DNA of 58,508 nt from Methanomassiliicoccaceae archaeon (GTDB lineage Archaea; Thermoplasmatota; Thermoplasmata; Methanomassiliicoccales; Methanomethylophilaceae): the NCBI GenBank assembly GCA_016281925.1, contig JAEEJP010000122.1, positions 1 to 58,508 of the forward strand. The letters run 5' to 3'. Below, piece by piece: positions 1-58,508 of the stretch. Numbering within the stretch: the first letter of the stretch is position 1; each line of letters begins with the position of its first letter. Made by a program: the position numbers and the translations under genes. The notes under the pieces are model-generated. The model did not search any database. It saw nothing but the letters and a program-made list of their open reading frames with translations, and had not been told where the DNA came from.

Positions 1-1
1 C

Positions 2-76
2 ATGTCCGATCCCGAGGACGAAGAGATCGAAGCGATAACCGAGGCCTTCTCGGAGGCCGGCGGAGAGGATCTCTGA
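2..76 (+). CDS. C-terminal end of an unidentified gene (partial)
   Basis: The window opens inside a reading frame that runs from the left edge to a TGA. The visible 24 residues are strongly acidic (motifs DPEDEEIEA and EAGGEDL). No family can be recognised from so short a tail. It is followed within about 10 nt by a hairpin, which supports a real gene end. The true start lies outside the window; the ATG at position 2 is probably internal. Confidence 0.55.
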   Translation: MSDPEDEEIEAITEAFSEAGGEDL

Positions 77-86
77 TTTTTTTCCG

Positions 87-112
87 GGCGGGAGGGGCTC
101 TCCCTTCCCGCC
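87..112 (+). terminator. GC-rich hairpin after the left-edge gene
   Basis: The arms GGCGGGA and TCCCGCC pair perfectly, with inner GGG/CCC extending the stem. The hairpin follows the TGA of the left-edge gene and lies before the AT-rich promoter region of the cobalt operon. T-runs occur just before it (about 77-83) and further downstream. Probable transcript end or processing stem. Confidence 0.45.
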
Positions 113-153
113 GCACCAATCCGTCCGCATAATTTTTTTTGTCAAATTTAAAT

Positions 154-240
154 TAATTTAGGTATAGCTAAATTATTCTGATGATTATGAATACATCTCA
201 GAAATACTGTATTTAAATGTAACTATGGATTAGTTATCCA
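154..240 (+). promoter_or_regulatory. Palindrome-rich promoter region of the cobalt operon
   Basis: Three inverted repeats sit in this AT-rich stretch: TAATTTAG-N6-CTAAATTA at 154-175, AAATAC-T-GTATTT at 202-214, and TGGAT-N5-ATCCA at 226-240. A TATA-like TATTTAAAT overlaps the second at 210-218. The cbiM start follows about 60 nt downstream behind a ribosome site (AGGTGA). Seen: the repeats and their position. Inferred: binding sites for a metal- or corrinoid-responsive regulator of the cbi genes. The regulator is unknown. Confidence 0.45.
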
Positions 241-303
241 AACGTTTATCTAATCGATGACGGATAGCGTGCCCGGCTTTCGAAATATTATTCAGGTGAA
301 ATC

Positions 304-975
304 ATGCACATAATGGAAGGGTTCCTAGACCCGATCTGGTGCGCCGTATGGTTCGTACTGGCAATCCCGTTCGTAATCCTAGGAGCCAAAAAAATCATCG
401 ACCTGATGAGGAACCATCCGGAGCACAAAATGACCATCGCTCTGGCTGGGGCCTTCATCTTCTTGCTGTCCTCTCTGAAAATACCGTCCGTCACCGGATC
501 AAGCTCTCACCCCACCGGAACCGGATTCTCCGTCGTCATGTACGGGATCTGCGCCACCTCTTTCCTCGCGACCATCGTCCTGATATTCCAGGCCATCCTT
601 CTGGCCCACGGCGGTCTCACCACCCTCGGAGCCAACATCTTCTCCATGGGGATCGCCGGACCCGCCTGCGGTCTCCTGTTCTGGATACTCCTCAAGAAAG
701 CCACCGGCAACGTGCCTCTCAGCATGTTCTTCGCGGCTCTCTTCGCCGACCTGTTCACCTATGTGGTCACCGCTTTCCAGATGACCCTCAACCACGGGCA
801 GTCCGTCGAAGCGTTCGTCGATTTCATGACCAACTACGCGGTCACCCAGATCCCTCTGGCAATCATCGAAGGAATCCTGTTCTTCATGTTCGCCACCTAC
901 CTCATCCGCAACAAGCCCGAGCTCCTCGACATCACCGTCGACTCCTTCAAGCCCAAGAAGGAGGTCTCCGCATGA
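304..975 (+). CDS. cbiM: Cobalt ECF transporter substrate-capture protein CbiM
   Basis: Membrane substrate-binding (S) component of the CbiMNQO energy-coupling-factor cobalt importer. The protein begins MHIMEG, the family's diagnostic N-terminus, in which the amino group and His2 help coordinate the metal. About six hydrophobic segments follow over 223 residues, the normal size. The start is fixed by this motif and by an upstream AGGTGA. The stop overlaps the cbiN start as ATGA, so the two are translationally coupled. Imported cobalt would feed corrinoid synthesis, needed for methyl transfer in methylotrophic methanogens. Confidence 0.93.
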   Translation: MHIMEGFLDPIWCAVWFVLAIPFVILGAKKIIDLMRNHPEHKMTIALAGAFIFLLSSLKIPSVTGSSSHPTGTGFSVVMYGICATSFLATIVLIFQAILLAHGGLTTLGANIFSMGIAGPACGLLFWILLKKATGNVPLSMFFAALFADLFTYVVTAFQMTLNHGQSVEAFVDFMTNYAVTQIPLAIIEGILFFMFATYLIRNKPELLDITVDSFKPKKEVSA

Positions 976-1259
976 GCAACAGCAAATGGATCTACATCGG
1001 AGGATTCGCGGTCATCGCGATCATGTGCCTCGCGGCTCTGGCATATGGAGCCACCCAGGGGGCCGAGTTCGGAGGCGCCGACGACGGTGCCGAAGGCGTG
1101 GTCGAAGACGTGGATCCCGGATACGAACCCTGGTGGAGCGGCATCTTCGGGGACTACGAGCTTCCCGGAGAGACCGAGAGCCTTCTCTTCGCCCTTCAGG
1201 CCGCCATCGGCGCGATAATCATCGGTTATTTCATCGGCCGCACGGTCAAGAGAGCATAA
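972..1259 (+). CDS. cbiN: Cobalt transport protein CbiN
   Basis: Small accessory component of the cobalt ECF transporter, 95 residues, with a transmembrane helix at each end (IYIGGFAVIAIMCLAALAY near the N-terminus; a second around residues 72-90) and an acidic extracytoplasmic loop containing the conserved YEPWW...E pattern of CbiN. It overlaps cbiM by the ATGA tetranucleotide. A GC-rich hairpin (GAGGGGC/GCCCCCTC, about 1265-1281) separates it from cbiQ and may tune expression between the MN and QO parts. Confidence 0.9.
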   Translation: MSNSKWIYIGGFAVIAIMCLAALAYGATQGAEFGGADDGAEGVVEDVDPGYEPWWSGIFGDYELPGETESLLFALQAAIGAIIIGYFIGRTVKRA

Positions 1260-1308
1260 ACTTCGAGGGGCCAGCCCCCTCATTCCAATTTTGACGACCG
1301 GTCATAAC

Positions 1309-2130
1309 ATGTCAGAGCAGACGCAGATGGATACGCTCGCCTACAGTTCCAGGATGCTGTCGTGGGCGCCTTTGGGAAAATTCCTGTTCGTAATCGCGGT
1401 CCTGATAGTCAACATCATGACCAGCTCGATGCTGGTCCCGTTCGTTACACTGGCTATAGGGCTGATATTGATGGCCTACTCCACCAATTTCAAGATACCG
1501 TTCTTCGTGGGCCTGGCCCTGGCGGAGGCGCTGCTCATTCTCGCCATAGGCGCGGGGATCATATCCATCACTGGGGACAAAGCCGATCCGGCGATATGGG
1601 ACACTAATCTCCTCTGGTTCGACATCTACATGACCGCAGACAGCTTCAACAAGGCCTGGCTCATCCTTTTCCGCGGAGTGGCGGGGATGTCCGTCATGCT
1701 GGCTTTCGCCACTTCCACCCCGATCCCGCATCTCTCGCAGGCCCTCAGGCAGATACGCATGCCCCGCGAGGTTTCCGAGCTCGTGGTCCTCATCTACAGA
1801 TACGGATTCCTTCTTCTGGAGAGGATGGAGTCCATGTGGGACGCGGCGCACTGCAGGATGGGTTTCAACGGCTTCATGAACACCATGAAGACCACCGCGT
1901 CGATAGCGGTGGGGATATTCACCTCATCTTCCAACATGGCCGACAAGGCGCAGATCGCCCTGGACTGCAGGAATTACCAGGGCTTTTTCCCGGTATACAA
2001 TTCGCCTCCGAAGGTAGGGGTCAAATGGATCGCGTTCACCGCCGCCGTTTTCGTCCTCATCTACCTGTTCGGAATCCATACCGAAGGCTGGATAAACATG
2101 GCCAAGCTGTTCTTCGGGGAGGCGATATGA
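1309..2130 (+). CDS. cbiQ: Energy-coupling factor transmembrane protein CbiQ
   Basis: Integral-membrane T component of the cobalt importer; couples ATP hydrolysis by the CbiO proteins to CbiM. The ATG at 1309 gives 273 residues, typical for CbiQ, with an N-terminal cluster of hydrophobic helices and a cytoplasmic coupling region around EVSELVVLIYRYGFLLLERM, which matches the conserved ERxxS/RM-type segment of T components. An in-frame TTG at 1291 would add only six residues. The stop overlaps the first cbiO start. Confidence 0.9.
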   Translation: MSEQTQMDTLAYSSRMLSWAPLGKFLFVIAVLIVNIMTSSMLVPFVTLAIGLILMAYSTNFKIPFFVGLALAEALLILAIGAGIISITGDKADPAIWDTNLLWFDIYMTADSFNKAWLILFRGVAGMSVMLAFATSTPIPHLSQALRQIRMPREVSELVVLIYRYGFLLLERMESMWDAAHCRMGFNGFMNTMKTTASIAVGIFTSSSNMADKAQIALDCRNYQGFFPVYNSPPKVGVKWIAFTAAVFVLIYLFGIHTEGWINMAKLFFGEAI

Positions 2131-3245
2131 TGGCCAACATCCTGGAGACCAGGGATCTGACCTACGCTTACACCTCCAGGCAGGAGGATCCCTCGCTGGA
2201 TTCCGTCAGCGTCGGGATATCCGAAGGCGTGAGGACCGTCATCCTTGGCGCCAACGGCGCGGGGAAATCCACGCTGTTCTACCATTTCAACGGCATTTTC
2301 AAGCCCAAATCGGGGGAGGTCCTCTACCGCGGGAAGCCCCTGGAATACACGCGCGAGGCGCTCAGCGTCCTGCGCAACGAGATCTCGGTCGTCGTCCAGA
2401 ACCCCGACGAACAGATATTCTCCGCCACCGTGGAGGAGGACGTCGCCTTCGGCCCGATGAACATGGGCATGGAAAGGGACGAGATCGAGCGGAGGATACA
2501 GCATTCGCTGTTCAAGGTGGGCATGGAGGACTACCGCTACCGGCCCACGATCCAGCTTTCATACGGCCAGAGGAAGAGGGTCGCTCTTGCAGGGGCGCTG
2601 GCGACGGACCCCAAAGTCCTGATATTGGACGAGCCCACCGCCGGCCTGGACCCTCAGATGTCCCAGGAGGTCATCGAGCTCGTGGAGGAGCTGATCTCGG
2701 CGGGCACCACCGTCATAATATCGACCCACGACGTGGACCTGGCTTACTCATGGGCGGACGAGATCCATGTCCTGAGGAGGGGGAAGCTTGTCTATTCCGG
2801 GAAGCCGGAGCCTTTTTTCGAGGACAGGGTGCAGACGGCGCTGGCCGGCCTGGTGCTCCCGCATACGTTCTCCGTCAACCATTCGGTGCAGGCCATCCGC
2901 GGGCTGCCCGAGGCGCCTTTCCCGAGGACCAACAGCCAGATGCTCTGCAAGATGCTGCCGGACTGCGACGCGGCCGGGAAGATACGCCTGATCCCGGTGT
3001 CGGATTCCCTGCCGGAATGTGCCGGAGAAGGCCGCGTGGGGATATACGGGTCCAACGTCCGCCGCCTGTTCAGGGCCGCCGGGATGACCCCCGACTTCCA
3101 TTTCAACGCGGTGGAGCATTGCCTCATGGAGGCGGTTTCCGGCCGCGATGCCGTACTATATTGCGACGAAAGCGTCAGAGCCGCGGTCCTGGAGCGCATA
3201 CAGTCCATGGAGCAGTTCGGGAAGTGCGTGGAGGTGGTCATGTGA
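2127..3245 (+). CDS. cbiO: Cobalt ECF transporter ATPase CbiO, first copy
   Basis: ABC ATPase of the cobalt importer. Motifs in order: Walker A GANGAGKST, Q-loop VVQNPDEQIF, signature LSYGQRKRVALAG, Walker B LILDEPTAGLDP, H-loop STHDVD. The 372-residue length exceeds the usual 270-280 because of an approximately 100-residue C-terminal domain that is also present in the second copy. Start ATG at 2127 overlaps the cbiQ stop (ATGATG) and is preceded by GGGGAGG. An ATG at 2130 is equally possible. Confidence 0.92.
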   Translation: MMANILETRDLTYAYTSRQEDPSLDSVSVGISEGVRTVILGANGAGKSTLFYHFNGIFKPKSGEVLYRGKPLEYTREALSVLRNEISVVVQNPDEQIFSATVEEDVAFGPMNMGMERDEIERRIQHSLFKVGMEDYRYRPTIQLSYGQRKRVALAGALATDPKVLILDEPTAGLDPQMSQEVIELVEELISAGTTVIISTHDVDLAYSWADEIHVLRRGKLVYSGKPEPFFEDRVQTALAGLVLPHTFSVNHSVQAIRGLPEAPFPRTNSQMLCKMLPDCDAAGKIRLIPVSDSLPECAGEGRVGIYGSNVRRLFRAAGMTPDFHFNAVEHCLMEAVSGRDAVLYCDESVRAAVLERIQSMEQFGKCVEVVM

Positions 3246-4375
3246 ATGTCATAGAGACGGAGAACATCACCTACTATTACGAGGGCGCGAAGACGCCTTC
3301 CATGAAGGGCGTCAGCATCTCCATCAGGAAAGGCGTCAAGACCGTCATCCTGGGTGCCAACGGCGCGGGGAAGTCCACGCTGTTCTACCACTTCAACGGC
3401 GTCGTGAAGCCCAAGGAAGGCGTCGTGAAGGTCATGGGGGAGCCTGTGAGCTACAGGAAGAAAGGCCTCACGGCGCTGCGCTCCAGAATCGCGGTGGTGC
3501 TCCAGAATCCCGACGACCAGGTTTTCGGGCAGACTGTGGAGACCGACATCGCTTATGGTCCCAGGAACATGAAGCTGCCCGAGAGCGAGGTCAAGGAGAG
3601 GGTCGAGGAAGCCCTTTTCCAGACCGGCCTCGGGGATCTCAGGGACAAGAACACGCTCCAGCTGTCCTACGGGCAGAGGAAGAGGCTCGCTCTGGCCGGG
3701 GCTCTGGCGATGAAGCCCGAGGTCCTGATAATGGACGAGCCCACCGCCGGCCTGGATCCGCAGATGGCTCTGGAGCTCATGGAGCTCGCGGAACAGCTCC
3801 ACCATATGGGCACCACCATAGTGATATCCACCCACGACGTCGATCTGGCTTACGCCTGGGCGGACGAGATCCACGTGCTCAGGAGAGGGGAACTCATATT
3901 CTCCGGGAATTCCGAGGATTTCTACTCCGATCCGATGGCGGTCCATTCCACCGGCGTCATGCAGCCTTCCATGTTCGTGATCAACAACAATCTCGCAGCC
4001 TTCCGCGGGGAGGATCCGGCGCCGTATCCGAGGACGGAATCCCAGCTGGTTTCCAAGATGGTGTCCGGCCCCAAAGGCAGGATGACTGCGATCCCGGTGG
4101 GAACCGATACGGATGCCGCGGCTCTCGGCAGGATCCTGGACGGCAGGGGCGATTCCAAGGTGGGCGTTTTCGGGACGGTATCCCGCAGGATGATGTATGA
4201 CTCCTCGCTTCCGGCGGATTATGTGTTCAACGGATTCGAGTCGTGCATGGGGGAATGCCTGATGGGCAGGGACTCCATATTGGTGTGCGACAGGGATTCG
4301 ATATCCCTGATAGAATCCAAGATCCAGCGGCTGAAGGATTTCGGCACCGAGGTCGGATTCGAAGTCCGGGCATGA
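3242..4375 (+). CDS. cbiO: Cobalt ECF transporter ATPase CbiO, second copy
   Basis: Paralogue of the preceding ATPase, with the same motif set (GANGAGKST, VLQNPDDQVF, LSYGQRKRLALAG, LIMDEPTAGLDP, STHDVDLAY) and the same extra C-terminal domain. Translation most likely starts at GTG 3242, which overlaps the previous stop as GTGA and is preceded by GGAGGTGG; no ATG lies in frame nearby. Two adjacent similar ATPases suggest a CbiO heterodimer powering one importer, as in ECF systems with EcfA and EcfA', rather than two independent transporters. 377 residues. Confidence 0.92.
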   Translation: MNVIETENITYYYEGAKTPSMKGVSISIRKGVKTVILGANGAGKSTLFYHFNGVVKPKEGVVKVMGEPVSYRKKGLTALRSRIAVVLQNPDDQVFGQTVETDIAYGPRNMKLPESEVKERVEEALFQTGLGDLRDKNTLQLSYGQRKRLALAGALAMKPEVLIMDEPTAGLDPQMALELMELAEQLHHMGTTIVISTHDVDLAYAWADEIHVLRRGELIFSGNSEDFYSDPMAVHSTGVMQPSMFVINNNLAAFRGEDPAPYPRTESQLVSKMVSGPKGRMTAIPVGTDTDAAALGRILDGRGDSKVGVFGTVSRRMMYDSSLPADYVFNGFESCMGECLMGRDSILVCDRDSISLIESKIQRLKDFGTEVGFEVRA

Positions 4376-4418
4376 GGCCATCCCGGGCTTCCGATCTTGT
4401 TTTTCTGTCTGCCCGAAA

Positions 4419-4455
4419 CCATTTAATAATTTTAATTGCATACAATTTAATTGTA
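4419..4455 (+). promoter_or_regulatory. Promoter and palindromic operator of the ferritin-like gene
   Basis: A TATA-like element (ATTTAATAAT, 4421-4430) is followed at 4441-4455 by the perfect palindrome TACAATT-T-AATTGTA, placed where transcription would start. The ribosome site GAAAGGTGA and the ATG at 4477 follow. A symmetric site over the start region suggests repression by a dimeric regulator, possibly the OhrR-like protein encoded two genes downstream; that link is inference. Confidence 0.5.
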
Positions 4456-4476
4456 CGAAATTGAAAGGTGAACGAA

Positions 4477-4935
4477 ATGGAAGACAGCAGGAAACTTTTG
4501 GACGCCATGCAGATGATCGTGACCAACCTCTCCCAGCAGGCCGACGGGCACATGATCCAGTCGAGGATCTTCAGCAGCCTCGGATTCTCCAAGCTCGCCG
4601 AGAAATATGCCGGGCACGCCGACGAGGAGAGGGGCTATGTGATCAAGATCGCCGACCGCATGATGGACCTCGGCGCGGAAGTCAGGAACGAGGCCAAGCC
4701 CGCCATGCCTGTGTGCAAGGATCCCGTCGAATGGGTGAAAACCGACCTCCAGATATCGAAGGACGGCCTCAAGGCTCTCAGCGGGATCATGTGCCTCGCC
4801 GCGGCCGACGTCACCACCTACGACATCCTCAAGGAATACTACAAGGACGAGGAGGAAGACATGCACTGGGGAGAGCAGCAGCTCGACCTCATCGCCATGA
4901 TCGGCGTCCAGAACTGGCTGGTCCAGCAGCTCTGA
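4477..4935 (+). CDS. Bacterioferritin-like (ferritin superfamily) protein
   Basis: 152 residues with the four-helix pattern of bacterioferritin; the C-terminus around DEEEDMHWGEQQLDLI and VQNWLVQQL follows the Bfr consensus closely. However, the di-iron ligands appear altered: the E-x-x-H of helix 2 reads E-x-x-Y (EERGY), the helix-3 Glu position is Ser in DLQISKDG, and the final E-x-x-H is shifted (EEEDMHW). Iron storage, peroxide detoxification or a modified metal site are all possible. Start ATG 4477 is preferred over GTG 4468 because AGGTGA lies before it. First gene of a stress cluster with the peroxidase and OhrR. Confidence 0.75.
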   Translation: MEDSRKLLDAMQMIVTNLSQQADGHMIQSRIFSSLGFSKLAEKYAGHADEERGYVIKIADRMMDLGAEVRNEAKPAMPVCKDPVEWVKTDLQISKDGLKALSGIMCLAAADVTTYDILKEYYKDEEEDMHWGEQQLDLIAMIGVQNWLVQQL

Positions 4936-4945
4936 GGCGATTCAG

Positions 4946-5485
4946 ATGGGAATCTACGATTTCAGCGTGAAAGCGAGGGACGGATCCGAAGTCCCTCTGT
5001 CAGACTACAAGGGCAAGGTTCTGCTCATCGTCAACACGGCGACCGGCTGCGGATTCACTCCCCAGTACGAGGACCTCCAGAAGATATACGACGAGTTCAG
5101 GGACAGAGGCCTCGAGATACTGGACTTCCCCTGCAACCAGTTCAAGGAGCAGGCTCCCGGCAGCGACGAGGAGATCCACCAGTTCTGCAAGGGGCGCTTC
5201 GGGATAACTTTCCCCCAGTTCTCCAAGATCGACGTCCTCGGAGAGAACGCCAGCCCCCTGTTCAGATATCTGTCCGAGAACACCGAGTTCGAGGGGTTCA
5301 GCGGCACCAAAGCGCTCCTTCTGGGGCCGATAGTCAAGTCCATGGACAAGGACTACAAGAACAACGGCAACGTCAAATGGAACTTCACCAAGTTCCTCAT
5401 CGGGCGCGGCGGCGAGATCATCGGCCGCTTCGAGCCCACCGCCGACATGAAGAAGGTCAGGGCGGCAGTCGAGAAGGCGCTCTGA
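4946..5485 (+). CDS. Glutathione peroxidase-family thiol peroxidase
   Basis: Thioredoxin-fold peroxidase of the GPx family, 179 residues. The peroxidatic Cys35 sits in NTATGCGFTPQY, the FPCNQF motif supplies the second conserved Cys and Gln, and the KWNFTKFLI motif supplies the catalytic Trp/Asn. Cys instead of Sec and the monomer-type length suggest it uses thioredoxin-like reductants rather than glutathione, as known for many microbial GPx proteins. It lies 10 nt after the ferritin-like gene and its stop overlaps the regulator's start (TGATG), so the three form an operon for peroxide and iron handling. Confidence 0.9.
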   Translation: MGIYDFSVKARDGSEVPLSDYKGKVLLIVNTATGCGFTPQYEDLQKIYDEFRDRGLEILDFPCNQFKEQAPGSDEEIHQFCKGRFGITFPQFSKIDVLGENASPLFRYLSENTEFEGFSGTKALLLGPIVKSMDKDYKNNGNVKWNFTKFLIGRGGEIIGRFEPTADMKKVRAAVEKAL

Positions 5486-5961
5486 TGCCCGAAGGGGAGT
5501 ATGATCTTCTCCGGCTGGAGAATCAGCTGTGCTTCCCTCTCTACGTATGCGCAAAGGAGGTGGTCGGGAAGTACCGGCCCCTCCTGGACGCCCTGGGGAT
5601 CACCTATACGCAGTACATCGCCATGATGGTGCTGTGGGAGCGCCGGTCGGTCAGGGCGAAGGAGCTCGGGGAGATGCTGTTCCTGGATTCGGGGACGCTC
5701 ACGCCCATGCTGAAGAAGATGGAGGCCAAAGGCTATGTCACGCGCAGCCGCGATCCCGGCGACGAGAGAAGCCTCATAGTGGCCGCCACGGACGAGGGGA
5801 TGGCTCTCAGGGAGAAGGCGAAGGAAGTGCCTTACAGGGTGGGCTCATGCATCCCGCTGTCCCCCGAGGACGCCCTTGCCCTGCAGGGGATCCTGGGGAG
5901 GATGATGGCCTCCTTCAGGGCGGAGCGATCCCCCTCCCCCATGCTTCTTCCGGTCTCATGA
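5485..5961 (+). CDS. OhrR-like MarR-family transcriptional regulator
   Basis: 158-residue winged-helix regulator. The N-terminal LENQLCFPLYVC matches the OhrR signature, with Cys16 in the position of the peroxide-sensing Cys15 of Bacillus OhrR, plus a second nearby Cys22. The recognition region is LGEMLFLDSGTLTPMLKKME, followed by the wing RDPGDERSL. It probably represses its own operon, releasing on oxidation by organic hydroperoxides; the palindrome at 4441-4455 is a candidate operator. The start overlaps the peroxidase stop by one base. Confidence 0.85.
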   Translation: MPEGEYDLLRLENQLCFPLYVCAKEVVGKYRPLLDALGITYTQYIAMMVLWERRSVRAKELGEMLFLDSGTLTPMLKKMEAKGYVTRSRDPGDERSLIVAATDEGMALREKAKEVPYRVGSCIPLSPEDALALQGILGRMMASFRAERSPSPMLLPVS

Positions 5962-6015
5962 GCCGGCTGGACGGCCAACAACTTTATAGACAAGTTATCC
6001 ATTCTGAGGAATTGC

Positions 6016-6091
6016 GCCGTGGTAACTCAGTTGGGAGAGTGCAAGACTGAAGATCTTGAAGTCGCTGGTTCGAGCCCGGCTCACGGCACCA
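6016..6091 (+). tRNA. tRNA-Phe (anticodon GAA) with encoded CCA
   Basis: Cloverleaf: acceptor GCCGTGG with TCACGGC (one G-U), D-arm ACTC/GAGT, anticodon stem CAAGA/TCTTG with loop CTGAAGA (anticodon GAA), T-arm GCTGG/CCGGC with loop TTCGAGC, discriminator A at 6088 followed by an encoded CCA. No intron. A TATA element (CTTTATAGA, 5982-5990) lies about 26-30 nt upstream of the mature 5' end. Confidence 0.95.
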
Positions 6092-6124
6092 TGATTTCTC
6101 TCAGATCAGCGATGGTGGTCTCAT

Positions 6125-6301
6125 TTGGAGCCTGACAGGATTTTCATCGATATCCGCACCTGCGAATTGAGGCTGTCGCAGCTTATGGAGGAGATCAGGC
6201 GCATCCAGGCCGAGAACCCCGATTACGAGGTGTTCCTGGACGGCGACGCTTACGCCATAGTCGGCCGCAGGAGGGACCAGCGATGCCCCGCGGAAGGCTG
6301 A
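6125..6301 (+). CDS. Small conserved-looking protein of unknown function
   Basis: A 58-codon frame starting at TTG 6125 (no ATG or GTG is available in frame). It reads like a folded small protein: DRIFIDIRTCELRLSQL, an amphipathic helix EEIRRIQAENPDYEV, and strand-like FLDGDAYAIVGRRR. It overlaps the start of the DUF531-like gene by 19 nt, suggesting co-translation. Not recognised; the start is uncertain. Confidence 0.5.
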   Translation: MEPDRIFIDIRTCELRLSQLMEEIRRIQAENPDYEVFLDGDAYAIVGRRRDQRCPAEG

Positions 6302-6855
6302 CCATCGGACTTTACAATTCTTACGACCAGAACTTCAGGGAGCCCCACAGGCGCGTGATAGCCCGCGCGGGGGACCTGGCTATGGCTTTCGATATGAATC
6401 TGGCTCTGTTCGGGTTCCCGATCCCGGAGGACACCCGCACGCCGGTGGAGGTGGCGGAATGGATCGCGGGGACCACCAGCATAGGCCACCACGGCGATTA
6501 TTTCGTGGATTTGGCGGAGAAAGGGCGCTTCCAGAAGTTTCCGTATCCTTCCAGAGGCTTCCCCCCGCAGCTGGGCGTCCCGGTGCTGACGACGTGCAGG
6601 CCGGAGCCTTCCAAGAAGATAGACGTGGCGCAGGCCGCGGAGATGGTCAGAGGGGGGCAGAGCCTTCTTCTCGTGTTCGGGATCGGCCCCCACGGCGTGC
6701 CGAAGGATATCATGAGAATTCCGAAGTACAATCTGGACATAACCCCAGGCGGATTCTCGCTGGAGACCTGCGCGGCGCTGGGGTCGGTCTGCGGCGCTTT
6801 CCACGCCATGCTCGATTTCCGAGGTCAGTCGCAGCCCTCGAACTGGCTGTCGTAG
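6283..6855 (+). CDS. DUF531-like protein (probable SPOUT-fold)
   Basis: 190 residues. The C-terminal half contains LLVFGIGPHGVPKDI and LDITPGGFSLETCAALG, which resemble the knotted SAM-binding loops of SPOUT methyltransferases and the archaeal DUF531 family as I recall it. The substrate is unknown; RNA methylation would be the default guess. It ends in TAG, unusual in this window, and its last 31 nt overlap the convergent ABC gene. The start ATG 6283 lies within the upstream small ORF. Confidence 0.65.
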   Translation: MPRGRLTIGLYNSYDQNFREPHRRVIARAGDLAMAFDMNLALFGFPIPEDTRTPVEVAEWIAGTTSIGHHGDYFVDLAEKGRFQKFPYPSRGFPPQLGVPVLTTCRPEPSKKIDVAQAAEMVRGGQSLLLVFGIGPHGVPKDIMRIPKYNLDITPGGFSLETCAALGSVCGAFHAMLDFRGQSQPSNWLS

Positions 6856-8615
6856 AGCGTCCTGAAGAACCCTCCGGCGGCGAGAAGCTCCCCGAAGGTG
6901 CCTTTCTCCTCTATGCGCCCGTCCTTCACCACGAGTATTACGTCCGCATTCTTGATGGTGGACAGGCGGTGGGCGATTATGAACGAAGCCTTGTCCTCGA
7001 CCAGGCGGTCCATGGCGGCCTCCACTTTCTTCTCCAGGTTGGTGTCCACCGAGCTGGTGGCCTCGTCGAGTATCAGCAGAGGGGCGTCCCTGACCATCGC
7101 CCTGGCGATCATCAGCAGCTGCTTCTGGCCTATGGAAAGCTGCACGGATTCGTTCAGCACGGTGTCGTAGCCGTTCTCCAGGGCCTCGATGAACTGGCCG
7201 GCGCCGATGGCCGAGCACACTTCCTCTATGCGGCTGTCGCTTATCCCCTCTTTCCCGAGGGTGATGTTCTCCCTGACGGAGGCCCCGAAGGTCCAGGATT
7301 CCTGGGGGACCATGCAGAACAGGCTCCTGAGGGTCTCGCGGCTCATATCCGCTATGTCGACGCCTTCTATCGTTATCCTTCCGGAATCCAGCTCGTAGAA
7401 CCTCATCAGGATGTTGGCTATGGTGCTCTTCCCGGCGCCGGTCGGACCCACTATGGCCACTTTCTGGCCCGGGCGCACCTCGAGATTGAGGTCCTGGATG
7501 ACCGGGATCCCCTTCTCGTACGAGAAGCAGACGTGCTCGAATGCAACATTCCCTTCCACGTCCGGGGCCCCGGCTGTTTTGTGGGACTCGTCTTCGAGCT
7601 CTTCCGTCCCCAGCAGCTCGAATATCCTTTCCGCGGAGGCGGCCACCGACTGCATGGAGGCCAGCGTGTCCGACAGGCGGAGGATGGGGTCGGTGAACTG
7701 TTTGACATAGACTATGAATGCCACCAGGATGCCGAATCCGATCTCCCCCTCCAGGATCATCGCCGATCCGAAGACGCACACCACCACGTATCCGAGATTC
7801 GAGAGGAAATCCATCATGCGGGGCATCAGGCTGGAGACGAACCTGGTGGTGAAGGCGCTCTTATAGAGGCTGTCGTTTATCTCGGCGAACCTCTCCATGG
7901 CGCGGTCGCCGTCGTTGTAGGTGCTGACGATGTCCATCCCGTAGTACATCTCCTCCACCAGGGCATTCATCCTGCCGAGGTTCCTGGACTGGGCGACGAA
8001 ATACTTCTGGGACCCCTTGATGATCGCCAGCATGATCCCGAACCCTATCAGCACCGGAATCACCGACGCGGCGGCCAGCGTCGCGTTCGTCATCATCATC
8101 ATGGCCGCGGATCCCGCCATCATGGTCAGGGCGGTCACGAGATCGCAGATGCATTCCGCCGATTGGGTGCGGATGGTGTCGGTGTCGTTGGTGAACCTGC
8201 TCATGACGTCCCCGGCGCTCATGCGGTCCAGGATCCTCAGCGGTATGCGGAACAGCTTCGCGGAGAGGTCCTTGCGCATGACGTTGCCGTTGCGCTCCGA
8301 CGCGCAGGGGACGACATAGCTTTCCAGGGTCCGGAAGACCATGTTCATGAGGTAGAGGATCACCAACGTGATCCCAGCGGCCGCTATGGGGGCGAAATCC
8401 ATGCTTCCGCTCCCGATGCCGGAGGAGATTTCGTCGGTCATCCTCGCGAGGTACTGCGGCGCTATCAGAAGGACCGCGGAGGACAGCAGCGAGAACACCA
8501 CCCCGGCGGCGATGTGCCATCTGAACTCCCCGATGTATCTCAGCAGGATCCAGAGGGTCTTCCAGAGCGATTTGGGCTTCTCCGCGGTGGCCCACGGCGG
8601 TCCTCCGGGCGGCAT
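6825..8615 (-). CDS. ABC exporter half-transporter, consensus-site subunit
   Basis: 596 residues: N-terminal six-helix ABC_membrane domain (about residues 30-310) and ABC ATPase (about 345-590). Motifs: Walker A VGPTGAGKST, Walker B LLILDEATSSVDT with catalytic Glu, H-loop FIIAHRLSTI. The signature reads LSIGQKQ instead of LSGGQ. The upstream partner has the opposite set of defects, so the two form a heterodimeric multidrug-type exporter. Start 8615 is supported by GGAGG nine nt upstream, although this places 76 nt of overlap with the partner gene. Confidence 0.9.
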   Translation of the reverse strand: MPPGGPPWATAEKPKSLWKTLWILLRYIGEFRWHIAAGVVFSLLSSAVLLIAPQYLARMTDEISSGIGSGSMDFAPIAAAGITLVILYLMNMVFRTLESYVVPCASERNGNVMRKDLSAKLFRIPLRILDRMSAGDVMSRFTNDTDTIRTQSAECICDLVTALTMMAGSAAMMMMTNATLAAASVIPVLIGFGIMLAIIKGSQKYFVAQSRNLGRMNALVEEMYYGMDIVSTYNDGDRAMERFAEINDSLYKSAFTTRFVSSLMPRMMDFLSNLGYVVVCVFGSAMILEGEIGFGILVAFIVYVKQFTDPILRLSDTLASMQSVAASAERIFELLGTEELEDESHKTAGAPDVEGNVAFEHVCFSYEKGIPVIQDLNLEVRPGQKVAIVGPTGAGKSTIANILMRFYELDSGRITIEGVDIADMSRETLRSLFCMVPQESWTFGASVRENITLGKEGISDSRIEEVCSAIGAGQFIEALENGYDTVLNESVQLSIGQKQLLMIARAMVRDAPLLILDEATSSVDTNLEKKVEAAMDRLVEDKASFIIAHRLSTIKNADVILVVKDGRIEEKGTFGELLAAGGFFRTLYDSQFEGCD

Positions 8616-10351
8616 CGGCGTTCCTCCATCTGGGATATGGCTGTGTCGCGGTATATCCGGCAGCTTTCCATCAGGCTGGAGTGGGTCCCGATCCCCATGA
8701 CTTCGCCCTCGTCGAGGACGATGATGAGGTCGGCGTCCATGACCGTGCCCACCCTCTGGGCGACGATGACCTTGGTGGTTCCTGCCATCTCTTTCTTCAG
8801 GCCTGCGCGCAATTCCCTGTCAGTCCTGAAATCCAAGGCGGAGAAGGAATCGTCCAGCAGGAGGGTCTCCGGATCCTTGCATATGGCGCGGGCGATGGTG
8901 ACCCTCTGTTTCTGCCCTCCGGAGACGTTCTTGCCGTACTGGGAGAGGATGGTATCCGTGCCTTCGGGGAGCTTCGAGACGAACTCTTCCGCCTGCGCTA
9001 TCCTCAGCGCCCGGAGGACGTCCCCGTGATCCCGGGAAGCGGAGGTCTCCCCGAAATTGACGTTGCTTTCTACGGAACCGGTGAATATGATGGGGGTCTG
9101 CGGCACATACCCCAGGCGGGAGTACAGGGCTTTGCGGGTGTAATCCTTCGCGTCCCTCCCGTCGATCAGCACCTGCCCGGAGTCCGGGTCGTACTGCCGG
9201 AGGATGAGCTTGATCAGGGTGCTCTTCCCGCTCCCGGTTGAACCGAGGACCGCCAGGGTCTGGCCTTTCCCGATCCTGAAGCTCACGTCTTTCAGGGCAG
9301 GCTTTTTCCTTCCGGGGTAGGAGAACGTGACGGCTCTGAACTCTATGGTCCCGGTTTCGGATGTCTCGCCGTCGAAGCTCCCTTCCGGCACGCCTCTTTC
9401 CCTTTCGATGACCTCTGTGATCCTTCCGTACGAGACTTTCGCGCCGGGGAACCCGCGGATTATGCCTGTGAGCATCATGAATGCCGACATCACCTGGAGC
9501 GCGTACGATGAAAACACAACCATGTCGGAGAACAGCTGGAATTTGGTGTCCTGGTCCGCGGCATCCGCTATGAGCATGGCACCGACCCAGTAGATCGATA
9601 TGGTCATGATGTTGACTACCGTGTTGGATGTGCTTCCCATGGGCGCCATCCAGGTGAAGATCTTCAGGTTGTTGTCCAGAAGGGCATCGCTGGCCTCGTC
9701 GAACTTTGATTCGCGGTATCCTTCGGCGTTGTATGCGCGGATGACCTTGGATCCCGTGAGGTTCTCGCGGACTTCGCGGTTTACGTCGTCCTTCAGCCAC
9801 TGGATGCGCTTGAAATACTTCATGACGCACCACATCACCGCCGCGATGGTGCAGACGATGATCAGCACGCCGGCCACGGTTATCGCGGTCCAGTGCCAGT
9901 CCGAGCCGGATATCTTGAGGATGGCCCAGGACGCCAGTATCGGCGATTTGACGATGACCTGGAGGCTCCTCCCGAGGAAGTTCTGGAGCTGGTACGGGTC
10001 GTTGGTGCTTCTTGTCACCAGAGACGCGGCGGAGATTTCGGAGATGTCCTGCGAGGAAAGCTCCTGGACCTTGGAGAACATCTTCCTGCGGAGGGTGCGG
10101 GTGTATGACGCCGAGAATTTGGCCGCGAAGAATCCGGCGCCGACGGAAGACGCCAGGCTCAGAAGGGCGCACGCGATCATTCTGGCGCCGTCTTCCCCGA
10201 CGATGTCGGAGGCGTCTCCGGTCTGGATCGCGTAGGTGATGCCGTTCATGTACTCCGGGATCTTCAGGTCCAGGTACACCTGGAACACTATGAACGCCGT
10301 GCAGAGGGCCGCGAATGCCCAGTCCTTTTTGGTGAAGTATCCGAAGAACAT
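8540..10351 (-). CDS. ABC exporter half-transporter, degenerate-site subunit
   Basis: 603 residues from ATG 10351 (MFFGYFTKKDWAF), preferred over an ATG 51 nt further out whose extension is not membrane-like. Membrane domain about residues 10-300, ATPase about 330-575. Walker A LGSTGSGKST and signature VSGGQKQR are canonical, but Walker B ends LLLDDSFSALD (Asp for the catalytic Glu) and the H-loop is VIVAQRVG (Gln for His). This is the classic pattern of heterodimeric exporters such as TM287/288 with one degenerate site. First gene of a two-gene operon; substrate unknown. Confidence 0.9.
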   Translation of the reverse strand: MFFGYFTKKDWAFAALCTAFIVFQVYLDLKIPEYMNGITYAIQTGDASDIVGEDGARMIACALLSLASSVGAGFFAAKFSASYTRTLRRKMFSKVQELSSQDISEISAASLVTRSTNDPYQLQNFLGRSLQVIVKSPILASWAILKISGSDWHWTAITVAGVLIIVCTIAAVMWCVMKYFKRIQWLKDDVNREVRENLTGSKVIRAYNAEGYRESKFDEASDALLDNNLKIFTWMAPMGSTSNTVVNIMTISIYWVGAMLIADAADQDTKFQLFSDMVVFSSYALQVMSAFMMLTGIIRGFPGAKVSYGRITEVIERERGVPEGSFDGETSETGTIEFRAVTFSYPGRKKPALKDVSFRIGKGQTLAVLGSTGSGKSTLIKLILRQYDPDSGQVLIDGRDAKDYTRKALYSRLGYVPQTPIIFTGSVESNVNFGETSASRDHGDVLRALRIAQAEEFVSKLPEGTDTILSQYGKNVSGGQKQRVTIARAICKDPETLLLDDSFSALDFRTDRELRAGLKKEMAGTTKVIVAQRVGTVMDADLIIVLDEGEVMGIGTHSSLMESCRIYRDTAISQMEERRCRPEDRRGPPRRSPNRSGRPSGSC

Positions 10352-10649
10352 CGTTTCCCGCTGATATGATGATGAACAATCTGTTCTGTATCGTTCTCCC
10401 ATAGATAACTCTGCGTTTCGGTTTCTCGTCGGGGAAGCGCCCGCAGAGCGCTCAATTCTTTCCTATTTGGGGATGCGCCTTTGGTAGTTAACGGTGGCCA
10501 TCCCATTTGAAAGATTTTTCGCACAGTGTTTTGTGATTGGAATTATTAATTAATATATGTAATTTAAACTATGTTGGAATATAAATACAAATAAATATAT
10601 TACTCGCTTGTTTAAGCAACCCAAAACTTATATTTGGGCGGTGCTTCAT
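10352..10649. promoter_or_regulatory. Divergent AT-rich intergenic region between exporter and importer operons
   Basis: About 300 nt without a credible gene. The right half is very AT-rich, with several TATA-like tracts (10545-10600) serving the plus-strand binding-protein gene; AATATATTAC near 10592 is the best placed. The left half would hold the exporter promoter. I see no RNA gene or clear operator. Confidence 0.4.
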
Positions 10650-12524
10650 ATGGAAAAGAACAAAATTATAGCCATTGTCGCTGTTTTAGCGATTGCTATC
10701 GCCGCAATCGCAGCGGCAGTGGTCTTGACTTCTGGCAACGGAAGCAAGGATGTGAGCGTTACAGGCGTAACATTGGATAAAACATCCATTAACCTGGATG
10801 CAGGCTCGTCCGTGACGCTGAATCCTACGGTTTCGCCCTCCAACGCTACGAATAAGAACGTCACCTGGAAATCCAGCAATACTTCTGTGGCCACTGTGTC
10901 CAACGGCGTCGTAATCGGCGTCTCAGCCGGAAATGCGGTCATAACCGTTACCACAGTTGACGGCTCCAAAACAGCCACATGCAACGTGACCGTCAAAGCG
11001 AATTCAACGGTAGTCAGCGTCACCGGTGTGTCCTTAGACAAAACCGCTCTCGATGTGACGAAAGGGTCTTCCACTGTGATTACCGCTACTGTGTCCCCCT
11101 CCAACGCCACGAACAAGAACGTCACCTGGAAATCCAGCGATGCTTCCGTCGCCACCGTGTCCAACGGCATCGTCACCGGAGTATCCGAGGGTACCGCCAC
11201 CATAACCGCGACCACTGTCGACGGCTCGAAGACGGCAACCTGCACGGTCACCGTCAAAGCTGCAATGAACTCCTACGCGTACGATTTCAAGTACACCGAC
11301 ACCATCAGGCTCGCGGTATTCGGGAACGTCAACGGAGACGACGACATCGATCAGAAAGACATGAAAGCTCTGATGGACATCCTCGAAGGAAAAGCCCTCT
11401 TCGACAGGACCAAGAATGCATATGCAGACGTCAACGCCGACGGAGTCATCAATTCGGACGACATCGCCGCCCTCCAGAAGCTCCTGGACAAGGAGGAGAC
11501 CACCGTTTACTACTGGGACGTCGAACCCAAGATCGCCAGCGTCAAGTGGCCGATCGACAAATCCAACCTCAAGATCGCAACCCACCACATCTACCCCATC
11601 GACGCGCTGATAATCCTCGGCGAGTATGACAGGATCATCGGAACCACCCAGCAGTCCTTCAGCAACTCCATAACCGCCACGGACAGATATCCCGGCGTCG
11701 GAGAGAAGATCGCCAACATCGGAGAGCCCAACAAAGGCGCCCCCGAGACTCTGGCCGCATCCGGAGCGAACCTCTTCATCGCCCCGTGGTACAACGACTA
11801 TTCCAAGCTGGAGACTCTGATCTCCAACGGGCTCGACATGCAGATCATCATGCTGCCTATCACGAAGTGCTCCGCGGAGTACGTGGACCAGTACGGGTCC
11901 CTCCTGATCCTCGGATTCATCCTCGACGATATGGACAAGGCCCACAAGTATCTCAGCTGGGCCGACGGCATCGAGAAGAAGGTCGCTGACGGCGTCGCCA
12001 ATCTCGACAAGACCTACACTTTCATCTCCCCCTTCCTGTCCATCAGCGACAGCGAGACCACTATCTCCCTGGATTCGCCTTACACCAACGGTTCTGCGCC
12101 CGGAGATGTCTACACTCTGTCCAAACTCCCCATGAGGAGCGTTAACCTTGTCGTAGACTCCGGATGCCCTAAGGTCAGCCTCGAGTGGGTATACACCGTG
12201 AACCCCGATGTCATATTCGTCATCCAGTTCCAGAACGGATCCCATTCCGTCGACGCGGTCAGGGAAGACCTGAACAAGAAAGCGGACGTCTTCAAGTACA
12301 CCGATGCCTACGCCAACAAGCAGATCTACGGCGTCAACTACTACAACATCGCCAACTACTTCGGAATACCCCAGCTCCTCCTGATGGCCTCGTACATCTG
12401 GCCCGACATCTTCAGCGAGGAGGAAGGATGGGAGGCGATGCAGTACTGCTACGACAACTTCTCGATGTACAGCAACCCAGATGTCAAGAACATGGGCAAT
12501 GCCCAGCCCTATAAGATGGCCTGA
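10650..12524 (+). CDS. Iron/corrinoid ABC binding protein with two Big2 domains and a dockerin domain
   Basis: 624 residues. Order: N-terminal membrane anchor (3-26, no lipobox), two Big2 Ig-like domains (about 35-116 and 121-203, nearly identical at the TNKNVTWKSS core), a dockerin-type domain (about 222-282) with paired Ca-loop motifs NVNGDDDIDQKDMKAL and DVNADGVINSDDIAAL, then a TroA-like periplasmic-binding domain (about 290-624). It should capture a metal chelate or corrinoid at the cell surface for the permease and ATPase that follow. ATG 10650 is chosen over 10608 because the anchor starts there. Dockerins normally bind cohesins; none is visible here. Confidence 0.85.
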   Translation: MEKNKIIAIVAVLAIAIAAIAAAVVLTSGNGSKDVSVTGVTLDKTSINLDAGSSVTLNPTVSPSNATNKNVTWKSSNTSVATVSNGVVIGVSAGNAVITVTTVDGSKTATCNVTVKANSTVVSVTGVSLDKTALDVTKGSSTVITATVSPSNATNKNVTWKSSDASVATVSNGIVTGVSEGTATITATTVDGSKTATCTVTVKAAMNSYAYDFKYTDTIRLAVFGNVNGDDDIDQKDMKALMDILEGKALFDRTKNAYADVNADGVINSDDIAALQKLLDKEETTVYYWDVEPKIASVKWPIDKSNLKIATHHIYPIDALIILGEYDRIIGTTQQSFSNSITATDRYPGVGEKIANIGEPNKGAPETLAASGANLFIAPWYNDYSKLETLISNGLDMQIIMLPITKCSAEYVDQYGSLLILGFILDDMDKAHKYLSWADGIEKKVADGVANLDKTYTFISPFLSISDSETTISLDSPYTNGSAPGDVYTLSKLPMRSVNLVVDSGCPKVSLEWVYTVNPDVIFVIQFQNGSHSVDAVREDLNKKADVFKYTDAYANKQIYGVNYYNIANYFGIPQLLLMASYIWPDIFSEEEGWEAMQYCYDNFSMYSNPDVKNMGNAQPYKMA

Positions 12525-12537
12525 ATGCTGAAAACAA

Positions 12538-12559
12538 GGGCGGGACCGGATCCCCGCCC
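12538..12559 (+). terminator. Hairpin between binding protein and permease genes
   Basis: GGGCGGG and CCCGCCC pair over 7 bp with an 8-nt loop, followed by CCTCTTA. It lies between the binding-protein stop and the permease start. A comparable hairpin occupies the same place in the paralogous operon at 30355-30381. Likely a partial terminator or mRNA-stabilising stem giving more binding protein than transporter. Confidence 0.5.
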
Positions 12560-12576
12560 CTCTTACTTGCGATAAC

Positions 12577-13743
12577 ATGTCCGAAGAAGGCATACCCGAC
12601 GATCCTCTCATAAAGGATGTCGTCAGGAAATCGCTGGGCATATGGGGCGCCCCTGCCGAGGACAACAGAGACGACACCACCAATTCCATAGTGGACAAGT
12701 ACAAGAAATATGTCCACCGGAAGTGGGTGTTCATAGTCGTATGCATAGTCGCCACAGTGGCGGTGCTCCTTCTGGCGCTGACCGTAGGCGATTATCCGCT
12801 GACAGTCGGAAGATGCTACGAGATTATATTGCAGCAGATCACCGGCTACCAGTTCCCGCAGGGCAGAGAGTCTTTGGAAGCCAGCATAATATTCGACATA
12901 AGACTGCCGAGGGTTTATCTCGGCATATTGGCAGGAATCGGGCTCGCGGCGGCCGGCGTCGCCATGCAGAGCACCCTGATGAATCCGCTCGCCGATCCGT
13001 ATACCACAGGAGTTTCATCCGGAGCAAGCTTCGGTGCCACTATAGGGATAGTGCTCGGGATATCCATTTTCGGAGTTCCCGCGCAGTATACCACAGTCAT
13101 CAATGCGTTCGTGTTCTCTCTGATTCCGATGCTGGTGATCATAGTGCTGTCGAAACTGCGCAACGGCTCCCCGACGACCATGATCATGGCAGGGATAGCC
13201 ATCATGTACATCTTCAACGCCTTCACGACGCTGATATCTCTGATGGCCGAGCCGGAGAAGCTGCAGCAGCTTTACCGCTGGACGGTGGGATCTCTGGCGA
13301 TGGCAGGCCCCTCAGACGTGGTCGTCATGGCTGTTTTCGTCATTCCGGGGGTGATCGCGCTGCAGTTCCTGACCAGCAAGCTGAACATCCTTTCCACAGG
13401 GGACGACACAGCCAAATCGCTGGGGGTAGACGCGGACCGCATGAGGAGGATAATCCTTCTCATCGTCGCGCTGATAGCCGCCGCCGTGGTTAGTTTCACG
13501 GGTCTCATCGGGTTCGTGGGTCTGGTCGCGCCGCACATCGTGAGGATTTTCGTCGGACCGGACAACAGATTCCTCCTCCCAGCATCCGCCGCGTTCGGGG
13601 CTCTGCTGCTGGTCGTCGCCGATCTCATCGGACGCGTGATAATCGCTCCCGCCCAGCTCGAGGTGGGCGTGGTGACCGCGTTCATGGGCGGACCGCTGTT
13701 CCTGTGGCTGATCGTCAGGAAGAACAGCAAGGTATGGGGATGA
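12577..13743 (+). CDS. FecCD/BtuC-family ABC permease
   Basis: 388 residues: a 50-residue cytoplasmic N-terminal extension, then about ten hydrophobic segments with the family hallmark TLMNPLADPYTTGVSSGASFGA and the conserved SFTGLIGFVGLVAPHIVR segment (coupling region). Forms the membrane channel of an iron-chelate or cobamide importer with the adjacent ATPase. It is paralogous to the permease at 30422-31567, which has a similar N-terminal extension. Start ATG 12577. Confidence 0.92.
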   Translation: MSEEGIPDDPLIKDVVRKSLGIWGAPAEDNRDDTTNSIVDKYKKYVHRKWVFIVVCIVATVAVLLLALTVGDYPLTVGRCYEIILQQITGYQFPQGRESLEASIIFDIRLPRVYLGILAGIGLAAAGVAMQSTLMNPLADPYTTGVSSGASFGATIGIVLGISIFGVPAQYTTVINAFVFSLIPMLVIIVLSKLRNGSPTTMIMAGIAIMYIFNAFTTLISLMAEPEKLQQLYRWTVGSLAMAGPSDVVVMAVFVIPGVIALQFLTSKLNILSTGDDTAKSLGVDADRMRRIILLIVALIAAAVVSFTGLIGFVGLVAPHIVRIFVGPDNRFLLPASAAFGALLLVVADLIGRVIIAPAQLEVGVVTAFMGGPLFLWLIVRKNSKVWG

Positions 13744-13747
13744 TCGG

Positions 13748-14620
13748 ATGAATCTTAGTTTGAGAAGAGGGGGTTCCGATGCGGATCTGGTCCGCCATGC
13801 CCCCGGGGAGTCGTTCGATCTTCCAGAGGACGGCCAGATGACGGTGGAACTGCAGGACGTGGCATTCTCCTACCACGGCATGGACAGCCCGGTCATAAGC
13901 GGGATAAACCTCACGCTGGACCGCCCCGGGCTTTACTGCATCGTAGGGCCCAACGGGGTCGGGAAATCCACGCTCATAAAGTGCATAAACAAGCTGAACA
14001 AGCCGACGGCAGGCAGGGTGCTGATAAACGGCTGGGATACGAGGGAGCTGAGCCTCAAGGAAGTGGCCAGATACATCGGCTACGTCCCCGTGACGACGTT
14101 CGACGTGTTCTCTATGCCCGTCATCGACGCCATCCTGCTGGGAGCCAAATCCGAGTCCAAATGGAGGACCACCGACAGCGACCTGGAGATGGCTACGCGC
14201 GTGATGAAGATGCTCGGGATAGAGGATCTCGCCATGCGCGGGTTCAACCAGCTCTCGGCCGGCCAGCACCAGAAGGTGGCCATCTGCCGCGGCCTGATCC
14301 AGAAGCCCAAGATGCTGATCCTCGACGAGCCGACGGCGAATCTTGACGTAAAGCATCAGGTATACGTCACCGAGCTCCTCAGGGGCCTGGCGGAAACGTC
14401 GGGGGTGATAGTCCTGATGATCAGCCACGACCTGAACGTCGCCGCGAAGTACGCGCACGAGATAATAGTGATGTCTCCGCCGGGGGTCATCTCCAAAGTC
14501 GGCCCTCCGGAGGAAGTCATCACGGAGGAACTGATCTCCGATCTGTACGACATAGAATGCAAGGTCACCCTCGACGAGGGCAGGCCGCATGTGGTCCTGG
14601 GCTCTGCCAGGTCCATCTGA
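13748..14620 (+). CDS. ABC importer ATPase (FepC/BtuD type)
   Basis: 290 residues. Walker A GPNGVGKST, signature LSAGQHQKVAICRG, Walker B LILDEPTANLDV, H-loop ISHDLN. ATG 13748 follows the permease stop by 4 nt. An internal ATG at 13838 would give a protein matching the start of the paralogue at 31572, so the first 30 residues may be untranslated. Energises the upstream permease. Confidence 0.92.
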   Translation: MNLSLRRGGSDADLVRHAPGESFDLPEDGQMTVELQDVAFSYHGMDSPVISGINLTLDRPGLYCIVGPNGVGKSTLIKCINKLNKPTAGRVLINGWDTRELSLKEVARYIGYVPVTTFDVFSMPVIDAILLGAKSESKWRTTDSDLEMATRVMKMLGIEDLAMRGFNQLSAGQHQKVAICRGLIQKPKMLILDEPTANLDVKHQVYVTELLRGLAETSGVIVLMISHDLNVAAKYAHEIIVMSPPGVISKVGPPEEVITEELISDLYDIECKVTLDEGRPHVVLGSARSI

Positions 14621-14629
14621 AACGGTTTT

Positions 14630-14692
14630 GCCGGGGGGGGATCCCCGGCCTTTCCCTCCGGCCCGAAGGAAAATGGGCCGGAAGGCGTTTTT
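14630..14692. terminator. Two hairpins forming a bidirectional terminator
   Basis: GCCGGGG/CCCCGGC (14630-14649) is followed by CCGGCCC/GGGCCGG (14658-14681) and then a T-run (TTTTT ending at 14692). The site lies between convergent genes (importer ATPase on plus, purM on minus), so the stems could end transcripts from both sides. Confidence 0.6.
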
Positions 14693-14696
14693 CAGC

Positions 14697-15713
14697 TCAG
14701 TAATGGTCGTAGAGGATGTTCCCGGGCTCCAGAAGCACGCCTTCGCCTTTCTCCACGCGCCCGACGACGTCCGCGTTGGGATATTCCTTGGCTATGGCTT
14801 CGGCTTCGTCTGCCGGCGCTATGATGGTGAATCCCATGCTCATGTTCAGCGTCTGATAGATCTCCTTGTCCTCGATCTGGCCCAGCTCCTGCAGCTTCGC
14901 GAATATGGGGGCGGGCTTCACGGGGTCGCTGATGACGTATCTCAGGCCTTTCCTCATCCTGAGGATGTTCCTGAGGCCGCCGCCGGTGATGTCCACCAGC
15001 CCGTGGACCTCATGCTCGGAGGTGATCTTCAGAACCTGTCTCACGTAGATTTCCGTGGGGGTGAGGAGCTCCTCTCCGATGCTCTTGGAGAGCCCGGACA
15101 CTTTGTCTGTGTATTTCAGCCCGGCCGATTCAACAACCTTCCTGGCGAGGGTGAGTCCGTTGGAGTGGATCCCGGAGGACCTCAGGGAGACGATGAGGTC
15201 GCCTTCGGCGCAGTTCTCCCCGGTTATTATCCTGTCCTTCTCCACGTATCCGAGGCAGGTCCCGGAGAGGTCCACGCCGTTGATGATCTCCGGCAGGACC
15301 GCGATTTCCCCGCCGACTATCTCCATGTTGGACAGCTCGGCGCCTTTCTGCAGGCCGATCCCTATGTCGCGGGTGATGTCCTCGTCCGGCTTGTCTATGG
15401 CTATGTAATCGACGAACGAAGTGGGCTCGGCGTTGACGCAGATGGTGTCGTTGACGTTCATGGCGATGCAGTCTATGCCGACGGTGTCCCATTTCCCGAG
15501 GGCTTCCGCGATCATGAGCTTGGATCCGACCCCGTCCGTGGCCATCGTGATGTATCTGTCGCCGAAGTCGATGAGGCTCGCGAACAGCCCCGGGAGGCGG
15601 ACGTTCTGGCCGATGCCGTCCCTGCGGTATCCTATCTCATCTACCAGCGCTTTGATTGCGCTGGATTTCTGGTCTATGTTGACCCCGGATTTGGCGTATG
15701 TCCATCCGCTCAT
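14697..15713 (-). CDS. purM: Phosphoribosylformylglycinamidine cyclo-ligase (AIR synthetase)
   Basis: 338 residues, normal PurM length. Performs the ATP-dependent closure of formylglycinamidine ribonucleotide to aminoimidazole ribonucleotide in purine synthesis. Conserved PurM features: TDGVGSK near residue 60, GIDCIAMNVND, GGEIAVLPE, the GLTLARKV segment and GGGLRNILRM. No other pur gene is adjacent; the next upstream minus-strand gene is DUF169. Ends in TGA just before the bidirectional terminator. Confidence 0.92.
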   Translation of the reverse strand: MSGWTYAKSGVNIDQKSSAIKALVDEIGYRRDGIGQNVRLPGLFASLIDFGDRYITMATDGVGSKLMIAEALGKWDTVGIDCIAMNVNDTICVNAEPTSFVDYIAIDKPDEDITRDIGIGLQKGAELSNMEIVGGEIAVLPEIINGVDLSGTCLGYVEKDRIITGENCAEGDLIVSLRSSGIHSNGLTLARKVVESAGLKYTDKVSGLSKSIGEELLTPTEIYVRQVLKITSEHEVHGLVDITGGGLRNILRMRKGLRYVISDPVKPAPIFAKLQELGQIEDKEIYQTLNMSMGFTIIAPADEAEAIAKEYPNADVVGRVEKGEGVLLEPGNILYDHY

Positions 15714-15737
15714 GCTTATCCGACACCCGCTATGCCG

Positions 15738-16505
15738 TCAAAGGTTATTATGTTGCCCGGCTCCCGCCTTCCCCAGCGCTTTGGCCCACTTGTCCATGGC
15801 CAGGAACGAAGAGCCCGCATTGGATTCCATCCTTTTCCACAGGGAATACGGTGCGGCGAACGAGAACTTGTCCGGATCGATGAATTTCCTGGCGTACAGG
15901 TCGGTCATGCCCAGTATCGCATGGGGATCTTCGGAATCGCCCTCGGCCTTCGGTATGATGTATATCTCCTGGCAGGCGTGGGCGTGCAGTATCTTCACCG
16001 CCGATCCCGGGGTTTTCTTGTCGTAGCCGGCCAGGATCATCAGCGCGGAGAGACGCGTGGGGTCCGCGAGAAGAGCCACCACTTCTATCGGGGCGCCTTT
16101 GGCCTCTGCGGTCTCCAGCGGTTCGAAGACTATCGCGTCGTTTTTCCCGGGATAATCTCTGATCTCGGACATCTGGGCGAGGGCGGCTTCGCAGTCGGCG
16201 TATTCTCTCTGGCCTCCGCTGCCGGCGTGATGCATCTCCGCTCTGGCTTCCTCCGGCACAACGGACATGGACCATGCCGAGCGCTGCCTGCTCTGTATCG
16301 GGCCGAACCCGAATCCGCTCACCGCACCGTGGCAGAATATATGTGCCCTGTCCGCGGCGCATGTCTTCCCTTTCTTCGCCGCCATGAGGAACAGCGGGGG
16401 TATGCCGCAATGCCCTTCCGGCACGCTCGCCCCTTCCGGGATGCTGTCCGTGCGGTATATCGCGACCGGATGGGAGTCCAAGTCAATCAGTTGCGCTATG
16501 GCCAT
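15738..16505 (-). CDS. DUF169-family protein
   Basis: 255 residues. The N-terminal SHPVAIYRT and the central SALMILAGYD and YIIPKAEGDSED segments match my memory of the DUF169 (COG2043) family common in methanogens. Function unknown. Several Cys residues lie in the N-terminal half (HCGIPP, KTCAAD, HIFCHG), which could bind a metal or cluster. It shares the short upstream region with the divergent rlmE-like gene. Confidence 0.7.
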   Translation of the reverse strand: MAIAQLIDLDSHPVAIYRTDSIPEGASVPEGHCGIPPLFLMAAKKGKTCAADRAHIFCHGAVSGFGFGPIQSRQRSAWSMSVVPEEARAEMHHAGSGGQREYADCEAALAQMSEIRDYPGKNDAIVFEPLETAEAKGAPIEVVALLADPTRLSALMILAGYDKKTPGSAVKILHAHACQEIYIIPKAEGDSEDPHAILGMTDLYARKFIDPDKFSFAAPYSLWKRMESNAGSSFLAMDKWAKALGKAGAGQHNNL

Positions 16506-16635
16506 GGATATCGCATGCGAATGGGCGTATAAGCCAATATATTATCGGGAGATTTTTCTCTCTGCCATCCCGCCGGCGCGGCAGCATGGCTATCCACTTC
16601 TGGAAGCGCTATATTTAAGTCGCATGCGCGATGCA

Positions 16636-17325
16636 ATGGCCATGGCAGACCTGCATGACCGCTGGGTGGCGGAGAGGAGGAACGAGCACTACTACAAGCT
16701 CGCGAAGAAGCTCAATTACCGTTCCAGAGCGTCCTTCAAGCTCATTCAGATCGACAACAGGTTCGGGATATTCAAGGAAGGCGATGCTGTCGTCGATCTC
16801 GGGGCATGCCCCGGAGGATGGCTGCAGGTCGCGAAGGAGCGCACCTGGCCCAATGGGAGGGTCATCGGCGTCGATCTCAGATACATCAAGCCTCTGGAAG
16901 GCGTCGAGACCATCATCGGGGACATCACCGAGGACAGCACCATGGCCGAGCTTCTGGAGAGGTTCGGAGGGGAGGCGGACGTAGTCCTATCAGACATGGC
17001 GCCCAATATAGCCGGCCATTATTGCATGGACCACGCCAGATCCATTGACCTCTGCATGTATGCGGTGAACGTCTGCGACCGCATCCTGAAGAAGGGAGGC
17101 AAACTGGTGATGAAAGTGTTCATGGGCGACATGTTCCCGTCGCTCCAGAGGGCGCTGGAAAAGAGATTCCAGTCGGTGAAGGTCCATTCCCCTGACGCTT
17201 CCAGACCCACTTCCTCGGAGGTCTACGTCATATGCAAAGGGTTCCGCGGGGCCAGCGTGAAGCTGGAGGATCTCGGGGAGACCGAAAAGAAGCCCGAATT
17301 CAGCGCCAAAGGCGGGTTCATATGA
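16636..17325 (+). CDS. rlmE: FtsJ/RlmE-type 23S rRNA 2'-O-methyltransferase
   Basis: About 229 residues. SAM site DLGACPGGW; the K-D-K-E catalytic tetrad is visible as YRSRASFKL (Lys), SDMAPNIAG (Asp), VMKVF (Lys) and SSEVYVI (Glu). Expected to methylate the U2552-equivalent of 23S rRNA. A TATA box (CTATATTTAAG from 16610) sits about 26 nt before the ATG cluster at 16636/16642, suggesting a leaderless mRNA; ATG 16624 is too close to the TATA box. The stop overlaps the next gene's start (ATGA). Confidence 0.9.
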   Translation: MAMADLHDRWVAERRNEHYYKLAKKLNYRSRASFKLIQIDNRFGIFKEGDAVVDLGACPGGWLQVAKERTWPNGRVIGVDLRYIKPLEGVETIIGDITEDSTMAELLERFGGEADVVLSDMAPNIAGHYCMDHARSIDLCMYAVNVCDRILKKGGKLVMKVFMGDMFPSLQRALEKRFQSVKVHSPDASRPTSSEVYVICKGFRGASVKLEDLGETEKKPEFSAKGGFI

Positions 17326-18944
17326 GGCCTGGCAAGATAGTCTGCATCGGGTGGAACTATAGGTCCCACATAAGGGAGCTCGAATCGGAGCTTCCGAAGG
17401 TCCCGACAGTGTTTCTGAAACCGTCCTCATGCATCATCGGAGACGGTGACACTATAGTCATACCTGAGGGAGTGACCAACGTCCAGCATGAGGTGGAGCT
17501 GGCGCTGGTGTTCGGCAGAAGAGCCAAGAACGTTTCCGAATCGGAGGCGCTGTCCTATGTGTCCCATCTGGCGGCTTTCAACGACGTCTCTGCCAGGGAT
17601 ATGCAGAAGGAGGCCCGCGCATCCGGAAATACCTGGGATCTCAGCAAAGGCATGGATACTTTCGGTCCGATGTCGGAGCCCGTCCCTATCGGAGGCATCG
17701 ACGTCCAGAATCTGGATCTGGAGCTGGCAGTCAACGGCGGCGTAAGGCAGCACGGGAACACCCGCGACATGATATTCCCGGTTTCTTTCCTTATCTCCTA
17801 CATATCCCGCTACATGGCTCTGGACGAGGGGGACATCCTCATCACGGGCACTCCCGAGGGTGTGTCGGAGATCAGACACGGGGATGTGGTGAGAGCCGAG
17901 GTAAAAGGCGTGGGCTCGGTGACGAACCCGGTGGTCAATCAGGGCAGGAGACGAATCCGATCGCCGTTGCTCCCTCGATTTCAGCTTTATTTTTTGGCGC
18001 GGACTGAACGTATTCTCCTCTGTATATTCCAGGGTGCCGTCCGAGACCATTGCGGAAATGATGCCTCTGAACGAAGGGGATACCGCTTTGTATCCCATGG
18101 CTTCGGATATCTCTTTCACGGGCCTGGGGCCGTCCCTCAGCTGGAAGACTATCCCGGCTATGATGTCCTCTCTGGTGCGCCTTCCGGCATGCGCAGCGGC
18201 CTTGGCAGGCGAACGTTCGAACGGATTCTCGAGGAAGTCGTGGCTGACGGGAAGAACGACCGTAAAAAAGCTCCTTTCGCTGTCTGTCTCGAACAACGGT
18301 CTGCCGGAGCCGTTCAGCGACATAGCTTCTGTCATGAGCGGAATCCCTGTGTTCCTCCCCTCGGCCAGCCCGATGGCTTTCAGCATGTCGCCTATGCGTC
18401 TGTTGCGGCATCTTCTGGATACCAGGCGCCCTTTGGACAGGTCTTCGTCCGATATGGTGCGGAACGGCCCCGGGGCGCTTGTTATTTCGATGCGATCGGG
18501 CAGGACGCTTATCGTTATGGGCTCGGGAATGCGGTAGTCCTTGTGGTATACGGCATTCACTACGGCCTCTTCTATGGCTTTCAGAGGGTAATTGCGTGCT
18601 CTGCTGGACTCCGCCGTATCGAAATCCTTCCAGACCCTCTCAGCTATGACCGTGTTCTGGATCGTCCCCAGGGCGGTGCGTATCTGACGGTCTATCGGCC
18701 CTCCGATCGTTTGTTCTGTCATGCCTATCCCAGTGGGGTCCGGTTTTATAACGAGGTCTATGTGCGCATACGGGAAGAAACGCTCTGGATCTTCGCTGAA
18801 GAACAGAAGCGCAAAATTCATCGGGCGTCTGGATTCCTTGGGGCCGCCGATCAGCTGCATTCTTTCGCAGAGCTCTTCGAAAGGCATCCTGTCCATGGAT
18901 TCATACAACGAGCTGCCTGCCGACTTCAGGAAATCTTTCACTAA
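17322..18944 (+). CDS. Fumarylacetoacetate hydrolase-family protein (C-terminally over-extended frame)
   Basis: The first roughly 205 residues (to about 17940) form a complete small FAH-family domain: CIGWNYRSHIRE, metal-binding HEVELALVFG and the FNDVSARDMQ, DLSKGMDTFGPM and ITGTPEGV motifs. Such enzymes act on 2-oxo acids or acylpyruvates; the substrate here is unknown. After VKGVGSVTNPVV the family consensus ends, but the frame has no stop until 18944 and runs antisense through the convergent AlbA_2 gene. The real product either carries a long spurious tail or a stop was lost at the junction. The start overlaps the rlmE stop. Confidence 0.75.
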   Translation: MRPGKIVCIGWNYRSHIRELESELPKVPTVFLKPSSCIIGDGDTIVIPEGVTNVQHEVELALVFGRRAKNVSESEALSYVSHLAAFNDVSARDMQKEARASGNTWDLSKGMDTFGPMSEPVPIGGIDVQNLDLELAVNGGVRQHGNTRDMIFPVSFLISYISRYMALDEGDILITGTPEGVSEIRHGDVVRAEVKGVGSVTNPVVNQGRRRIRSPLLPRFQLYFLARTERILLCIFQGAVRDHCGNDASERRGYRFVSHGFGYLFHGPGAVPQLEDYPGYDVLSGAPSGMRSGLGRRTFERILEEVVADGKNDRKKAPFAVCLEQRSAGAVQRHSFCHERNPCVPPLGQPDGFQHVAYASVAASSGYQAPFGQVFVRYGAERPRGACYFDAIGQDAYRYGLGNAVVLVVYGIHYGLFYGFQRVIACSAGLRRIEILPDPLSYDRVLDRPQGGAYLTVYRPSDRLFCHAYPSGVRFYNEVYVRIREETLWIFAEEQKRKIHRASGFLGAADQLHSFAELFERHPVHGFIQRAACRLQEIFH

Positions 18945-19364
18945 AAGCGGCTGCAGGTTCTTGAGGTCGGATTCGTAATTAATGCGGGTTTCGAACGGAA
19001 TTATCTCCGATCCTTCCATGAGCTCATGGATTTCCAAACGATCAGCTTTAACCGTGCTGGATAGGCGTCTCACATAATACGATTTAGCGGAACCCCTTGA
19101 CATATTGTCGGGACATTTGTAGGGGCGGTCATCGCCGCCTGGGATCCATATCACCAGGACGTTTTTGCCGTCCAGCGGGCAGTATTCCGTCTGAATATGG
19201 CATGAAGGCTCTATTTTGTTGGTTATTCCCAGAAGTTCGCGCCTGATTCTGTCTACGGAATCCGGCTCTACACCGACAGCATTGCGGTCGTCGTCTATCC
19301 CGATTATTATGTATCCGCCACCGTTGTTATCGATATCGTTGGCAAAAGCGCACACTGTGTGCAT
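17427..19364 (-). CDS. AlbA_2 / Schlafen-type ATP-binding regulator (ends uncertain)
   Basis: Contains an N-terminal AlbA_2 domain (VCAFANDIDNNGGGYIIIGI), a RecG-like HATPase_c_4 region (AIEEAVVNAVYHKDY) and a C-terminal winged helix (VKEISEAMGYKAVS). The first ATG at 19364 lies inside the AlbA_2 fold: the conserved strand RIEFKKSWNPERI is encoded just upstream, in the same frame back to about 19468, where a TAG and a hexamer repeat begin and no ATG/GTG/TTG is available. The recognisable 3' end is near 17985 (SPRQKIKLK); beyond it the frame runs antisense through the FAH gene to 17427. An A6 tract at the predicted end would give an immediate TAA if one base shorter. Confidence 0.7.
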   Translation of the reverse strand: MHTVCAFANDIDNNGGGYIIIGIDDDRNAVGVEPDSVDRIRRELLGITNKIEPSCHIQTEYCPLDGKNVLVIWIPGGDDRPYKCPDNMSRGSAKSYYVRRLSSTVKADRLEIHELMEGSEIIPFETRINYESDLKNLQPLLVKDFLKSAGSSLYESMDRMPFEELCERMQLIGGPKESRRPMNFALLFFSEDPERFFPYAHIDLVIKPDPTGIGMTEQTIGGPIDRQIRTALGTIQNTVIAERVWKDFDTAESSRARNYPLKAIEEAVVNAVYHKDYRIPEPITISVLPDRIEITSAPGPFRTISDEDLSKGRLVSRRCRNRRIGDMLKAIGLAEGRNTGIPLMTEAMSLNGSGRPLFETDSERSFFTVVLPVSHDFLENPFERSPAKAAAHAGRRTREDIIAGIVFQLRDGPRPVKEISEAMGYKAVSPSFRGIISAMVSDGTLEYTEENTFSPRQKIKLKSREQRRSDSSPALIDHRVRHRAHAFYLGSHHIPVSDLRHTLGSARDEDVPLVQSHVAGYVGDKERNREYHVAGVPVLPYAAVDCQLQIQILDVDASDRDGLRHRTESIHAFAEIPGISGCAGLLLHIPGRDVVESRQMGHIGQRLRFGNVLGSSAEHQRQLHLMLDVGHSLRYDYSVTVSDDA

Positions 19365-19472
19365 GATTCTTTCCGGATTCCAGGATTTTTTGAACTCTAT
19401 GCGTTCGCCCTCGACTGCTCTGCCGTTCAGTATTTTGTCTAAGCCTATCGGTATCGGGATAGAATCAAGCCT

Positions 19473-19550
19473 CTACCTATACCTATACTTATACTCATAC
19501 TTATACTCATACTTATACTTCTACCTATACTCATACCTATACTTATACTC
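19473..19550. repeat. Hexanucleotide microsatellite, 13 units
   Basis: Thirteen tandem hexamers of consensus ATACTY (variants ATACCT, CTACCT). On the minus strand they read as RRGTAT units and, in the frame of the adjacent AlbA_2 gene, encode alternating Lys/Glu/Arg-Tyr dipeptides interrupted by TAG where a unit reads AGGTAG. Slippage by whole units would keep the frame. It sits where the 5' end of that gene should be. Confidence 0.85.
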
Positions 19551-19736
19551 AGACTATAGTGATAAGTTTCTGATTTCTGCCAATTAGAATTATAGTCTTA
19601 CCTATTATCATAGGCAAGGGCAGATACCTAGGCACCACAGATATCTGGAATACATGGTAGAACTATAGTTTAAGGGAAGGTTCTGAACGGCCTATGCCGA
19701 TGATGAAACTAAAGTATGCAGAATCAGGCCGCAGTT

Positions 19737-20159
19737 TCAATCGGCATCCGCGGTCGTCCCGATGAAATCGGTCAGCGGCAGGCTGTTGAGGTAATCATCG
19801 ATCATCTCGTTCAGCTTCTTCCAGATGGGAAGGGTTCTGCAGGTGTCGGCCCGGGGGCATTCGAACATCCCGTCGAGGCAGGCCACGGAGGATATGGGCC
19901 CCTCCGAGGCTCTGAGCACCTCGCCGACGGTATATGTCTCCGCCGGCCTGGCCAATCTGTATCCGCCGTTCTTTCCGTGGGCGGCTTCGACCAGGCCGGA
20001 TTTGACTAAACCGGGCATTATGGCCTCCATGTACTTCTGGGAGATGTCCTGCCTTTTGGATACGTCTTTGAGGGGCAGATATCCGTCCCCGCCGTTCTCG
20101 GCCAGATCGAGCATCACGCGCAGGGCGTACCTTCCTTTCGTGGAGACCATATAGCTCAT
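19737..20159 (-). CDS. Rrf2-family transcriptional regulator (IscR/CymR-like)
   Basis: 140 residues. Starts MSYMVSTKGRYALRVMLDLA, the Rrf2 winged-helix signature, with the recognition helix at ISQKYMEAIM. Three cysteines in ACLDGMFECPRADTCR (spacing Cx6Cx5C) resemble the Fe-S ligand cluster of IscR. ATG 20159 follows the cysK stop by one base behind GAGGA, so it is co-transcribed with cysK and metY. In Firmicutes the related CymR works with CysK to control cysteine genes; a sulfur-status or Fe-S-sensing role is likely here. The three palindromes at 22400-22482 are candidate targets. Confidence 0.85.
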   Translation of the reverse strand: MSYMVSTKGRYALRVMLDLAENGGDGYLPLKDVSKRQDISQKYMEAIMPGLVKSGLVEAAHGKNGGYRLARPAETYTVGEVLRASEGPISSVACLDGMFECPRADTCRTLPIWKKLNEMIDDYLNSLPLTDFIGTTADAD

Positions 20160-20160
20160 T

Positions 20161-21090
20161 TCATTCCTCGTATAGCGCCGTGGAAAGATATCTTTCACCG
20201 TTGTCGGCGAATATGGCGACGATGTTCTTTCCGGCATTCTCCGGCTCCTTCGCCAGCGCCAGCGCCGCGGACAGGGCCGCTCCCGCCGATATCCCGACGA
20301 GGAACCCTTCTTTCTTCCCGACGTATCTGGAGCATTCGAAGGCGTCCTTGTCCTCCACGGCTATTATCCTGTCGTATATTTTGGTGTCCAGGGTGTCCGG
20401 GACGAATCCTGCTCCGATGCCCTGGATCTTGTGGGGCCCGGCTTTCCCTTCCGAGAGAAGGGGGGATCCTTTGGGCTCCACGGCGACCACTTTCACGTCC
20501 GGGTTCCTCTCTTTGAGGTATTTCCCGGTTCCCGAGAGCGTCCCTCCGGTTCCGACTCCGGCGACCAGGATGTCGACTCTGCCTTCCAGATCGTTGTAGA
20601 TCTCCGGCCCGGTGGTGTAATAGTGGGCTCTGGGGTTGGCCTGGTTGGTGAACTGCCCGGGGATGACCGAATTCGGGATCTCTTTGGACAGCTCCTCCGC
20701 CTTGGCCACGGCGCCCTTCATTCCTTTGGCGCCCTCGGTGAGTATGAGCTCCGCCCCGTAGGCCTTGATGAGCTTGCGGCGCTCCGCGGACATGGTCTCG
20801 GGCATGACGATCTTGATTTTGTATCCCCTTGCGGCGGCTATGGACGCGAGGGCGATGCCGGTGTTCCCGGACGTGGGCTCGATCAGGACGGTGTCCTTGT
20901 TTATCCTGCCCTCGGCTTCGAGGGTGTCCAGGATGGCTTTGGCTATCCTGTCTTTCACGGATCCCGCCGGGTTGTAGAACTCCAGTTTCCCGAAGATCTT
21001 CGCTTTTAGCCCGAGCTCTTTCTCGATGTTGGTCAGCTCGACCAGCGGCGTGTTCCCTATAGTTCTATCCACAGATCTGTACAATGTCAT
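20161..21090 (-). CDS. cysK: Cysteine synthase (O-acetylserine sulfhydrylase)
   Basis: 309 residues. PLP enzyme joining sulfide to O-acetylserine. PLP lysine in NPAGSVKDR, substrate loop TSGNTG, phosphate-binding [12 protein letters not shown], and [11 protein letters not shown] near the end. ATG 21090 is favoured by GGAG eight nt upstream; a GTG at 21099 is possible. Middle gene of metY-cysK-Rrf2, with 5-6 nt or less between members. Confidence 0.94.
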
Positions 21091-21095
21091 TACAA

Positions 21096-22391
21096 TCACT
21101 CCTTGACCGCTTCGAATCCGCGCTTCAGATCCTCGATTATGTCGTCTATGTGCTCTGTCCCTATCGACAGGCGTATCGTGTTCGGTTTTATGCCGCTCTG
21201 GAGCAGCTCCTCCTCGCTCATCTGCGAGTGGGTGGTGGATGCCGGATGGATCACCAGGGATTTCACGTCCGCCACGTTGGCCAGGAGCGAGAACAGACCG
21301 AGGGATTCGGTGAATCTCTTGGCGGTGTCGGCGTTCCCTTTGATTTCGAACGTGAATATCGATCCTGCCCCGCGGGGGAAGTACCTGTCGTAGAGCTCCT
21401 TCTTTTTCCCGGTCTCCAGGGAGGGGTGGTTGACTTTCTCCACCTGGGGATGATTCCTCAGGAATTCCACGACTTTGAGGGCGTTCTCTATGTGCCTTTC
21501 GGTGCGCAGGGAGAGCGTCTCCAGCCCGAGAAGCAGGAGGAACGAGTTGAACGGGGATATGACGGCTCCCTGGTCCCTCATGAGCGTGGTGCGGATCTTC
21601 GTCACGAAAGCGGCCTTTCCGACGGCATCGGTGAAGACCACACCGTGGTAGGAGGGATTCGGCTTGGAGAGCCCCGGGAATTTGTCGTTCTGGGCCCAGT
21701 CGAACTTGCCGCCGTCGATGATGATGCCGCCCATGGCGACGCCGTGGCCTCCGATGAATTTGGTCGCGGAGTGGACGACTATGTCCGCACCGTGCTCCAG
21801 CGGCCTGAATACCGACGGAGGGCTGAACGTGCTGTCGACGATGAGGGGAATGCCGTGCCTGTGGGCGATTTCCGAGATCGCTTCGATGTCGGCGACGTCG
21901 GAGTTCGGGTTCCCGAGGATTTCGGTGTAGAGCAGCTTGGTGTTGCTCCTGATCGCTTTCTCGAAGTTCTTGGGGTCGGAAGGGTCCACGAAAGACGTCT
22001 CTATGCCCTGTTCGCGGAGGGTGTTGGCGAAGAAGTTGTAAGTCCCGCCGTAGACGTTGGTGGACGATACGATGTGGTCTCCGGAGAGAGCGATGTTCTG
22101 TACCGCGTAGCTAATGGCGGAAGCCCCTGAGGACGTGGCGAGCGCGGCGATTCCGCCCTCCAGCGCGGCCATCCTCTCCTCGAACACCGACGACGTGGGG
22201 TTCATAAGCCTGGTGTAGATGTTTCCGGGCTCAGTGAGGGCGAAGCGGCCCGCGGCCTGCGCGGAATCCTTGAAGACGTAGGACGTAGTCATATATATGG
22301 GGACCGCGCGCGCATCCGTGGTGGGGTCGGGGGCCTCCTGTCCTGCATGCACCTGCAGCGTTTCCAGCCTATATTTCGGCTTCTCAGCCAT
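21096..22391 (-). CDS. metY: O-acetylhomoserine sulfhydrylase (aminocarboxypropyltransferase)
   Basis: 431 residues, the length of MetY rather than the shorter MetB/MetC. Makes homocysteine from O-acetylhomoserine and sulfide. PLP lysine in [13 protein letters not shown]; other Cys/Met-metabolism motifs are [20 protein letters not shown] and [11 protein letters not shown]. The divergent metA would supply O-acetylhomoserine. Start ATG 22391. Confidence 0.93.
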
Positions 22392-22399
22392 GTTTTTTC

Positions 22400-22482
22400 A
22401 CCTGCATCATGCATGCAGGTTGCGTATTTATATTTACCTACTAAACTGGTAGGTAATTTCTAAATATGCGGTTATGCATATT
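22400..22482. promoter_or_regulatory. Divergent metY/metA control region with three palindromes
   Basis: Within 83 nt: ACCTGCAT-N5-ATGCAGGT (22400-22420), TTACCTAC-N7-GTAGGTAA (22434-22456) and AATATGC-N6-GCATATT (22463-22482), all perfect. A TATA-like ATTTATATTT (about 22425-22435) abuts the second. The sites cover the likely start points of both genes, suggesting joint repression by one or more dimeric regulators. Confidence 0.65.
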
Positions 22483-22496
22483 AGCCCCGGTAAAAA

Positions 22497-23600
22497 ATGC
22501 CTATAAACATTCCAGACAGCCTCCCCGCGTTTTCCGCGCTCGAAAGCGAGAACATTTTCGTCATGAAAGAGACCAGGGCCAGAACGCAGGATATAAGGCC
22601 GCTCAGGATAGCGATACTGAATCTCATGCCTACGAAAGTGGAGACCGAGATACAGCTGATGAGGCTCCTCAGCAACACCCCACTGCAGATAGACATAACC
22701 CTCACCGTCCCGTCCACCCACGAGTCCAAGAATACTTCCCACGAATATCTGTCCAGATTCTACAGGAGATTCGCGGAGATAGAGGACGAGAACTTTGACG
22801 GGATGATAATCACCGGGGCCCCTCTGGAGAGCAAGGATTTCGCGGAGGTGGACTACTGGGACGAGATGTGCCACATAATGGACTGGTGCCGCACCCATGC
22901 CACCACGTCGATCTACATCTGCTGGGCGGCCCTGGCCGGTCTGAACCATCTCTACGGCATCGACAAGCATATCCTTCCGGCGAAGAAAAGCGGGATATAC
23001 GAATACAGGAACGTGATGCCCAGCGAGCCCTTGATGAGAGGCCTGGACAGCGTGTTCAGGATCCCCCAGTCCAGGCATGCGGCCGTGTCGTTCGAGGACA
23101 TAGTGCGCTGCCCGAGGCTGAGCATAGCGGCCCTCGGGGATGCCGACGATCCCGGGATAATCCTGTCGGACGACAACGAAATCTTCATCACCGGGCATCT
23201 GGAATATGACGTGAACACGCTGGCATACGAGTACCAGCGCGATCTGGAAAAGGGAATGGAGCCGAACATCCCCGAGAACTATTTCCCCGGCGACGATCCC
23301 AGCCACGACCCCGTCCTGAGCTGGAGGAGCTACGCCACGCTGCTCTATTCCAACTGGCTCAATTATTATGTCTATCAGGAGACGCCGTACGACCTCAGCA
23401 AACTGGACCGCCGGCCGGAGCGGCGATCCCGGATCAGTCCCAGAACTGTTTGTTCCTGGCGTAGAGTATCTCTGCGTTCAGTATCCCGCGCAGGAACCCG
23501 TCCTCGTCCACGTACATGGCGCGGAGTATGCGTGAGGCGGTGTCCGGGCCGATCCCCCTTCCGGCCAGCACCAATGCGGTGCGCCCTCCGTAAGCGTTGA
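22497..23600 (+). CDS. metA: Homoserine O-acetyltransferase of the MetA family
   Basis: Catalytic Cys142 lies in YICWAALAGL and the His/Glu pair in ITGHLEYD (H234, E236). Residue 111, which sets acyl-CoA choice in this family, is Glu (TGAPLES); Glu111 is known to favour acetyl-CoA and Gly111 succinyl-CoA, so this should make O-acetylhomoserine, matching metY next door. The family consensus ends near residue 305 (ETPYDLSKL), but the frame continues for about 60 Arg/Ser-rich residues, antisense to the end of the helicase gene. That tail is probably not conserved. Start ATG 22497; the ribosome site is weak. Confidence 0.9.
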   Translation: MPINIPDSLPAFSALESENIFVMKETRARTQDIRPLRIAILNLMPTKVETEIQLMRLLSNTPLQIDITLTVPSTHESKNTSHEYLSRFYRRFAEIEDENFDGMIITGAPLESKDFAEVDYWDEMCHIMDWCRTHATTSIYICWAALAGLNHLYGIDKHILPAKKSGIYEYRNVMPSEPLMRGLDSVFRIPQSRHAAVSFEDIVRCPRLSIAALGDADDPGIILSDDNEIFITGHLEYDVNTLAYEYQRDLEKGMEPNIPENYFPGDDPSHDPVLSWRSYATLLYSNWLNYYVYQETPYDLSKLDRRPERRSRISPRTVCSWRRVSLRSVSRAGTRPRPRTWRGVCVRRCPGRSPFRPAPMRCALRKR

Positions 23601-26178
23601 CCAGATTCGCGTTCCTGTTCAGCTTTTTCAGCTCTCTGATCTCTTCGGCGCTGGGGTCGCGCTTTCCGATCAGACCCACAAGGTCCCTGTCATATTCCTT
23701 CAGGACGGCGATCATGCACCCGCTGCATCTTTCGCACGAGAACCTCTTCGGGGCATCCGCCACGCGGAATCTCCTCTGGCTCCCGCAGTTCATGCATGTG
23801 GCGAACATCACCTCGTCTCCCAGCCTCCTTTTCAGGGCCATCAGGATGGCGTGGTCCGCGCGGAGCGGCTGCATGAGCTCCTTGGATCTGGTGATCCCTT
23901 CCAGGCCTATCGGCGAGACGGAATCCGGTACGACCTCTATCTCCCCGGAAGCCATCATGGAGACGGCTTTCTCGGCGTTCGGGATGTCCAGATCCTCCCA
24001 CAGGACCTTGTCCACCGCCTCCCTGAACGCGGGGGTGCCCTCGTGGAGCTCGAACAGCCTCTTGAAATTGATGAAGCGGTGGTCCGCCGTCTTCTCGATG
24101 ATCCCGAATTTCTTCGCGACGAAGGCGAATCTCCATTTCAGGAATGTGGAGTTCAGTATGACCATCCTGGCCAGGGCTTCGACGGTCCCGGGCTTCACTG
24201 AGCGGACGGTCTCCATCAGGGTATCTCTGTCTACGTGGCGGGGAAGCTCCAGGATGACCCTGTAGGGATCGGCCGTCACTCCCACACTCTCGCCCAGCCT
24301 GGCGGACAGCAGCGCCCCGTAGATCTTCCCCAGGGTCTCGTTCACGCGGGTGCCGAAGCAGCAGTTGACTATCGCCACCCCGTCCCCGGATTCGACGGTG
24401 ACCGTCCTGTCCGTGGGCATGGTATGGCCCGAATCCTGCCCGGAGAAGAACTTCTCCAGCACGCGCCGGCAGTTTTCATCGCCGGGATAGATGCTGAAGC
24501 CGCGCTCCCTGCGCATCCTCCCGACCTCCTGGGCGACGCTGAAAGGCACAGGGATGTCCGACCCCGCCCAGCTGGGGACCGCCCCCATGTCGCGGGTCTC
24601 CTCGACCAGTATCTCGTCGTCCCTCATCTCGACCACGCGCCAGGTGCGGCCTTTGGCGATGAAAAGGGCGTGGGTCTCTTCGAAGGTGGCGACGAAGCTC
24701 TCATCTAAAGTCCCAACGACGGCTCTGGTGCCCACGTCGCGGATCCTGTAGTTCCTTTCGTCCGGGATCATGGATATGTTGGCGTAGAAATAGTCCATGC
24801 CTTTGCGGGAGCGCTTGTATTTCTCTCCGCCGTCGAATATCAGCTTGATGGAGCCCAGCTGCTCCAGGACCCCGTCCATGTCCTCCCTTTTCAGCGTCCT
24901 GAAGCAGTAGGAGCCGTAGAACATGGAATATGCCGCCTCCTTATCCACCGGCCCGGACATGGCCATGGCGATGAGTTGGTTGGCCACCACGCTGAGGGGC
25001 GACGGCCTCCCTTCCCTGTTCTCTATTTCTTTCGCGGAGCATTTCCTCGCGATGACCAGCGCCTCGGCGACTTCGTCCGGCGCCGTGGCCAATATCGTCG
25101 CTCTAATCGTCTCCCCCACGCGGTGCCCCGCCCTCCCTGCGCGCTGGATCATGCGGGAGACTCTCCTCGGCGAGTTGTACTGGACCACCATGTCCGTGGT
25201 TCCCACGTCTATCCCCAGCTCCAGCGACGACGTGCATATCAGCGCCTTTATCCCGCCGCTTTTGAAGCGGTCCTCCATATCCGTCCTGCTCTCCCTGGAC
25301 AGGGAGCCGTGGTGGACGTCCACCGAGATGCTCTCGTCCCATGCGTGGTAGCGGGCGGCCAGCCATTCGGCGGTCTCCCTCGTGTTCACGAAGAAAAGAG
25401 TGGATCTGTTGGCGTCCATTATCTCCCTGGCCCTCTCCATGACCCCGACGATCTCCGGGTCCCCCTGGAGCCTGTCCAGGAGGCGGGTGTCCTCGTTCTC
25501 CGGCTCGGGGCTCTCCACGGATATCTCGAACTCGCGGAAGGTGTCGTGGATCCTCACCGAGACTCTCCTGCCTCTCCCGCCCAGGAACATCGCGGTGGCC
25601 ATCGGGTCGCCGACGGTGGCGGAGAGGCCTATCCTCTGGTAATTCCCGGCGATGGCGCTCAGCCTTTCCATGGCCACGCTCAGCTGCGCCCCTCTTTCGG
25701 TGTCGGCCAACTCGTGGATTTCGTCGATTATGACGCATTCCACGGCGGCGAGGTGCTTGGACAGGTTCTTGCCAACGAAAAGCAGCTGGAGGGTCTCCGG
25801 GGTGGTTATGAGGACCTCAGGCGGGTCCTCGGACTGTCTGGATCTCTCGTACTGGGTGGTGTCACCGTGCCTCACGCCCACCCTTATGCCCAGAGCCCCG
25901 CCGTATTCCACCATCCTCCTGAGCATGTCCCTGTTGAGGGCGCGGAGAGGCGTGATGTACAGGCATCTGAACCCTTTCTTCCCCGGGGCGCGGTGTATCC
26001 TGTCCAGAGCAGGCAAAACAGCCGCTTCGGTCTTCCCGATCCCGGTGGGTGCCACGATGAGGATGTGCTCCCCCCTCAGGATGCGTGGTATGGCGTCCTC
26101 CTGCGGGGGAGTCGGCGACGTTATGCCTTTCTGCGCCAGGACAGAGACGAGCTCCGGCGACAGAAGTCCGAAAGACAT
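23434..26178 (-). CDS. Lhr-type large superfamily 2 helicase
   Basis: 914 residues. DExH core: IAPTGIGKTEAA-type Walker A (APTGIGKT), DEIH box, SATVG motif III, then a RecA2 domain with STLFFVNTRETAEWL and RAGRAGHRVGE. A C-terminal zinc-finger-like Cys cluster (CMNCG...CERCSGC) follows. Architecture fits the archaeal Lhr-core family of DNA repair and RNA-DNA unwinding helicases. The ATG lies only 2 nt after the T-run of the upstream hdrD terminator, so it probably has its own leaderless start or depends on read-through. The 3' end overlaps the metA frame. Confidence 0.88.
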   Translation of the reverse strand: MSFGLLSPELVSVLAQKGITSPTPPQEDAIPRILRGEHILIVAPTGIGKTEAAVLPALDRIHRAPGKKGFRCLYITPLRALNRDMLRRMVEYGGALGIRVGVRHGDTTQYERSRQSEDPPEVLITTPETLQLLFVGKNLSKHLAAVECVIIDEIHELADTERGAQLSVAMERLSAIAGNYQRIGLSATVGDPMATAMFLGGRGRRVSVRIHDTFREFEISVESPEPENEDTRLLDRLQGDPEIVGVMERAREIMDANRSTLFFVNTRETAEWLAARYHAWDESISVDVHHGSLSRESRTDMEDRFKSGGIKALICTSSLELGIDVGTTDMVVQYNSPRRVSRMIQRAGRAGHRVGETIRATILATAPDEVAEALVIARKCSAKEIENREGRPSPLSVVANQLIAMAMSGPVDKEAAYSMFYGSYCFRTLKREDMDGVLEQLGSIKLIFDGGEKYKRSRKGMDYFYANISMIPDERNYRIRDVGTRAVVGTLDESFVATFEETHALFIAKGRTWRVVEMRDDEILVEETRDMGAVPSWAGSDIPVPFSVAQEVGRMRRERGFSIYPGDENCRRVLEKFFSGQDSGHTMPTDRTVTVESGDGVAIVNCCFGTRVNETLGKIYGALLSARLGESVGVTADPYRVILELPRHVDRDTLMETVRSVKPGTVEALARMVILNSTFLKWRFAFVAKKFGIIEKTADHRFINFKRLFELHEGTPAFREAVDKVLWEDLDIPNAEKAVSMMASGEIEVVPDSVSPIGLEGITRSKELMQPLRADHAILMALKRRLGDEVMFATCMNCGSQRRFRVADAPKRFSCERCSGCMIAVLKEYDRDLVGLIGKRDPSAEEIRELKKLNRNANLVNAYGGRTALVLAGRGIGPDTASRILRAMYVDEDGFLRGILNAEILYARNKQFWD

Positions 26179-26180
26179 GG

Positions 26181-26204
26181 AAAAAAAGCCGGGGTTTCCC
26201 CCGG
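26181..26204 (-). terminator. Strong terminator of hdrD
   Basis: On the minus strand CCGGGG-GAAA-CCCCGG (a GNRA-type loop) is followed by C and seven T. It sits 11 nt after the hdrD stop and directly against the start codon of the helicase gene. The best intrinsic-type terminator in the window. Confidence 0.75.
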
Positions 26205-26214
26205 AAAACGGTTC

Positions 26215-27441
26215 TCACTCCTTGGGAGCGGTGACTTCGAGTAGCACCTGGGCCAGATCCATGACCTTGATGCTGGATCCGATCTTCTTGGCGCCCTGGG
26301 TGAGGTTCAGCACGCAGAACGGGCAGCAGGTGATGAGCACGTCGGCGCCGGTGGCCTCCGCGTCCCTGATCCTGTCCGCGGCGATGTTGACAGCGAAGTC
26401 GTTGAACTGGCTCTTGTAGCCCCCTCCGGCCCCGCAGCATCTGGAGTTCTCCCTGGACCTCTCCATCTCGACGAACTCGATGCCCTTGATCTTCTTGATG
26501 ACGTTCCTGGGCGCGTCGTAGACGCCGGAGTGCCTTCCGAGGTGGCAGGGGTCGTGGTAGGTGACCTTGTGGTTGAATTCGTTGTTCAGCGGGAGCTTCC
26601 TCTCGTTGATCAGCTTCTCCACGTACTGCGAGAAGTGGTAGACGTTCTGGCCGACCTTAGAGTAATAGCTGCCGAAGTTGCTGGACACGGTCTTGTAGCA
26701 TCCGGAGCAGGTCATGACCATGTCTTTGGCTCCCATGCCGTCCGCCTTCTCGACGACGGTCTCGGAAGCCTCCAGGCTCAGGGTGTCGTTCCCGGTCCTC
26801 AGAAGCGGGGACGTGCAGCAGTATTCCTTCTCGCCGAGGCAGTTCATTTTGACTCCGGCGCGGTTGAGGATGATGACTCCGGCCTGGGGGACGCCCTGCA
26901 TCCTGTAGGATCCGGTGCATCCCGCGAAGAATATGACGTCCGGAGGGTTGGATCTCGGGACTTCGGCGGGCCACCAGGCATCTCTCTTGGCGGGGGATTC
27001 GCCGAAGGAGTTGTGGTATTTCGCGATCTTCTCCGCGATCCCTTTGTGGGCGGAGAGAGGCGCGACGCCGTTCCTGACCAGCCAGGCCCTCATGTCCTCC
27101 CAGAGGTCCACGAGCTTGATCTGCGCGTGGCAGACGACCTCGCAGTTCCCGCATCCGGTGCACTTGTACATGGCGTCGACGAAATCGGGGGCGAGCTCGA
27201 TCTTCCTTCCGAGCATCTTGTCGACGGCGCCGATTCCGTTGGTGTCTATGTTCCTGATGTAGTAGATCTTCCCTCTGGGCGTCACGGACTCCCAGGGTGT
27301 CTGCCTGTGGGCTTCGCACACGTCGATGCAGTATCCGCACTGAAGGCACTGGGTCATGGCTCTCTGCACGCGGGGCAGATTGAATTTCGTCAGAAGGCTC
27401 GAGTCTATCTGAAGGGGCTTGTCTGGCAATTTGATTTCCAT
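26215..27441 (-). CDS. hdrD: HdrD-type heterodisulfide reductase subunit
   Basis: 408 residues. Two 4Fe-4S ferredoxin motifs (CLQCGYCIDVCE and CTGCGNCEVVCH), then two CCG domains (GCTGSYRM...EYCCTSPLL...CSGCYK; DPCHLGRHSG...SRCCGAGGG...CCPFC) that build the non-cubane cluster reducing CoM-S-S-CoB. No hdrE is adjacent. In Methanomassiliicoccales HdrD is known to occur without HdrE and is proposed to work with the Fpo-like complex. ATG 27441 is chosen because GGAGG lies 7 nt upstream; TATA (ATTATATAC, about 27497-27506) gives a short leader. Confidence 0.9.
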   Translation of the reverse strand: MEIKLPDKPLQIDSSLLTKFNLPRVQRAMTQCLQCGYCIDVCEAHRQTPWESVTPRGKIYYIRNIDTNGIGAVDKMLGRKIELAPDFVDAMYKCTGCGNCEVVCHAQIKLVDLWEDMRAWLVRNGVAPLSAHKGIAEKIAKYHNSFGESPAKRDAWWPAEVPRSNPPDVIFFAGCTGSYRMQGVPQAGVIILNRAGVKMNCLGEKEYCCTSPLLRTGNDTLSLEASETVVEKADGMGAKDMVMTCSGCYKTVSSNFGSYYSKVGQNVYHFSQYVEKLINERKLPLNNEFNHKVTYHDPCHLGRHSGVYDAPRNVIKKIKGIEFVEMERSRENSRCCGAGGGYKSQFNDFAVNIAADRIRDAEATGADVLITCCPFCVLNLTQGAKKIGSSIKVMDLAQVLLEVTAPKE

Positions 27442-27591
27442 TGCTATACCTCCGGAACCAGCGGTCTCCGGCAATGCTAATCCCATTTTTTAGGCGTATA
27501 TAATTGTTATACGGGATAATCCGCGGAGAATGACGTTCTGGCGAAGAATAATGAGAATAAATGAGATTAATGGGAAACGCAATCTGGAACC

Positions 27592-28797
27592 ATGGGCGGC
27601 GCAGGGACATACGACGACTGGACCGGGAACGTGATGCCGGAGGCGGATCTGAGAAGCCTCGACCCGGAGGCGGTGAGGGCGCTGAGAGCGAAATATGCCC
27701 TCGCATTCCCGGGCGCGGAGGGATTGCAGGATTGGGACGACGGGGTCTTCCTCACCAAAGCCGGCCTTCTCAAGAGGGGCAGGGTCACGGTGGCCGCGGC
27801 GATCCTGCTGGGGAAGCGTTCGGAGCGCCTGCTGCCCTCATCGGTCCGCATACGCTGGAGGCTGGCAGATCCCGGCGGCGGGTTCTCGGACGAGAGGATA
27901 TTCAGCGGCCCGCTGGTGCTCACCGCCGTCCAGGCCGTCTCGGCGATTAGGAACTGGTCGGCGGAGATCGGCGGGGAGAGCCCGAGGACGGTCAGCGCCT
28001 ACCGCATAGCCAGCCTGGAGGAGGCGGTGCTCAACGCGTTCGCCCACCAGGATTACTCACTCAGAGGCACTGTGGACATAACCGAGAGGGACGGAGAGTC
28101 TGTTTCTGTGCGCAGCAGAGGGACTTTCTTCGGCGACCCGGAATCGTTCGCCTCAGGCAGGTCTGTCCCAGCCCCTGCGCGCAACCGCTTCCTGAGGGAG
28201 GCGATGGCGAAATCGGGGATGGCAGCCGGGAAAGGGACCGGGATCCGCGGCATGTATCTCAGCCAGGCCCACAGGCATTTCCCGCTTCCTTCGTATTCCA
28301 TCGATGATGATTACGTGTCGGTCACATTCCATGGGATCCGCTACGGAGACCTGCCGAGGATCATGGATTCCTCGTCGGGCCTGGACATCGGCACGCTGAT
28401 CGATCTGGACCGCATATGCTCCGGGCGGCTGGTCCCCGGGAGAAGGATGAAGTCATTGATAGAGAGGGGCCTGGCGGACACGGAAGGCGGCATTGCGCGG
28501 GCGATGCCCGGGGGATCCCGCGTGGTCAGCGACCGCGACGCCGTCCTGGAGCTCATGGCTTCGGGCCCGGTGTCCCGCTCTGACGTTGCCGCCATGCTGA
28601 GGTCCAGGGCATCCAGATCGCTCACAGCGGAGCAGATCGGGGTGAAGGCGACGAACCTCCTCCAATCCATGAGGAAGGAAGGCCTTATCGTCAAGGTTGG
28701 CGGGAGCACCAAATCGGCGGCGTATTGGCTCCCGGAGGGCAGGCAGGGCGGGCATCGACCGGATGCCAGGTTGGCGCTCAGCCATTTCATCCGATGA
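27592..28797 (+). CDS. HATPase_c_4 / RecG-like regulator lacking the AlbA_2 domain
   Basis: 401 residues. The central SLEEAVLNAFAHQDYS and the later GKGTGIRGMYL match the N-box and glycine loop of the ATP-binding part of AlbA_2/Schlafen-type regulators; the C-terminus (about residues 320-390) resembles a winged helix. The usual N-terminal AlbA_2 DNA-binding domain is missing, unlike the paralogue at 17427-19364. Function unknown; it could be a shortened regulator. Divergent from hdrD. Confidence 0.65.
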   Translation: MGGAGTYDDWTGNVMPEADLRSLDPEAVRALRAKYALAFPGAEGLQDWDDGVFLTKAGLLKRGRVTVAAAILLGKRSERLLPSSVRIRWRLADPGGGFSDERIFSGPLVLTAVQAVSAIRNWSAEIGGESPRTVSAYRIASLEEAVLNAFAHQDYSLRGTVDITERDGESVSVRSRGTFFGDPESFASGRSVPAPARNRFLREAMAKSGMAAGKGTGIRGMYLSQAHRHFPLPSYSIDDDYVSVTFHGIRYGDLPRIMDSSSGLDIGTLIDLDRICSGRLVPGRRMKSLIERGLADTEGGIARAMPGGSRVVSDRDAVLELMASGPVSRSDVAAMLRSRASRSLTAEQIGVKATNLLQSMRKEGLIVKVGGSTKSAAYWLPEGRQGGHRPDARLALSHFIR

Positions 28798-28897
28798 CCA
28801 TCATCATATAATTTTTCCTGATTATAGTATTAATTGCAATTTGTCAACATAATTGATTGAGCCAAGGATAGATATACGATGCAGATAATTTGTTATC

Positions 28898-28910
28898 GGA
28901 TATATTATCC
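28898..28910 (+). promoter_or_regulatory. Palindrome upstream of the second binding-protein gene
   Basis: GGATA-TAT-TATCC, 13 bp, just before the ATG at 28921. It resembles the 13-bp core GGATTAGTTATCC before cbiM (228-239 region). The AT-rich centre may double as a TATA element, though it is close to the start. Candidate shared operator. Confidence 0.35.
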
Positions 28911-28920
28911 AAGTGATTTG

Positions 28921-30345
28921 ATGGATAAGAAAATAGCAATCATAGCTGTGGTTGCGATCGCCGTCATCATCGCGGCAGTGGCCGCTCTGGCTCTGACTTC
29001 CAACCACAGCAACGACAGGTCCTACAATCTGGACGACATCAAGAATGCCCCTCAGAACACCTCGATCAACGGGAAAGCCGAGTGCTACGACCAATTCACC
29101 GTCTACGGATGCAACCTTCTGATATTCGGGAACGTCAACAACGATATGGACATCAATTCCGACGATGTCTTCATCCTGCAGAACATCATCAAGACCGGCG
29201 TCTGGGACAAGACGAAATACCCTCTTGCCGACGTCAACTGCGACAAGAAGGTCAACAACGACGACCTCACAGCGCTGAACAAGCTCATCAACAAGGAGAA
29301 GACCCTTCTTTACTACGTCAACGACAACGGATATCCTGAGTACATCCATTACCCGATCACCGGAAACCTCGGGATCAACTACGACTACGGCTACATGGCG
29401 GCCCAGATCATCGGCATCTGGGACCGCGTCACCGCCGGAACCGACAGATGGGTCGGAGACCGCGTCACCGACACCCTGTACCCCGGAGTCCACAAGCTTT
29501 ACAACATGGGCACGGAGCAGACCGTCGAAGCCGATCTCGCCGCATACCAGGCCGCCGGAGTCACCGTCATCACCGGGTCCAGGAACCTCGACGTCAACAA
29601 CTCCCTTCATGAGGCCGGCTGGGGGATCGACTACATCAACGTCAGGCTCGACCAGTGCAAGTACATCCCCAACGTGGAGCCCATCGACAGGTTCCTGACA
29701 TTCTCCTACATGTTCGACAAGCTGGACAAGGGAAAGGAATTCTACAACTACTGGACCGGGCTCGACAGCAAGATACAGACCATCTTCGACAACGCGGGAA
29801 TCAAAGAGAAGAGCTTCATCATCCCGTACAACACCAACCAGGCGGTGGAGACCAGCGTCGACGACGCCCTCGCAACCGGGAGGACCATGGGAGACTACAC
29901 CAACGTCGCGTCCAACCTTCCTCTGACAGCCAGGCTGGAGCCCTCCACGGTCGCCACCAGCCCCTGCTACACGACCACCATCGAGTACCTGTTCACCCTG
30001 AACCCCGACGTCCTGATCATCAGCCTGTGGGGTAAGCTTACCAACGAGACCTCCTATGCCGACGCTTACGCGGCGTTCAAGGAGAAGGCCGACTACTACA
30101 GCAAATTCGACGCGTACAAGAAAGGCGACGTGTACGGGGTGTGCTACGAGACCTTCGGAACCTTCGCCGGCGTCGCCGTCCTGTACCTCCTGTGCTCGTA
30201 CATCTATCCCGAGTACTTCAGCGAGGACGACGGATGGAACTATGTAAACGAGTACTTCCACAAGTACACGCTCATCGACAAGAACAAGGACCTCAAAGAG
30301 TGCGGCGGGCTGATCGTCTTCAAGCTCAACAAGACCACTCCTTGA
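28921..30345 (+). CDS. Iron/corrinoid ABC binding protein with dockerin domain
   Basis: 474 residues. N-terminal membrane anchor (residues 4-26), dockerin-type domain (about 62-125) with loop motifs NVNNDMDINSDDVFIL and DVNCDKKVNNDDLTAL, then a TroA-like binding domain to the end. Paralogue of the protein at 10650-12524 but without Big2 domains. Belongs to a binding protein - permease - ATPase operon. ATG 28921 starts the anchor; an ATG at 28879 in frame adds a non-anchor segment. Confidence 0.85.
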   Translation: MDKKIAIIAVVAIAVIIAAVAALALTSNHSNDRSYNLDDIKNAPQNTSINGKAECYDQFTVYGCNLLIFGNVNNDMDINSDDVFILQNIIKTGVWDKTKYPLADVNCDKKVNNDDLTALNKLINKEKTLLYYVNDNGYPEYIHYPITGNLGINYDYGYMAAQIIGIWDRVTAGTDRWVGDRVTDTLYPGVHKLYNMGTEQTVEADLAAYQAAGVTVITGSRNLDVNNSLHEAGWGIDYINVRLDQCKYIPNVEPIDRFLTFSYMFDKLDKGKEFYNYWTGLDSKIQTIFDNAGIKEKSFIIPYNTNQAVETSVDDALATGRTMGDYTNVASNLPLTARLEPSTVATSPCYTTTIEYLFTLNPDVLIISLWGKLTNETSYADAYAAFKEKADYYSKFDAYKKGDVYGVCYETFGTFAGVAVLYLLCSYIYPEYFSEDDGWNYVNEYFHKYTLIDKNKDLKECGGLIVFKLNKTTP

Positions 30346-30354
30346 GCCCAAACC

Positions 30355-30381
30355 GGCCCGTTCCCGCTTCCGGGGCGGGCC
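30355..30381 (+). terminator. Hairpin between second binding protein and its permease
   Basis: GGCCCG/CGGGCC outer stem with inner CCCG/CGGG, followed by CCTCTTA, as in the paralogous operon at 12538-12559. Positioned after the binding-protein stop and 40 nt before the permease ATG, so probably a partial terminator or stabilising stem. Confidence 0.5.
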
Positions 30382-30421
30382 CTCTTATGGTTTTCCTATC
30401 TCTTAAACGGCGGCAGGACAG

Positions 30422-31567
30422 ATGGATGAAAGCATTTCAGACCTCAAACAAGACCCTCTCATCAGCAAGAAGGTGCTGAGGGCGCTCAGCAAGTGGACCG
30501 ACGAACGCGAGGCGACCACGGAGGACGAGGAGTCCTACCATCAGTATGACACGTACATCTGGCGCAAATGGGTCTTCATGGCCGCCTGCATAGTGGTCAT
30601 GGTGGTCACGGCGGGCCTCGCCACCACGATCGGCCCCATGGACATAACGTTCGTCGAGACCTACGAGACCATGTGGAACCATATAACCGGGAACATCACC
30701 AACGACGCCTTCGACTATGCGATATGCACTCTGCGCATGCCGCGCGTGGTCATGGGAGTGGTGGCCGGCGCTGGACTCGCCATATGCGGCGCCGCCATGC
30801 AGAGCACCCTGATGAACCCCCTGGCCGACCCTTATACGACCGGGGTTTCGTCGGGCGCATCCTTCGGCGCGACCCTCGCCATGCTGGCAGGATTCAGCAT
30901 ATTCGGCGGGAGATACGACGTCATAGGCAACGCATTCATATTCTCCCTCATACCGACCGCGCTGATCGTCGGCCTGGCCAGGGTGAAGAAATCCTCTCCT
31001 ACGACCATGATCATGGCCGGTATCGCGGTCATGTACATCTTCAACGCGTTCACGACCGTCATGATGCTGATGGCGGATCCAAACGACCTCGAAGCGGTCT
31101 ATCAGTGGCAGGTCGGATCTCTGGCCAAAGCCAGCTGGGACGACATAGTCGTATCCCTGGGGATAACCGCGATAGGCGCGATAATAATCATGTTCCTGTC
31201 GAAGAAGCTCAACGTGCTGTCGACCGGCGATGACATGGCGAACTCCCTTGGGGTGAATGCCGCCCAGCTCAGGACCATAATGATGGTTCTGGTGGCGCTG
31301 ATAACCGCGGGAATCGTGAGCTTCACCGGGCTCATAGGTTTCGTCGGGCTGGTGGCGCCCCATGTGGTCAGGCTATTCATCGGAGCCGACAACAGATACT
31401 TGGTCCCGGCGGCGGCGCTGTTCGGAGGCGCTCTGCTGGTGGTTTCGGATCTGGTCGGGAGAGTCATCATCCAGCCCGCCGTGCTTCAGGTGGGAGTCAT
31501 AACCGCGTTCCTCGGAGGCCCGATGTTCCTCTGGCTGCTCCTGAGGAAGAACTCCAATGTGTGGTGA
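30422..31567 (+). CDS. FecCD/BtuC-family ABC permease, second system
   Basis: 381 residues: N-terminal cytoplasmic extension of about 50 residues, about ten membrane segments, the hallmark TLMNPLADPYTTGVSSGASFGA, and SFTGLIGFVGLVAPHVVR. Very similar to the permease at 12577-13743, so the two operons arose by duplication and may differ in ligand. Stop is 4 nt before the ATPase start. Confidence 0.92.
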   Translation: MDESISDLKQDPLISKKVLRALSKWTDEREATTEDEESYHQYDTYIWRKWVFMAACIVVMVVTAGLATTIGPMDITFVETYETMWNHITGNITNDAFDYAICTLRMPRVVMGVVAGAGLAICGAAMQSTLMNPLADPYTTGVSSGASFGATLAMLAGFSIFGGRYDVIGNAFIFSLIPTALIVGLARVKKSSPTTMIMAGIAVMYIFNAFTTVMMLMADPNDLEAVYQWQVGSLAKASWDDIVVSLGITAIGAIIIMFLSKKLNVLSTGDDMANSLGVNAAQLRTIMMVLVALITAGIVSFTGLIGFVGLVAPHVVRLFIGADNRYLVPAAALFGGALLVVSDLVGRVIIQPAVLQVGVITAFLGGPMFLWLLLRKNSNVW

Positions 31568-31571
31568 TCCG

Positions 31572-32357
31572 ATGGAATACGAAGTCAGGAACCTGAGCTT
31601 CGGGTACAAGACCCACCATGTTCTCTCGGACATCAACCTCAAGTTCGACAGGCCCGGGCTGGTATGCATAATAGGCCCCAACGGGGTGGGGAAGTCCACC
31701 CTGGTGAAGTGCATGAACCGCATCAATAAAGGATACACTGGGGAGGTCCTGATAGACGGCGTGGACATCAAGGAGATGACGATGAAGGACATCTCCATGA
31801 AGGTCGGGTTCGTGCCGGCCGGGACGCAGGACATCTTCGCCATGACCGTGATGGACACCGTCCTCATCGGGAGGCACAACATCCAGGGGTGGAGGACCAC
31901 CCATAAAGACCTAGAAATCGTGAGGAGAGCGCTGGAGATGCTCTCGCTTGAGGATCTGTCCATGAGGAACTTCAACGAGCTCTCCGCCGGGCAGCATCAG
32001 AGGGTGGCGCTGGCGAGAGGGCTGGTGCAGGAGACCCCATGCCTGATCCTGGACGAGCCGACTTCCAATCTGGATGTGAAGCACCAGGTTTTCGTGGCGG
32101 AGATGCTGCGCGCGCTGGCGGTGGTGGACAACAAGCTTGTGATCATGATCTGCCACGACCTGAACATCGCCGCAAGGTATTCCCATGAGATAATAGTCAT
32201 GAAGGAGCCCGGGATCATATACAAGGTCGGCAAGCCCTTGGACGTCATCACCCCGGAGCTCGTCAGGGACGTGTACGGCATCAACTGCGACGTCATAGAA
32301 GTGGACGGCAGCCCGCATGTCATCCTAAAAGAGACATTCGACGAAGAGGACGAATGA
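31572..32357 (+). CDS. ABC importer ATPase, second system
   Basis: 261 residues. Walker A GPNGVGKST, signature LSAGQHQRVALARG, Walker B LILDEPTSNLDV, H-loop ICHDLN. Start ATG 31572 (MEYEVRNLSFGY), which lacks the 30-residue N-terminal extension predicted for its paralogue. Last gene of the importer operon. Confidence 0.92.
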   Translation: MEYEVRNLSFGYKTHHVLSDINLKFDRPGLVCIIGPNGVGKSTLVKCMNRINKGYTGEVLIDGVDIKEMTMKDISMKVGFVPAGTQDIFAMTVMDTVLIGRHNIQGWRTTHKDLEIVRRALEMLSLEDLSMRNFNELSAGQHQRVALARGLVQETPCLILDEPTSNLDVKHQVFVAEMLRALAVVDNKLVIMICHDLNIAARYSHEIIVMKEPGIIYKVGKPLDVITPELVRDVYGINCDVIEVDGSPHVILKETFDEEDE

Positions 32358-32694
32358 CCAAACATGGCGCGGGGTTCCCTGCGCCATTTACCTTTATTCT
32401 GCCCGTAATTAACTATTTGATGTGTAGGCATCAACCATGCGTTTAAGTTTTGTTTGGGATACGAATGGGTGTTATATTCGGTATTAGGCAAATTGATTTT
32501 ATATTTCAAATGTCATGAGACTCTCATACGGAACTCTCATCCGAGAACTTCTTCCCTTAGATAGGCTGAGGGCAGAGGGGGAACGGGCTAACCTGTTCCC
32601 AATACGGCCGGAATGCCGGTCGATCCGCTACTGGAGCATATGCGCCCCGATACAGGCGTATTTGCTTGACCTATCCAAGGATAGGAGGTATCGA
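32358..32694 (+). promoter_or_regulatory. Long untranslated leader of the first BspA-like gene
   Basis: About 340 nt without a gene. A TATA-like TTTTATATTT lies near 32498-32507, giving a leader of roughly 165 nt. It contains GGGAACGGG-N4-CCTGTTCCC (about 32579-32601, one G-U) and, at 32670-32685, CCTATC-CAAG-GATAGG, whose 3' arm shares bases with the AGGAGGT ribosome site of the gene at 32695. The stem could limit ribosome access. I see no match to a known riboswitch. Confidence 0.45.
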
Positions 32695-34578
32695 ATGAAA
32701 GCAGAAATGAAAATAATCGCGGTCGCGGCATCTATGTTCGCTATCATGGCGTGTTTCGCTATGATTGCAGACGAATCTGATGCTGAGCTCCACATAGTTG
32801 ACAATACTGCTACTGATCAGCCATACTATGATTCAGAAGCGGAACTTGCCGAAAACTGGTGCTGGTGGGATGAGAAAGACGGAAAGGTGTTCCCTGTGCC
32901 GTTGGCTGGCGAGGATATAAAGAGAGCGTATTACACTCTCTTCCAGGCAGGATACAAGGGCCTTAACCAGAAGTACAGCATTAGGGACGTAAACGTCATA
33001 GGTTTCAAGTTGATGGGTATCAACAGCAGCCAGGGAAGTTACAACCTTGAGATAATTAATATCAACAAAGAAATCAAACTGACGGAAGATGATATGAACA
33101 AGGATATCAGCAGGCCGGGAAGATATGTATTCGAGGATGCTGTCTTGTTCTCAGTTACATATACAGACGAGAAGGGAAAGGTTTATACCGCACCCAACCT
33201 CCTGGCTCCGTTCATAGTGACGAAGGAAAAGGTGAGTCTTGGTGAACAAGGTGTAGCCTATATCTATGATGGGTTCGAAAAGAAGTTTGATTATGTAAAT
33301 CACTCCGATATAGATCCCAAATTCCCTGGTTTAAAAGAAACAGATTTTAAATTGACCGGTTCAGTAAAGGCGACTGCTGCCAATCAGGCGACGGTAAATA
33401 GTGTCGATGGCTATAAAGTTCACGTTATACTCGACAGAATGAATACTGATGATAGGTACTACATCGATCAGGACATAACCTGGTTCATTCTTCCTAAGAA
33501 CATCGAGGACTGGCACTGGGAATTATTCAGCAAAGTGTACGATGTAGGTATAACTACCACTCCGATTACGTATGGGCAGGCCCCTACCGTCAACGATGTT
33601 ACATTGCACTACTACTATTCCGAGTACCCCGCGATGGCCAACAGTGCCAAGTGCGACCCTGTTCCTAGCATTAACAACATCGTTAAGGGAATTTACGGTT
33701 CCTACACCGTAAAGGGTGTGCAGGTTACAGACGACAGGTCCCAGCTGGAAGTTGAAGTGAATGGAATCGACAACTACACCGGAACTAGGACTGTTTTCAT
33801 CGACCTCATTCCTCTGGATCTTAACCAGATCGGAGCCGTTCTCCATGTGGACACCATCCACACCGACGGATCCATAATCTCCAAGACGTTCGATGACTCC
33901 AACGTGTTCCTGTTCCCCATCGACAAGTATGTCGACGAGGTCTACCCTGCGTTCTGCCGCGGTGACTATCAGCTCGTCGCTCTCAGCGCCCGCGGAGGAA
34001 CCATCATCGACGAGCCCAACGGGATCACCAGCGGAGAGACCGCCAGCGAATGGAACTACATGGAGCTCCACGCAATCGAGGGCAGCGGATACACCGGATG
34101 CATCGTCGGACACTTCTACGAGGCTTTCGACGGCGCTACCGCCGGAATAATCTTCAACGCCGCCGGAAACCAGGTCATCGGATACGAAGGCGTTTCCGAG
34201 AATGTGGTCATACCCGACATGAACAACAGCCACAAGGTCACCAAGATCGCGGACAAGGCGTTCTACAACAACAAGAACATCAAGAGCGTCATCATCGGAG
34301 ACAACGTCACCAGCATTGGAATGAAGGCTTTCGCGGGCTGCTCCAAGCTGGCCAGTGTCACCATCGGCGACTCTGTCAAGGTCATCAGCTACTACGCATT
34401 CTTCGGATGCAAGAACATTACTGAGCTCGACTTCGGATCCAAGCTCATCGTCGTAAGGACCCAGGCTTTCGGAGGCCTCACCTTCATGGACGGAGAGAAC
34501 GTTCTCGAGCCGGCCGCCAAGAACCTCGTGGGCAACAAGTTCACCGCCATTTCCAAGGGTGTACTTGCGCTTTCTTGA
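32695..34578 (+). CDS. BspA-like LRR_5 secreted protein
   Basis: 627 residues from ATG 32695 behind AGGAGGT. N-terminal signal peptide (MKAEMKIIAVAASMFAIM...), a long N-terminal region with SVTYTDEKGKVYTAPNLLAPFIV, an MBG-like strand domain (ITYGQAPTVNDVTLHYYY), then only about three LRR_5 units near the C-terminus (KAFYNNKNIKSVIIGDNVTS, IGMKAFAGCSKLASVTIGD) and a terminal cap (FMDGENVLEPAAKNLVGNKF). BspA-type proteins bind host or matrix surfaces. No C-terminal membrane anchor is visible. First of three consecutive related genes. Confidence 0.82.
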   Translation: MKAEMKIIAVAASMFAIMACFAMIADESDAELHIVDNTATDQPYYDSEAELAENWCWWDEKDGKVFPVPLAGEDIKRAYYTLFQAGYKGLNQKYSIRDVNVIGFKLMGINSSQGSYNLEIININKEIKLTEDDMNKDISRPGRYVFEDAVLFSVTYTDEKGKVYTAPNLLAPFIVTKEKVSLGEQGVAYIYDGFEKKFDYVNHSDIDPKFPGLKETDFKLTGSVKATAANQATVNSVDGYKVHVILDRMNTDDRYYIDQDITWFILPKNIEDWHWELFSKVYDVGITTTPITYGQAPTVNDVTLHYYYSEYPAMANSAKCDPVPSINNIVKGIYGSYTVKGVQVTDDRSQLEVEVNGIDNYTGTRTVFIDLIPLDLNQIGAVLHVDTIHTDGSIISKTFDDSNVFLFPIDKYVDEVYPAFCRGDYQLVALSARGGTIIDEPNGITSGETASEWNYMELHAIEGSGYTGCIVGHFYEAFDGATAGIIFNAAGNQVIGYEGVSENVVIPDMNNSHKVTKIADKAFYNNKNIKSVIIGDNVTSIGMKAFAGCSKLASVTIGDSVKVISYYAFFGCKNITELDFGSKLIVVRTQAFGGLTFMDGENVLEPAAKNLVGNKFTAISKGVLALS

Positions 34579-34589
34579 AACTATAACGG

Positions 34590-34603
34590 GGGGCTTCGGC
34601 CCC
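34590..34603 (+). terminator. UUCG-loop hairpin after the first BspA-like gene
   Basis: GGGGC-TTCG-GCCCC, a stable tetraloop hairpin, starts 12 nt after the stop and is followed by TCTCCTTT. Probable terminator. Confidence 0.6.
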
Positions 34604-34798
34604 TCTCCTTTGCAATCAGCAGCTCGATTGTGTCAGAACTGCGATAGCAATATAGGCGCTGCAATCCGAATGCAAACTTCTTGGGAGACTCCAATCTAGT
34701 TCAGAATCCTGATGAGATGGTATCCAACCGTTCTTGGCACCGATATGATGCCGGCCGATCAGTTATCAGGCGAGTGCATTCAAGCAAGGAGGCGCGAA

Positions 34799-37700
34799 AT
34801 GAAAATAGAGACAAAACTAATCATGGCGATCGTGCCGCTGTTTGTTATTGCGGCAACCTGCGTCGCATTCACGGATGACTCTGATGCTCTTGCGGCCGAA
34901 CAGGGCAGTTGGTATGTGTCGGACGGCTCCAACGGATTCGCTGAAAGCGGCGTCAGGCATATCATCGAGAACACGGAGAGGATGGGCCTCAGAATGAGCG
35001 TTCGTACCTTATCCGATTCAGAGGTCCCGGCCATCATAGAAAAGGTGCCTTTGAACGAAATAATAGAAATCGTCGATTATGTTTTCGACGGAAACGTCAA
35101 GGAATTCGATTTCGAAATCAGGGATTCTGTAAAAAAAGACCTTGGTCAAGATTCTGCGGCATTGAAAGAGTGGATTGCGAACCGCATAATGCCCAGTTTC
35201 GAAATCAATGGATTTACCATCGAAAGCACGATCCAGGCGTGCTTCGCCGGCGAGTATACGGTATATCTGTCGATCCCGGAAAGCGCCGATCATGATGCTC
35301 ACATCATCCCTGTCGTCTGGACCATCCTACCTAAGGACATCACGGACAAGCGCGGAATCACGGTGGAGACGGTCCCCCTGACATACGGCCAGTCCGTCTC
35401 CGAGAAGAACGTCATTCTGCATTACAATTATTCAACCTATCCCGAGAGCCCCAGCGACTTATGCAATCCGATCCCGTATGAAGGGGAGAATACGGAGTAT
35501 GGTTCGTACGACGTGGAGGAAATCGCGGAATCAAGAACTTCAGATTCTGTGAAGGTCAGGATAACTGGAACAGGGAACTTCACTGGGACCAGAGAAGTGG
35601 CCGTTGAAATAACTCACGCCGGCTACATATTCGCCGACTCCGGGCTCCGTTTCGAAATCATTTCTATGGAAACCGCTTCCGTTTCAGTAGTCAGTTACGA
35701 AGGGAATCCCGTCAGCCTGACGATTCCGGCCCAGGCCTCGTTCAACGGAATTGTGTTTTCAGTCTCATCCATTTCAGACAAGGCATTCTGCGGCTGCAAG
35801 GCCGTCGGGAGCATTGACCTGGGTTCTGTGCACAGCGTGGGCACGAAAGCCTTCGCCGACTGCCCGTCGCTCAAAGCCGTTATCGCAGGCGGCTCTTTGG
35901 AATCCATCGGAGAATATGCGTTCCAAGGGTGCTCTTCCCTGCAATCCGTCTGCATCCCCGATTCGGTGACGTACATAGGGAAGTCCGCATTCGGGGATCT
36001 GGCATTCTACGGCTCCGACGGTGTGTCCGTCCTGGGCTCGGATGCGGAGTCCCTTCGCGGATATGAGTACGGGAGAATCGGCAATAAGATGGTCCGCGCC
36101 GTCGGAGCGGGCGATGTCTTCTCCGATTCCGGGCTCAGATACGCAGTAATTTCCTTAAATCCGCTGTCTGTTTCCGTGATCGGATACGAAGGCTCCCCGG
36201 CAGCCGTGACCATACCGGGCGAGGTCTCGCTGAACGGAACGGCGTTCGCGGTCTCTTCGGTCGCAGACAAGGCGTTCTACGGGTGCGGCACCCTCAGGAG
36301 CCTCGACCTCGGATCCGTGGGCAGCGTGGGCATGAAAGCATTCGCCAGATGCTCCTCGCTGACCTCCGTCGACGCCAGCGGCCCCCTGAAATCCTTAGGG
36401 GCGTATGCGTTCTACGGATGCAATGGGATCGAAGACATCTGTTTCGGAGACGGTCTGAAATCCGCCGGCTACCGTCCATTCAGCCTATCGTTCAAGGATT
36501 CCGATGGGAACGTTCTCGATGCGGACGCCAAGACTCTCCGCAGCAATGCGTTCATCAGCATCGGCGGCTCCCTCGTCCGCTTCGCCGCAGAGGTGGGGAA
36601 CAGCCTCTGCCTCGGCGATCTGGTGTATCGTGTCGTCGATGCGCCTGCCCTCGGATTCTCTGTAGCTGGTTTCATGTACGGCATAACGGATGCCCACATC
36701 CCAGAAGCGGTGGTATGCGGAGGATACAGCATAGATGTCGTCTCCATCGGCGAGAATGCGTTCTACGGATGCTCATCTCTGGTTTCGGCATCCATTCCCG
36801 GTTCGGTGGTCGGCATCGGCGAGAATGCGTTCTACGGATGCTCTGCCCTAAGCAGGTTCGACGGGACCTACGGCGGAATCACAGACGGCGTGATGCTGAT
36901 CGCGGATTCGGAGATCCTGGTCTGCGCCACCGGCCCGGACGTCGCATCCCTGTACATACCCGATTCGGTGATCAGCATCCGTGACGGCGCGTTCGGAACG
37001 CTGGAGTTCTATGGCTCCGACGGGGCAGCTCTGGGCACAGACGCAGAAGCTCTGCGCGGCCACTTATATAACAGAGAAGGAGACAGGATGGTCCGCGCCG
37101 TCGGAGTGGGCGACGTCTTCTCTGATTCAGGGCTCAGGTATTCGGTAATATCCTTGGATCCGCTGTCCGTTTCCGTCATAGGATACGAAGGCTCCCCGTT
37201 GGCCGTCGCCATACCCGGCGAGGTCCCGCTGAACGGAGTGTCGTTCGCCGTCTCTTCGGTCGCAGACAAGGCGTTCTACGGGTGCGAAACCCTCAGGAGT
37301 CTCGACCTCGGGTCCGTGAGCAGCGTGGGCATGAAAGCATTCGCCAGATGCTCCTCGCTGGCCGCCTTCGATGCGGGCGATTCTCTGGAATCCATAGGCG
37401 TGTATGCGTTCTACGGGTGTTCTGCGCTGGAAAAGCTGGACTCAGGCGCATGTCTGAAATCCATCGGCTCTCGTGCGTTTGACAGATGCTCCTCCCTGCA
37501 GTGGACATCGATTTCCGGCAGCCTGGAATCCATCGGCTCCCATGCGTTCGGGCTTCCCTTCAGAGACGCGAACGGAGATGCTCTGGCCATGGATGCCGAG
37601 GCGCTCCGCGGATACGGCTATTTCAGCGACGGCGACGCGTTCGTGCGTTTCTCCATACCGGAAGGGAGAATAATCTGGTCCGGCGACGTCAAACTGGGCG

Positions 37701-38866
37701 TCGTTATGTCTCCCAGGCCAGCGGCTTCCGTCATCGGGTATTATCCCGGCATCGATGAAGCCGATATCCCGTCGTCGGTGAGCTGCGACGGATATGATCT
37801 GGAAGTCGTATCCATCGACGAGAAAGCATTCATGTGGTGCGATTCTCTGAGATCCGTCAGCATACCCGGATCGGTAAAAACCATCGGCGACTATGCGTTC
37901 TACCTGTGCTCATCTCTGGCTTCGGTATCCATCCCCGAGTCTGTGGAGTCGATTGGGCACGCCGCGTTCTCCGGATGCCCGTCGCTCGAATCATTCTCCG
38001 GCGGCTACGCAGGAATAGCGGGCGGCGTGATGCTCGTCAGCGGTTCTGCGCTGGTATCATGCGCCGCCGGCCCGAGCATAGTGTCCGTAACCGTTCCAGA
38101 TACGGTGACGCTCATCGACTGGAATTCGTTCGACGGATGCGCTTCCCTGGAAACCGTGCACATACCAGGAACCGTTGCGTCCATAGGCGATGACGCGTTC
38201 TACAGGTGCCCTTCCCTCGCATATGTATCCATACCCGGATCAGTGGCGTCCATCGGACTGCATGCATTCGGTTCGCTGAAGTTCTATGGCATCGACGGGG
38301 AGACCGAGCTTCCTGTGGACGCGGAAACGCTCCGCGGGCACGTCTATGAGAGGGTCGGCGACAGGATGGTCCAGGCAGTCGAGGCAGGGGGCGTCTTTGC
38401 CGATTCCGGCCTCGAATACAGGATCTTATCTCTGGATCCGTGCTCCGTCGCCGTCGCCGGCTATGAAGACGGAGCCATCGATGTGGCAGTTCCTGATGAA
38501 GTGTCTTTCAGAGGGGCCGTCTATTCCGTGGTTTCGATAGCGGACAAGGCGTTCTACGGCTGCAAGACAATCGAGAGCATCAGCCTCGGCTCTGCCGTCA
38601 GCGTAGGCATGAAGGCGTTCGCCAGGTGCTCCAGTCTCAAGACCGTCGAATTCGGCGATTCGGTCAGGACCGTGGATCATTATGCGTTCTACGGATGCAC
38701 CGGGCTCAGCGAGATCCATTTCGACGGCGGCCTCAGAACGGTGAAAGGCCACGCTTTCGACGGCGTGACTTTCATGGACGGACAGGGCATCCTGGATCCT
38801 GTTCCCAAGAACCTTGCCGGCAATGATTTCATCGGCTCTTCCAGCGTCCTTTATCTGGCCGCATAA
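34799..38866 (+). CDS. Large BspA-like LRR_5 surface protein
   Basis: 1355 residues from ATG 34799 behind AAGGAGG. Signal peptide (MKIETKLIMAIVPLFVIAA), an MBG-like region (LTYGQSVSEKNVILHYNYS), then about five successive blocks, each an LRR_5 array with units of about 23 residues (KAFYGC...LRSLDLGSV), a cap module (FYGSDG...DAEALRGHLY...MVRAVG) and a beta module (SDSGLRYSVISLDPLSVSV). It ends with the cap FMDGQGILDPVPKNLAGNDF and LYLAA. The block-wise layout points to internal duplication. Likely cell-surface adhesin; no anchor visible. Confidence 0.85.
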   Translation: MKIETKLIMAIVPLFVIAATCVAFTDDSDALAAEQGSWYVSDGSNGFAESGVRHIIENTERMGLRMSVRTLSDSEVPAIIEKVPLNEIIEIVDYVFDGNVKEFDFEIRDSVKKDLGQDSAALKEWIANRIMPSFEINGFTIESTIQACFAGEYTVYLSIPESADHDAHIIPVVWTILPKDITDKRGITVETVPLTYGQSVSEKNVILHYNYSTYPESPSDLCNPIPYEGENTEYGSYDVEEIAESRTSDSVKVRITGTGNFTGTREVAVEITHAGYIFADSGLRFEIISMETASVSVVSYEGNPVSLTIPAQASFNGIVFSVSSISDKAFCGCKAVGSIDLGSVHSVGTKAFADCPSLKAVIAGGSLESIGEYAFQGCSSLQSVCIPDSVTYIGKSAFGDLAFYGSDGVSVLGSDAESLRGYEYGRIGNKMVRAVGAGDVFSDSGLRYAVISLNPLSVSVIGYEGSPAAVTIPGEVSLNGTAFAVSSVADKAFYGCGTLRSLDLGSVGSVGMKAFARCSSLTSVDASGPLKSLGAYAFYGCNGIEDICFGDGLKSAGYRPFSLSFKDSDGNVLDADAKTLRSNAFISIGGSLVRFAAEVGNSLCLGDLVYRVVDAPALGFSVAGFMYGITDAHIPEAVVCGGYSIDVVSIGENAFYGCSSLVSASIPGSVVGIGENAFYGCSALSRFDGTYGGITDGVMLIADSEILVCATGPDVASLYIPDSVISIRDGAFGTLEFYGSDGAALGTDAEALRGHLYNREGDRMVRAVGVGDVFSDSGLRYSVISLDPLSVSVIGYEGSPLAVAIPGEVPLNGVSFAVSSVADKAFYGCETLRSLDLGSVSSVGMKAFARCSSLAAFDAGDSLESIGVYAFYGCSALEKLDSGACLKSIGSRAFDRCSSLQWTSISGSLESIGSHAFGLPFRDANGDALAMDAEALRGYGYFSDGDAFVRFSIPEGRIIWSGDVKLGVVMSPRPAASVIGYYPGIDEADIPSSVSCDGYDLEVVSIDEKAFMWCDSLRSVSIPGSVKTIGDYAFYLCSSLASVSIPESVESIGHAAFSGCPSLESFSGGYAGIAGGVMLVSGSALVSCAAGPSIVSVTVPDTVTLIDWNSFDGCASLETVHIPGTVASIGDDAFYRCPSLAYVSIPGSVASIGLHAFGSLKFYGIDGETELPVDAETLRGHVYERVGDRMVQAVEAGGVFADSGLEYRILSLDPCSVAVAGYEDGAIDVAVPDEVSFRGAVYSVVSIADKAFYGCKTIESISLGSAVSVGMKAFARCSSLKTVEFGDSVRTVDHYAFYGCTGLSEIHFDGGLRTVKGHAFDGVTFMDGQGILDPVPKNLAGNDFIGSSSVLYLAA

Positions 38867-38877
38867 ACCATTTAGCA

Positions 38878-38897
38878 GGGGGAGGGTCTCCTCCCCC
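38878..38897 (+). terminator. Hairpin after the large BspA-like gene
   Basis: GGGGGAGG-GTCT-CCTCCCCC, 8-bp perfect stem 12 nt after the stop. A near-identical hairpin follows the next BspA-like gene, so the gene ends were duplicated together. Confidence 0.65.
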
Positions 38898-39080
38898 CAT
38901 CCCTGCCTGTTCAGAGCTGCACTTTTCCTTTCCGGAGAGCAGTCGCGGCCATATCCGTGCCGGTCGCTTGCAATGTTTCGGATCAGACCACAGTCATCGT
39001 TCCGGCGGTGCAAGCCAGGGTTTTCTTTCAGGTTTTACTTTCAAATCAGGCAGATTGCTTTCATTAAGCGAGGCGACAGT

Positions 39081-41726
39081 ATGAAAACAGAAATGAAATC
39101 ATTCGCGGCGGTAGCGATCATCTTTGCTATGGCGGCGGCTGGATTCGCATTCGCGGGCGAGTCCGCTGCCGCTGATGATGGCAGATACATAGATGAAAAC
39201 GGATGGGCGAGAAATGTCGGCGATTTCCCGGGTACGCTTGCAGATCTGTACCCAAATAAAAAATACGACACATTATTTCTTGCTGATTTCAAATCATCAG
39301 GGGATTACACAAGTGATGATGTAAAACTGATGAGCATCAGTATGGGAGGGATGCAGCGGCATGTATCCGTTATGATCAATTATGTCGATACCGAGAAGAT
39401 AAGGGAGGAAATGCTGGGCGGCAATCTGAGCGCAGATCAATACGGCAGATATGCGGTCTGGGACGCGGTCGGTTTTTCGATCACGGTCTCATTCGATGAT
39501 CGTCTATATTATTTCATACCCCATCTGACTGCTCCGATTGTCATCGAAAAAAGTGAGCGGCCCGGCAGCGTCGACATCGGGTATGTCGATGAGAATGGGT
39601 GGGCCAGAGATGTCGGACGTTTTCCGATGCTGAATGAAAAATACGACGCATCATTCACGGCGTTTTTCAAACAAGGCACTGAATACACGCTTGATGACAT
39701 AATGCGCATTGCTTTCATCATGGATGATGCCATCTCAGTATCTGTCGGGGAGATCTCTGTCGATTCAGGGAGAATAAGCGGGGAGATTCTGAGCGGCAAT
39801 CTGAGCGCAGATCAATACGGCAGATACGCGGTTTGGGGGGCGGTCAAATTCAGCGTCACTGTAGTACATGAAGACGGCAACACATATACAGCAACTAATT
39901 TGCTGGCACCTTTGGTCATCGAAAAAAGAAATGATTCTTCTCCCGTTGTCACCGAAACATTTGAATCGGATGGGTTCGAGTACGCCATTTCGTCCATAGA
40001 GCAATTCGAGGCGTCGATAACAGGATGCAAAGATACGATCGGGACGCTTGCCGTGCCTGATTCTGTGTGTTACAAGGGCAGGGAGTTCAATGTCATTTCC
40101 ATCGGCGACAAAGCTTTCTACGGCTGCGCCTCCCTGATTTCTGTCGATCTCGGTTCTGTGGAGACGGTCGGCATGAAAGCTTTTGCCAATTGCGCCAACA
40201 TAAAGTCTCTGATGATTCCGGATACCGTCAAGGAATTCAGGCCATATGCTTTCTACGGCTGCTCGTCTCTGAAATCCCTGGACATCCCCGGCGACGATGT
40301 CATAGTAGGCACCAGCGCATTCAGCGCTTGCAAAGGCATGGAATCGATAAGCTTCACCGGCAGCGGAGCGATTTTGGGCACCAATTCGTTCTACAAGAAC
40401 AATAAAGTGGCTTCCATCGATCTCTCGACCGTGGCGTCCGTCGGATTCAAGGCTTTCCCCTATTGCAACGGCATTGTGTCTCTGACCATCCCGGGCGGTT
40501 TGGAGATGGGAGCCTATGCTTTCTACGGCTGCGCCAATCTCAGGGGTCTAGCAATCGAGGAAGGCGTCGAATCCATAAGCAAGAGCGCTTTCAGCGGATG
40601 CAAGGCTCTGAGCGGCGTGTCGTTCCCGAGTACCTTGAAATCCATAGGCGAAAACGCGTTCCATGGCGTGAGATTCTATGAGGGCTCTGCGGTTTTGGAT
40701 GTTACCGCGGAGAATCTTGCCGGAAAGACCTTCATCGGCTCCGGCGGGAAGCTTTATCCCGCTGGGCTTTCAGACGGAGATGCCTTCGAAGTCGGCGGCC
40801 TTATGTATGAGGTCACATCCGCCGCTTTCCGCGAGGCATCTCTGATAGGATGCACCGAGCCCCGTGTTTCGCTCGAGGTTCCGTCTGATGTGGCATTCAA
40901 GGGAACCGATCTCAAGGTAGTTTCCGTCGGATCCAAGGCTTTCTTCCATGACGATTCGTTGGTTTCCGTAGATCTGGGGTCGGTCAGGGAAATAGACATG
41001 AAAGCTTTCGCCATGTGCAGATCATTGAAGGAAGTCCGTCTCGGAAGCTCCCTTGAAGCGATCAGCTATTATGCCTTCTACAGCTGTCCAGCTATAGAGG
41101 TCCTTGATGTCCCCTCATCCCTGATGGACGTGCGTCTTCATGCGCTCGGATCTCTGAAGCTCATGGACGGCGATAAGATCCTTTCTCATGACGCTGAATC
41201 CATCGCCGGAAAGATCTTCTGCGGTGCCGAACGCGTTTTGAAGACAGACTTCGACGGCACATTCACCCGCGGGGGCCTTACGTATTCAGTATCCGGATCA
41301 TCAGCAACTTTGACCGGATACATCGCTCCGATCACTTCTCTGACCGTGCCATCCGAAGTCTCCTATGGCGGCAAAGTGTACTCCGTGAGTTCGGTAGGTG
41401 ACAAGGCGTTCTATGGCTGCTCCACGCTGACGTCGGTTGATCTGGGTTCCGTCGTTTCCGTCGGCATCAAAGCATTCTCAAATTGCGTTTCTTTGGAGGG
41501 CATCGATCTGGGGGACTCGCTCAAATCAATCGGCGCTTATGCGTTCTATGGCTGTCGCAATGTGGACAATTTGGATGCGCCATTTATGCTTCAATCGATC
41601 GGAACCGGCGCTTTCGGCGGTTTCGTTTTCAAGGATGCGTCCGGAACCAGGGTCAGCGCCGCCGCCGAAAACCTTCGCGGCCATGGGTTCTCTGGATCGT
41701 CCAGCGTCCTTTATCTGGCCGCATAA
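39081..41726 (+). CDS. BspA-like LRR_5 surface protein with duplicated N-terminal domain
   Basis: 881 residues. Signal peptide (MKTEMKSFAAVAIIFAMAAAG), then two copies of a domain of about 120 residues, each starting YxDENGWARxVGxFP and containing NLSADQYGRYAVW and a closing LxAPxVIEK. LRR_5 arrays follow (KAFYGCASLISVDLGSVETVG and relatives, shown here shortened) with internal cap modules, ending FKDASGTRVSAAAENLRGHGF and LYLAA. Start ATG 39081 after GAGGCGAC. Likely surface adhesin or binding protein. Confidence 0.84.
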   Translation: MKTEMKSFAAVAIIFAMAAAGFAFAGESAAADDGRYIDENGWARNVGDFPGTLADLYPNKKYDTLFLADFKSSGDYTSDDVKLMSISMGGMQRHVSVMINYVDTEKIREEMLGGNLSADQYGRYAVWDAVGFSITVSFDDRLYYFIPHLTAPIVIEKSERPGSVDIGYVDENGWARDVGRFPMLNEKYDASFTAFFKQGTEYTLDDIMRIAFIMDDAISVSVGEISVDSGRISGEILSGNLSADQYGRYAVWGAVKFSVTVVHEDGNTYTATNLLAPLVIEKRNDSSPVVTETFESDGFEYAISSIEQFEASITGCKDTIGTLAVPDSVCYKGREFNVISIGDKAFYGCASLISVDLGSVETVGMKAFANCANIKSLMIPDTVKEFRPYAFYGCSSLKSLDIPGDDVIVGTSAFSACKGMESISFTGSGAILGTNSFYKNNKVASIDLSTVASVGFKAFPYCNGIVSLTIPGGLEMGAYAFYGCANLRGLAIEEGVESISKSAFSGCKALSGVSFPSTLKSIGENAFHGVRFYEGSAVLDVTAENLAGKTFIGSGGKLYPAGLSDGDAFEVGGLMYEVTSAAFREASLIGCTEPRVSLEVPSDVAFKGTDLKVVSVGSKAFFHDDSLVSVDLGSVREIDMKAFAMCRSLKEVRLGSSLEAISYYAFYSCPAIEVLDVPSSLMDVRLHALGSLKLMDGDKILSHDAESIAGKIFCGAERVLKTDFDGTFTRGGLTYSVSGSSATLTGYIAPITSLTVPSEVSYGGKVYSVSSVGDKAFYGCSTLTSVDLGSVVSVGIKAFSNCVSLEGIDLGDSLKSIGAYAFYGCRNVDNLDAPFMLQSIGTGAFGGFVFKDASGTRVSAAAENLRGHGFSGSSSVLYLAA

Positions 41727-41737
41727 ACGATTTGCCA

Positions 41738-41755
41738 GGGGAGGGTCTCCTCCCC
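41738..41755 (+). terminator. Hairpin after the third BspA-like gene
   Basis: GGGGAGG-GTCT-CCTCCCC followed by ATTTTC. Same design and loop as the hairpin at 38878-38897. Confidence 0.65.
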
Positions 41756-41847
41756 ATTTTCCGAAAGATATGTTTCCGTCCGGAAAACCGTATATACTAT
41801 TATTATCATTATTGATAATATAATCAAAAACAATAAAGGTGTGGAAT

Positions 41848-43383
41848 GTGAGGCTCTCCGAAATCCTGTCCAATCCCGTCAGACTGAGGATAGTGCAGCA
41901 TCTCCAGCTGTATGGGGACGCGACCGCCAAACAGATATCAGAAAGTCTCGGAGACATCCCTGTCCCCACGCTCTACCGCCATATCGGCCGTCTGGTCGAG
42001 GAGGGGATACTGCGCGTCAAAGAAGTGAGAAAGGTCAGAGGCAGCGTCGAGAGGCTGCTGGCTCTGAATCTGGAAAGGTGGTCCGCCGAGACCGGGGACA
42101 TCGCCGACGCTTCCTATCAGTTCCTCATGTCTCTGTACGGCAGATTCGAGCGGTATTCCGGGGATGATCCGGTCAGGGACAGGCTCTGTCTCAGGACCTG
42201 CATGCTCCGGCTGTCTGACGAGAGATTCGATGCATTCCTGGGGGAATACGCCGCCCTGCTGGGCAGATATCTCGGATCCCAGGACGGGGAAAGGCTGAGG
42301 AGCGTCTCATTCATTTCGGCGCCTGCGGAGGATGATGAGGATGTCAGCGAACGAGGAAAAGGTTACTGTGCCCGGCGCCGCATCGCTGGGCGCGACGATT
42401 GCGTACGGGAGCAAAGAGGGGAAGAGCCCGGCAGTCGTGATAATCATGGGCACCGGCAAGCTGGACCGCGACGGGAACGGCCCCGGAAGCAGGATGAACA
42501 TATACCGCGATCTTTCGGATCTTTTCGTGGAAGAGGGATTCGTCACCATCCGCTACGACAAGCGGGGGACGCACGCCTCGTCCGGGGATTTCAGCAGCGC
42601 CGGCCTGAGCGATTTCGTGGGCGACGCCGTTTCCGTGACCGAATACGTCAAGGCCCTTCCGTACGTGGATGCCGGCAGAGTCATAGTGTGCGGCCATTCG
42701 GAAGGGGCGATGATCGCGACGCTGCTGTCCCAGAAGGAGGATGTCGCCGGCCTCATGCTTCTCGGAGGGGCTGCGACATGTCTGAAGGACGCCCTCCGCT
42801 ATCAGAGCAGGCTGGCCGGCGAGCAGTCCGAAGAGAGGAAGGGTATCGTCGGCGCGATTCTCCGCCGGGCGGCATCCAAAGAGAAGACGGACGCCAGGCA
42901 GGACGAGCTGTTCGTAAGGTGCCTGAGCACCGAAGAGGATACCATACGCTTCCAGGGCGTGAAGATGAGCGCCAAGTGGATCAGGGAGCATCTGTCCTAC
43001 ACATCGGAAGATTACGCGGGGATGCTGAGGGCCTTCGGAAAGCCCATGCTTGCGATCACCGGCACCGCCGACCTTTCCGCGGACTTCCGTTCTTTAGAGT
43101 CGATCAGAGATGTCCCGTCAGCGACATGCTATGCCCCGGAAGGCGTGAACCACATCCTCAGGGAGATCGACGACGACAACAGCATCATGAAGGTCAGGAA
43201 GCAGTACCTCAGGCTGTCGGCAAGGCCGATCCATCAGGGGACAAAGGAAACCATGGGCCGGTGGCTGTCCCAGTTCCTGGATCGATCCCGGGGCCCGGAG
43301 CAGTTCGTCGATCCGGCGGGGCCATGCCGCCCGCGGCGGTTCGGGAAATCAATCGAAGAGAAGAAAAGAGGCGAATTTTATAA
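41848..43383 (+). CDS. ArsR/HTH_20-type transcriptional regulator (frame runs on past its natural end)
   Basis: The first about 165 residues are a regulator: RLSEILSNPVRLRIVQHLQ, winged helix ATAKQISESLGDIPVPTLYRHIGRLVEEG, then a helical sensor region ending SVSFISAPAEDDED near 42345. Beyond that the frame stays open to 43383 in an arginine-rich, shadow-like stretch overlapping the hydrolase. In the third frame a TGA at 42333-42335 sits exactly at the hydrolase start, where the regulator would be expected to stop, so a one-base shift near the 3' end is likely. Start GTG 41848 (GGTG six nt upstream) or GTG 41839. TATA-like TATATACTA lies upstream. Confidence 0.7.
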   Translation: MRLSEILSNPVRLRIVQHLQLYGDATAKQISESLGDIPVPTLYRHIGRLVEEGILRVKEVRKVRGSVERLLALNLERWSAETGDIADASYQFLMSLYGRFERYSGDDPVRDRLCLRTCMLRLSDERFDAFLGEYAALLGRYLGSQDGERLRSVSFISAPAEDDEDVSERGKGYCARRRIAGRDDCVREQRGEEPGSRDNHGHRQAGPRRERPRKQDEHIPRSFGSFRGRGIRHHPLRQAGDARLVRGFQQRRPERFRGRRRFRDRIRQGPSVRGCRQSHSVRPFGRGDDRDAAVPEGGCRRPHASRRGCDMSEGRPPLSEQAGRRAVRREEGYRRRDSPPGGIQREDGRQAGRAVRKVPEHRRGYHTLPGREDERQVDQGASVLHIGRLRGDAEGLRKAHACDHRHRRPFRGLPFFRVDQRCPVSDMLCPGRREPHPQGDRRRQQHHEGQEAVPQAVGKADPSGDKGNHGPVAVPVPGSIPGPGAVRRSGGAMPPAAVREINRREEKRRIL

Positions 43384-43696
43384 GAACGCATCGAGTACAG
43401 CATTCGGACAGACAAAGGAGCCCTCTGACGATGGAACCCACGATGGAAGAGAAATTGAATGCATGCATACGGCTGTGCGAGGAAGGCGACCCGGAGATGT
43501 GCGCATTCCTCGGGAAAGAGTTCTATTACGGCATGAACGTGCCGCAGGATCTCGGCCGCGCTTTGCGCTATCTGGCAGTCGCCTCGGAGCACGGAGATGC
43601 CATCTCGCAGTTTACTCTGGGCTTCATGTACTGGTCCGGCAGAGGGACCGAACCGGACCTCGACGAGGCGCTCAGACTGTTTCTTCTCTCGGCTGA
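42341..43696 (+). CDS. Alpha/beta hydrolase (3' end uncertain)
   Basis: Alpha/beta-hydrolase fold: PAVVIIMGTGKLDRDGNG near the N-terminus, RYDKRGTHASSGDF, nucleophile elbow VCGHSEGAMIAT, acid region ITGTADLSADFR and late His in PEGVNHILRE. Resembles secreted or cytoplasmic esterase/peptidase-like proteins. ATG 42341 has GGAGG nine nt upstream. Conserved sequence ends near SQFLDRSR (about 43285); the frame then continues into the Sel1 gene region to 43696, so the annotated tail is doubtful. Adjacent regulator probably controls it. Confidence 0.8.
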   Translation: MSANEEKVTVPGAASLGATIAYGSKEGKSPAVVIIMGTGKLDRDGNGPGSRMNIYRDLSDLFVEEGFVTIRYDKRGTHASSGDFSSAGLSDFVGDAVSVTEYVKALPYVDAGRVIVCGHSEGAMIATLLSQKEDVAGLMLLGGAATCLKDALRYQSRLAGEQSEERKGIVGAILRRAASKEKTDARQDELFVRCLSTEEDTIRFQGVKMSAKWIREHLSYTSEDYAGMLRAFGKPMLAITGTADLSADFRSLESIRDVPSATCYAPEGVNHILREIDDDNSIMKVRKQYLRLSARPIHQGTKETMGRWLSQFLDRSRGPEQFVDPAGPCRPRRFGKSIEEKKRGEFYKNASSTAFGQTKEPSDDGTHDGREIECMHTAVRGRRPGDVRIPRERVLLRHERAAGSRPRFALSGSRLGARRCHLAVYSGLHVLVRQRDRTGPRRGAQTVSSLG

Positions 43697-43850
43697 GCAG
43701 GGCGTCCCGGAGGCTATGTACAACGTCGCGAAGATCCTTCTGGCAAAGGATTTCGAAAAGAACAAGGACGAGGCCGTCAGATGGCTCAAGCGCTCCGCGA
43801 ATGCCGGATATGACACGGCCTACGATATGCTCTCTGATCTGGACGGATGA
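43431..43850 (+). CDS. Sel1-repeat protein
   Basis: 139 residues made of Sel1-like TPR repeats (EGDPEMCAFLGKEFYYG, ALRYLAVASEHGDAISQFTL, GFMYWSGRGTEPDLDEALRL, EAVRWLKRSANAGYDTAYDM). No signal peptide, so cytoplasmic; likely a protein-protein adaptor. A TATA-like ATTTTATAA at about 43374-43382 suggests its own promoter. It lies inside the doubtful tail of the hydrolase frame, which further argues against that tail. Confidence 0.8.
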   Translation: MEPTMEEKLNACIRLCEEGDPEMCAFLGKEFYYGMNVPQDLGRALRYLAVASEHGDAISQFTLGFMYWSGRGTEPDLDEALRLFLLSAEQGVPEAMYNVAKILLAKDFEKNKDEAVRWLKRSANAGYDTAYDMLSDLDG

Positions 43851-43982
43851 CGCGTCGCATTCTGCTGCGCTGTCCCGGTCTCGCCGGGCTTCTCCGCGGC
43901 GGAGTAAGTAAAAATCCATGGCTTTCGCAGAGGTCAGGTTCATGGGGGCCGTTCTGAGAAAGAGGGGCAGGGCCTGAGCGAG

Positions 43983-44555
43983 TCAGGATCCGCCCTGGCA
44001 TCTCTTTATGATCTTCGCGGGGTTCCCGGCGACAACCGTCCCGGGCGGGACGTCTTTGGTCACCACCGATCCGGCGCCGACCACGGAGCCGTCCCCTATG
44101 GTGACTCCCGGCACTACGGTGACGTTCGCGCACAGCCAGACGTCGTTACCTATGCGAATCGGGCAGCCCTAGACCTTCCTGTCCCTCGTGTCCATCGGGT
44201 CGATGGGATGCACCGCGGTCACTATGGGGCAGTCCGGGCCTATCATCGTGTTGTCGCCGACCGAGATCTCCGCGGTGTCCAGGAAGGTGCAGTTGTAGTT
44301 GACCAGGACGTTTTTGCCAAGCTTTATGTTGAAGCCCAGGTCGCATCTGAACGGGGCCAGCACTCTCGTCCTTTCCTGGAGCCCGGCGCCGATCAGGGAC
44401 TCCATGATCCTGTCCCTTTCCTCGAGGCCGGTCTGGGGGGAGTTGAAGAGGGACAGCTTCTCCGCGCACGCCAGCAGGGCGCGGTTGTAGCCGTCGATGT
44501 CCCGGTCGCAGATTCCGACCCATCCTTCCTTCAGGCGCCGCATCCAGTCTTCCAT
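43983..44555 (-). CDS. Hexapeptide-repeat O-acetyltransferase with in-frame TAG (candidate pyrrolysine codon)
   Basis: Maltose/galactoside O-acetyltransferase type: N-terminal helical region, then left-handed beta-helix repeats ([34 protein letters not shown]). At codon 129 the frame meets TAG (44169-44171) between DRKV and [16 protein letters not shown], and the rest of the fold continues in the same frame to [14 protein letters not shown] and TGA. The total of 190 codons is the normal length. The TAG takes the place of a Tyr/Phe common in this family (E-Y-G-x-P). ATG 44555 fits a leaderless start: TTTTATAC lies 22 nt upstream. Either UAG is decoded or this is a fresh pseudogene. Confidence 0.8.
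44169..44171 (-). other. In-frame TAG codon in the acetyltransferase gene
   Basis: Single TAG at codon 129. Coding continuity is clear on both sides with no frame change. A Tyr TAC to TAG change would explain it if not decoded; decoding as pyrrolysine is possible in Methanomassiliicoccales. Confidence 0.85.
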
Positions 44556-44852
44556 GCGCCTTCCATAGGTTCGGCGGTATAAAACCGGCTTGGAGGGACT
44601 GCGGGTTTTAGCGTCTGCGGCGATCCTGTTTCGTACCTGAGGGATGGCGGTACGAAATGGCAGGGCCAAGAGCTAAGGTCTTCAGTTCACGAACGAAGGG
44701 CGTGACAATCTCCAGCGGATGCGGCCTCGTCATGGACGGCCCTCCCGGAGCCTGGCGAGTGCTTCCTCAGAAGGCAGCCGACGGCCTTCGGTAAGCGATG
44801 CGATGTTTTATGCAAACCTATATCGTACGGTTGAGTCCTGCAGAGAGTCATC
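44556..44852. other. Intergenic region between acetyltransferase and GNAT genes
   Basis: About 300 nt. The left edge holds the acetyltransferase TATA box (44577-44584, minus strand). The right part should hold the GNAT promoter (TTTTATG near 44804-44812). I see no gene or RNA in the remainder. Confidence 0.4.
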
Positions 44853-45371
44853 ATGACGATTGTTCTGGAGCCGTTGGAAGAGGCCGACCGCGAGCGGTTC
44901 ATAAGGGACAACCAGGAAGCCTTCAGATACGGCGCCACCGAGGAGTTTGGCCCCAGGGACGACCACTTCGAGGAGCCTGGCGAGATAATCTCGAGGGAGA
45001 CCATCGAGAGGTCCATCGACGGCGGGGCGGCATACAGGATCATGAAAGACGGGAGGCCCGTCGGCGGCGCCATAGTGTCCGTGACCGGCGACAGAGGCGA
45101 CCTGCAGATCCTGTTCGTCTCCCCCGAGGAGCACAGCAAGGGCATCGGGTACGAGGCATGGCGCGCCATCGAGCGGGCGTACCCTCAGGTGAGGGTGTGG
45201 GAGACCTGCACCCCCTTTTTCGAGAAGCGGAACATACACTTCTACGTGAACAGATGCGGCTTCCATATCACGGCGTTCTTCCACAGCCGCCATCGCGACC
45301 CGAACAGCCCGGACGATGAGGGCGAGATGTTCCGTTTCGAGAAGGTCATGTTCCGATGCGCGTCCATTTAG
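44853..45371 (+). CDS. GNAT-family acetyltransferase
   Basis: 172 residues. The acetyl-CoA region reads LQILFVSPEEHSKGIGYEAW, followed by late GNAT strands (VWETCTPFFEKRNIHFYVNRCGF) typical of small-molecule or protein acetyltransferases. Substrate unknown. It ends in TAG, with a second stop (TGA) 12 codons later. Its last 16 nt overlap a small ORF. Confidence 0.85.
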   Translation: MTIVLEPLEEADRERFIRDNQEAFRYGATEEFGPRDDHFEEPGEIISRETIERSIDGGAAYRIMKDGRPVGGAIVSVTGDRGDLQILFVSPEEHSKGIGYEAWRAIERAYPQVRVWETCTPFFEKRNIHFYVNRCGFHITAFFHSRHRDPNSPDDEGEMFRFEKVMFRCASI

Positions 45372-45541
45372 GTGAAGCGGACCAGGATGGCATCCCCGTC
45401 CGCCTCCTGACCGGAAAGGACCGTTCCGGCGCCGTGAATACCATCGCCGGCATGAGGCGCAGCGGAAGGGCCGTCCCCATGGAGCAGTACGTCAGGCTTC
45501 CGAAGGAATCCGGCGTTCCTGACAGCAAATCATGCACCTGA
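45356..45541 (+). CDS. Small ORF of unknown function
   Basis: 61 residues, overlapping the GNAT stop by 16 nt in another frame. Composition is protein-like (VRLLTGKDRSGAVNTIAGM, VPMEQYVRLPKESG) rather than a GC-rich shadow. No family recognised; possibly translationally coupled to the GNAT gene or a remnant. Confidence 0.35.
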   Translation: MRVHLGEADQDGIPVRLLTGKDRSGAVNTIAGMRRSGRAVPMEQYVRLPKESGVPDSKSCT

Positions 45542-45742
45542 ACTTCCAATCAAAGAGCCTTTCCCATGCGACTGGCCGGACGGAACTCCTGGGAGATCTG
45601 TCCATCCGCATTTCCGGACGCTATGCCGAGCTGCGCAGACCGTCTTGTCTACGGATTCTTATGCTGCAGATCTGCCTGGCAGGCTGCGTCACGCCAGTCT
45701 TCTGGACCGGCCGCTAGGGGAGCGATGAATGGATGCGTGCCA

Positions 45743-46324
45743 TCAGAGGCCGTTCAGGAACGATGGGGATCGCTCTTCCAGGAACTCCACCGTGCCGTCG
45801 CGGACGTCGTATATGGCACCGGCTACGATGACGTCGTGCCTTTCAGAGAGTTCTTCGGATATCAGGCGGACGCTGTTGAGGACGTTCAGCCTCGAAGCCT
45901 CCGCGGGATCCTTCTCGTCGCCGATGCAGGCGCGGATGCTGTTTATGATCTCTATGGAGTGCCCCTCATGCAATCCTTTCAGGGCCTCTGCTATGGCGCC
46001 GCAGCGGGTGTGGCCCATGACTACCACTACCCTCACTCCCATGTGTCCCACGGCGTACTCCAGGCTGCCGAGGGTGCACCCGTCGACGATGTTCCCGGCG
46101 GAGCGGATCACGAACAGGTCGCCGATCCCGGCGGAGAAGACCGCCTCCGGTATCACGCGGGAATCGGAGCAGGAGACGACGGCCGCGAAGGGACGCTGTC
46201 CCTCATCGGCGGCGCGGACCCTGGCCGTATGCGACACATCCCCCGAGAAAGCGCCGCTTCTCACGTATCTTTTGTTGCCCTCCTTCAGCGTCTCCATGAC
46301 GCGGTCCGGGTCGCACCGATCCAT
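45743..46324 (-). CDS. Beta-class carbonic anhydrase
   Basis: 193 residues from ATG 46324. Zinc ligands and dyad: CSDSRV (Cys, Asp-Arg) and GHTRCGA (His, Cys). Other family segments are FVIRSAGNIV and SLEYAVGHMGVRVVVVMGH. Interconverts CO2 and bicarbonate for anaplerosis or pH balance. A TATA-like tract (TTTTAATAATAG, about 46345-46357 on the minus strand) about 24 nt upstream supports a leaderless start at 46324 over an outer ATG at 46366. Confidence 0.9.
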   Translation of the reverse strand: MDRCDPDRVMETLKEGNKRYVRSGAFSGDVSHTARVRAADEGQRPFAAVVSCSDSRVIPEAVFSAGIGDLFVIRSAGNIVDGCTLGSLEYAVGHMGVRVVVVMGHTRCGAIAEALKGLHEGHSIEIINSIRACIGDEKDPAEASRLNVLNSVRLISEELSERHDVIVAGAIYDVRDGTVEFLEERSPSFLNGL

Positions 46325-46810
46325 GATCGGTCCTGAGGGCCCCTCTATTATTAAAACAGGCGGCATGACTTATCGGAGGGGAGGACGATTATCCGGTTCC
46401 GCGATGTGCGGGACGCCATCCATCGCTCCCTGCCGGGCGCACGACATCGAGGCGGCTTTGACAGACCTGCGATGAAAGTGTCCCTTGCGTCCAACGCATC
46501 GACATCTGGTAGCAGGGGACCATCGGCGTTGCCCTGCGCCAAAAATCCAGGGTCTATGACAAAGGAATATGGAGTCAGCGGTCAGTATAAGGAAGTGGTG
46601 GGCCCTGCCGAGTTGGCAAGTATGCCACCCAGCCTTCTTCACGTCGCATTTTACAGCTCCCTGATTTCCGTGGATAGAAACCGTTCGGGCACTGGAGAGG
46701 GACATCGAACGAATGTGTGGGCCACCACACGCATGGTGTGATATCCATCGCATCAGGTTCCGGTTTCGACGGTCCGGAGGCCTGTCTCTCTTCTCGAACG
46801 AGGTGACAAA
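46325..46810. other. Intergenic region holding the left boundary of the integrated element
   Basis: About 490 nt with no convincing gene. It contains the carbonic anhydrase promoter at the left, the left attachment repeat at 46595-46610, and a GTGTGG-N4-CCACAC inverted repeat near 46716-46731. The ribosome site AGGTGAC for the first element gene is at its right end. Confidence 0.5.
46595..46610 (+). repeat. Left attachment site copy (att)
   Basis: GTGGTGGGCCCTGCCG, identical over 16 bp and in the same orientation as 56719-56734, which is the 3' end of a tRNA gene. The next bases (AGTTGG versus GGTTCG) match in part. No tRNA surrounds this copy, so it is the displaced fragment created or carried by integration. 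Confidence 0.75.
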
Positions 46811-47203
46811 ATGCAACAGTCAGAATCCAACAAAAGCAACCCTAGCAAGGGTTCTAAGAGCAGGTCCCGTAGAGACACCGTACTGTCATTCAGAGAAGGC
46901 CATTTGTTCATGGCCCTCAGGATGGTGTCGCCCTTCGACAAGGACAGAGGAACGTATCTGGACTCAATTCCAAGAATTACGTTTCTTGTAGACGGGAAAT
47001 ACGTTAGAATGCCGGTGGACAAGAACCTACTGAGGAGGTTCGGCACGTTCATGGTTAAACTCAGCGATCTTCTGGAGGGGATAGACGTTCCTGAACAGGA
47101 GCTTGATTTCGAAGAAGCGAAGAGGGTCATCTCTGAATACAAGGGGAGATGTCCATCTCTTTCTTCATCGGAGGCTAATCATAACCTTACAGGAATCTCG
47201 TAA
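46811..47203 (+). CDS. Small basic protein of unknown function (element)
   Basis: 130 residues, start ATG 46811 behind AGGTGAC. Lys/Ser/Arg-rich N-terminus (residues 5-25), then a mixed region (FREGHLFMALRMVSPFDKD, RITFLVDGKYVRMPVDKN) and an acidic helix. Not recognised. Its place before rep suggests a plasmid control or DNA-binding role; inference only. Stops in TAA. Confidence 0.6.
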   Translation: MQQSESNKSNPSKGSKSRSRRDTVLSFREGHLFMALRMVSPFDKDRGTYLDSIPRITFLVDGKYVRMPVDKNLLRRFGTFMVKLSDLLEGIDVPEQELDFEEAKRVISEYKGRCPSLSSSEANHNLTGIS

Positions 47204-47223
47204 TCATTTTCCACCCATCTTAT

Positions 47224-47478
47224 CGTTCGACGGGTGCGGCGATCTAATCCCTGCGACGGCGGAGCCGGAGCAATCCTAGGAACCACCGACCTCGGGGGAT
47301 TCCCATGCTCGCATCCGACGGGAGCGAAGCGACCGTCGGCGCTTCGTGGCCGAGGCTTGCCGAGGACACGGGCGAGCGAGCCTAAAAAAGGCCGCGCGAC
47401 CGCCGCCTGGCGCAGCCCAGGCGGGCGCCGGCCGCCTTTCCAACGGCGCGTAGCGCCGCTTACCGCACCCGTCGAACG
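47224..47478 (+). ncRNA. Large structured GC-rich element (candidate RNA or replication origin)
   Basis: A perfect 16-bp inverted repeat, CGTTCGACGGGTGCGG (47224-47239) and its complement (47463-47478), closes a region of about 220 nt full of nested stems: CCTCGG/CCGAGG (47290-47295 with 47350-47355) around CCGACGG/CCGTCGG (47315-47321 with 47333-47339), CCGCCTGG/CCAGGCGG (47403-47410 with 47417-47424) inside GGCCG/CGGCC, and CGGCGC-GTA-GCGCCG (47444-47458). It ends 12 nt before the rep ATG. It could be a structured RNA, a leader, or a double-strand origin. No known family recognised. Confidence 0.6.
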
Positions 47479-47490
47479 CCCCCTAATTCT

Positions 47491-48507
47491 ATGTTCGATG
47501 TAGTTTCTTCCGATCTCAGGGTAGAGTCCCAGAGAGTCCATTCTGTTCAGAGGCGTTTCGAGTACTACGAGCGCCAGGGCCTCGCGGAGCAGGCCGCCCT
47601 TGCCGAGCACCCGGTGACTCGCTTCGTGAAGAATCTTCCTGTGGAGGACCCCAGGTATCCTGCCATAGAGTACCTTAGACTTGCGCAGCAGGTCGGGAGG
47701 GACGTATGGGACGTTTTCGACGAGGTTCAGGAAGGCAGGGGGGAGTTCTCAGGAAAGGACGGGGAGACGATTTCATTCGAGCCGAGGCCTCATGAGTTCG
47801 TCACATGGTCCATGCCCGCCCATGACCTGCATCGCCCTGACGAAAAGGGGTGCGGCTTCATACGTTCCCCCTCTGGATCCATCGTTTTCACCATGTGCCC
47901 GGATCACCCGGAGCACTTCATTAAGGGGAAGCGTCACCACTGCTGGTCGCTCCATTGTCCAAATTGCATGAACGACACGGCGCTCAAGCACGGTGTCATG
48001 ATCGAGAGGCAGCTCCTCGTGTACCAGAGGCTGAACGAGAAGCAGGGCGTCGGCGTCGGCCAGATAGGGCACTGGGTCGTGTCTCCCCCTCAGGAGCTTG
48101 CCAAGTGCATGATGCAGACCTATGAGGACTTCGATACCCTTCAGAGGTACGTGGATGACACTATCATGTCGATAGGCGGCAAGGCGGGGATGACGGTGTT
48201 CCACCCCTGGCGCCAGAGGGAGGACTTCTGGGAGCTGTCCCCCCATTTCCACGTGCTCTGCTACGGATTCCTAAAGACCAAGAAGTTCCTGAAAGAGAAC
48301 CCCGGCTGGATCATAAAGAAAGTCCATCCCAGGGAGCGCATCAGGAGCATCCGCCACACTGCGGCTTATCTTTCAACGCACATGGGCCTCGGGCTGGTCG
48401 AACGCGACCCCGGTGACGTGGACTGGGACCTGGACCTCCTGGACCACATGGTCCCGGGGATTAAATCCCCCGGAGCCGGGTTCTCTGAAAGGGATTATGA
48501 AGACTAG
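47491..48507 (+). CDS. HUH-type rolling-circle replication initiator (Rep), N-terminal part up to TAG
   Basis: 338 residues before a TAG. The HUH metal motif is SPHFHVLCYG; the catalytic Tyr is in IRHTAAYLSTHMG. A zinc-like cluster HHCWSLHCPNC precedes them. Nicks the plasmid origin to start rolling-circle replication. The TAG at 48505-48507 follows ERDYED, and the next ORF continues in the same frame and contains the C-terminal Cys motif expected of archaeal Rep proteins, so the intended product is probably about 498 residues. Start ATG 47491 is just downstream of the structured block. Confidence 0.85.
   Translation: MFDVVSSDLRVESQRVHSVQRRFEYYERQGLAEQAALAEHPVTRFVKNLPVEDPRYPAIEYLRLAQQVGRDVWDVFDEVQEGRGEFSGKDGETISFEPRPHEFVTWSMPAHDLHRPDEKGCGFIRSPSGSIVFTMCPDHPEHFIKGKRHHCWSLHCPNCMNDTALKHGVMIERQLLVYQRLNEKQGVGVGQIGHWVVSPPQELAKCMMQTYEDFDTLQRYVDDTIMSIGGKAGMTVFHPWRQREDFWELSPHFHVLCYGFLKTKKFLKENPGWIIKKVHPRERIRSIRHTAAYLSTHMGLGLVERDPGDVDWDLDLLDHMVPGIKSPGAGFSERDYED
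48505..48507 (+). other. In-frame TAG codon within the Rep gene
   Basis: Codon 339 of Rep. The following six codons lead directly into the ORF at 48526 without frame change. Confidence 0.75.
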
Positions 48508-48525
48508 TCCCATGGGAAGGGCAGG

Positions 48526-48987
48526 ATGTGCGGCCTTGTCGATGATATCGACTGGGAGAAGTGGACGGAGGGCCGCCTGTCCAAGGAGACCCGCGTACGC
48601 TACTGGGGCGGCGTCGCCCGCAACAGGATCCGCCTCGTCGGCATCCACCGTCAGTACAAGGTGCGCGTCTGCCGGGAGTGCGGGGTGCTCCTCAGGACAT
48701 ATGAGGGCGCTGGCGATTCAGTCGGCAGTTATGTTAGGTACATTCAGGACAATCCGGTGTTCGCGATGGCAGATTACTTCGAGCAGGTGAAGACGGTGTA
48801 TCTCAAATTCAAGGACAATCTGAAGAGCGAGAACCTTACTTTTTCAGACTTTGCTTCCATGATTCCTTTCGCGGTATCCACGCTCGAATTATCTCTTTTT
48901 AGCGGATGCGATTTAGTCATGGATGGGCCTTTTCAAGAGCCTGATGAGTTTTTTCTTAGAAAGCAGAGGGAAGCCTTTCAATGCTAA
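48526..48987 (+). CDS. C-terminal part of Rep downstream of the TAG
   Basis: 153 residues, in the same frame as Rep and separated from it only by TAG plus six codons. RVRYWGGVARNRIRLVG followed by VCRECGVLLRTYEG resembles the strand and CxxC region that follows the catalytic Tyr in haloarchaeal and related Rep proteins. The ATG at 48526 has GGGCAGG only 2 nt upstream, a poor ribosome site, so independent initiation is less likely than read-through. Stops in TAA. The 3' part is more AT-rich than the start. Confidence 0.7.
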   Translation: MCGLVDDIDWEKWTEGRLSKETRVRYWGGVARNRIRLVGIHRQYKVRVCRECGVLLRTYEGAGDSVGSYVRYIQDNPVFAMADYFEQVKTVYLKFKDNLKSENLTFSDFASMIPFAVSTLELSLFSGCDLVMDGPFQEPDEFFLRKQREAFQC

Positions 48988-49080
48988 TCGGAAATGCTGC
49001 TTGAGTTTCAACTAATCATATTTACGGCGTTTTTTTGGACAATGCATAGTTCTCTTATTATTTCGAATAGGTTCGGTTTT

Positions 49081-49683
49081 ATGGAAGGCGATTCGATAAG
49101 GTTTAAAAAAGCGATACGCAGACTCGCTCGTGATCACGAAAAGGCCTGCTCATTTCTTTAGAATTTGAAGAAGGTTACCGATTGCTTTTCTCGTTATCAT
49201 GAAAATCCTCCTTCTTAGGACAAAATATTCAATAATACATATTCTGAGGATTTTGCTCGTTATTATCATGATACTTACTTACAAAAACCTCCAGAGGTCG
49301 TATTCAGGTATATTTCGGAATTGCAGTACATTGTCGATTCAATCGATTCCACGGGGATGATGTACCGCAGGGCAACATGTCTAACCATGGATCCGAAGGA
49401 GGTCGACATACGTAAATGGATTAAAGAAAGCCGTGAGAAATTCTCTGGGAGAGATTTTGAAGTATTCAAAAAAGAAATCATGTCTTCTACTGAAATATCT
49501 GAATTTGATAGGATAAAAGCTTGTAAGAATCTCGATGGTTTTGGCAGTTTTCTTGGTAATCTTAGGGAAAATGTCCACATATGTTGTTATTCAGAGGACT
49601 TTTTCTCAGGGTTGAAAAATGGTGAACGTTGGGTAAAAAGTAATTATAACTCTAACTCCCGGTTTTTTTGGAATACGGAATAA
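49081..49683 (+). pseudogene. Unknown AT-rich ORF with two in-frame TAG codons, 3' end cut by an IS
   Basis: From ATG 49081 the frame runs 200 codons with no TAA or TGA until 49683, but with TAG at 49159-49161 (codon 27) and 49216-49218 (codon 46). It reads as one soluble charged protein (SIRFKKAIRRLARDHEKACS, NTYSEDFARYYHDTYLQK, KWIKESREKFSGRDFEVF). A TATA-like CTTATTATT at 49053-49061 suits a leaderless start at 49081. The last ten codons belong to the insertion sequence, so the original end is lost. Not recognised. It could be a gene with pyrrolysine codons or a decayed gene; the lack of other stops favours the former. Confidence 0.55.
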
Positions 49684-51310
49684 GTTTTGAGTGATCTTTT
49701 TGACGTCTGGCTATGGTCAAACTAAGATATTAAATAGTTATTCCGTAATACGGAATATATGGGAAGAGAGCCTGACGGCTGGGCCGTAGAATGGCTGCAA
49801 AAAATGAGGGAGAAAGGCAGCAGAGGGCTCACCGTTGAGAAGAACGGCGGGAGACATTACGTCTACTGGGCATCCACCAAGTGGATGCCCGAGACCAGGA
49901 AGCGCAAGAAGCTGACGGAGTACATAGGCATCCTCGAGCCGCCCGGGAACCTTGTGGTGTCCTCCAGCATAGACGTGGAGCGGATGAATCCGAAGGCCCT
50001 AGAAGCGGCGATGATCGATGCTGACAGGTATCGGAAGAGGCAGGAAGAGGTCATGGACTACCGCATCAAGGGCGCGATGGCGGTGTTCAGGAAGGCCTGC
50101 TCCGACTTCATCGACAATCTGAGGGAGTGCTTCCCGAGGACGTGCGACGACCTACTCATGCTCGCGATGGCCAGGCTGTCTGGGAGGGGCAGGCTGTGCC
50201 AGGCCGGCAGATGGTTCGCGACGCAGGACAATCTGATGTGCTTGAACGCGCACGCAGACCCGGACGCGCTGTCCGGTTCCCTGAGGCTGGCGGGCGGCGC
50301 CGTGGACGCCCAGAACAGGTTCTTCGAATCCCTCCGGACCCCCGGGAAGAGCATGGCGGTGGACCTGACGGTATGCTTCAGCAAGGGCCGCGCCTTTCTT
50401 GTCAAGAAGGGGTACAACCGCTTCAGGCTGTCCTGCGGACAGTTCAACATCGCGGTCATCTGTGGCTTGGAGGACAAGCTTCCTCAGGCCCTTAAGACCC
50501 AGGCCGGCAACGTGAAGGAGGGTTCCATAGTGGGCATGATCGGCGAGATGAACCTCGGCAGGGACTGCATCCTCGTCATGGACAGGGGCTACTTCTCCGC
50601 GGAGGTCATGGACGAGCTGCATTCCGCGGGATACGGCTTCGTCATACCGGTAAGGAGGAACTCGCCGCTGTACAATTCCGTCACGATCGACGGGTCCAAA
50701 GGGTTCACGTTCAGGGGCGACTCCGTCCTCTATTCCGCCGGCGGAGGGTTCGGGTATAACGCGTACAGGTTCGAGAACCAGAGGCTGAGGAACCAGGAGC
50801 TTACGGAGCTGATGGATCGCGGGGCCCCGCACGAGTGCGGCGGGCCCGCTTTCACGGAATGCGGGCAATACGATCTCAGCGGCGACCCGTCGAAGGCCGG
50901 CAACCTGATCCTCGTCACCAACCTGAACGAGGACCCGAGGCAGCTTTACACAATGTTCAAGATGAGGTGCTCCGTCGAGGAATGCAATGACTCGGCGAAG
51001 AACGTCATGTCGGCGGATAGCACGTACCTGAGGGACAACCTTTCTATCATGGGGTTCAACCTCGTGACATTCATTTCGCTCAGGATGTACATGACCATGG
51101 AGACGTGGATCGCCGACAGGGGGATGACGTCCAAATACACGCCACAGGACATCCTGTTCGAGTACAGCTCCATGGTGTCCGTCACCACCCAGAGCAGAGT
51201 TATGAACCAGCTGCTGCCCGCGAATGTCAGGAGAATCGAGGAGGATCTGGCCCTCGGCCTATTTCCACTCAGTCGATTGACTTATTCCGTAAAAATCGGG
51301 AGTTAGAGTT
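49648..51310 (+). mobile_element. IS4-type insertion sequence
   Basis: Terminal inverted repeats AACTCTAACTCCCG at 49648-49661 and its complement at 51297-51310. After a short T-rich spacer the similarity resumes as ACGGAATAAG on both ends. Total 1663 bp with one transposase. I see no target-site duplication: left flank GTAATTAT, right flank GAAATGTAAT. The copy interrupts the 3' end of the unknown ORF. Confidence 0.85.
49759..51306 (+). CDS. IS4/IS1634-like DDE transposase
   Basis: 515 residues. First Asp in SMAVDLTVCFS, second in LVMDRGYFS, and the C-terminal R-x3-E-x6-K part of the YREK signature in FKMRCSVEECNDSAKNV. Upstream region is typical of IS1634-type proteins (TRKRKKLTEYIGILEPPG). 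The gene appears intact. A perfect palindrome TATTCCGT-AAT-ACGGAATA (49739-49757) touches the start codon and repeats the ACGGAATA box of the termini, possibly for self-regulation. Ends in TAG, with TGA two codons later. Confidence 0.88.
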   Translation: MGREPDGWAVEWLQKMREKGSRGLTVEKNGGRHYVYWASTKWMPETRKRKKLTEYIGILEPPGNLVVSSSIDVERMNPKALEAAMIDADRYRKRQEEVMDYRIKGAMAVFRKACSDFIDNLRECFPRTCDDLLMLAMARLSGRGRLCQAGRWFATQDNLMCLNAHADPDALSGSLRLAGGAVDAQNRFFESLRTPGKSMAVDLTVCFSKGRAFLVKKGYNRFRLSCGQFNIAVICGLEDKLPQALKTQAGNVKEGSIVGMIGEMNLGRDCILVMDRGYFSAEVMDELHSAGYGFVIPVRRNSPLYNSVTIDGSKGFTFRGDSVLYSAGGGFGYNAYRFENQRLRNQELTELMDRGAPHECGGPAFTECGQYDLSGDPSKAGNLILVTNLNEDPRQLYTMFKMRCSVEECNDSAKNVMSADSTYLRDNLSIMGFNLVTFISLRMYMTMETWIADRGMTSKYTPQDILFEYSSMVSVTTQSRVMNQLLPANVRRIEEDLALGLFPLSRLTYSVKIGS

Positions 51311-51374
51311 GAAATGTAATGAAACAGAGTTGTATGAGGTAATTATCTTATATGGTTTGTAATGATTGTTTTTT

Positions 51375-51437
51375 ATGAATCCGTCAACCAAAGCTACGTT
51401 CTCTCAAATTTAGGAGAGTCGGTTCGTTTTCGTTGCG
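51375..51437 (+). other. Probable 5' coding extension of the element BspA gene with in-frame TAG
   Basis: In the frame of the downstream gene, ATG 51375 gives MNPSTKATFSQI, TAG (51411-51413), then ESRFVFVA leading straight into the hydrophobic core of the signal peptide. A TATA element (TTATATGG, 51348-51355) lies 20-27 nt before the ATG, fitting a leaderless mRNA. With this extension the signal peptide gains a basic n-region; without it, translation starts in the middle of the hydrophobic core. Confidence 0.6.
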
Positions 51438-54400
51438 ATGGTGTTGGTTTTCGCTCTCGCGGCTACCCTTATGCTATCGATGTCAGAAGATTCGGGAGCC
51501 GTTTCATCCGGAAAATGCGGAGACAATCTCGCATGGGCCCTTGATGATGAAGGGAACCTGACCATATCAGGGTCTGGACCCATGTATGATTACGACGAGT
51601 TCGAAGTAAATCTTCATTTTCCAGGCCTAGTCAAGACGGCGACGATAGAGTACGGGATGACGTACATCGGGTGTTGCGCGTTTGCCGAGTGCTCATCGCT
51701 GGAGTCTGTCACCATTCCCGGCTCCGTGACCTCCATCGGACCGGCTGCGTTCTGGAATTGCCAATCGCTGGCCTCCGTCACCATCCCCGATTCCGTGACC
51801 TCCATCGGGTCCGAAGCATTTACGTCTTGCATAAGCTTGGAGTCCGTCACCATCCCCGGCTCATTGACTTCTCTTGATGTATACGTGTTTGCCGATTGTC
51901 AGTCGCTGGCCTCCGTCGCCATCCCCGATTCGGTCACCTCCATCGGGGATTCTGCGTTCAGCGGCTGCACCTCCCTGGCCTCCGTCGCCATCCCCGATTC
52001 CGTGACTTCCATTGGATCCTATGTGTTCAGTCGCTGCACCTCCCTGGCCTCCGTCGCCATCCCTGATTCGGTCACCTCCATCGGAGGATACGCGTTCAGA
52101 GACTGCACTTCCCTGGCATCCATAAACATCCCGGGCTCTGTGGCCTCTATCAGAGATAACGCGTTCTACGGGATCAGGTTCCTGGACGAGGGCGGGAAAG
52201 ATCTCCCTCATACGCCGGAAGGCCTCAGAGGATACGCCTACGAAGGCAGCGGCGGGGTGATGAAGCGCGTGGTAGTTGATTTCACATTCGTTTCTGACGG
52301 GCTCCGGTTCAAGCTGGAGCAGCCAGACGCCGAGGTTGTGACTTTGGTCGGCCATTCCGAGCCGATGGCGCATCTGGCGGTCCCCGTTGCGGTATCCTAT
52401 GAGGGAAGGGATTATACGGTCTCCGTCATAGGCCCCAGGGCATTCTACGGCCTCACCGAACTGGAAACCGTATCCATCCCGGGCTCGGTAACGTCCATCG
52501 GAGACTACGCGTTCCAGAACTGCAGGTCCCTATCCTCCGTCGCAATCCCCGATTCCGTGACTTCCATCGGAAGCTATGTGTTCTGCGAATGCACCTCCCT
52601 ATCCTCCGTCGCAATCCCCGATTCCGTGACTTCCATCGGAAGCTATGTGTTCTGCGAATGCACCTCCCTATCCTCCGTAGACCTCGGGGACTCGGTCACG
52701 TCCATCGGAGACTATGCGCTAGCCGGCTGCACCTCCCTCTCCTCTATCTCTATCCCGGAATCGGTAACATCCATCGGGGACCGCGCGTTCGACGCATGCA
52801 CCTCCCTCTCCTCCGTAGACCTCGGGGACTCGGTCACGTCCATCGGAGACTACGCGTTCCAGAACTGCAGGTCCCTATCCTCCGTCGCAATCCCCGATTC
52901 CGTGACTTCCATCGGAATCTATGTGTTCTACGAATGCACCTCCCTCTCCTCCGTCGCAATCCCCGATTCCGTGACTTTCATCGGGCGGGGTGCGTTCTCC
53001 TGTTGCACATCCCTGGCCTCCGTCGCAATCCCCGATTCCGTGACTTCCATTGGATGGTACACGTTCCAGAACTGCAGGTCCCTATCCTCCGTCGCAATCC
53101 CCGATTCCGTGACTTCCATCGGGGGAGTCGCGTTCTCCGGCTGCACCTCCATGGCATTCATAAACATCCCGGTCTCCGTGAGCACGATAGGGCAAAACGC
53201 GTTTTACGGAATCAGGTTCCAGAATGAGTATGGGAATCGTTTGCCTCATACGCCGGAAGGTCTCAGTGGATATGTCTACGAAGGCAGCGGCGGCGTGCTT
53301 CAGCGCGTGGTGGACGGCTCCACGTTCGTCTCTGACGGGCTGGTGTTCAAGGTGGACCGGCTCGTCGGCTCGGATGTGATCCTTGTCGGCTATACCAAGC
53401 CGATGGCGCTTCTGACGGTTCCCGCGGAAGTATCCTACGGGGGCAAGAACTACACGGTTACCGGCATAGGTCCCAAGGCTTTCTACGGACTCTCAGGGCT
53501 GGTCTCCATAGAACTCGGCAATATTTCCGAGATAGGGATGAAGGCATTCGCCCGCTGCAAATCGCTGGAAAGCGTGGTCTTCGGCGGTTCCCTCGTGGAG
53601 ATAGGGGCGTATGCTTTCTTCGGGTGCGATTCCCTGGCTTCCGCCGAAATCCCGGACTCGGCAACGTCCATAGGGAAGAGCGCGTTCAGCGGATGCACTG
53701 CGCTGACCAGAGTGGCCATCCCGGACTCCGTTGCCTCCATCGGGGAGAACGCGTTCCACGGGATAAGGCTCCTGGACGAGAGAGGCAACACGCTCGGCTG
53801 CTCGGCGGCCAGCCTGAGCGGATACGCGTACGAGGGGAGCTGCCGCGTGCTCCAGCGCGTGGCGGACGGCATTACGTTCGTCTCCGGCGGGCTGGTGTTC
53901 AAGTTGGACTGGTCCGGAGACGAGGACGTGACTCTCGTCGGTTTCTCCGAGCCGGCCTCGCATCTGACGGTCCCGGCTTCTGTGACATACGGAGGGAAGG
54001 ACTATCCAGTCTATGACATCGGCACCAAGGCTTTCTATGGCGTCGCAGAGCTGGTCTCCGCAGATCTGGGGTGCGTAACTGAGATAGGCATGAAGGCTTT
54101 CGCCCGCTGTGCCGCGCTGGAAACCGTCGACTTCGGGGATTCCCTGAGGTCAGTGGGAGGGTACGCGTTCTACGCATGCGATTCCCTGACTTCCGTCATC
54201 ATCCCGGACTCCGCGGTGTCCATCGGCAGGTGCGCGTTCCCGCTGTGCCAGTCCCTCGCGGAAGTCGTCATCCCCGATTCGGTTGAGACCGTCGGCGATT
54301 GCGCGTTCTGGCTGAGCACAAATCTGACCCGTGTAGCTATAGGAAGTTTCGTAAGTTCCATTGGCGACCAGGCGTTCTACGGGATCACATTCTGCGATGA

Positions 54401-54494
54401 AAGCGGAAAGAGTTTGCCGGCGACCGCAGAGGCTCTTGCCGGTTATCTTTACGTGGGTGCAGGGGACGGGCACCTGTACCGCGCCGCCGCCTGA
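51438..54494 (+). CDS. BspA-like LRR_5 surface protein carried by the integrated element
   Basis: 1018 residues from the first ATG after the TAG; the natural start is probably ATG 51375. Signal peptide core MVLVFALAATLMLSM, then very regular 23-residue LRR_5 units (SVAIPDSVTSIGSYVFCECT), grouped in four arrays separated by cap modules (LPHTPEGLRGYAYEGSGG) and beta modules (FVSDGLRFKLEQPDAEVV). It ends with the same cap type (LPATAEALAGYLYVG). Two neighbouring 69-bp units are identical at the DNA level. A secreted adhesin-like cargo gene; no membrane anchor is visible. Confidence 0.85.
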   Translation: MVLVFALAATLMLSMSEDSGAVSSGKCGDNLAWALDDEGNLTISGSGPMYDYDEFEVNLHFPGLVKTATIEYGMTYIGCCAFAECSSLESVTIPGSVTSIGPAAFWNCQSLASVTIPDSVTSIGSEAFTSCISLESVTIPGSLTSLDVYVFADCQSLASVAIPDSVTSIGDSAFSGCTSLASVAIPDSVTSIGSYVFSRCTSLASVAIPDSVTSIGGYAFRDCTSLASINIPGSVASIRDNAFYGIRFLDEGGKDLPHTPEGLRGYAYEGSGGVMKRVVVDFTFVSDGLRFKLEQPDAEVVTLVGHSEPMAHLAVPVAVSYEGRDYTVSVIGPRAFYGLTELETVSIPGSVTSIGDYAFQNCRSLSSVAIPDSVTSIGSYVFCECTSLSSVAIPDSVTSIGSYVFCECTSLSSVDLGDSVTSIGDYALAGCTSLSSISIPESVTSIGDRAFDACTSLSSVDLGDSVTSIGDYAFQNCRSLSSVAIPDSVTSIGIYVFYECTSLSSVAIPDSVTFIGRGAFSCCTSLASVAIPDSVTSIGWYTFQNCRSLSSVAIPDSVTSIGGVAFSGCTSMAFINIPVSVSTIGQNAFYGIRFQNEYGNRLPHTPEGLSGYVYEGSGGVLQRVVDGSTFVSDGLVFKVDRLVGSDVILVGYTKPMALLTVPAEVSYGGKNYTVTGIGPKAFYGLSGLVSIELGNISEIGMKAFARCKSLESVVFGGSLVEIGAYAFFGCDSLASAEIPDSATSIGKSAFSGCTALTRVAIPDSVASIGENAFHGIRLLDERGNTLGCSAASLSGYAYEGSCRVLQRVADGITFVSGGLVFKLDWSGDEDVTLVGFSEPASHLTVPASVTYGGKDYPVYDIGTKAFYGVAELVSADLGCVTEIGMKAFARCAALETVDFGDSLRSVGGYAFYACDSLTSVIIPDSAVSIGRCAFPLCQSLAEVVIPDSVETVGDCAFWLSTNLTRVAIGSFVSSIGDQAFYGITFCDESGKSLPATAEALAGYLYVGAGDGHLYRAAA
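52531..52668 (+). repeat. Exact tandem 69-bp duplication in the BspA-like gene
   Basis: 52531-52599 and 52600-52668 are identical over 69 bp, each encoding one 23-residue LRR_5 unit (SVAIPDSVTSIGSYVFCECT core). The identity implies very recent duplication or gene conversion within the array. Confidence 0.85.
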
Positions 54495-54519
54495 CGGTCG
54501 GAAACATGTCTATTAAAAT

Positions 54520-54553
54520 GCTGGTGCAGGCCCTTAGCAGGGTCTGAACCAGC
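54520..54553 (+). terminator. Hairpin after the element BspA-like gene
   Basis: Outer arms GCTGGT and ACCAGC enclose CAG-CCCT/AGGG-CTG pairs with a TAGC loop. Located about 25 nt after the stop. Probable terminator, shared with the convergent remnant gene. Confidence 0.55.
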
Positions 54554-54589
54554 GCCTTTACTGAAGTGGGAATCTGCCCGAAGATTCTC

Positions 54590-54841
54590 TCAGACCGCGA
54601 CTCGGAAAAGTCTCATTTCGCTAGCGCCTTTGATGCTGACGGCATCTATGTGCTGCATTCCCTTGTCCTGGAGGGACAGGTTAGGAAAACTTTTGTTCTT
54701 GCGGTAACACTCTATGGCAAAGTGCTCGCCAAGGTCGCCGATAACGTTTTTCGAGCGTATGATGCGCCTTTTTCTGAGCTCCGACAGAACTTCGCTGTAA
54801 GCTTCTATCAGGCTGTCATCATCGTACTGCTCGAAGTCCAC
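54590..54841 (-). pseudogene. Truncated gene resembling the N-terminus of a DUF6998-like protein
   Basis: 83 residues from GTG 54841. The segment SLIEAYSEVLSELRKRRIIRSKNVIGDLGEHFAIECY (given here by its ends: SLIEAYSEV and GDLGEHFAIECY) and QHIDAVSIKG looks like the start of a restriction-endonuclease-like family. It breaks off after SIKG, and the expected catalytic continuation is absent, so it seems cut by a rearrangement between 54494 and 54610. Family name from memory and uncertain. Confidence 0.45.
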
Positions 54842-54895
54842 GTTAATCGTCTGGTCATTTGCAGCTGCAGCTATAATCCTGCCGCTTAACGGCGC

Positions 54896-55285
54896 TCATC
54901 CTTGGTCATTCTGTTCTTTTTTCTTCTTTTCAAGTTTCTTCTTGATTTCTGGATCTGTGAATATTGTGTAGTTCTCGTTACATCCTGATAGATGGTATTT
55001 CATCAAATCGTATATCGCGTCCAGATGCTTCGCCACTTCGACGCCCATGGGGGTGAGGTCGTAGTAGCCCTTCACGCGCTTGTCCTCGCCCTCTTCGGGA
55101 TAGATGTCTATGAGACCTGCCACTCCAAGCTCGTCTAAGCGGCGGTTCTTCGTGCTCAGGCTCTTTCCCTCCGTAGACATGAGCATGGTCAGGCTCTGAT
55201 GGGGGTGATGCAGCAGGTATCTGACCAGATAGATGCTGCAGCTGCGCTCCAGTATCTCCAGATCCTTCATCATGGGTTCTTCCAT
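54896..55285 (-). CDS. Winged-helix transcriptional regulator (element)
   Basis: 129 residues. Helix-turn-helix with wing: LVRYLLHHPHQSLTMLMST, KSLSTKNRRLDELGVAGLID, then YYDLTPMGVEVAKHLDAIYDLM; the C-terminus is Lys-rich. MarR/HxlR-like. ATG 55285 is 17-28 nt downstream of a TATA element (TTCATATAATAT on the plus strand, 55302-55313), consistent with a leaderless start. May control integrase or rep expression. Confidence 0.75.
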   Translation of the reverse strand: MEEPMMKDLEILERSCSIYLVRYLLHHPHQSLTMLMSTEGKSLSTKNRRLDELGVAGLIDIYPEEGEDKRVKGYYDLTPMGVEVAKHLDAIYDLMKYHLSGCNENYTIFTDPEIKKKLEKKKKEQNDQG

Positions 55286-55456
55286 GGTGGACAATAGTCA
55301 TTTCATATAATATCATTTTTCACATTTCTTATTTAATATTCAATTTGATAAGTATTATATACCGCTGTGCTGATGCTGAATCAGACCTCGAAAACCGTCG
55401 GGGCCGAAACCAATTAAGCAGGTCGTGCCAGGATGCACGGACTTGCGGGAGCTAAA

Positions 55457-55630
55457 ATGCAAAGAAATGGAGTGCATTTGAACCCGGGAGCCGCAGACCG
55501 CGGCAACGGCATGGGTGCAAACGCGGGCGCGGATTGTGCCAGCATCCAGGTCGTTTTAGAAAGCAGCGTTAGAGTCGTAATCAGGGAATCGAAAGAAGAA
55601 GGCCCGCATCCGGAGCAAAAGAGTGCGTAG
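55457..55630 (+). CDS. Small ORF before the integrase
   Basis: 57 residues from ATG 55457 (GGGAG eight nt upstream), ending in TAG 11 nt before the integrase start. Contains a helix-strand-like core (SIQVVLESSVRVVIRES). Not recognised. Its place suggests an excisionase or regulatory peptide, but it may not be real. Confidence 0.3.
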   Translation: MQRNGVHLNPGAADRGNGMGANAGADCASIQVVLESSVRVVIRESKEEGPHPEQKSA

Positions 55631-55641
55631 GCGGTGACAGA

Positions 55642-56592
55642 ATGGTAAGATACCAGTTTTCCGCCGATGTAAAGGCGTATCTCGAGATGTTGAGGCCGCA
55701 TACGAAAGAATCAACATTCAAAGACAGAGCAAGAAAGTTGCGTCTAATCTCAAAAAACGTTACTCGTCTCTACGAGGAAGGAAAGATGTCCAGCAACAAC
55801 GCACGCAGAATAACGTCGGAGGACCTCGTCGCATACGTGGGCTTCAGACGCTCCACGGGAATCAGCGATTCCACGATAAGCAAGGATCTCTGCATCCTCA
55901 ACCAGCTGTTCCTGTGGCTCGGCAACCGTGCAGTGGAGGAGTTCAGGATGTTCGGAGGGGTGTTCAAGCCTCATGCCTACACCGGAAGAAAGGAGCCAAT
56001 CTCGAACGAGGTCATCGACCGCGTGATAGACCTCGCCCGCAGGACGGACGACTGGCACATCCTGCGCGGATGCGTGGTCGTGCTCCTGTGCACGAGCTGC
56101 GGCCTGCGCTCGCAGGAGGCCCGCCAGCTGTATGCCGATGACGTGTCGTTCATGGACGGCCACATGATCGTCCATGTGGTCCACGTCAAGGGCGAAGGGA
56201 GGTACGGCGAGCCCAGGTCCGTCCTGCTGATGGACGGCGTCGAGGACATCGTCCAGCGCTATCTGGACGCCAGGGCGAAGAAGCTCGCCGAGCTCGGCAA
56301 GGAATCGAGATCGATGTTCCCTCCGCTGAACAACTCCAACGAGTTCTACACCCAGCAGGGCTTCTGCAGGATGAAGTCCTGTGTGGAGCAGGAGCTGGGC
56401 GTCCACTTCCAGCTGAGGGCCGGGCGCAGGGCGTTCGGCCAGAGGCTCCTGGACAGCGGGAACAGGATAGAGGACGTCTCCGTGGCCATGGGCCATTCCT
56501 CGACGAAGACCACCGAGGGATACTACGCCAGGAACAGTGAGAATCAGGTGATCAAGAGGATATTGAGGAACCAGACGATCAACCGCAAGTGA
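55642..56592 (+). CDS. Tyrosine recombinase (integrase)
   Basis: 316 residues. N-terminal SAM-like core-binding domain (to about residue 105), catalytic domain with Arg in TSCGLRSQEARQLY, Lys in HVKGEGRYG, Arg in LRAGRRAFGQ, His in GHSSTKTT and nucleophile Tyr in TTEGYYAR. The usual His of the H-x-x-R box appears to be Arg. The gene is intact, not split by integration. ATG 55642 follows GGTGAC. It lies 130 nt from the tRNA that serves as the integration site. Confidence 0.92.
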   Translation: MVRYQFSADVKAYLEMLRPHTKESTFKDRARKLRLISKNVTRLYEEGKMSSNNARRITSEDLVAYVGFRRSTGISDSTISKDLCILNQLFLWLGNRAVEEFRMFGGVFKPHAYTGRKEPISNEVIDRVIDLARRTDDWHILRGCVVVLLCTSCGLRSQEARQLYADDVSFMDGHMIVHVVHVKGEGRYGEPRSVLLMDGVEDIVQRYLDARAKKLAELGKESRSMFPPLNNSNEFYTQQGFCRMKSCVEQELGVHFQLRAGRRAFGQRLLDSGNRIEDVSVAMGHSSTKTTEGYYARNSENQVIKRILRNQTINRK

Positions 56593-56602
56593 AACTCTTT
56601 AC

Positions 56603-56643
56603 GGCCCAAACGGTTTGGGCCCGCTCTCGGAGAGAGCCCAAAC
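56603..56643. repeat. GCCCAAAC repeats next to the right attachment site
   Basis: GGCCCAAACGGTTTGGGCC (56603-56621) is a perfect inverted repeat. The unit GCCCAAAC recurs directly at 56636-56643, followed by a GTGGGCC. Located between the integrase stop and the att site. Candidate integrase or excisionase arm sites, or a terminator for the integrase gene. Confidence 0.5.
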
Positions 56644-56718
56644 CGCGTGGGCCAACGCCTTTGGAACGGTCGGAAACCCGGAATCATAGGATTTCAAAAT
56701 GACGATCTGGACAAGGGG

Positions 56719-56734
56719 GTGGTGGGCCCTGCCG
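56719..56734 (+). repeat. Right attachment site copy (att) in the tRNA 3' end
   Basis: Identical 16 bp to 46595-46610. On the minus strand it covers the encoded CCA, the discriminator base, the 3' acceptor strand and the end of the T stem of the adjacent tRNA, so integration keeps the tRNA intact. Confidence 0.75.
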
Positions 56735-56796
56735 GGTTCGAACCGGCGACCACTCGGTTATGAGCCGAGCGCTCTACCTGGCTAAGCTAAGAGCCC
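56720..56796 (-). tRNA. tRNA with CAT anticodon (Met or Ile2)
   Basis: Acceptor GGGCTCT pairs with AGGGCCC (one G-U); anticodon stem CTCGG/CCGAG with loop CTCATAA (anticodon CAT); T arm GCCGG/CCGGC with loop TTCGAAC; discriminator A then encoded CCA (56720-56722). The absence of three G-C pairs in the anticodon stem argues against the initiator. Elongator Met or Ile2 with a modified C34 cannot be separated here. TATA-like TTATTTAT (56822-56830, minus strand) is about 30 nt upstream. Confidence 0.93.
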
Positions 56797-56917
56797 GATA
56801 AATCGCCCTATAAATAGTTCAGATAAATAACTTTGTATAAGCGTCAACCGGACTTCGCGATTCTTTTCATGATGCCCGGCGCATCGGCGGATATGGATCC
56901 CGGCATCCGCAGTCCCA

Positions 56918-58294
56918 TCAGGAATCGTGATCGCAGGGGACAAAACCGTCTTTCGAAGGGATATGCGATTGTATAAGCCATGCCATGTAAATGGGGATGT
57001 TCATCACCCCAGGCCATTCCATCAGATTTTTGGTGCTGACGATGTAACCCATGTCTATTTTATCGCCATATTTCTTGATGAAGCGGTCCAAAGACTTATG
57101 CGGCCGGATGCGGCTGGATTTGACTTCGATGGGCACGATTCTGCCGCTGTCCGCGAGGATGAAGTCCAGCTCTTGCTTGCGGTCCGATTCGTCGCTGTCG
57201 AACAGGCAGAAATCCAGATTCCTTCCCGAAGCCACGAGCGTCTGGGCCACTATGTTCTCGAACAGCATCCCCTTGTTCATGGACAGCTCCCCTTTTATGA
57301 TGGCGCCGAATATTTCGCCGCGGTCCGCGATGTTGGCTTCAAGCATCATCGTCAGGAGGAGCCCTGTATCGACGAAATACATCTTCAGGTTGGATCTGTC
57401 TTCGAACTGGCGGACCGCCGGATCGGGATTGACGCAGGAATAGCAGGGATTAACCATTCTGGATCCGCAGAGCCATGATATCCGCTTCGAATAGCGCTCT
57501 GTTTTCGTTCCTTCCCTGACCATCCCGGGGGAGAACGTTTTGCTGGTTCTGTTCAGCATAGAGGGTATGCTGCCGAACAGCTCCGCCAGAATCCTGTCGT
57601 TCTCTCTCCGGATGTCATTGCGATACAGATCCACTATGAGTTTCTTCGCTTTCTCGACTTCCTGGAAGCTGTTGGTCTCTATCAGCGCGGATACGGATTG
57701 GGGCATCCCGCCCGTTATCATGTATGTGCGGAACGTTTCCATGAGATCGGCATGGAGGGATTCGTCCATCGGTTCCCTGTTATGGAAGGCCTCTTCGATA
57801 AGGTCAAGCTGGGAATCCTTTCCGCAAGCCCGCATGAATTCTTCGAAGTCCATGGGGTTCATGGGCACGGTCATGACCTCCGAGGGCAAGATTGCTTTCG
57901 AATGCATTTTCAGCGTGATCAGCGATCCTGTCTCCAGTATCGGATATTTCCCGTATTCCATGAGGTATTTCACAAGCTGATGCGCGCGCGGGAATTCCTG
58001 CACCTCATCGAAGATTATCAGGCTTTCACGGTCGTACAGGCGGACATTATAATATCCGGAAAGGAGGCGGAACAGACGGCCGGGGTCGTCCGAGAACTTA
58101 TTGAACATATTTTTCACGGTGTCCGACGCTTCCATGAAATCGATCAGCATATATGATCTGAATTCTTTTGCAGCGAATTCTTTCGCGACGGTGCTTTTTC
58201 CGACCCTTCTCACGCCCTCGATCAGAATGGCGTATCTGCCGGAGTCCTCTTTTTTCCATCTGACCAAGGCATCGTAGATTTTTCTTTTGAACAT
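56918..58294 (-). CDS. AAA ATPase with DUF4143-type C-terminal domain
   Basis: 458 residues. Walker A GVRRVGKST, Walker B LIIFDEVQEF, sensor ILETGS (normally TGSS), then a winged-helix-like middle and a C-terminal nuclease-like fold (ELDFILADSGRIVPIEVKSS with D, E-x-K pattern). This AAA_14-DUF4143 family is common, often in many copies, in archaea and gut bacteria; function unknown. No partner gene is adjacent on the same strand. Confidence 0.85.
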   Translation of the reverse strand: MFKRKIYDALVRWKKEDSGRYAILIEGVRRVGKSTVAKEFAAKEFRSYMLIDFMEASDTVKNMFNKFSDDPGRLFRLLSGYYNVRLYDRESLIIFDEVQEFPRAHQLVKYLMEYGKYPILETGSLITLKMHSKAILPSEVMTVPMNPMDFEEFMRACGKDSQLDLIEEAFHNREPMDESLHADLMETFRTYMITGGMPQSVSALIETNSFQEVEKAKKLIVDLYRNDIRRENDRILAELFGSIPSMLNRTSKTFSPGMVREGTKTERYSKRISWLCGSRMVNPCYSCVNPDPAVRQFEDRSNLKMYFVDTGLLLTMMLEANIADRGEIFGAIIKGELSMNKGMLFENIVAQTLVASGRNLDFCLFDSDESDRKQELDFILADSGRIVPIEVKSSRIRPHKSLDRFIKKYGDKIDMGYIVSTKNLMEWPGVMNIPIYMAWLIQSHIPSKDGFVPCDHDS

Positions 58295-58352
58295 GCGTTT
58301 CGGAAGGGCGCTTATCTTCGGCGCAATCTGCTGGTTTGTTTAAAAAGACTTA

Positions 58353-58399
58353 CCTATGCAATTTATTGAAACCCATGTTTTGCCCCCTATGCAATTTAT
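58353..58399. repeat. Direct repeat upstream of the DUF4143 ATPase gene
   Basis: CCTATGCAATTTAT occurs at 58353-58366 and again at 58386-58399, 33 bp apart, in the short region between two minus-strand genes. May be paired regulatory sites for the ATPase gene. Confidence 0.5.
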
Positions 58400-58508
58400 C
58401 GGCCGAAAAATCTGATCTGATGGCAGCCCCAGAGGATGGGCCATCGGCCTTTCGTGGTGATCTCCAGCTCTATGCTGAAGAACCCGCCGCTCAGCTGGTA
58501 TGGCAGGC
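58396..58508 (-). CDS. C-terminal end of an unidentified gene (partial)
   Basis: On the minus strand the frame enters from the window edge and ends in TAA at 58396-58398. The visible end reads LPYQLSGGFFSIELEITTKG then RWPILWGCHQIRFFGR. The composition is protein-like, but no family is recognised. The rest lies outside the window. Confidence 0.55.
   Translation of the reverse strand, partial: LPYQLSGGFFSIELEITTKGRWPILWGCHQIRFFGR

What the first reader, a model, noticed from the sequence alone, without database searches (positions are those of the whole stretch)
44169..44171. In-frame TAG inside an otherwise intact hexapeptide acetyltransferase
The fold continues in the same frame on both sides of TAG (DRKV | [11 protein letters not shown]) to a full-length C-terminus, and the codon occupies a Tyr/Phe position of the family. 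Methanomassiliicoccales are known to decode UAG as pyrrolysine, so this may be a non-methyltransferase Pyl protein, or a fresh Tyr-to-amber mutation.
Basis: partly seen in the sequence, partly recalled or inferred. Interest (0 to 1): 0.82.

Follow-up and report, generated by a model that had tools for sequence, protein, structure and literature searches.

The report
Pyrrolysine codon inside archaeal sugar acetyltransferase
A methane-producing archaeon carries a stop-like TAG codon in the middle of an ordinary acetyltransferase gene, and because this genome has the pyrrolysine machinery and many other genes with the same kind of interruption, the codon is most likely read as the rare amino acid pyrrolysine rather than as a stop.

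Summary
The TAG is real: codon 129 of a 190-codon hexapeptide acetyltransferase on the minus strand (44555-43983), in frame on both sides. The genome holds pylT, pylS, pylC, pylD, a pylB split over two contig ends, and two mtmB genes with in-frame TAG. In a 540-kb sample (27.5% of the genome), 20 of 48 TAG-ended ORFs run straight into coding-like sequence, against 25 of 439 TGA/TAA-ended ones; they include citrate synthase and riboflavin synthase. RNA polymerase A'' has TAG at the same codon in seven species of the genus. After the TAG, dN/dS is 0.155 against the closest ortholog. Best explanation: UAG is decoded as pyrrolysine and a full-length enzyme is made. The TAG is private to this species (1 of 8 copies compared); relatives mostly have Arg, not Tyr, so near-neutral acquisition is likelier than a functional pyrrolysine. 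Non-methyltransferase amber genes are already listed for 'Ca. M. alvus' and ISO4-H5: a new member of a known kind. A very recent nonsense mutation is not excluded. The conserved RNA-polymerase TAG is the more interesting lead.

The parts
43983..44555 (-). hexapeptide (left-handed beta-helix) O-acetyltransferase gene, 190 codons plus TGA, with one in-frame TAG
44169..44171 (-). in-frame TAG, codon 129, most likely decoded as pyrrolysine
44172..44555 (-). codons 1-128: N-terminal helices, first beta-helix coils, invariant His116
43986..44168 (-). codons 130-190: further hexapeptide repeats (PF14602, PF00132) and C-terminus; dN/dS 0.155 against the closest ortholog

Best explanation
The gene encodes a maltose/galactoside-O-acetyltransferase-like enzyme whose codon 129 (UAG) is translated as pyrrolysine by the genome's own pylTSBCD system, so that a full-length 190-residue protein is made. 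Pyrrolysine is made from lysine by PylBCD, charged to tRNA-Pyl(CUA) by PylS, and competes with release factor at UAG; no local mRNA signal is needed. The TAG probably arose in this species only, at a variable position (Arg in most close relatives), perhaps through Lys AAG, and is tolerated because UAG is decoded efficiently. A catalytic role for the pyrrolysine is unlikely. Shown: the machinery, the frame, the constraint after the TAG, the pattern in the sampled part of the genome. Inferred: actual incorporation in this protein, efficiency, and neutrality.
For: pylS 256 bits over a 178 cut-off; tRNA-Pyl, anticodon CUA, next to it; PylC 306.8 and PylD 198.7 bits, both over cut-off; the two halves of pylB at the ends of contigs C94 and C8; two mtmB genes each with one TAG. 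In the sample of 539,821 bases, 20 of 48 TAG-ended ORFs against 25 of 439 TGA/TAA-ended ones have 30 open, coding-like codons right after the stop (Fisher p 7.6e-11; with a stricter score 13 of 48 against 17 of 439, p 5.7e-7). Of 27 TAG-joined ORFs printed I picked 10 by eye; in 7 of these 10 a Pfam match above its cut-off spans the TAG (citrate synthase, riboflavin/lumazine synthase, tRNA pseudouridine synthase, HAD hydrolase, D-aminoacyl-tRNA deacylase, ABC ATPase, ATP-grasp). Stops inside the matched part of riboflavin synthase and of TruA over the genus: 2 of 29 and 2 of 29 matched genomes, all four TAG. RNA polymerase A'' has TAG at the same codon in the 7 genus genomes whose open frame stops short there (of 26 genus genomes with a match). 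For this gene against the closest ortholog: dN/dS 0.388 over codons 1-128, 0.155 over 130-190 and 0.06 over 130-183.
Against: No peptide or transcript evidence. The TAG is in 1 of 8 compared copies, and in 1 of the 22 genus genomes that have any match at E<=1e-30, many of these only distant ones. Arg123, present in 36 of 36 other rows of the alignment, is Thr here. Amino-acid changes before the TAG polarise 16 to the window branch against 3 to the sister branch, 7 unresolved, a hint of relaxed constraint, though none of six single-outgroup relative-rate tests is significant (p 0.09 to 1.0). Of five further joined ORFs scanned none has a match shown to span its TAG. Up to 28 of 490 called genes may still use TAG as a real stop, so termination competes. 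The assembly is a 122-contig draft, 85.9% complete.
Confidence: 0.8

Rival explanations
1. A recent nonsense mutation: the gene is at the start of decay and the 128-residue product is non-functional. UAG is at most leaky here and the full-length protein no longer matters.
For: TAG absent from the 7 other copies compared; invariant Arg123 lost (36 of 36 others have Arg); 16 versus 3 polarised changes before the TAG on the window branch.
Against: No further lesion. Over codons 130-190 only 2 amino-acid changes fall on the window branch, both Arg to Lys, with 4 unresolved (3 of them in the last 5 codons), against 13 synonymous codon differences to the sister. TAG appears to be read through in many other genes of this genome, so a TAG here would not by itself abolish the product.
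Confidence: 0.13
2. Regulated readthrough: the truncated and the full-length form are both made, and the ratio follows pyrrolysine supply (methylamines), making the enzyme conditional.
For: TAG may still be a terminator in part of the genes (up to 28 of 490), so competition is plausible. Competition between Pyl-tRNA and release factor is described in PMC9499178 (passages read).
Against: The 100 nt from the TAG do not fold better than shuffles (z 0.72; two mtmB genes likewise, z 0.84 and 0.39), so no signal is seen. Truncation at 128 removes about a third of the chain with several hexapeptide repeats, so a stable short form is unlikely (inference).
Confidence: 0.05
3. Sequencing or assembly error.
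For: Draft assembly; read depth is unknown.
Against: The excess of interrupted genes is specific to TAG, and TAG differs from the sister codon AGG at two bases.
Confidence: 0.02

Closest known systems
Putative Pyl-containing proteins of 'Ca. Methanomethylophilus alvus' (PMC4153887, section 12 read)
   Same: Same order; in-frame TAG in non-methyltransferase genes, half of them with homologs that lack it; 16 such proteins listed, including a 162-aa 'putative acetyltransferase' (AGI85596.1)
   Different: Other species. Whether AGI85596.1 is of the hexapeptide type was not tested. M. alvus uses TAG as stop in 1.6% of genes; here the sample gives up to 28 of 490.
Amber genes of ISO4-H5 (PMC5011839, passages read)
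   Same: 46 genes with in-frame amber, many outside methylamine use, plus insertion elements
   Different: Different gene set; the passages seen name no acetyltransferase
Pyrrolysine in tRNA-His guanylyltransferase of Methanosarcinales (Heinemann 2009; seen only as cited in PMC4153887 and PMC8211752)
   Same: Works alike: by its title, pyrrolysine gained by neutral evolution in a non-methyltransferase enzyme
   Different: Different protein and order
MtmB monomethylamine methyltransferase
   Same: In-frame TAG read as Pyl; two copies in this genome
   Different: There Pyl is catalytic and conserved (recalled); here the residue is private and the site variable
Maltose / galactoside O-acetyltransferases (3ftt, 3srt, 1ocx, 1kqa)
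   Same: Fold and invariant His
   Different: Scores 143 bits against a curated cut-off of 314 for maltose O-acetyltransferase; acceptor unknown

Membership tests
Pyrrolysine-containing protein | Genome encodes pylT, pylS, pylB, pylC, pylD | tested here: met
   pylB is split over two contig ends, 208 and 179 bits, each half below the 348 cut-off
Pyrrolysine-containing protein | In-frame UAG with homologous coding sequence on both sides and no likely start just after it | tested here: met
   first possible start is GTG at codon 148
Pyrrolysine-containing protein | Constraint continues after the UAG | tested here: met
   dN/dS 0.155 over codons 130-190 against the closest ortholog; the time since the TAG arose is unknown
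Pyrrolysine-containing protein | UAG conserved in orthologs (expected for functional Pyl, not for neutral Pyl) | tested here: not met
   1 of 8 copies; sister has AGG
Pyrrolysine-containing protein | Pyrrolysine found at the residue by mass spectrometry | not testable with these tools
   no proteome available
PYLIS-type local recoding signal | Stable downstream hairpin | tested here: not met
   z 0.72 for this gene; mtmB genes 0.84 and 0.39; PMC9499178 states that it is not required (passages)
Maltose O-acetyltransferase (NF007499 equivalog) | Score above curated cut-off | tested here: not met
   143 of 314 bits
Hexapeptide (LbH) acyltransferase | Hexapeptide repeats, LbH fold, catalytic His | tested here: met
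   PF00132 48.1 bits, PF14602 38 bits; His116 invariant in 37 rows; fold. That this His is catalytic is recalled.
Pseudogene | Further stops, frameshifts or relaxed constraint over the whole length | tested here: inconclusive
   no further stop or frameshift; Arg123 lost and excess changes before the TAG, but constraint after the TAG

The most novel reading that the evidence does not exclude
In this branch of the genus UAG has become an ordinary sense codon for pyrrolysine that the cell cannot do without. RNA polymerase subunit A'' carries UAG at one and the same codon in seven species (Lys AAG in two sister species). In the window's own genome riboflavin synthase, TruA, citrate synthase and D-aminoacyl-tRNA deacylase carry it too. 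Pyrrolysine, first tied to methylamine use, would then be needed for transcription itself, and the acetyltransferase is one of some tens of passengers of this fixed code.
Probability: 0.5. Interest if true: 0.65.

Novelty: new member of a known kind. Interest (0 to 1): 0.42.

Why it matters
On its own it adds one enzyme to the list of non-methyltransferase amber genes in Methanomassiliicoccales. With the pattern in the rest of the sampled genome it makes a testable case that UAG is used as a general sense codon in this lineage, and that standard gene calls truncate some tens of its proteins, including core ones (the number is scaled up from the sample). A TAG conserved across seven species in an RNA polymerase subunit would tie pyrrolysine supply to growth itself.

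Tried and rejected
Local recoding signal: the 100 nt from each TAG are not more stable than shuffles for this gene, either mtmB or RNA polymerase A''. Rfam found nothing at gathering score in the two pyl contig stretches L119 and L137; the tRNA-Pyl came from ARAGORN. A first look at residue 129 over 29 relatives mis-oriented the loci whose match lay on the minus strand, so those rows are nonsense; the statements rest. Control within the family: among the listed matches (a capped list) five relatives besides the window show one TGA or TAA inside the match; the two whose loci I held (G020, G017) turned out to be the normal end of the gene, 2 and 4 residues before the end of the match; the three TAA cases (G029, G013, G052) were not examined. 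Relative-rate tests for faster evolution of the window copy are not significant. Gene calls are a simple codon-score method: by eye some TAG-ended calls are antisense ORFs, and some extensions of TGA- or TAA-ended genes are the next gene in the same frame; the counts were not cleaned of these. The ten proteins were picked by eye out of 27, so 7 of 10 is not a rate. The TruA stretch was cut by me at residue 233; its frame runs on to a TAA at codon 533 with a second TAG at 511, so that case is less clean. In the RNA polymerase alignment one fetched locus (L169) did not match the search motif and dropped out, 18 of 19 shown. The TAG there lies 10 residues before the TIGR02389 match, so that domain does not span it; re-initiation is argued against by the lack of a common start after the TAG (first one at codon +49 in G026; but ATG at +6 in G001 and G002 and GTG at +12 in G000, G018, G029 and G006) and by the unbroken frame in two sister species. 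No scan of the metagenome collection was available, so strain-level conservation was not tested.

Literature: searches. The two searches joining pyrrolysine with RNA polymerase terms gave 0 papers and one genome paper on Thermoproteus tenax, listing and abstract start only. Of PMC3941956 I saw the abstract and outline. A 2025 paper on an archaeal code with all TAG codons as pyrrolysine (Kivenson and colleagues) is recalled, not seen; the searches aimed at it did not list it. If it covers this genus, the novel case above may be partly known.

Full report
Observation. The minus-strand ORF from ATG 44555 is interrupted at 44171-44169 by TAG (codon 129) and goes on in frame for 61 codons to TGA at 43985-43983. 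Pfam finds hexapeptide repeats (PF00132, PF14602). NCBIfam's best model is maltose O-acetyltransferase at 143 bits, below its cut-off of 314. The best PDB relatives are maltose and galactoside O-acetyltransferases. A model of the joined chain (Lys standing in for pyrrolysine) has mean pLDDT 89.7, and the best structural match is 3ftt, TM 0.88 over 191 columns. Residue 129 sits between His116 and the next beta-helix coils, in the ten-residue block with mean pLDDT 78.

Is the organism able to read UAG? The window is contig C28 of a 1.96-Mb, 122-contig genome, 85.9% complete. Contig C94 has pylS (255.9 bits, cut-off 178), a tRNA-Pyl with anticodon CUA at 1371-1441, the first half of pylB at its end, and an mtmB with one TAG. 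Contig C8 begins with the second half of pylB, followed by pylC (306.8 bits, cut-off 248) and pylD (198.7, cut-off 150). A second mtmB with one TAG is on C56. In the genus, 28 of 31 genomes have a PylS match at E<=1e-30. The order assignment rests on contigs of relatives whose lengths equal those of named records (for example G023 and DAXB01000054, a Methanomassiliicoccaceae MAG, both 25,779 bases) and is an inference for the window itself.

Does the genome use TAG inside genes? I sampled 539,821 bases (27.5%) including the window and called 490 genes by codon score: 386 end in TGA, 56 in TAA, 48 in TAG. Of the TAG-ended ones, 20 of 48 are followed at once by 30 open, coding-like codons, against 25 of 439 of the others with enough sequence (odds ratio 11.8, p 7.6e-11; with a stricter score 13 of 48 against 17 of 439). 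A looser measure (an extension of 40 or more codons with a good score) gives 18 of 48 TAG, 39 of 386 TGA and 9 of 56 TAA; by eye several of the TGA and TAA cases are the next gene in the same frame. One search printed 27 joined ORFs; of ten picked by eye, Pfam matches above cut-off span the TAG in seven: citrate synthase, riboflavin/lumazine synthase, tRNA pseudouridine synthase, HAD hydrolase, D-aminoacyl-tRNA deacylase, ABC ATPase and an ATP-grasp protein. In the other three, RNA polymerase A'' and a PHP protein have a match above cut-off that does not span it, and one has no match. Of five more joined ORFs none has a match shown to span its TAG: two have no match, one is a run of Sel1 repeats (14 stretches, only the best one placed), two match on one side or on each side apart. 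Scaled up, the sample suggests some 65-75 such genes in the genome (inference); ISO4-H5 has 46 reported (PMC5011839, passages).

Genus comparison. Riboflavin synthase has a stop inside the match in 2 of 29 matched genomes (G000 and G029) and TruA in 2 of 29 (G000 and G014), all four TAG. RNA polymerase A'' is the strongest case: of 26 genus genomes with a match, seven (G000, G001, G002, G006, G018, G026, G029) have an open frame of only 391-396 codons, and in these seven the frame before the conserved domain is interrupted by TAG at the same codon, while G014 and G009 have AAG (Lys) there in an unbroken frame; outside the genus the site is Leu, Ser, Asn, Val, Thr or Arg. In G026 the first possible start after the TAG is 49 codons on, so re-initiation would cut into the core of the protein; in the other six a possible start lies 6 or 12 codons on, not at one shared place. 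Two of the seven (G002 and G006) show no PylS match, but they are 61% and 82% complete.

The acetyltransferase itself. The closest ortholog, G001, is 82% identical and has AGG (Arg) at codon 129; DNA similarity runs over the whole gene and slightly beyond it. Of seven archaeal relatives five have Arg, one Gly, one Ser. Among 31 genus genomes a TAG inside the match is found in this genome only; the TGA listed for G020 and G017 is the normal end of those genes. Against G001 dN/dS is 0.388 before the TAG and 0.155 after it, 0.06 up to codon 183. Polarised with outgroups, the window branch has 16 amino-acid changes in codons 1-128 and 2 (both Arg to Lys) in codons 130-190, with 7 and 4 unresolved; the sister branch has 3 and 1. 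Arg123, present in 36 of 36 other rows, is Thr in the window. The distal part is thus not drifting, while the middle shows a few unusual changes. Since TAG is two substitutions from AGG and the window lineage shows Arg-to-Lys changes at 181 and 184, Arg AGG to Lys AAG to TAG is a plausible path (inference).

Mechanism. The likeliest reading is plain decoding of UAG by Pyl-tRNA in competition with release factor, without a local signal: no hairpin beyond chance was found here, in mtmB or in RNA polymerase A'', in line with PMC9499178 (passages). The product is a full-length acetyltransferase with pyrrolysine in place of Arg/Lys at a tolerant site. A role of pyrrolysine in catalysis is not indicated. 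[quoted passage not shown]

Limits. No peptide, no reads, no strains. The conclusion for this one protein leans on the behaviour of the genome, of which 27.5% was sampled. A mutation so recent that selection has not yet acted cannot be excluded.

Novelty. The kind is known: 16 non-methyltransferase candidates in 'Ca. M. alvus', one of them called a putative acetyltransferase, and 46 amber genes in ISO4-H5. A 2021 review still names only transposases and Thg1 beside the methyltransferases as known pyrrolysine proteins (PMC8211752, passages). The conserved TAG in RNA polymerase A'' was not found in the papers searched, with the limit that subscription papers are mostly missing and that a recalled 2025 paper on an archaeal pyrrolysine code was not available.

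Noticed in passing
L144:18729-17254 (-) and the same gene in L174-L179: RNA polymerase subunit A'' gene with TAG at one and the same codon in seven genomes of the genus; Lys (AAG) in two sister species. Suggests that pyrrolysine is needed in the RNA polymerase of this clade.
   Followed up: partly
L158:12333-11863 (-), L158:4338-5699 (+), L144:6536-7234 (+), L128:15027-13948 (-), L123:2399-1530 (-): Genes with one in-frame TAG inside the conserved domain: riboflavin synthase (G029 has one TAG too), citrate synthase, TruA (G014 has one TAG too; sites not compared; the frame here runs on past the expected end), D-aminoacyl-tRNA deacylase, ABC transporter ATPase.
   Followed up: partly
window 47491-48987 (+): An ORF of 338 codons followed after TAG by 159 more open, coding-like codons; no Pfam match; lies just before a DDE transposase gene (49759-51306) whose own TAG is followed by one codon and a second stop.
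   Followed up: no
L152:5954-6982 (+): TAG-interrupted ORF whose first residues match the TATA-binding protein family (32 bits).
   Followed up: no
L121:802-1923 (+) and after (contig C90): An AAA-ATPase-like ORF (by eye, no search) that seems to run on after an in-frame TGA; error, decay or something else.
   Followed up: no
G003 (search): A 96% complete genome of the genus without a PylS match at E<=1e-30; possible loss of the pyrrolysine system or an assembly gap.
   Followed up: no
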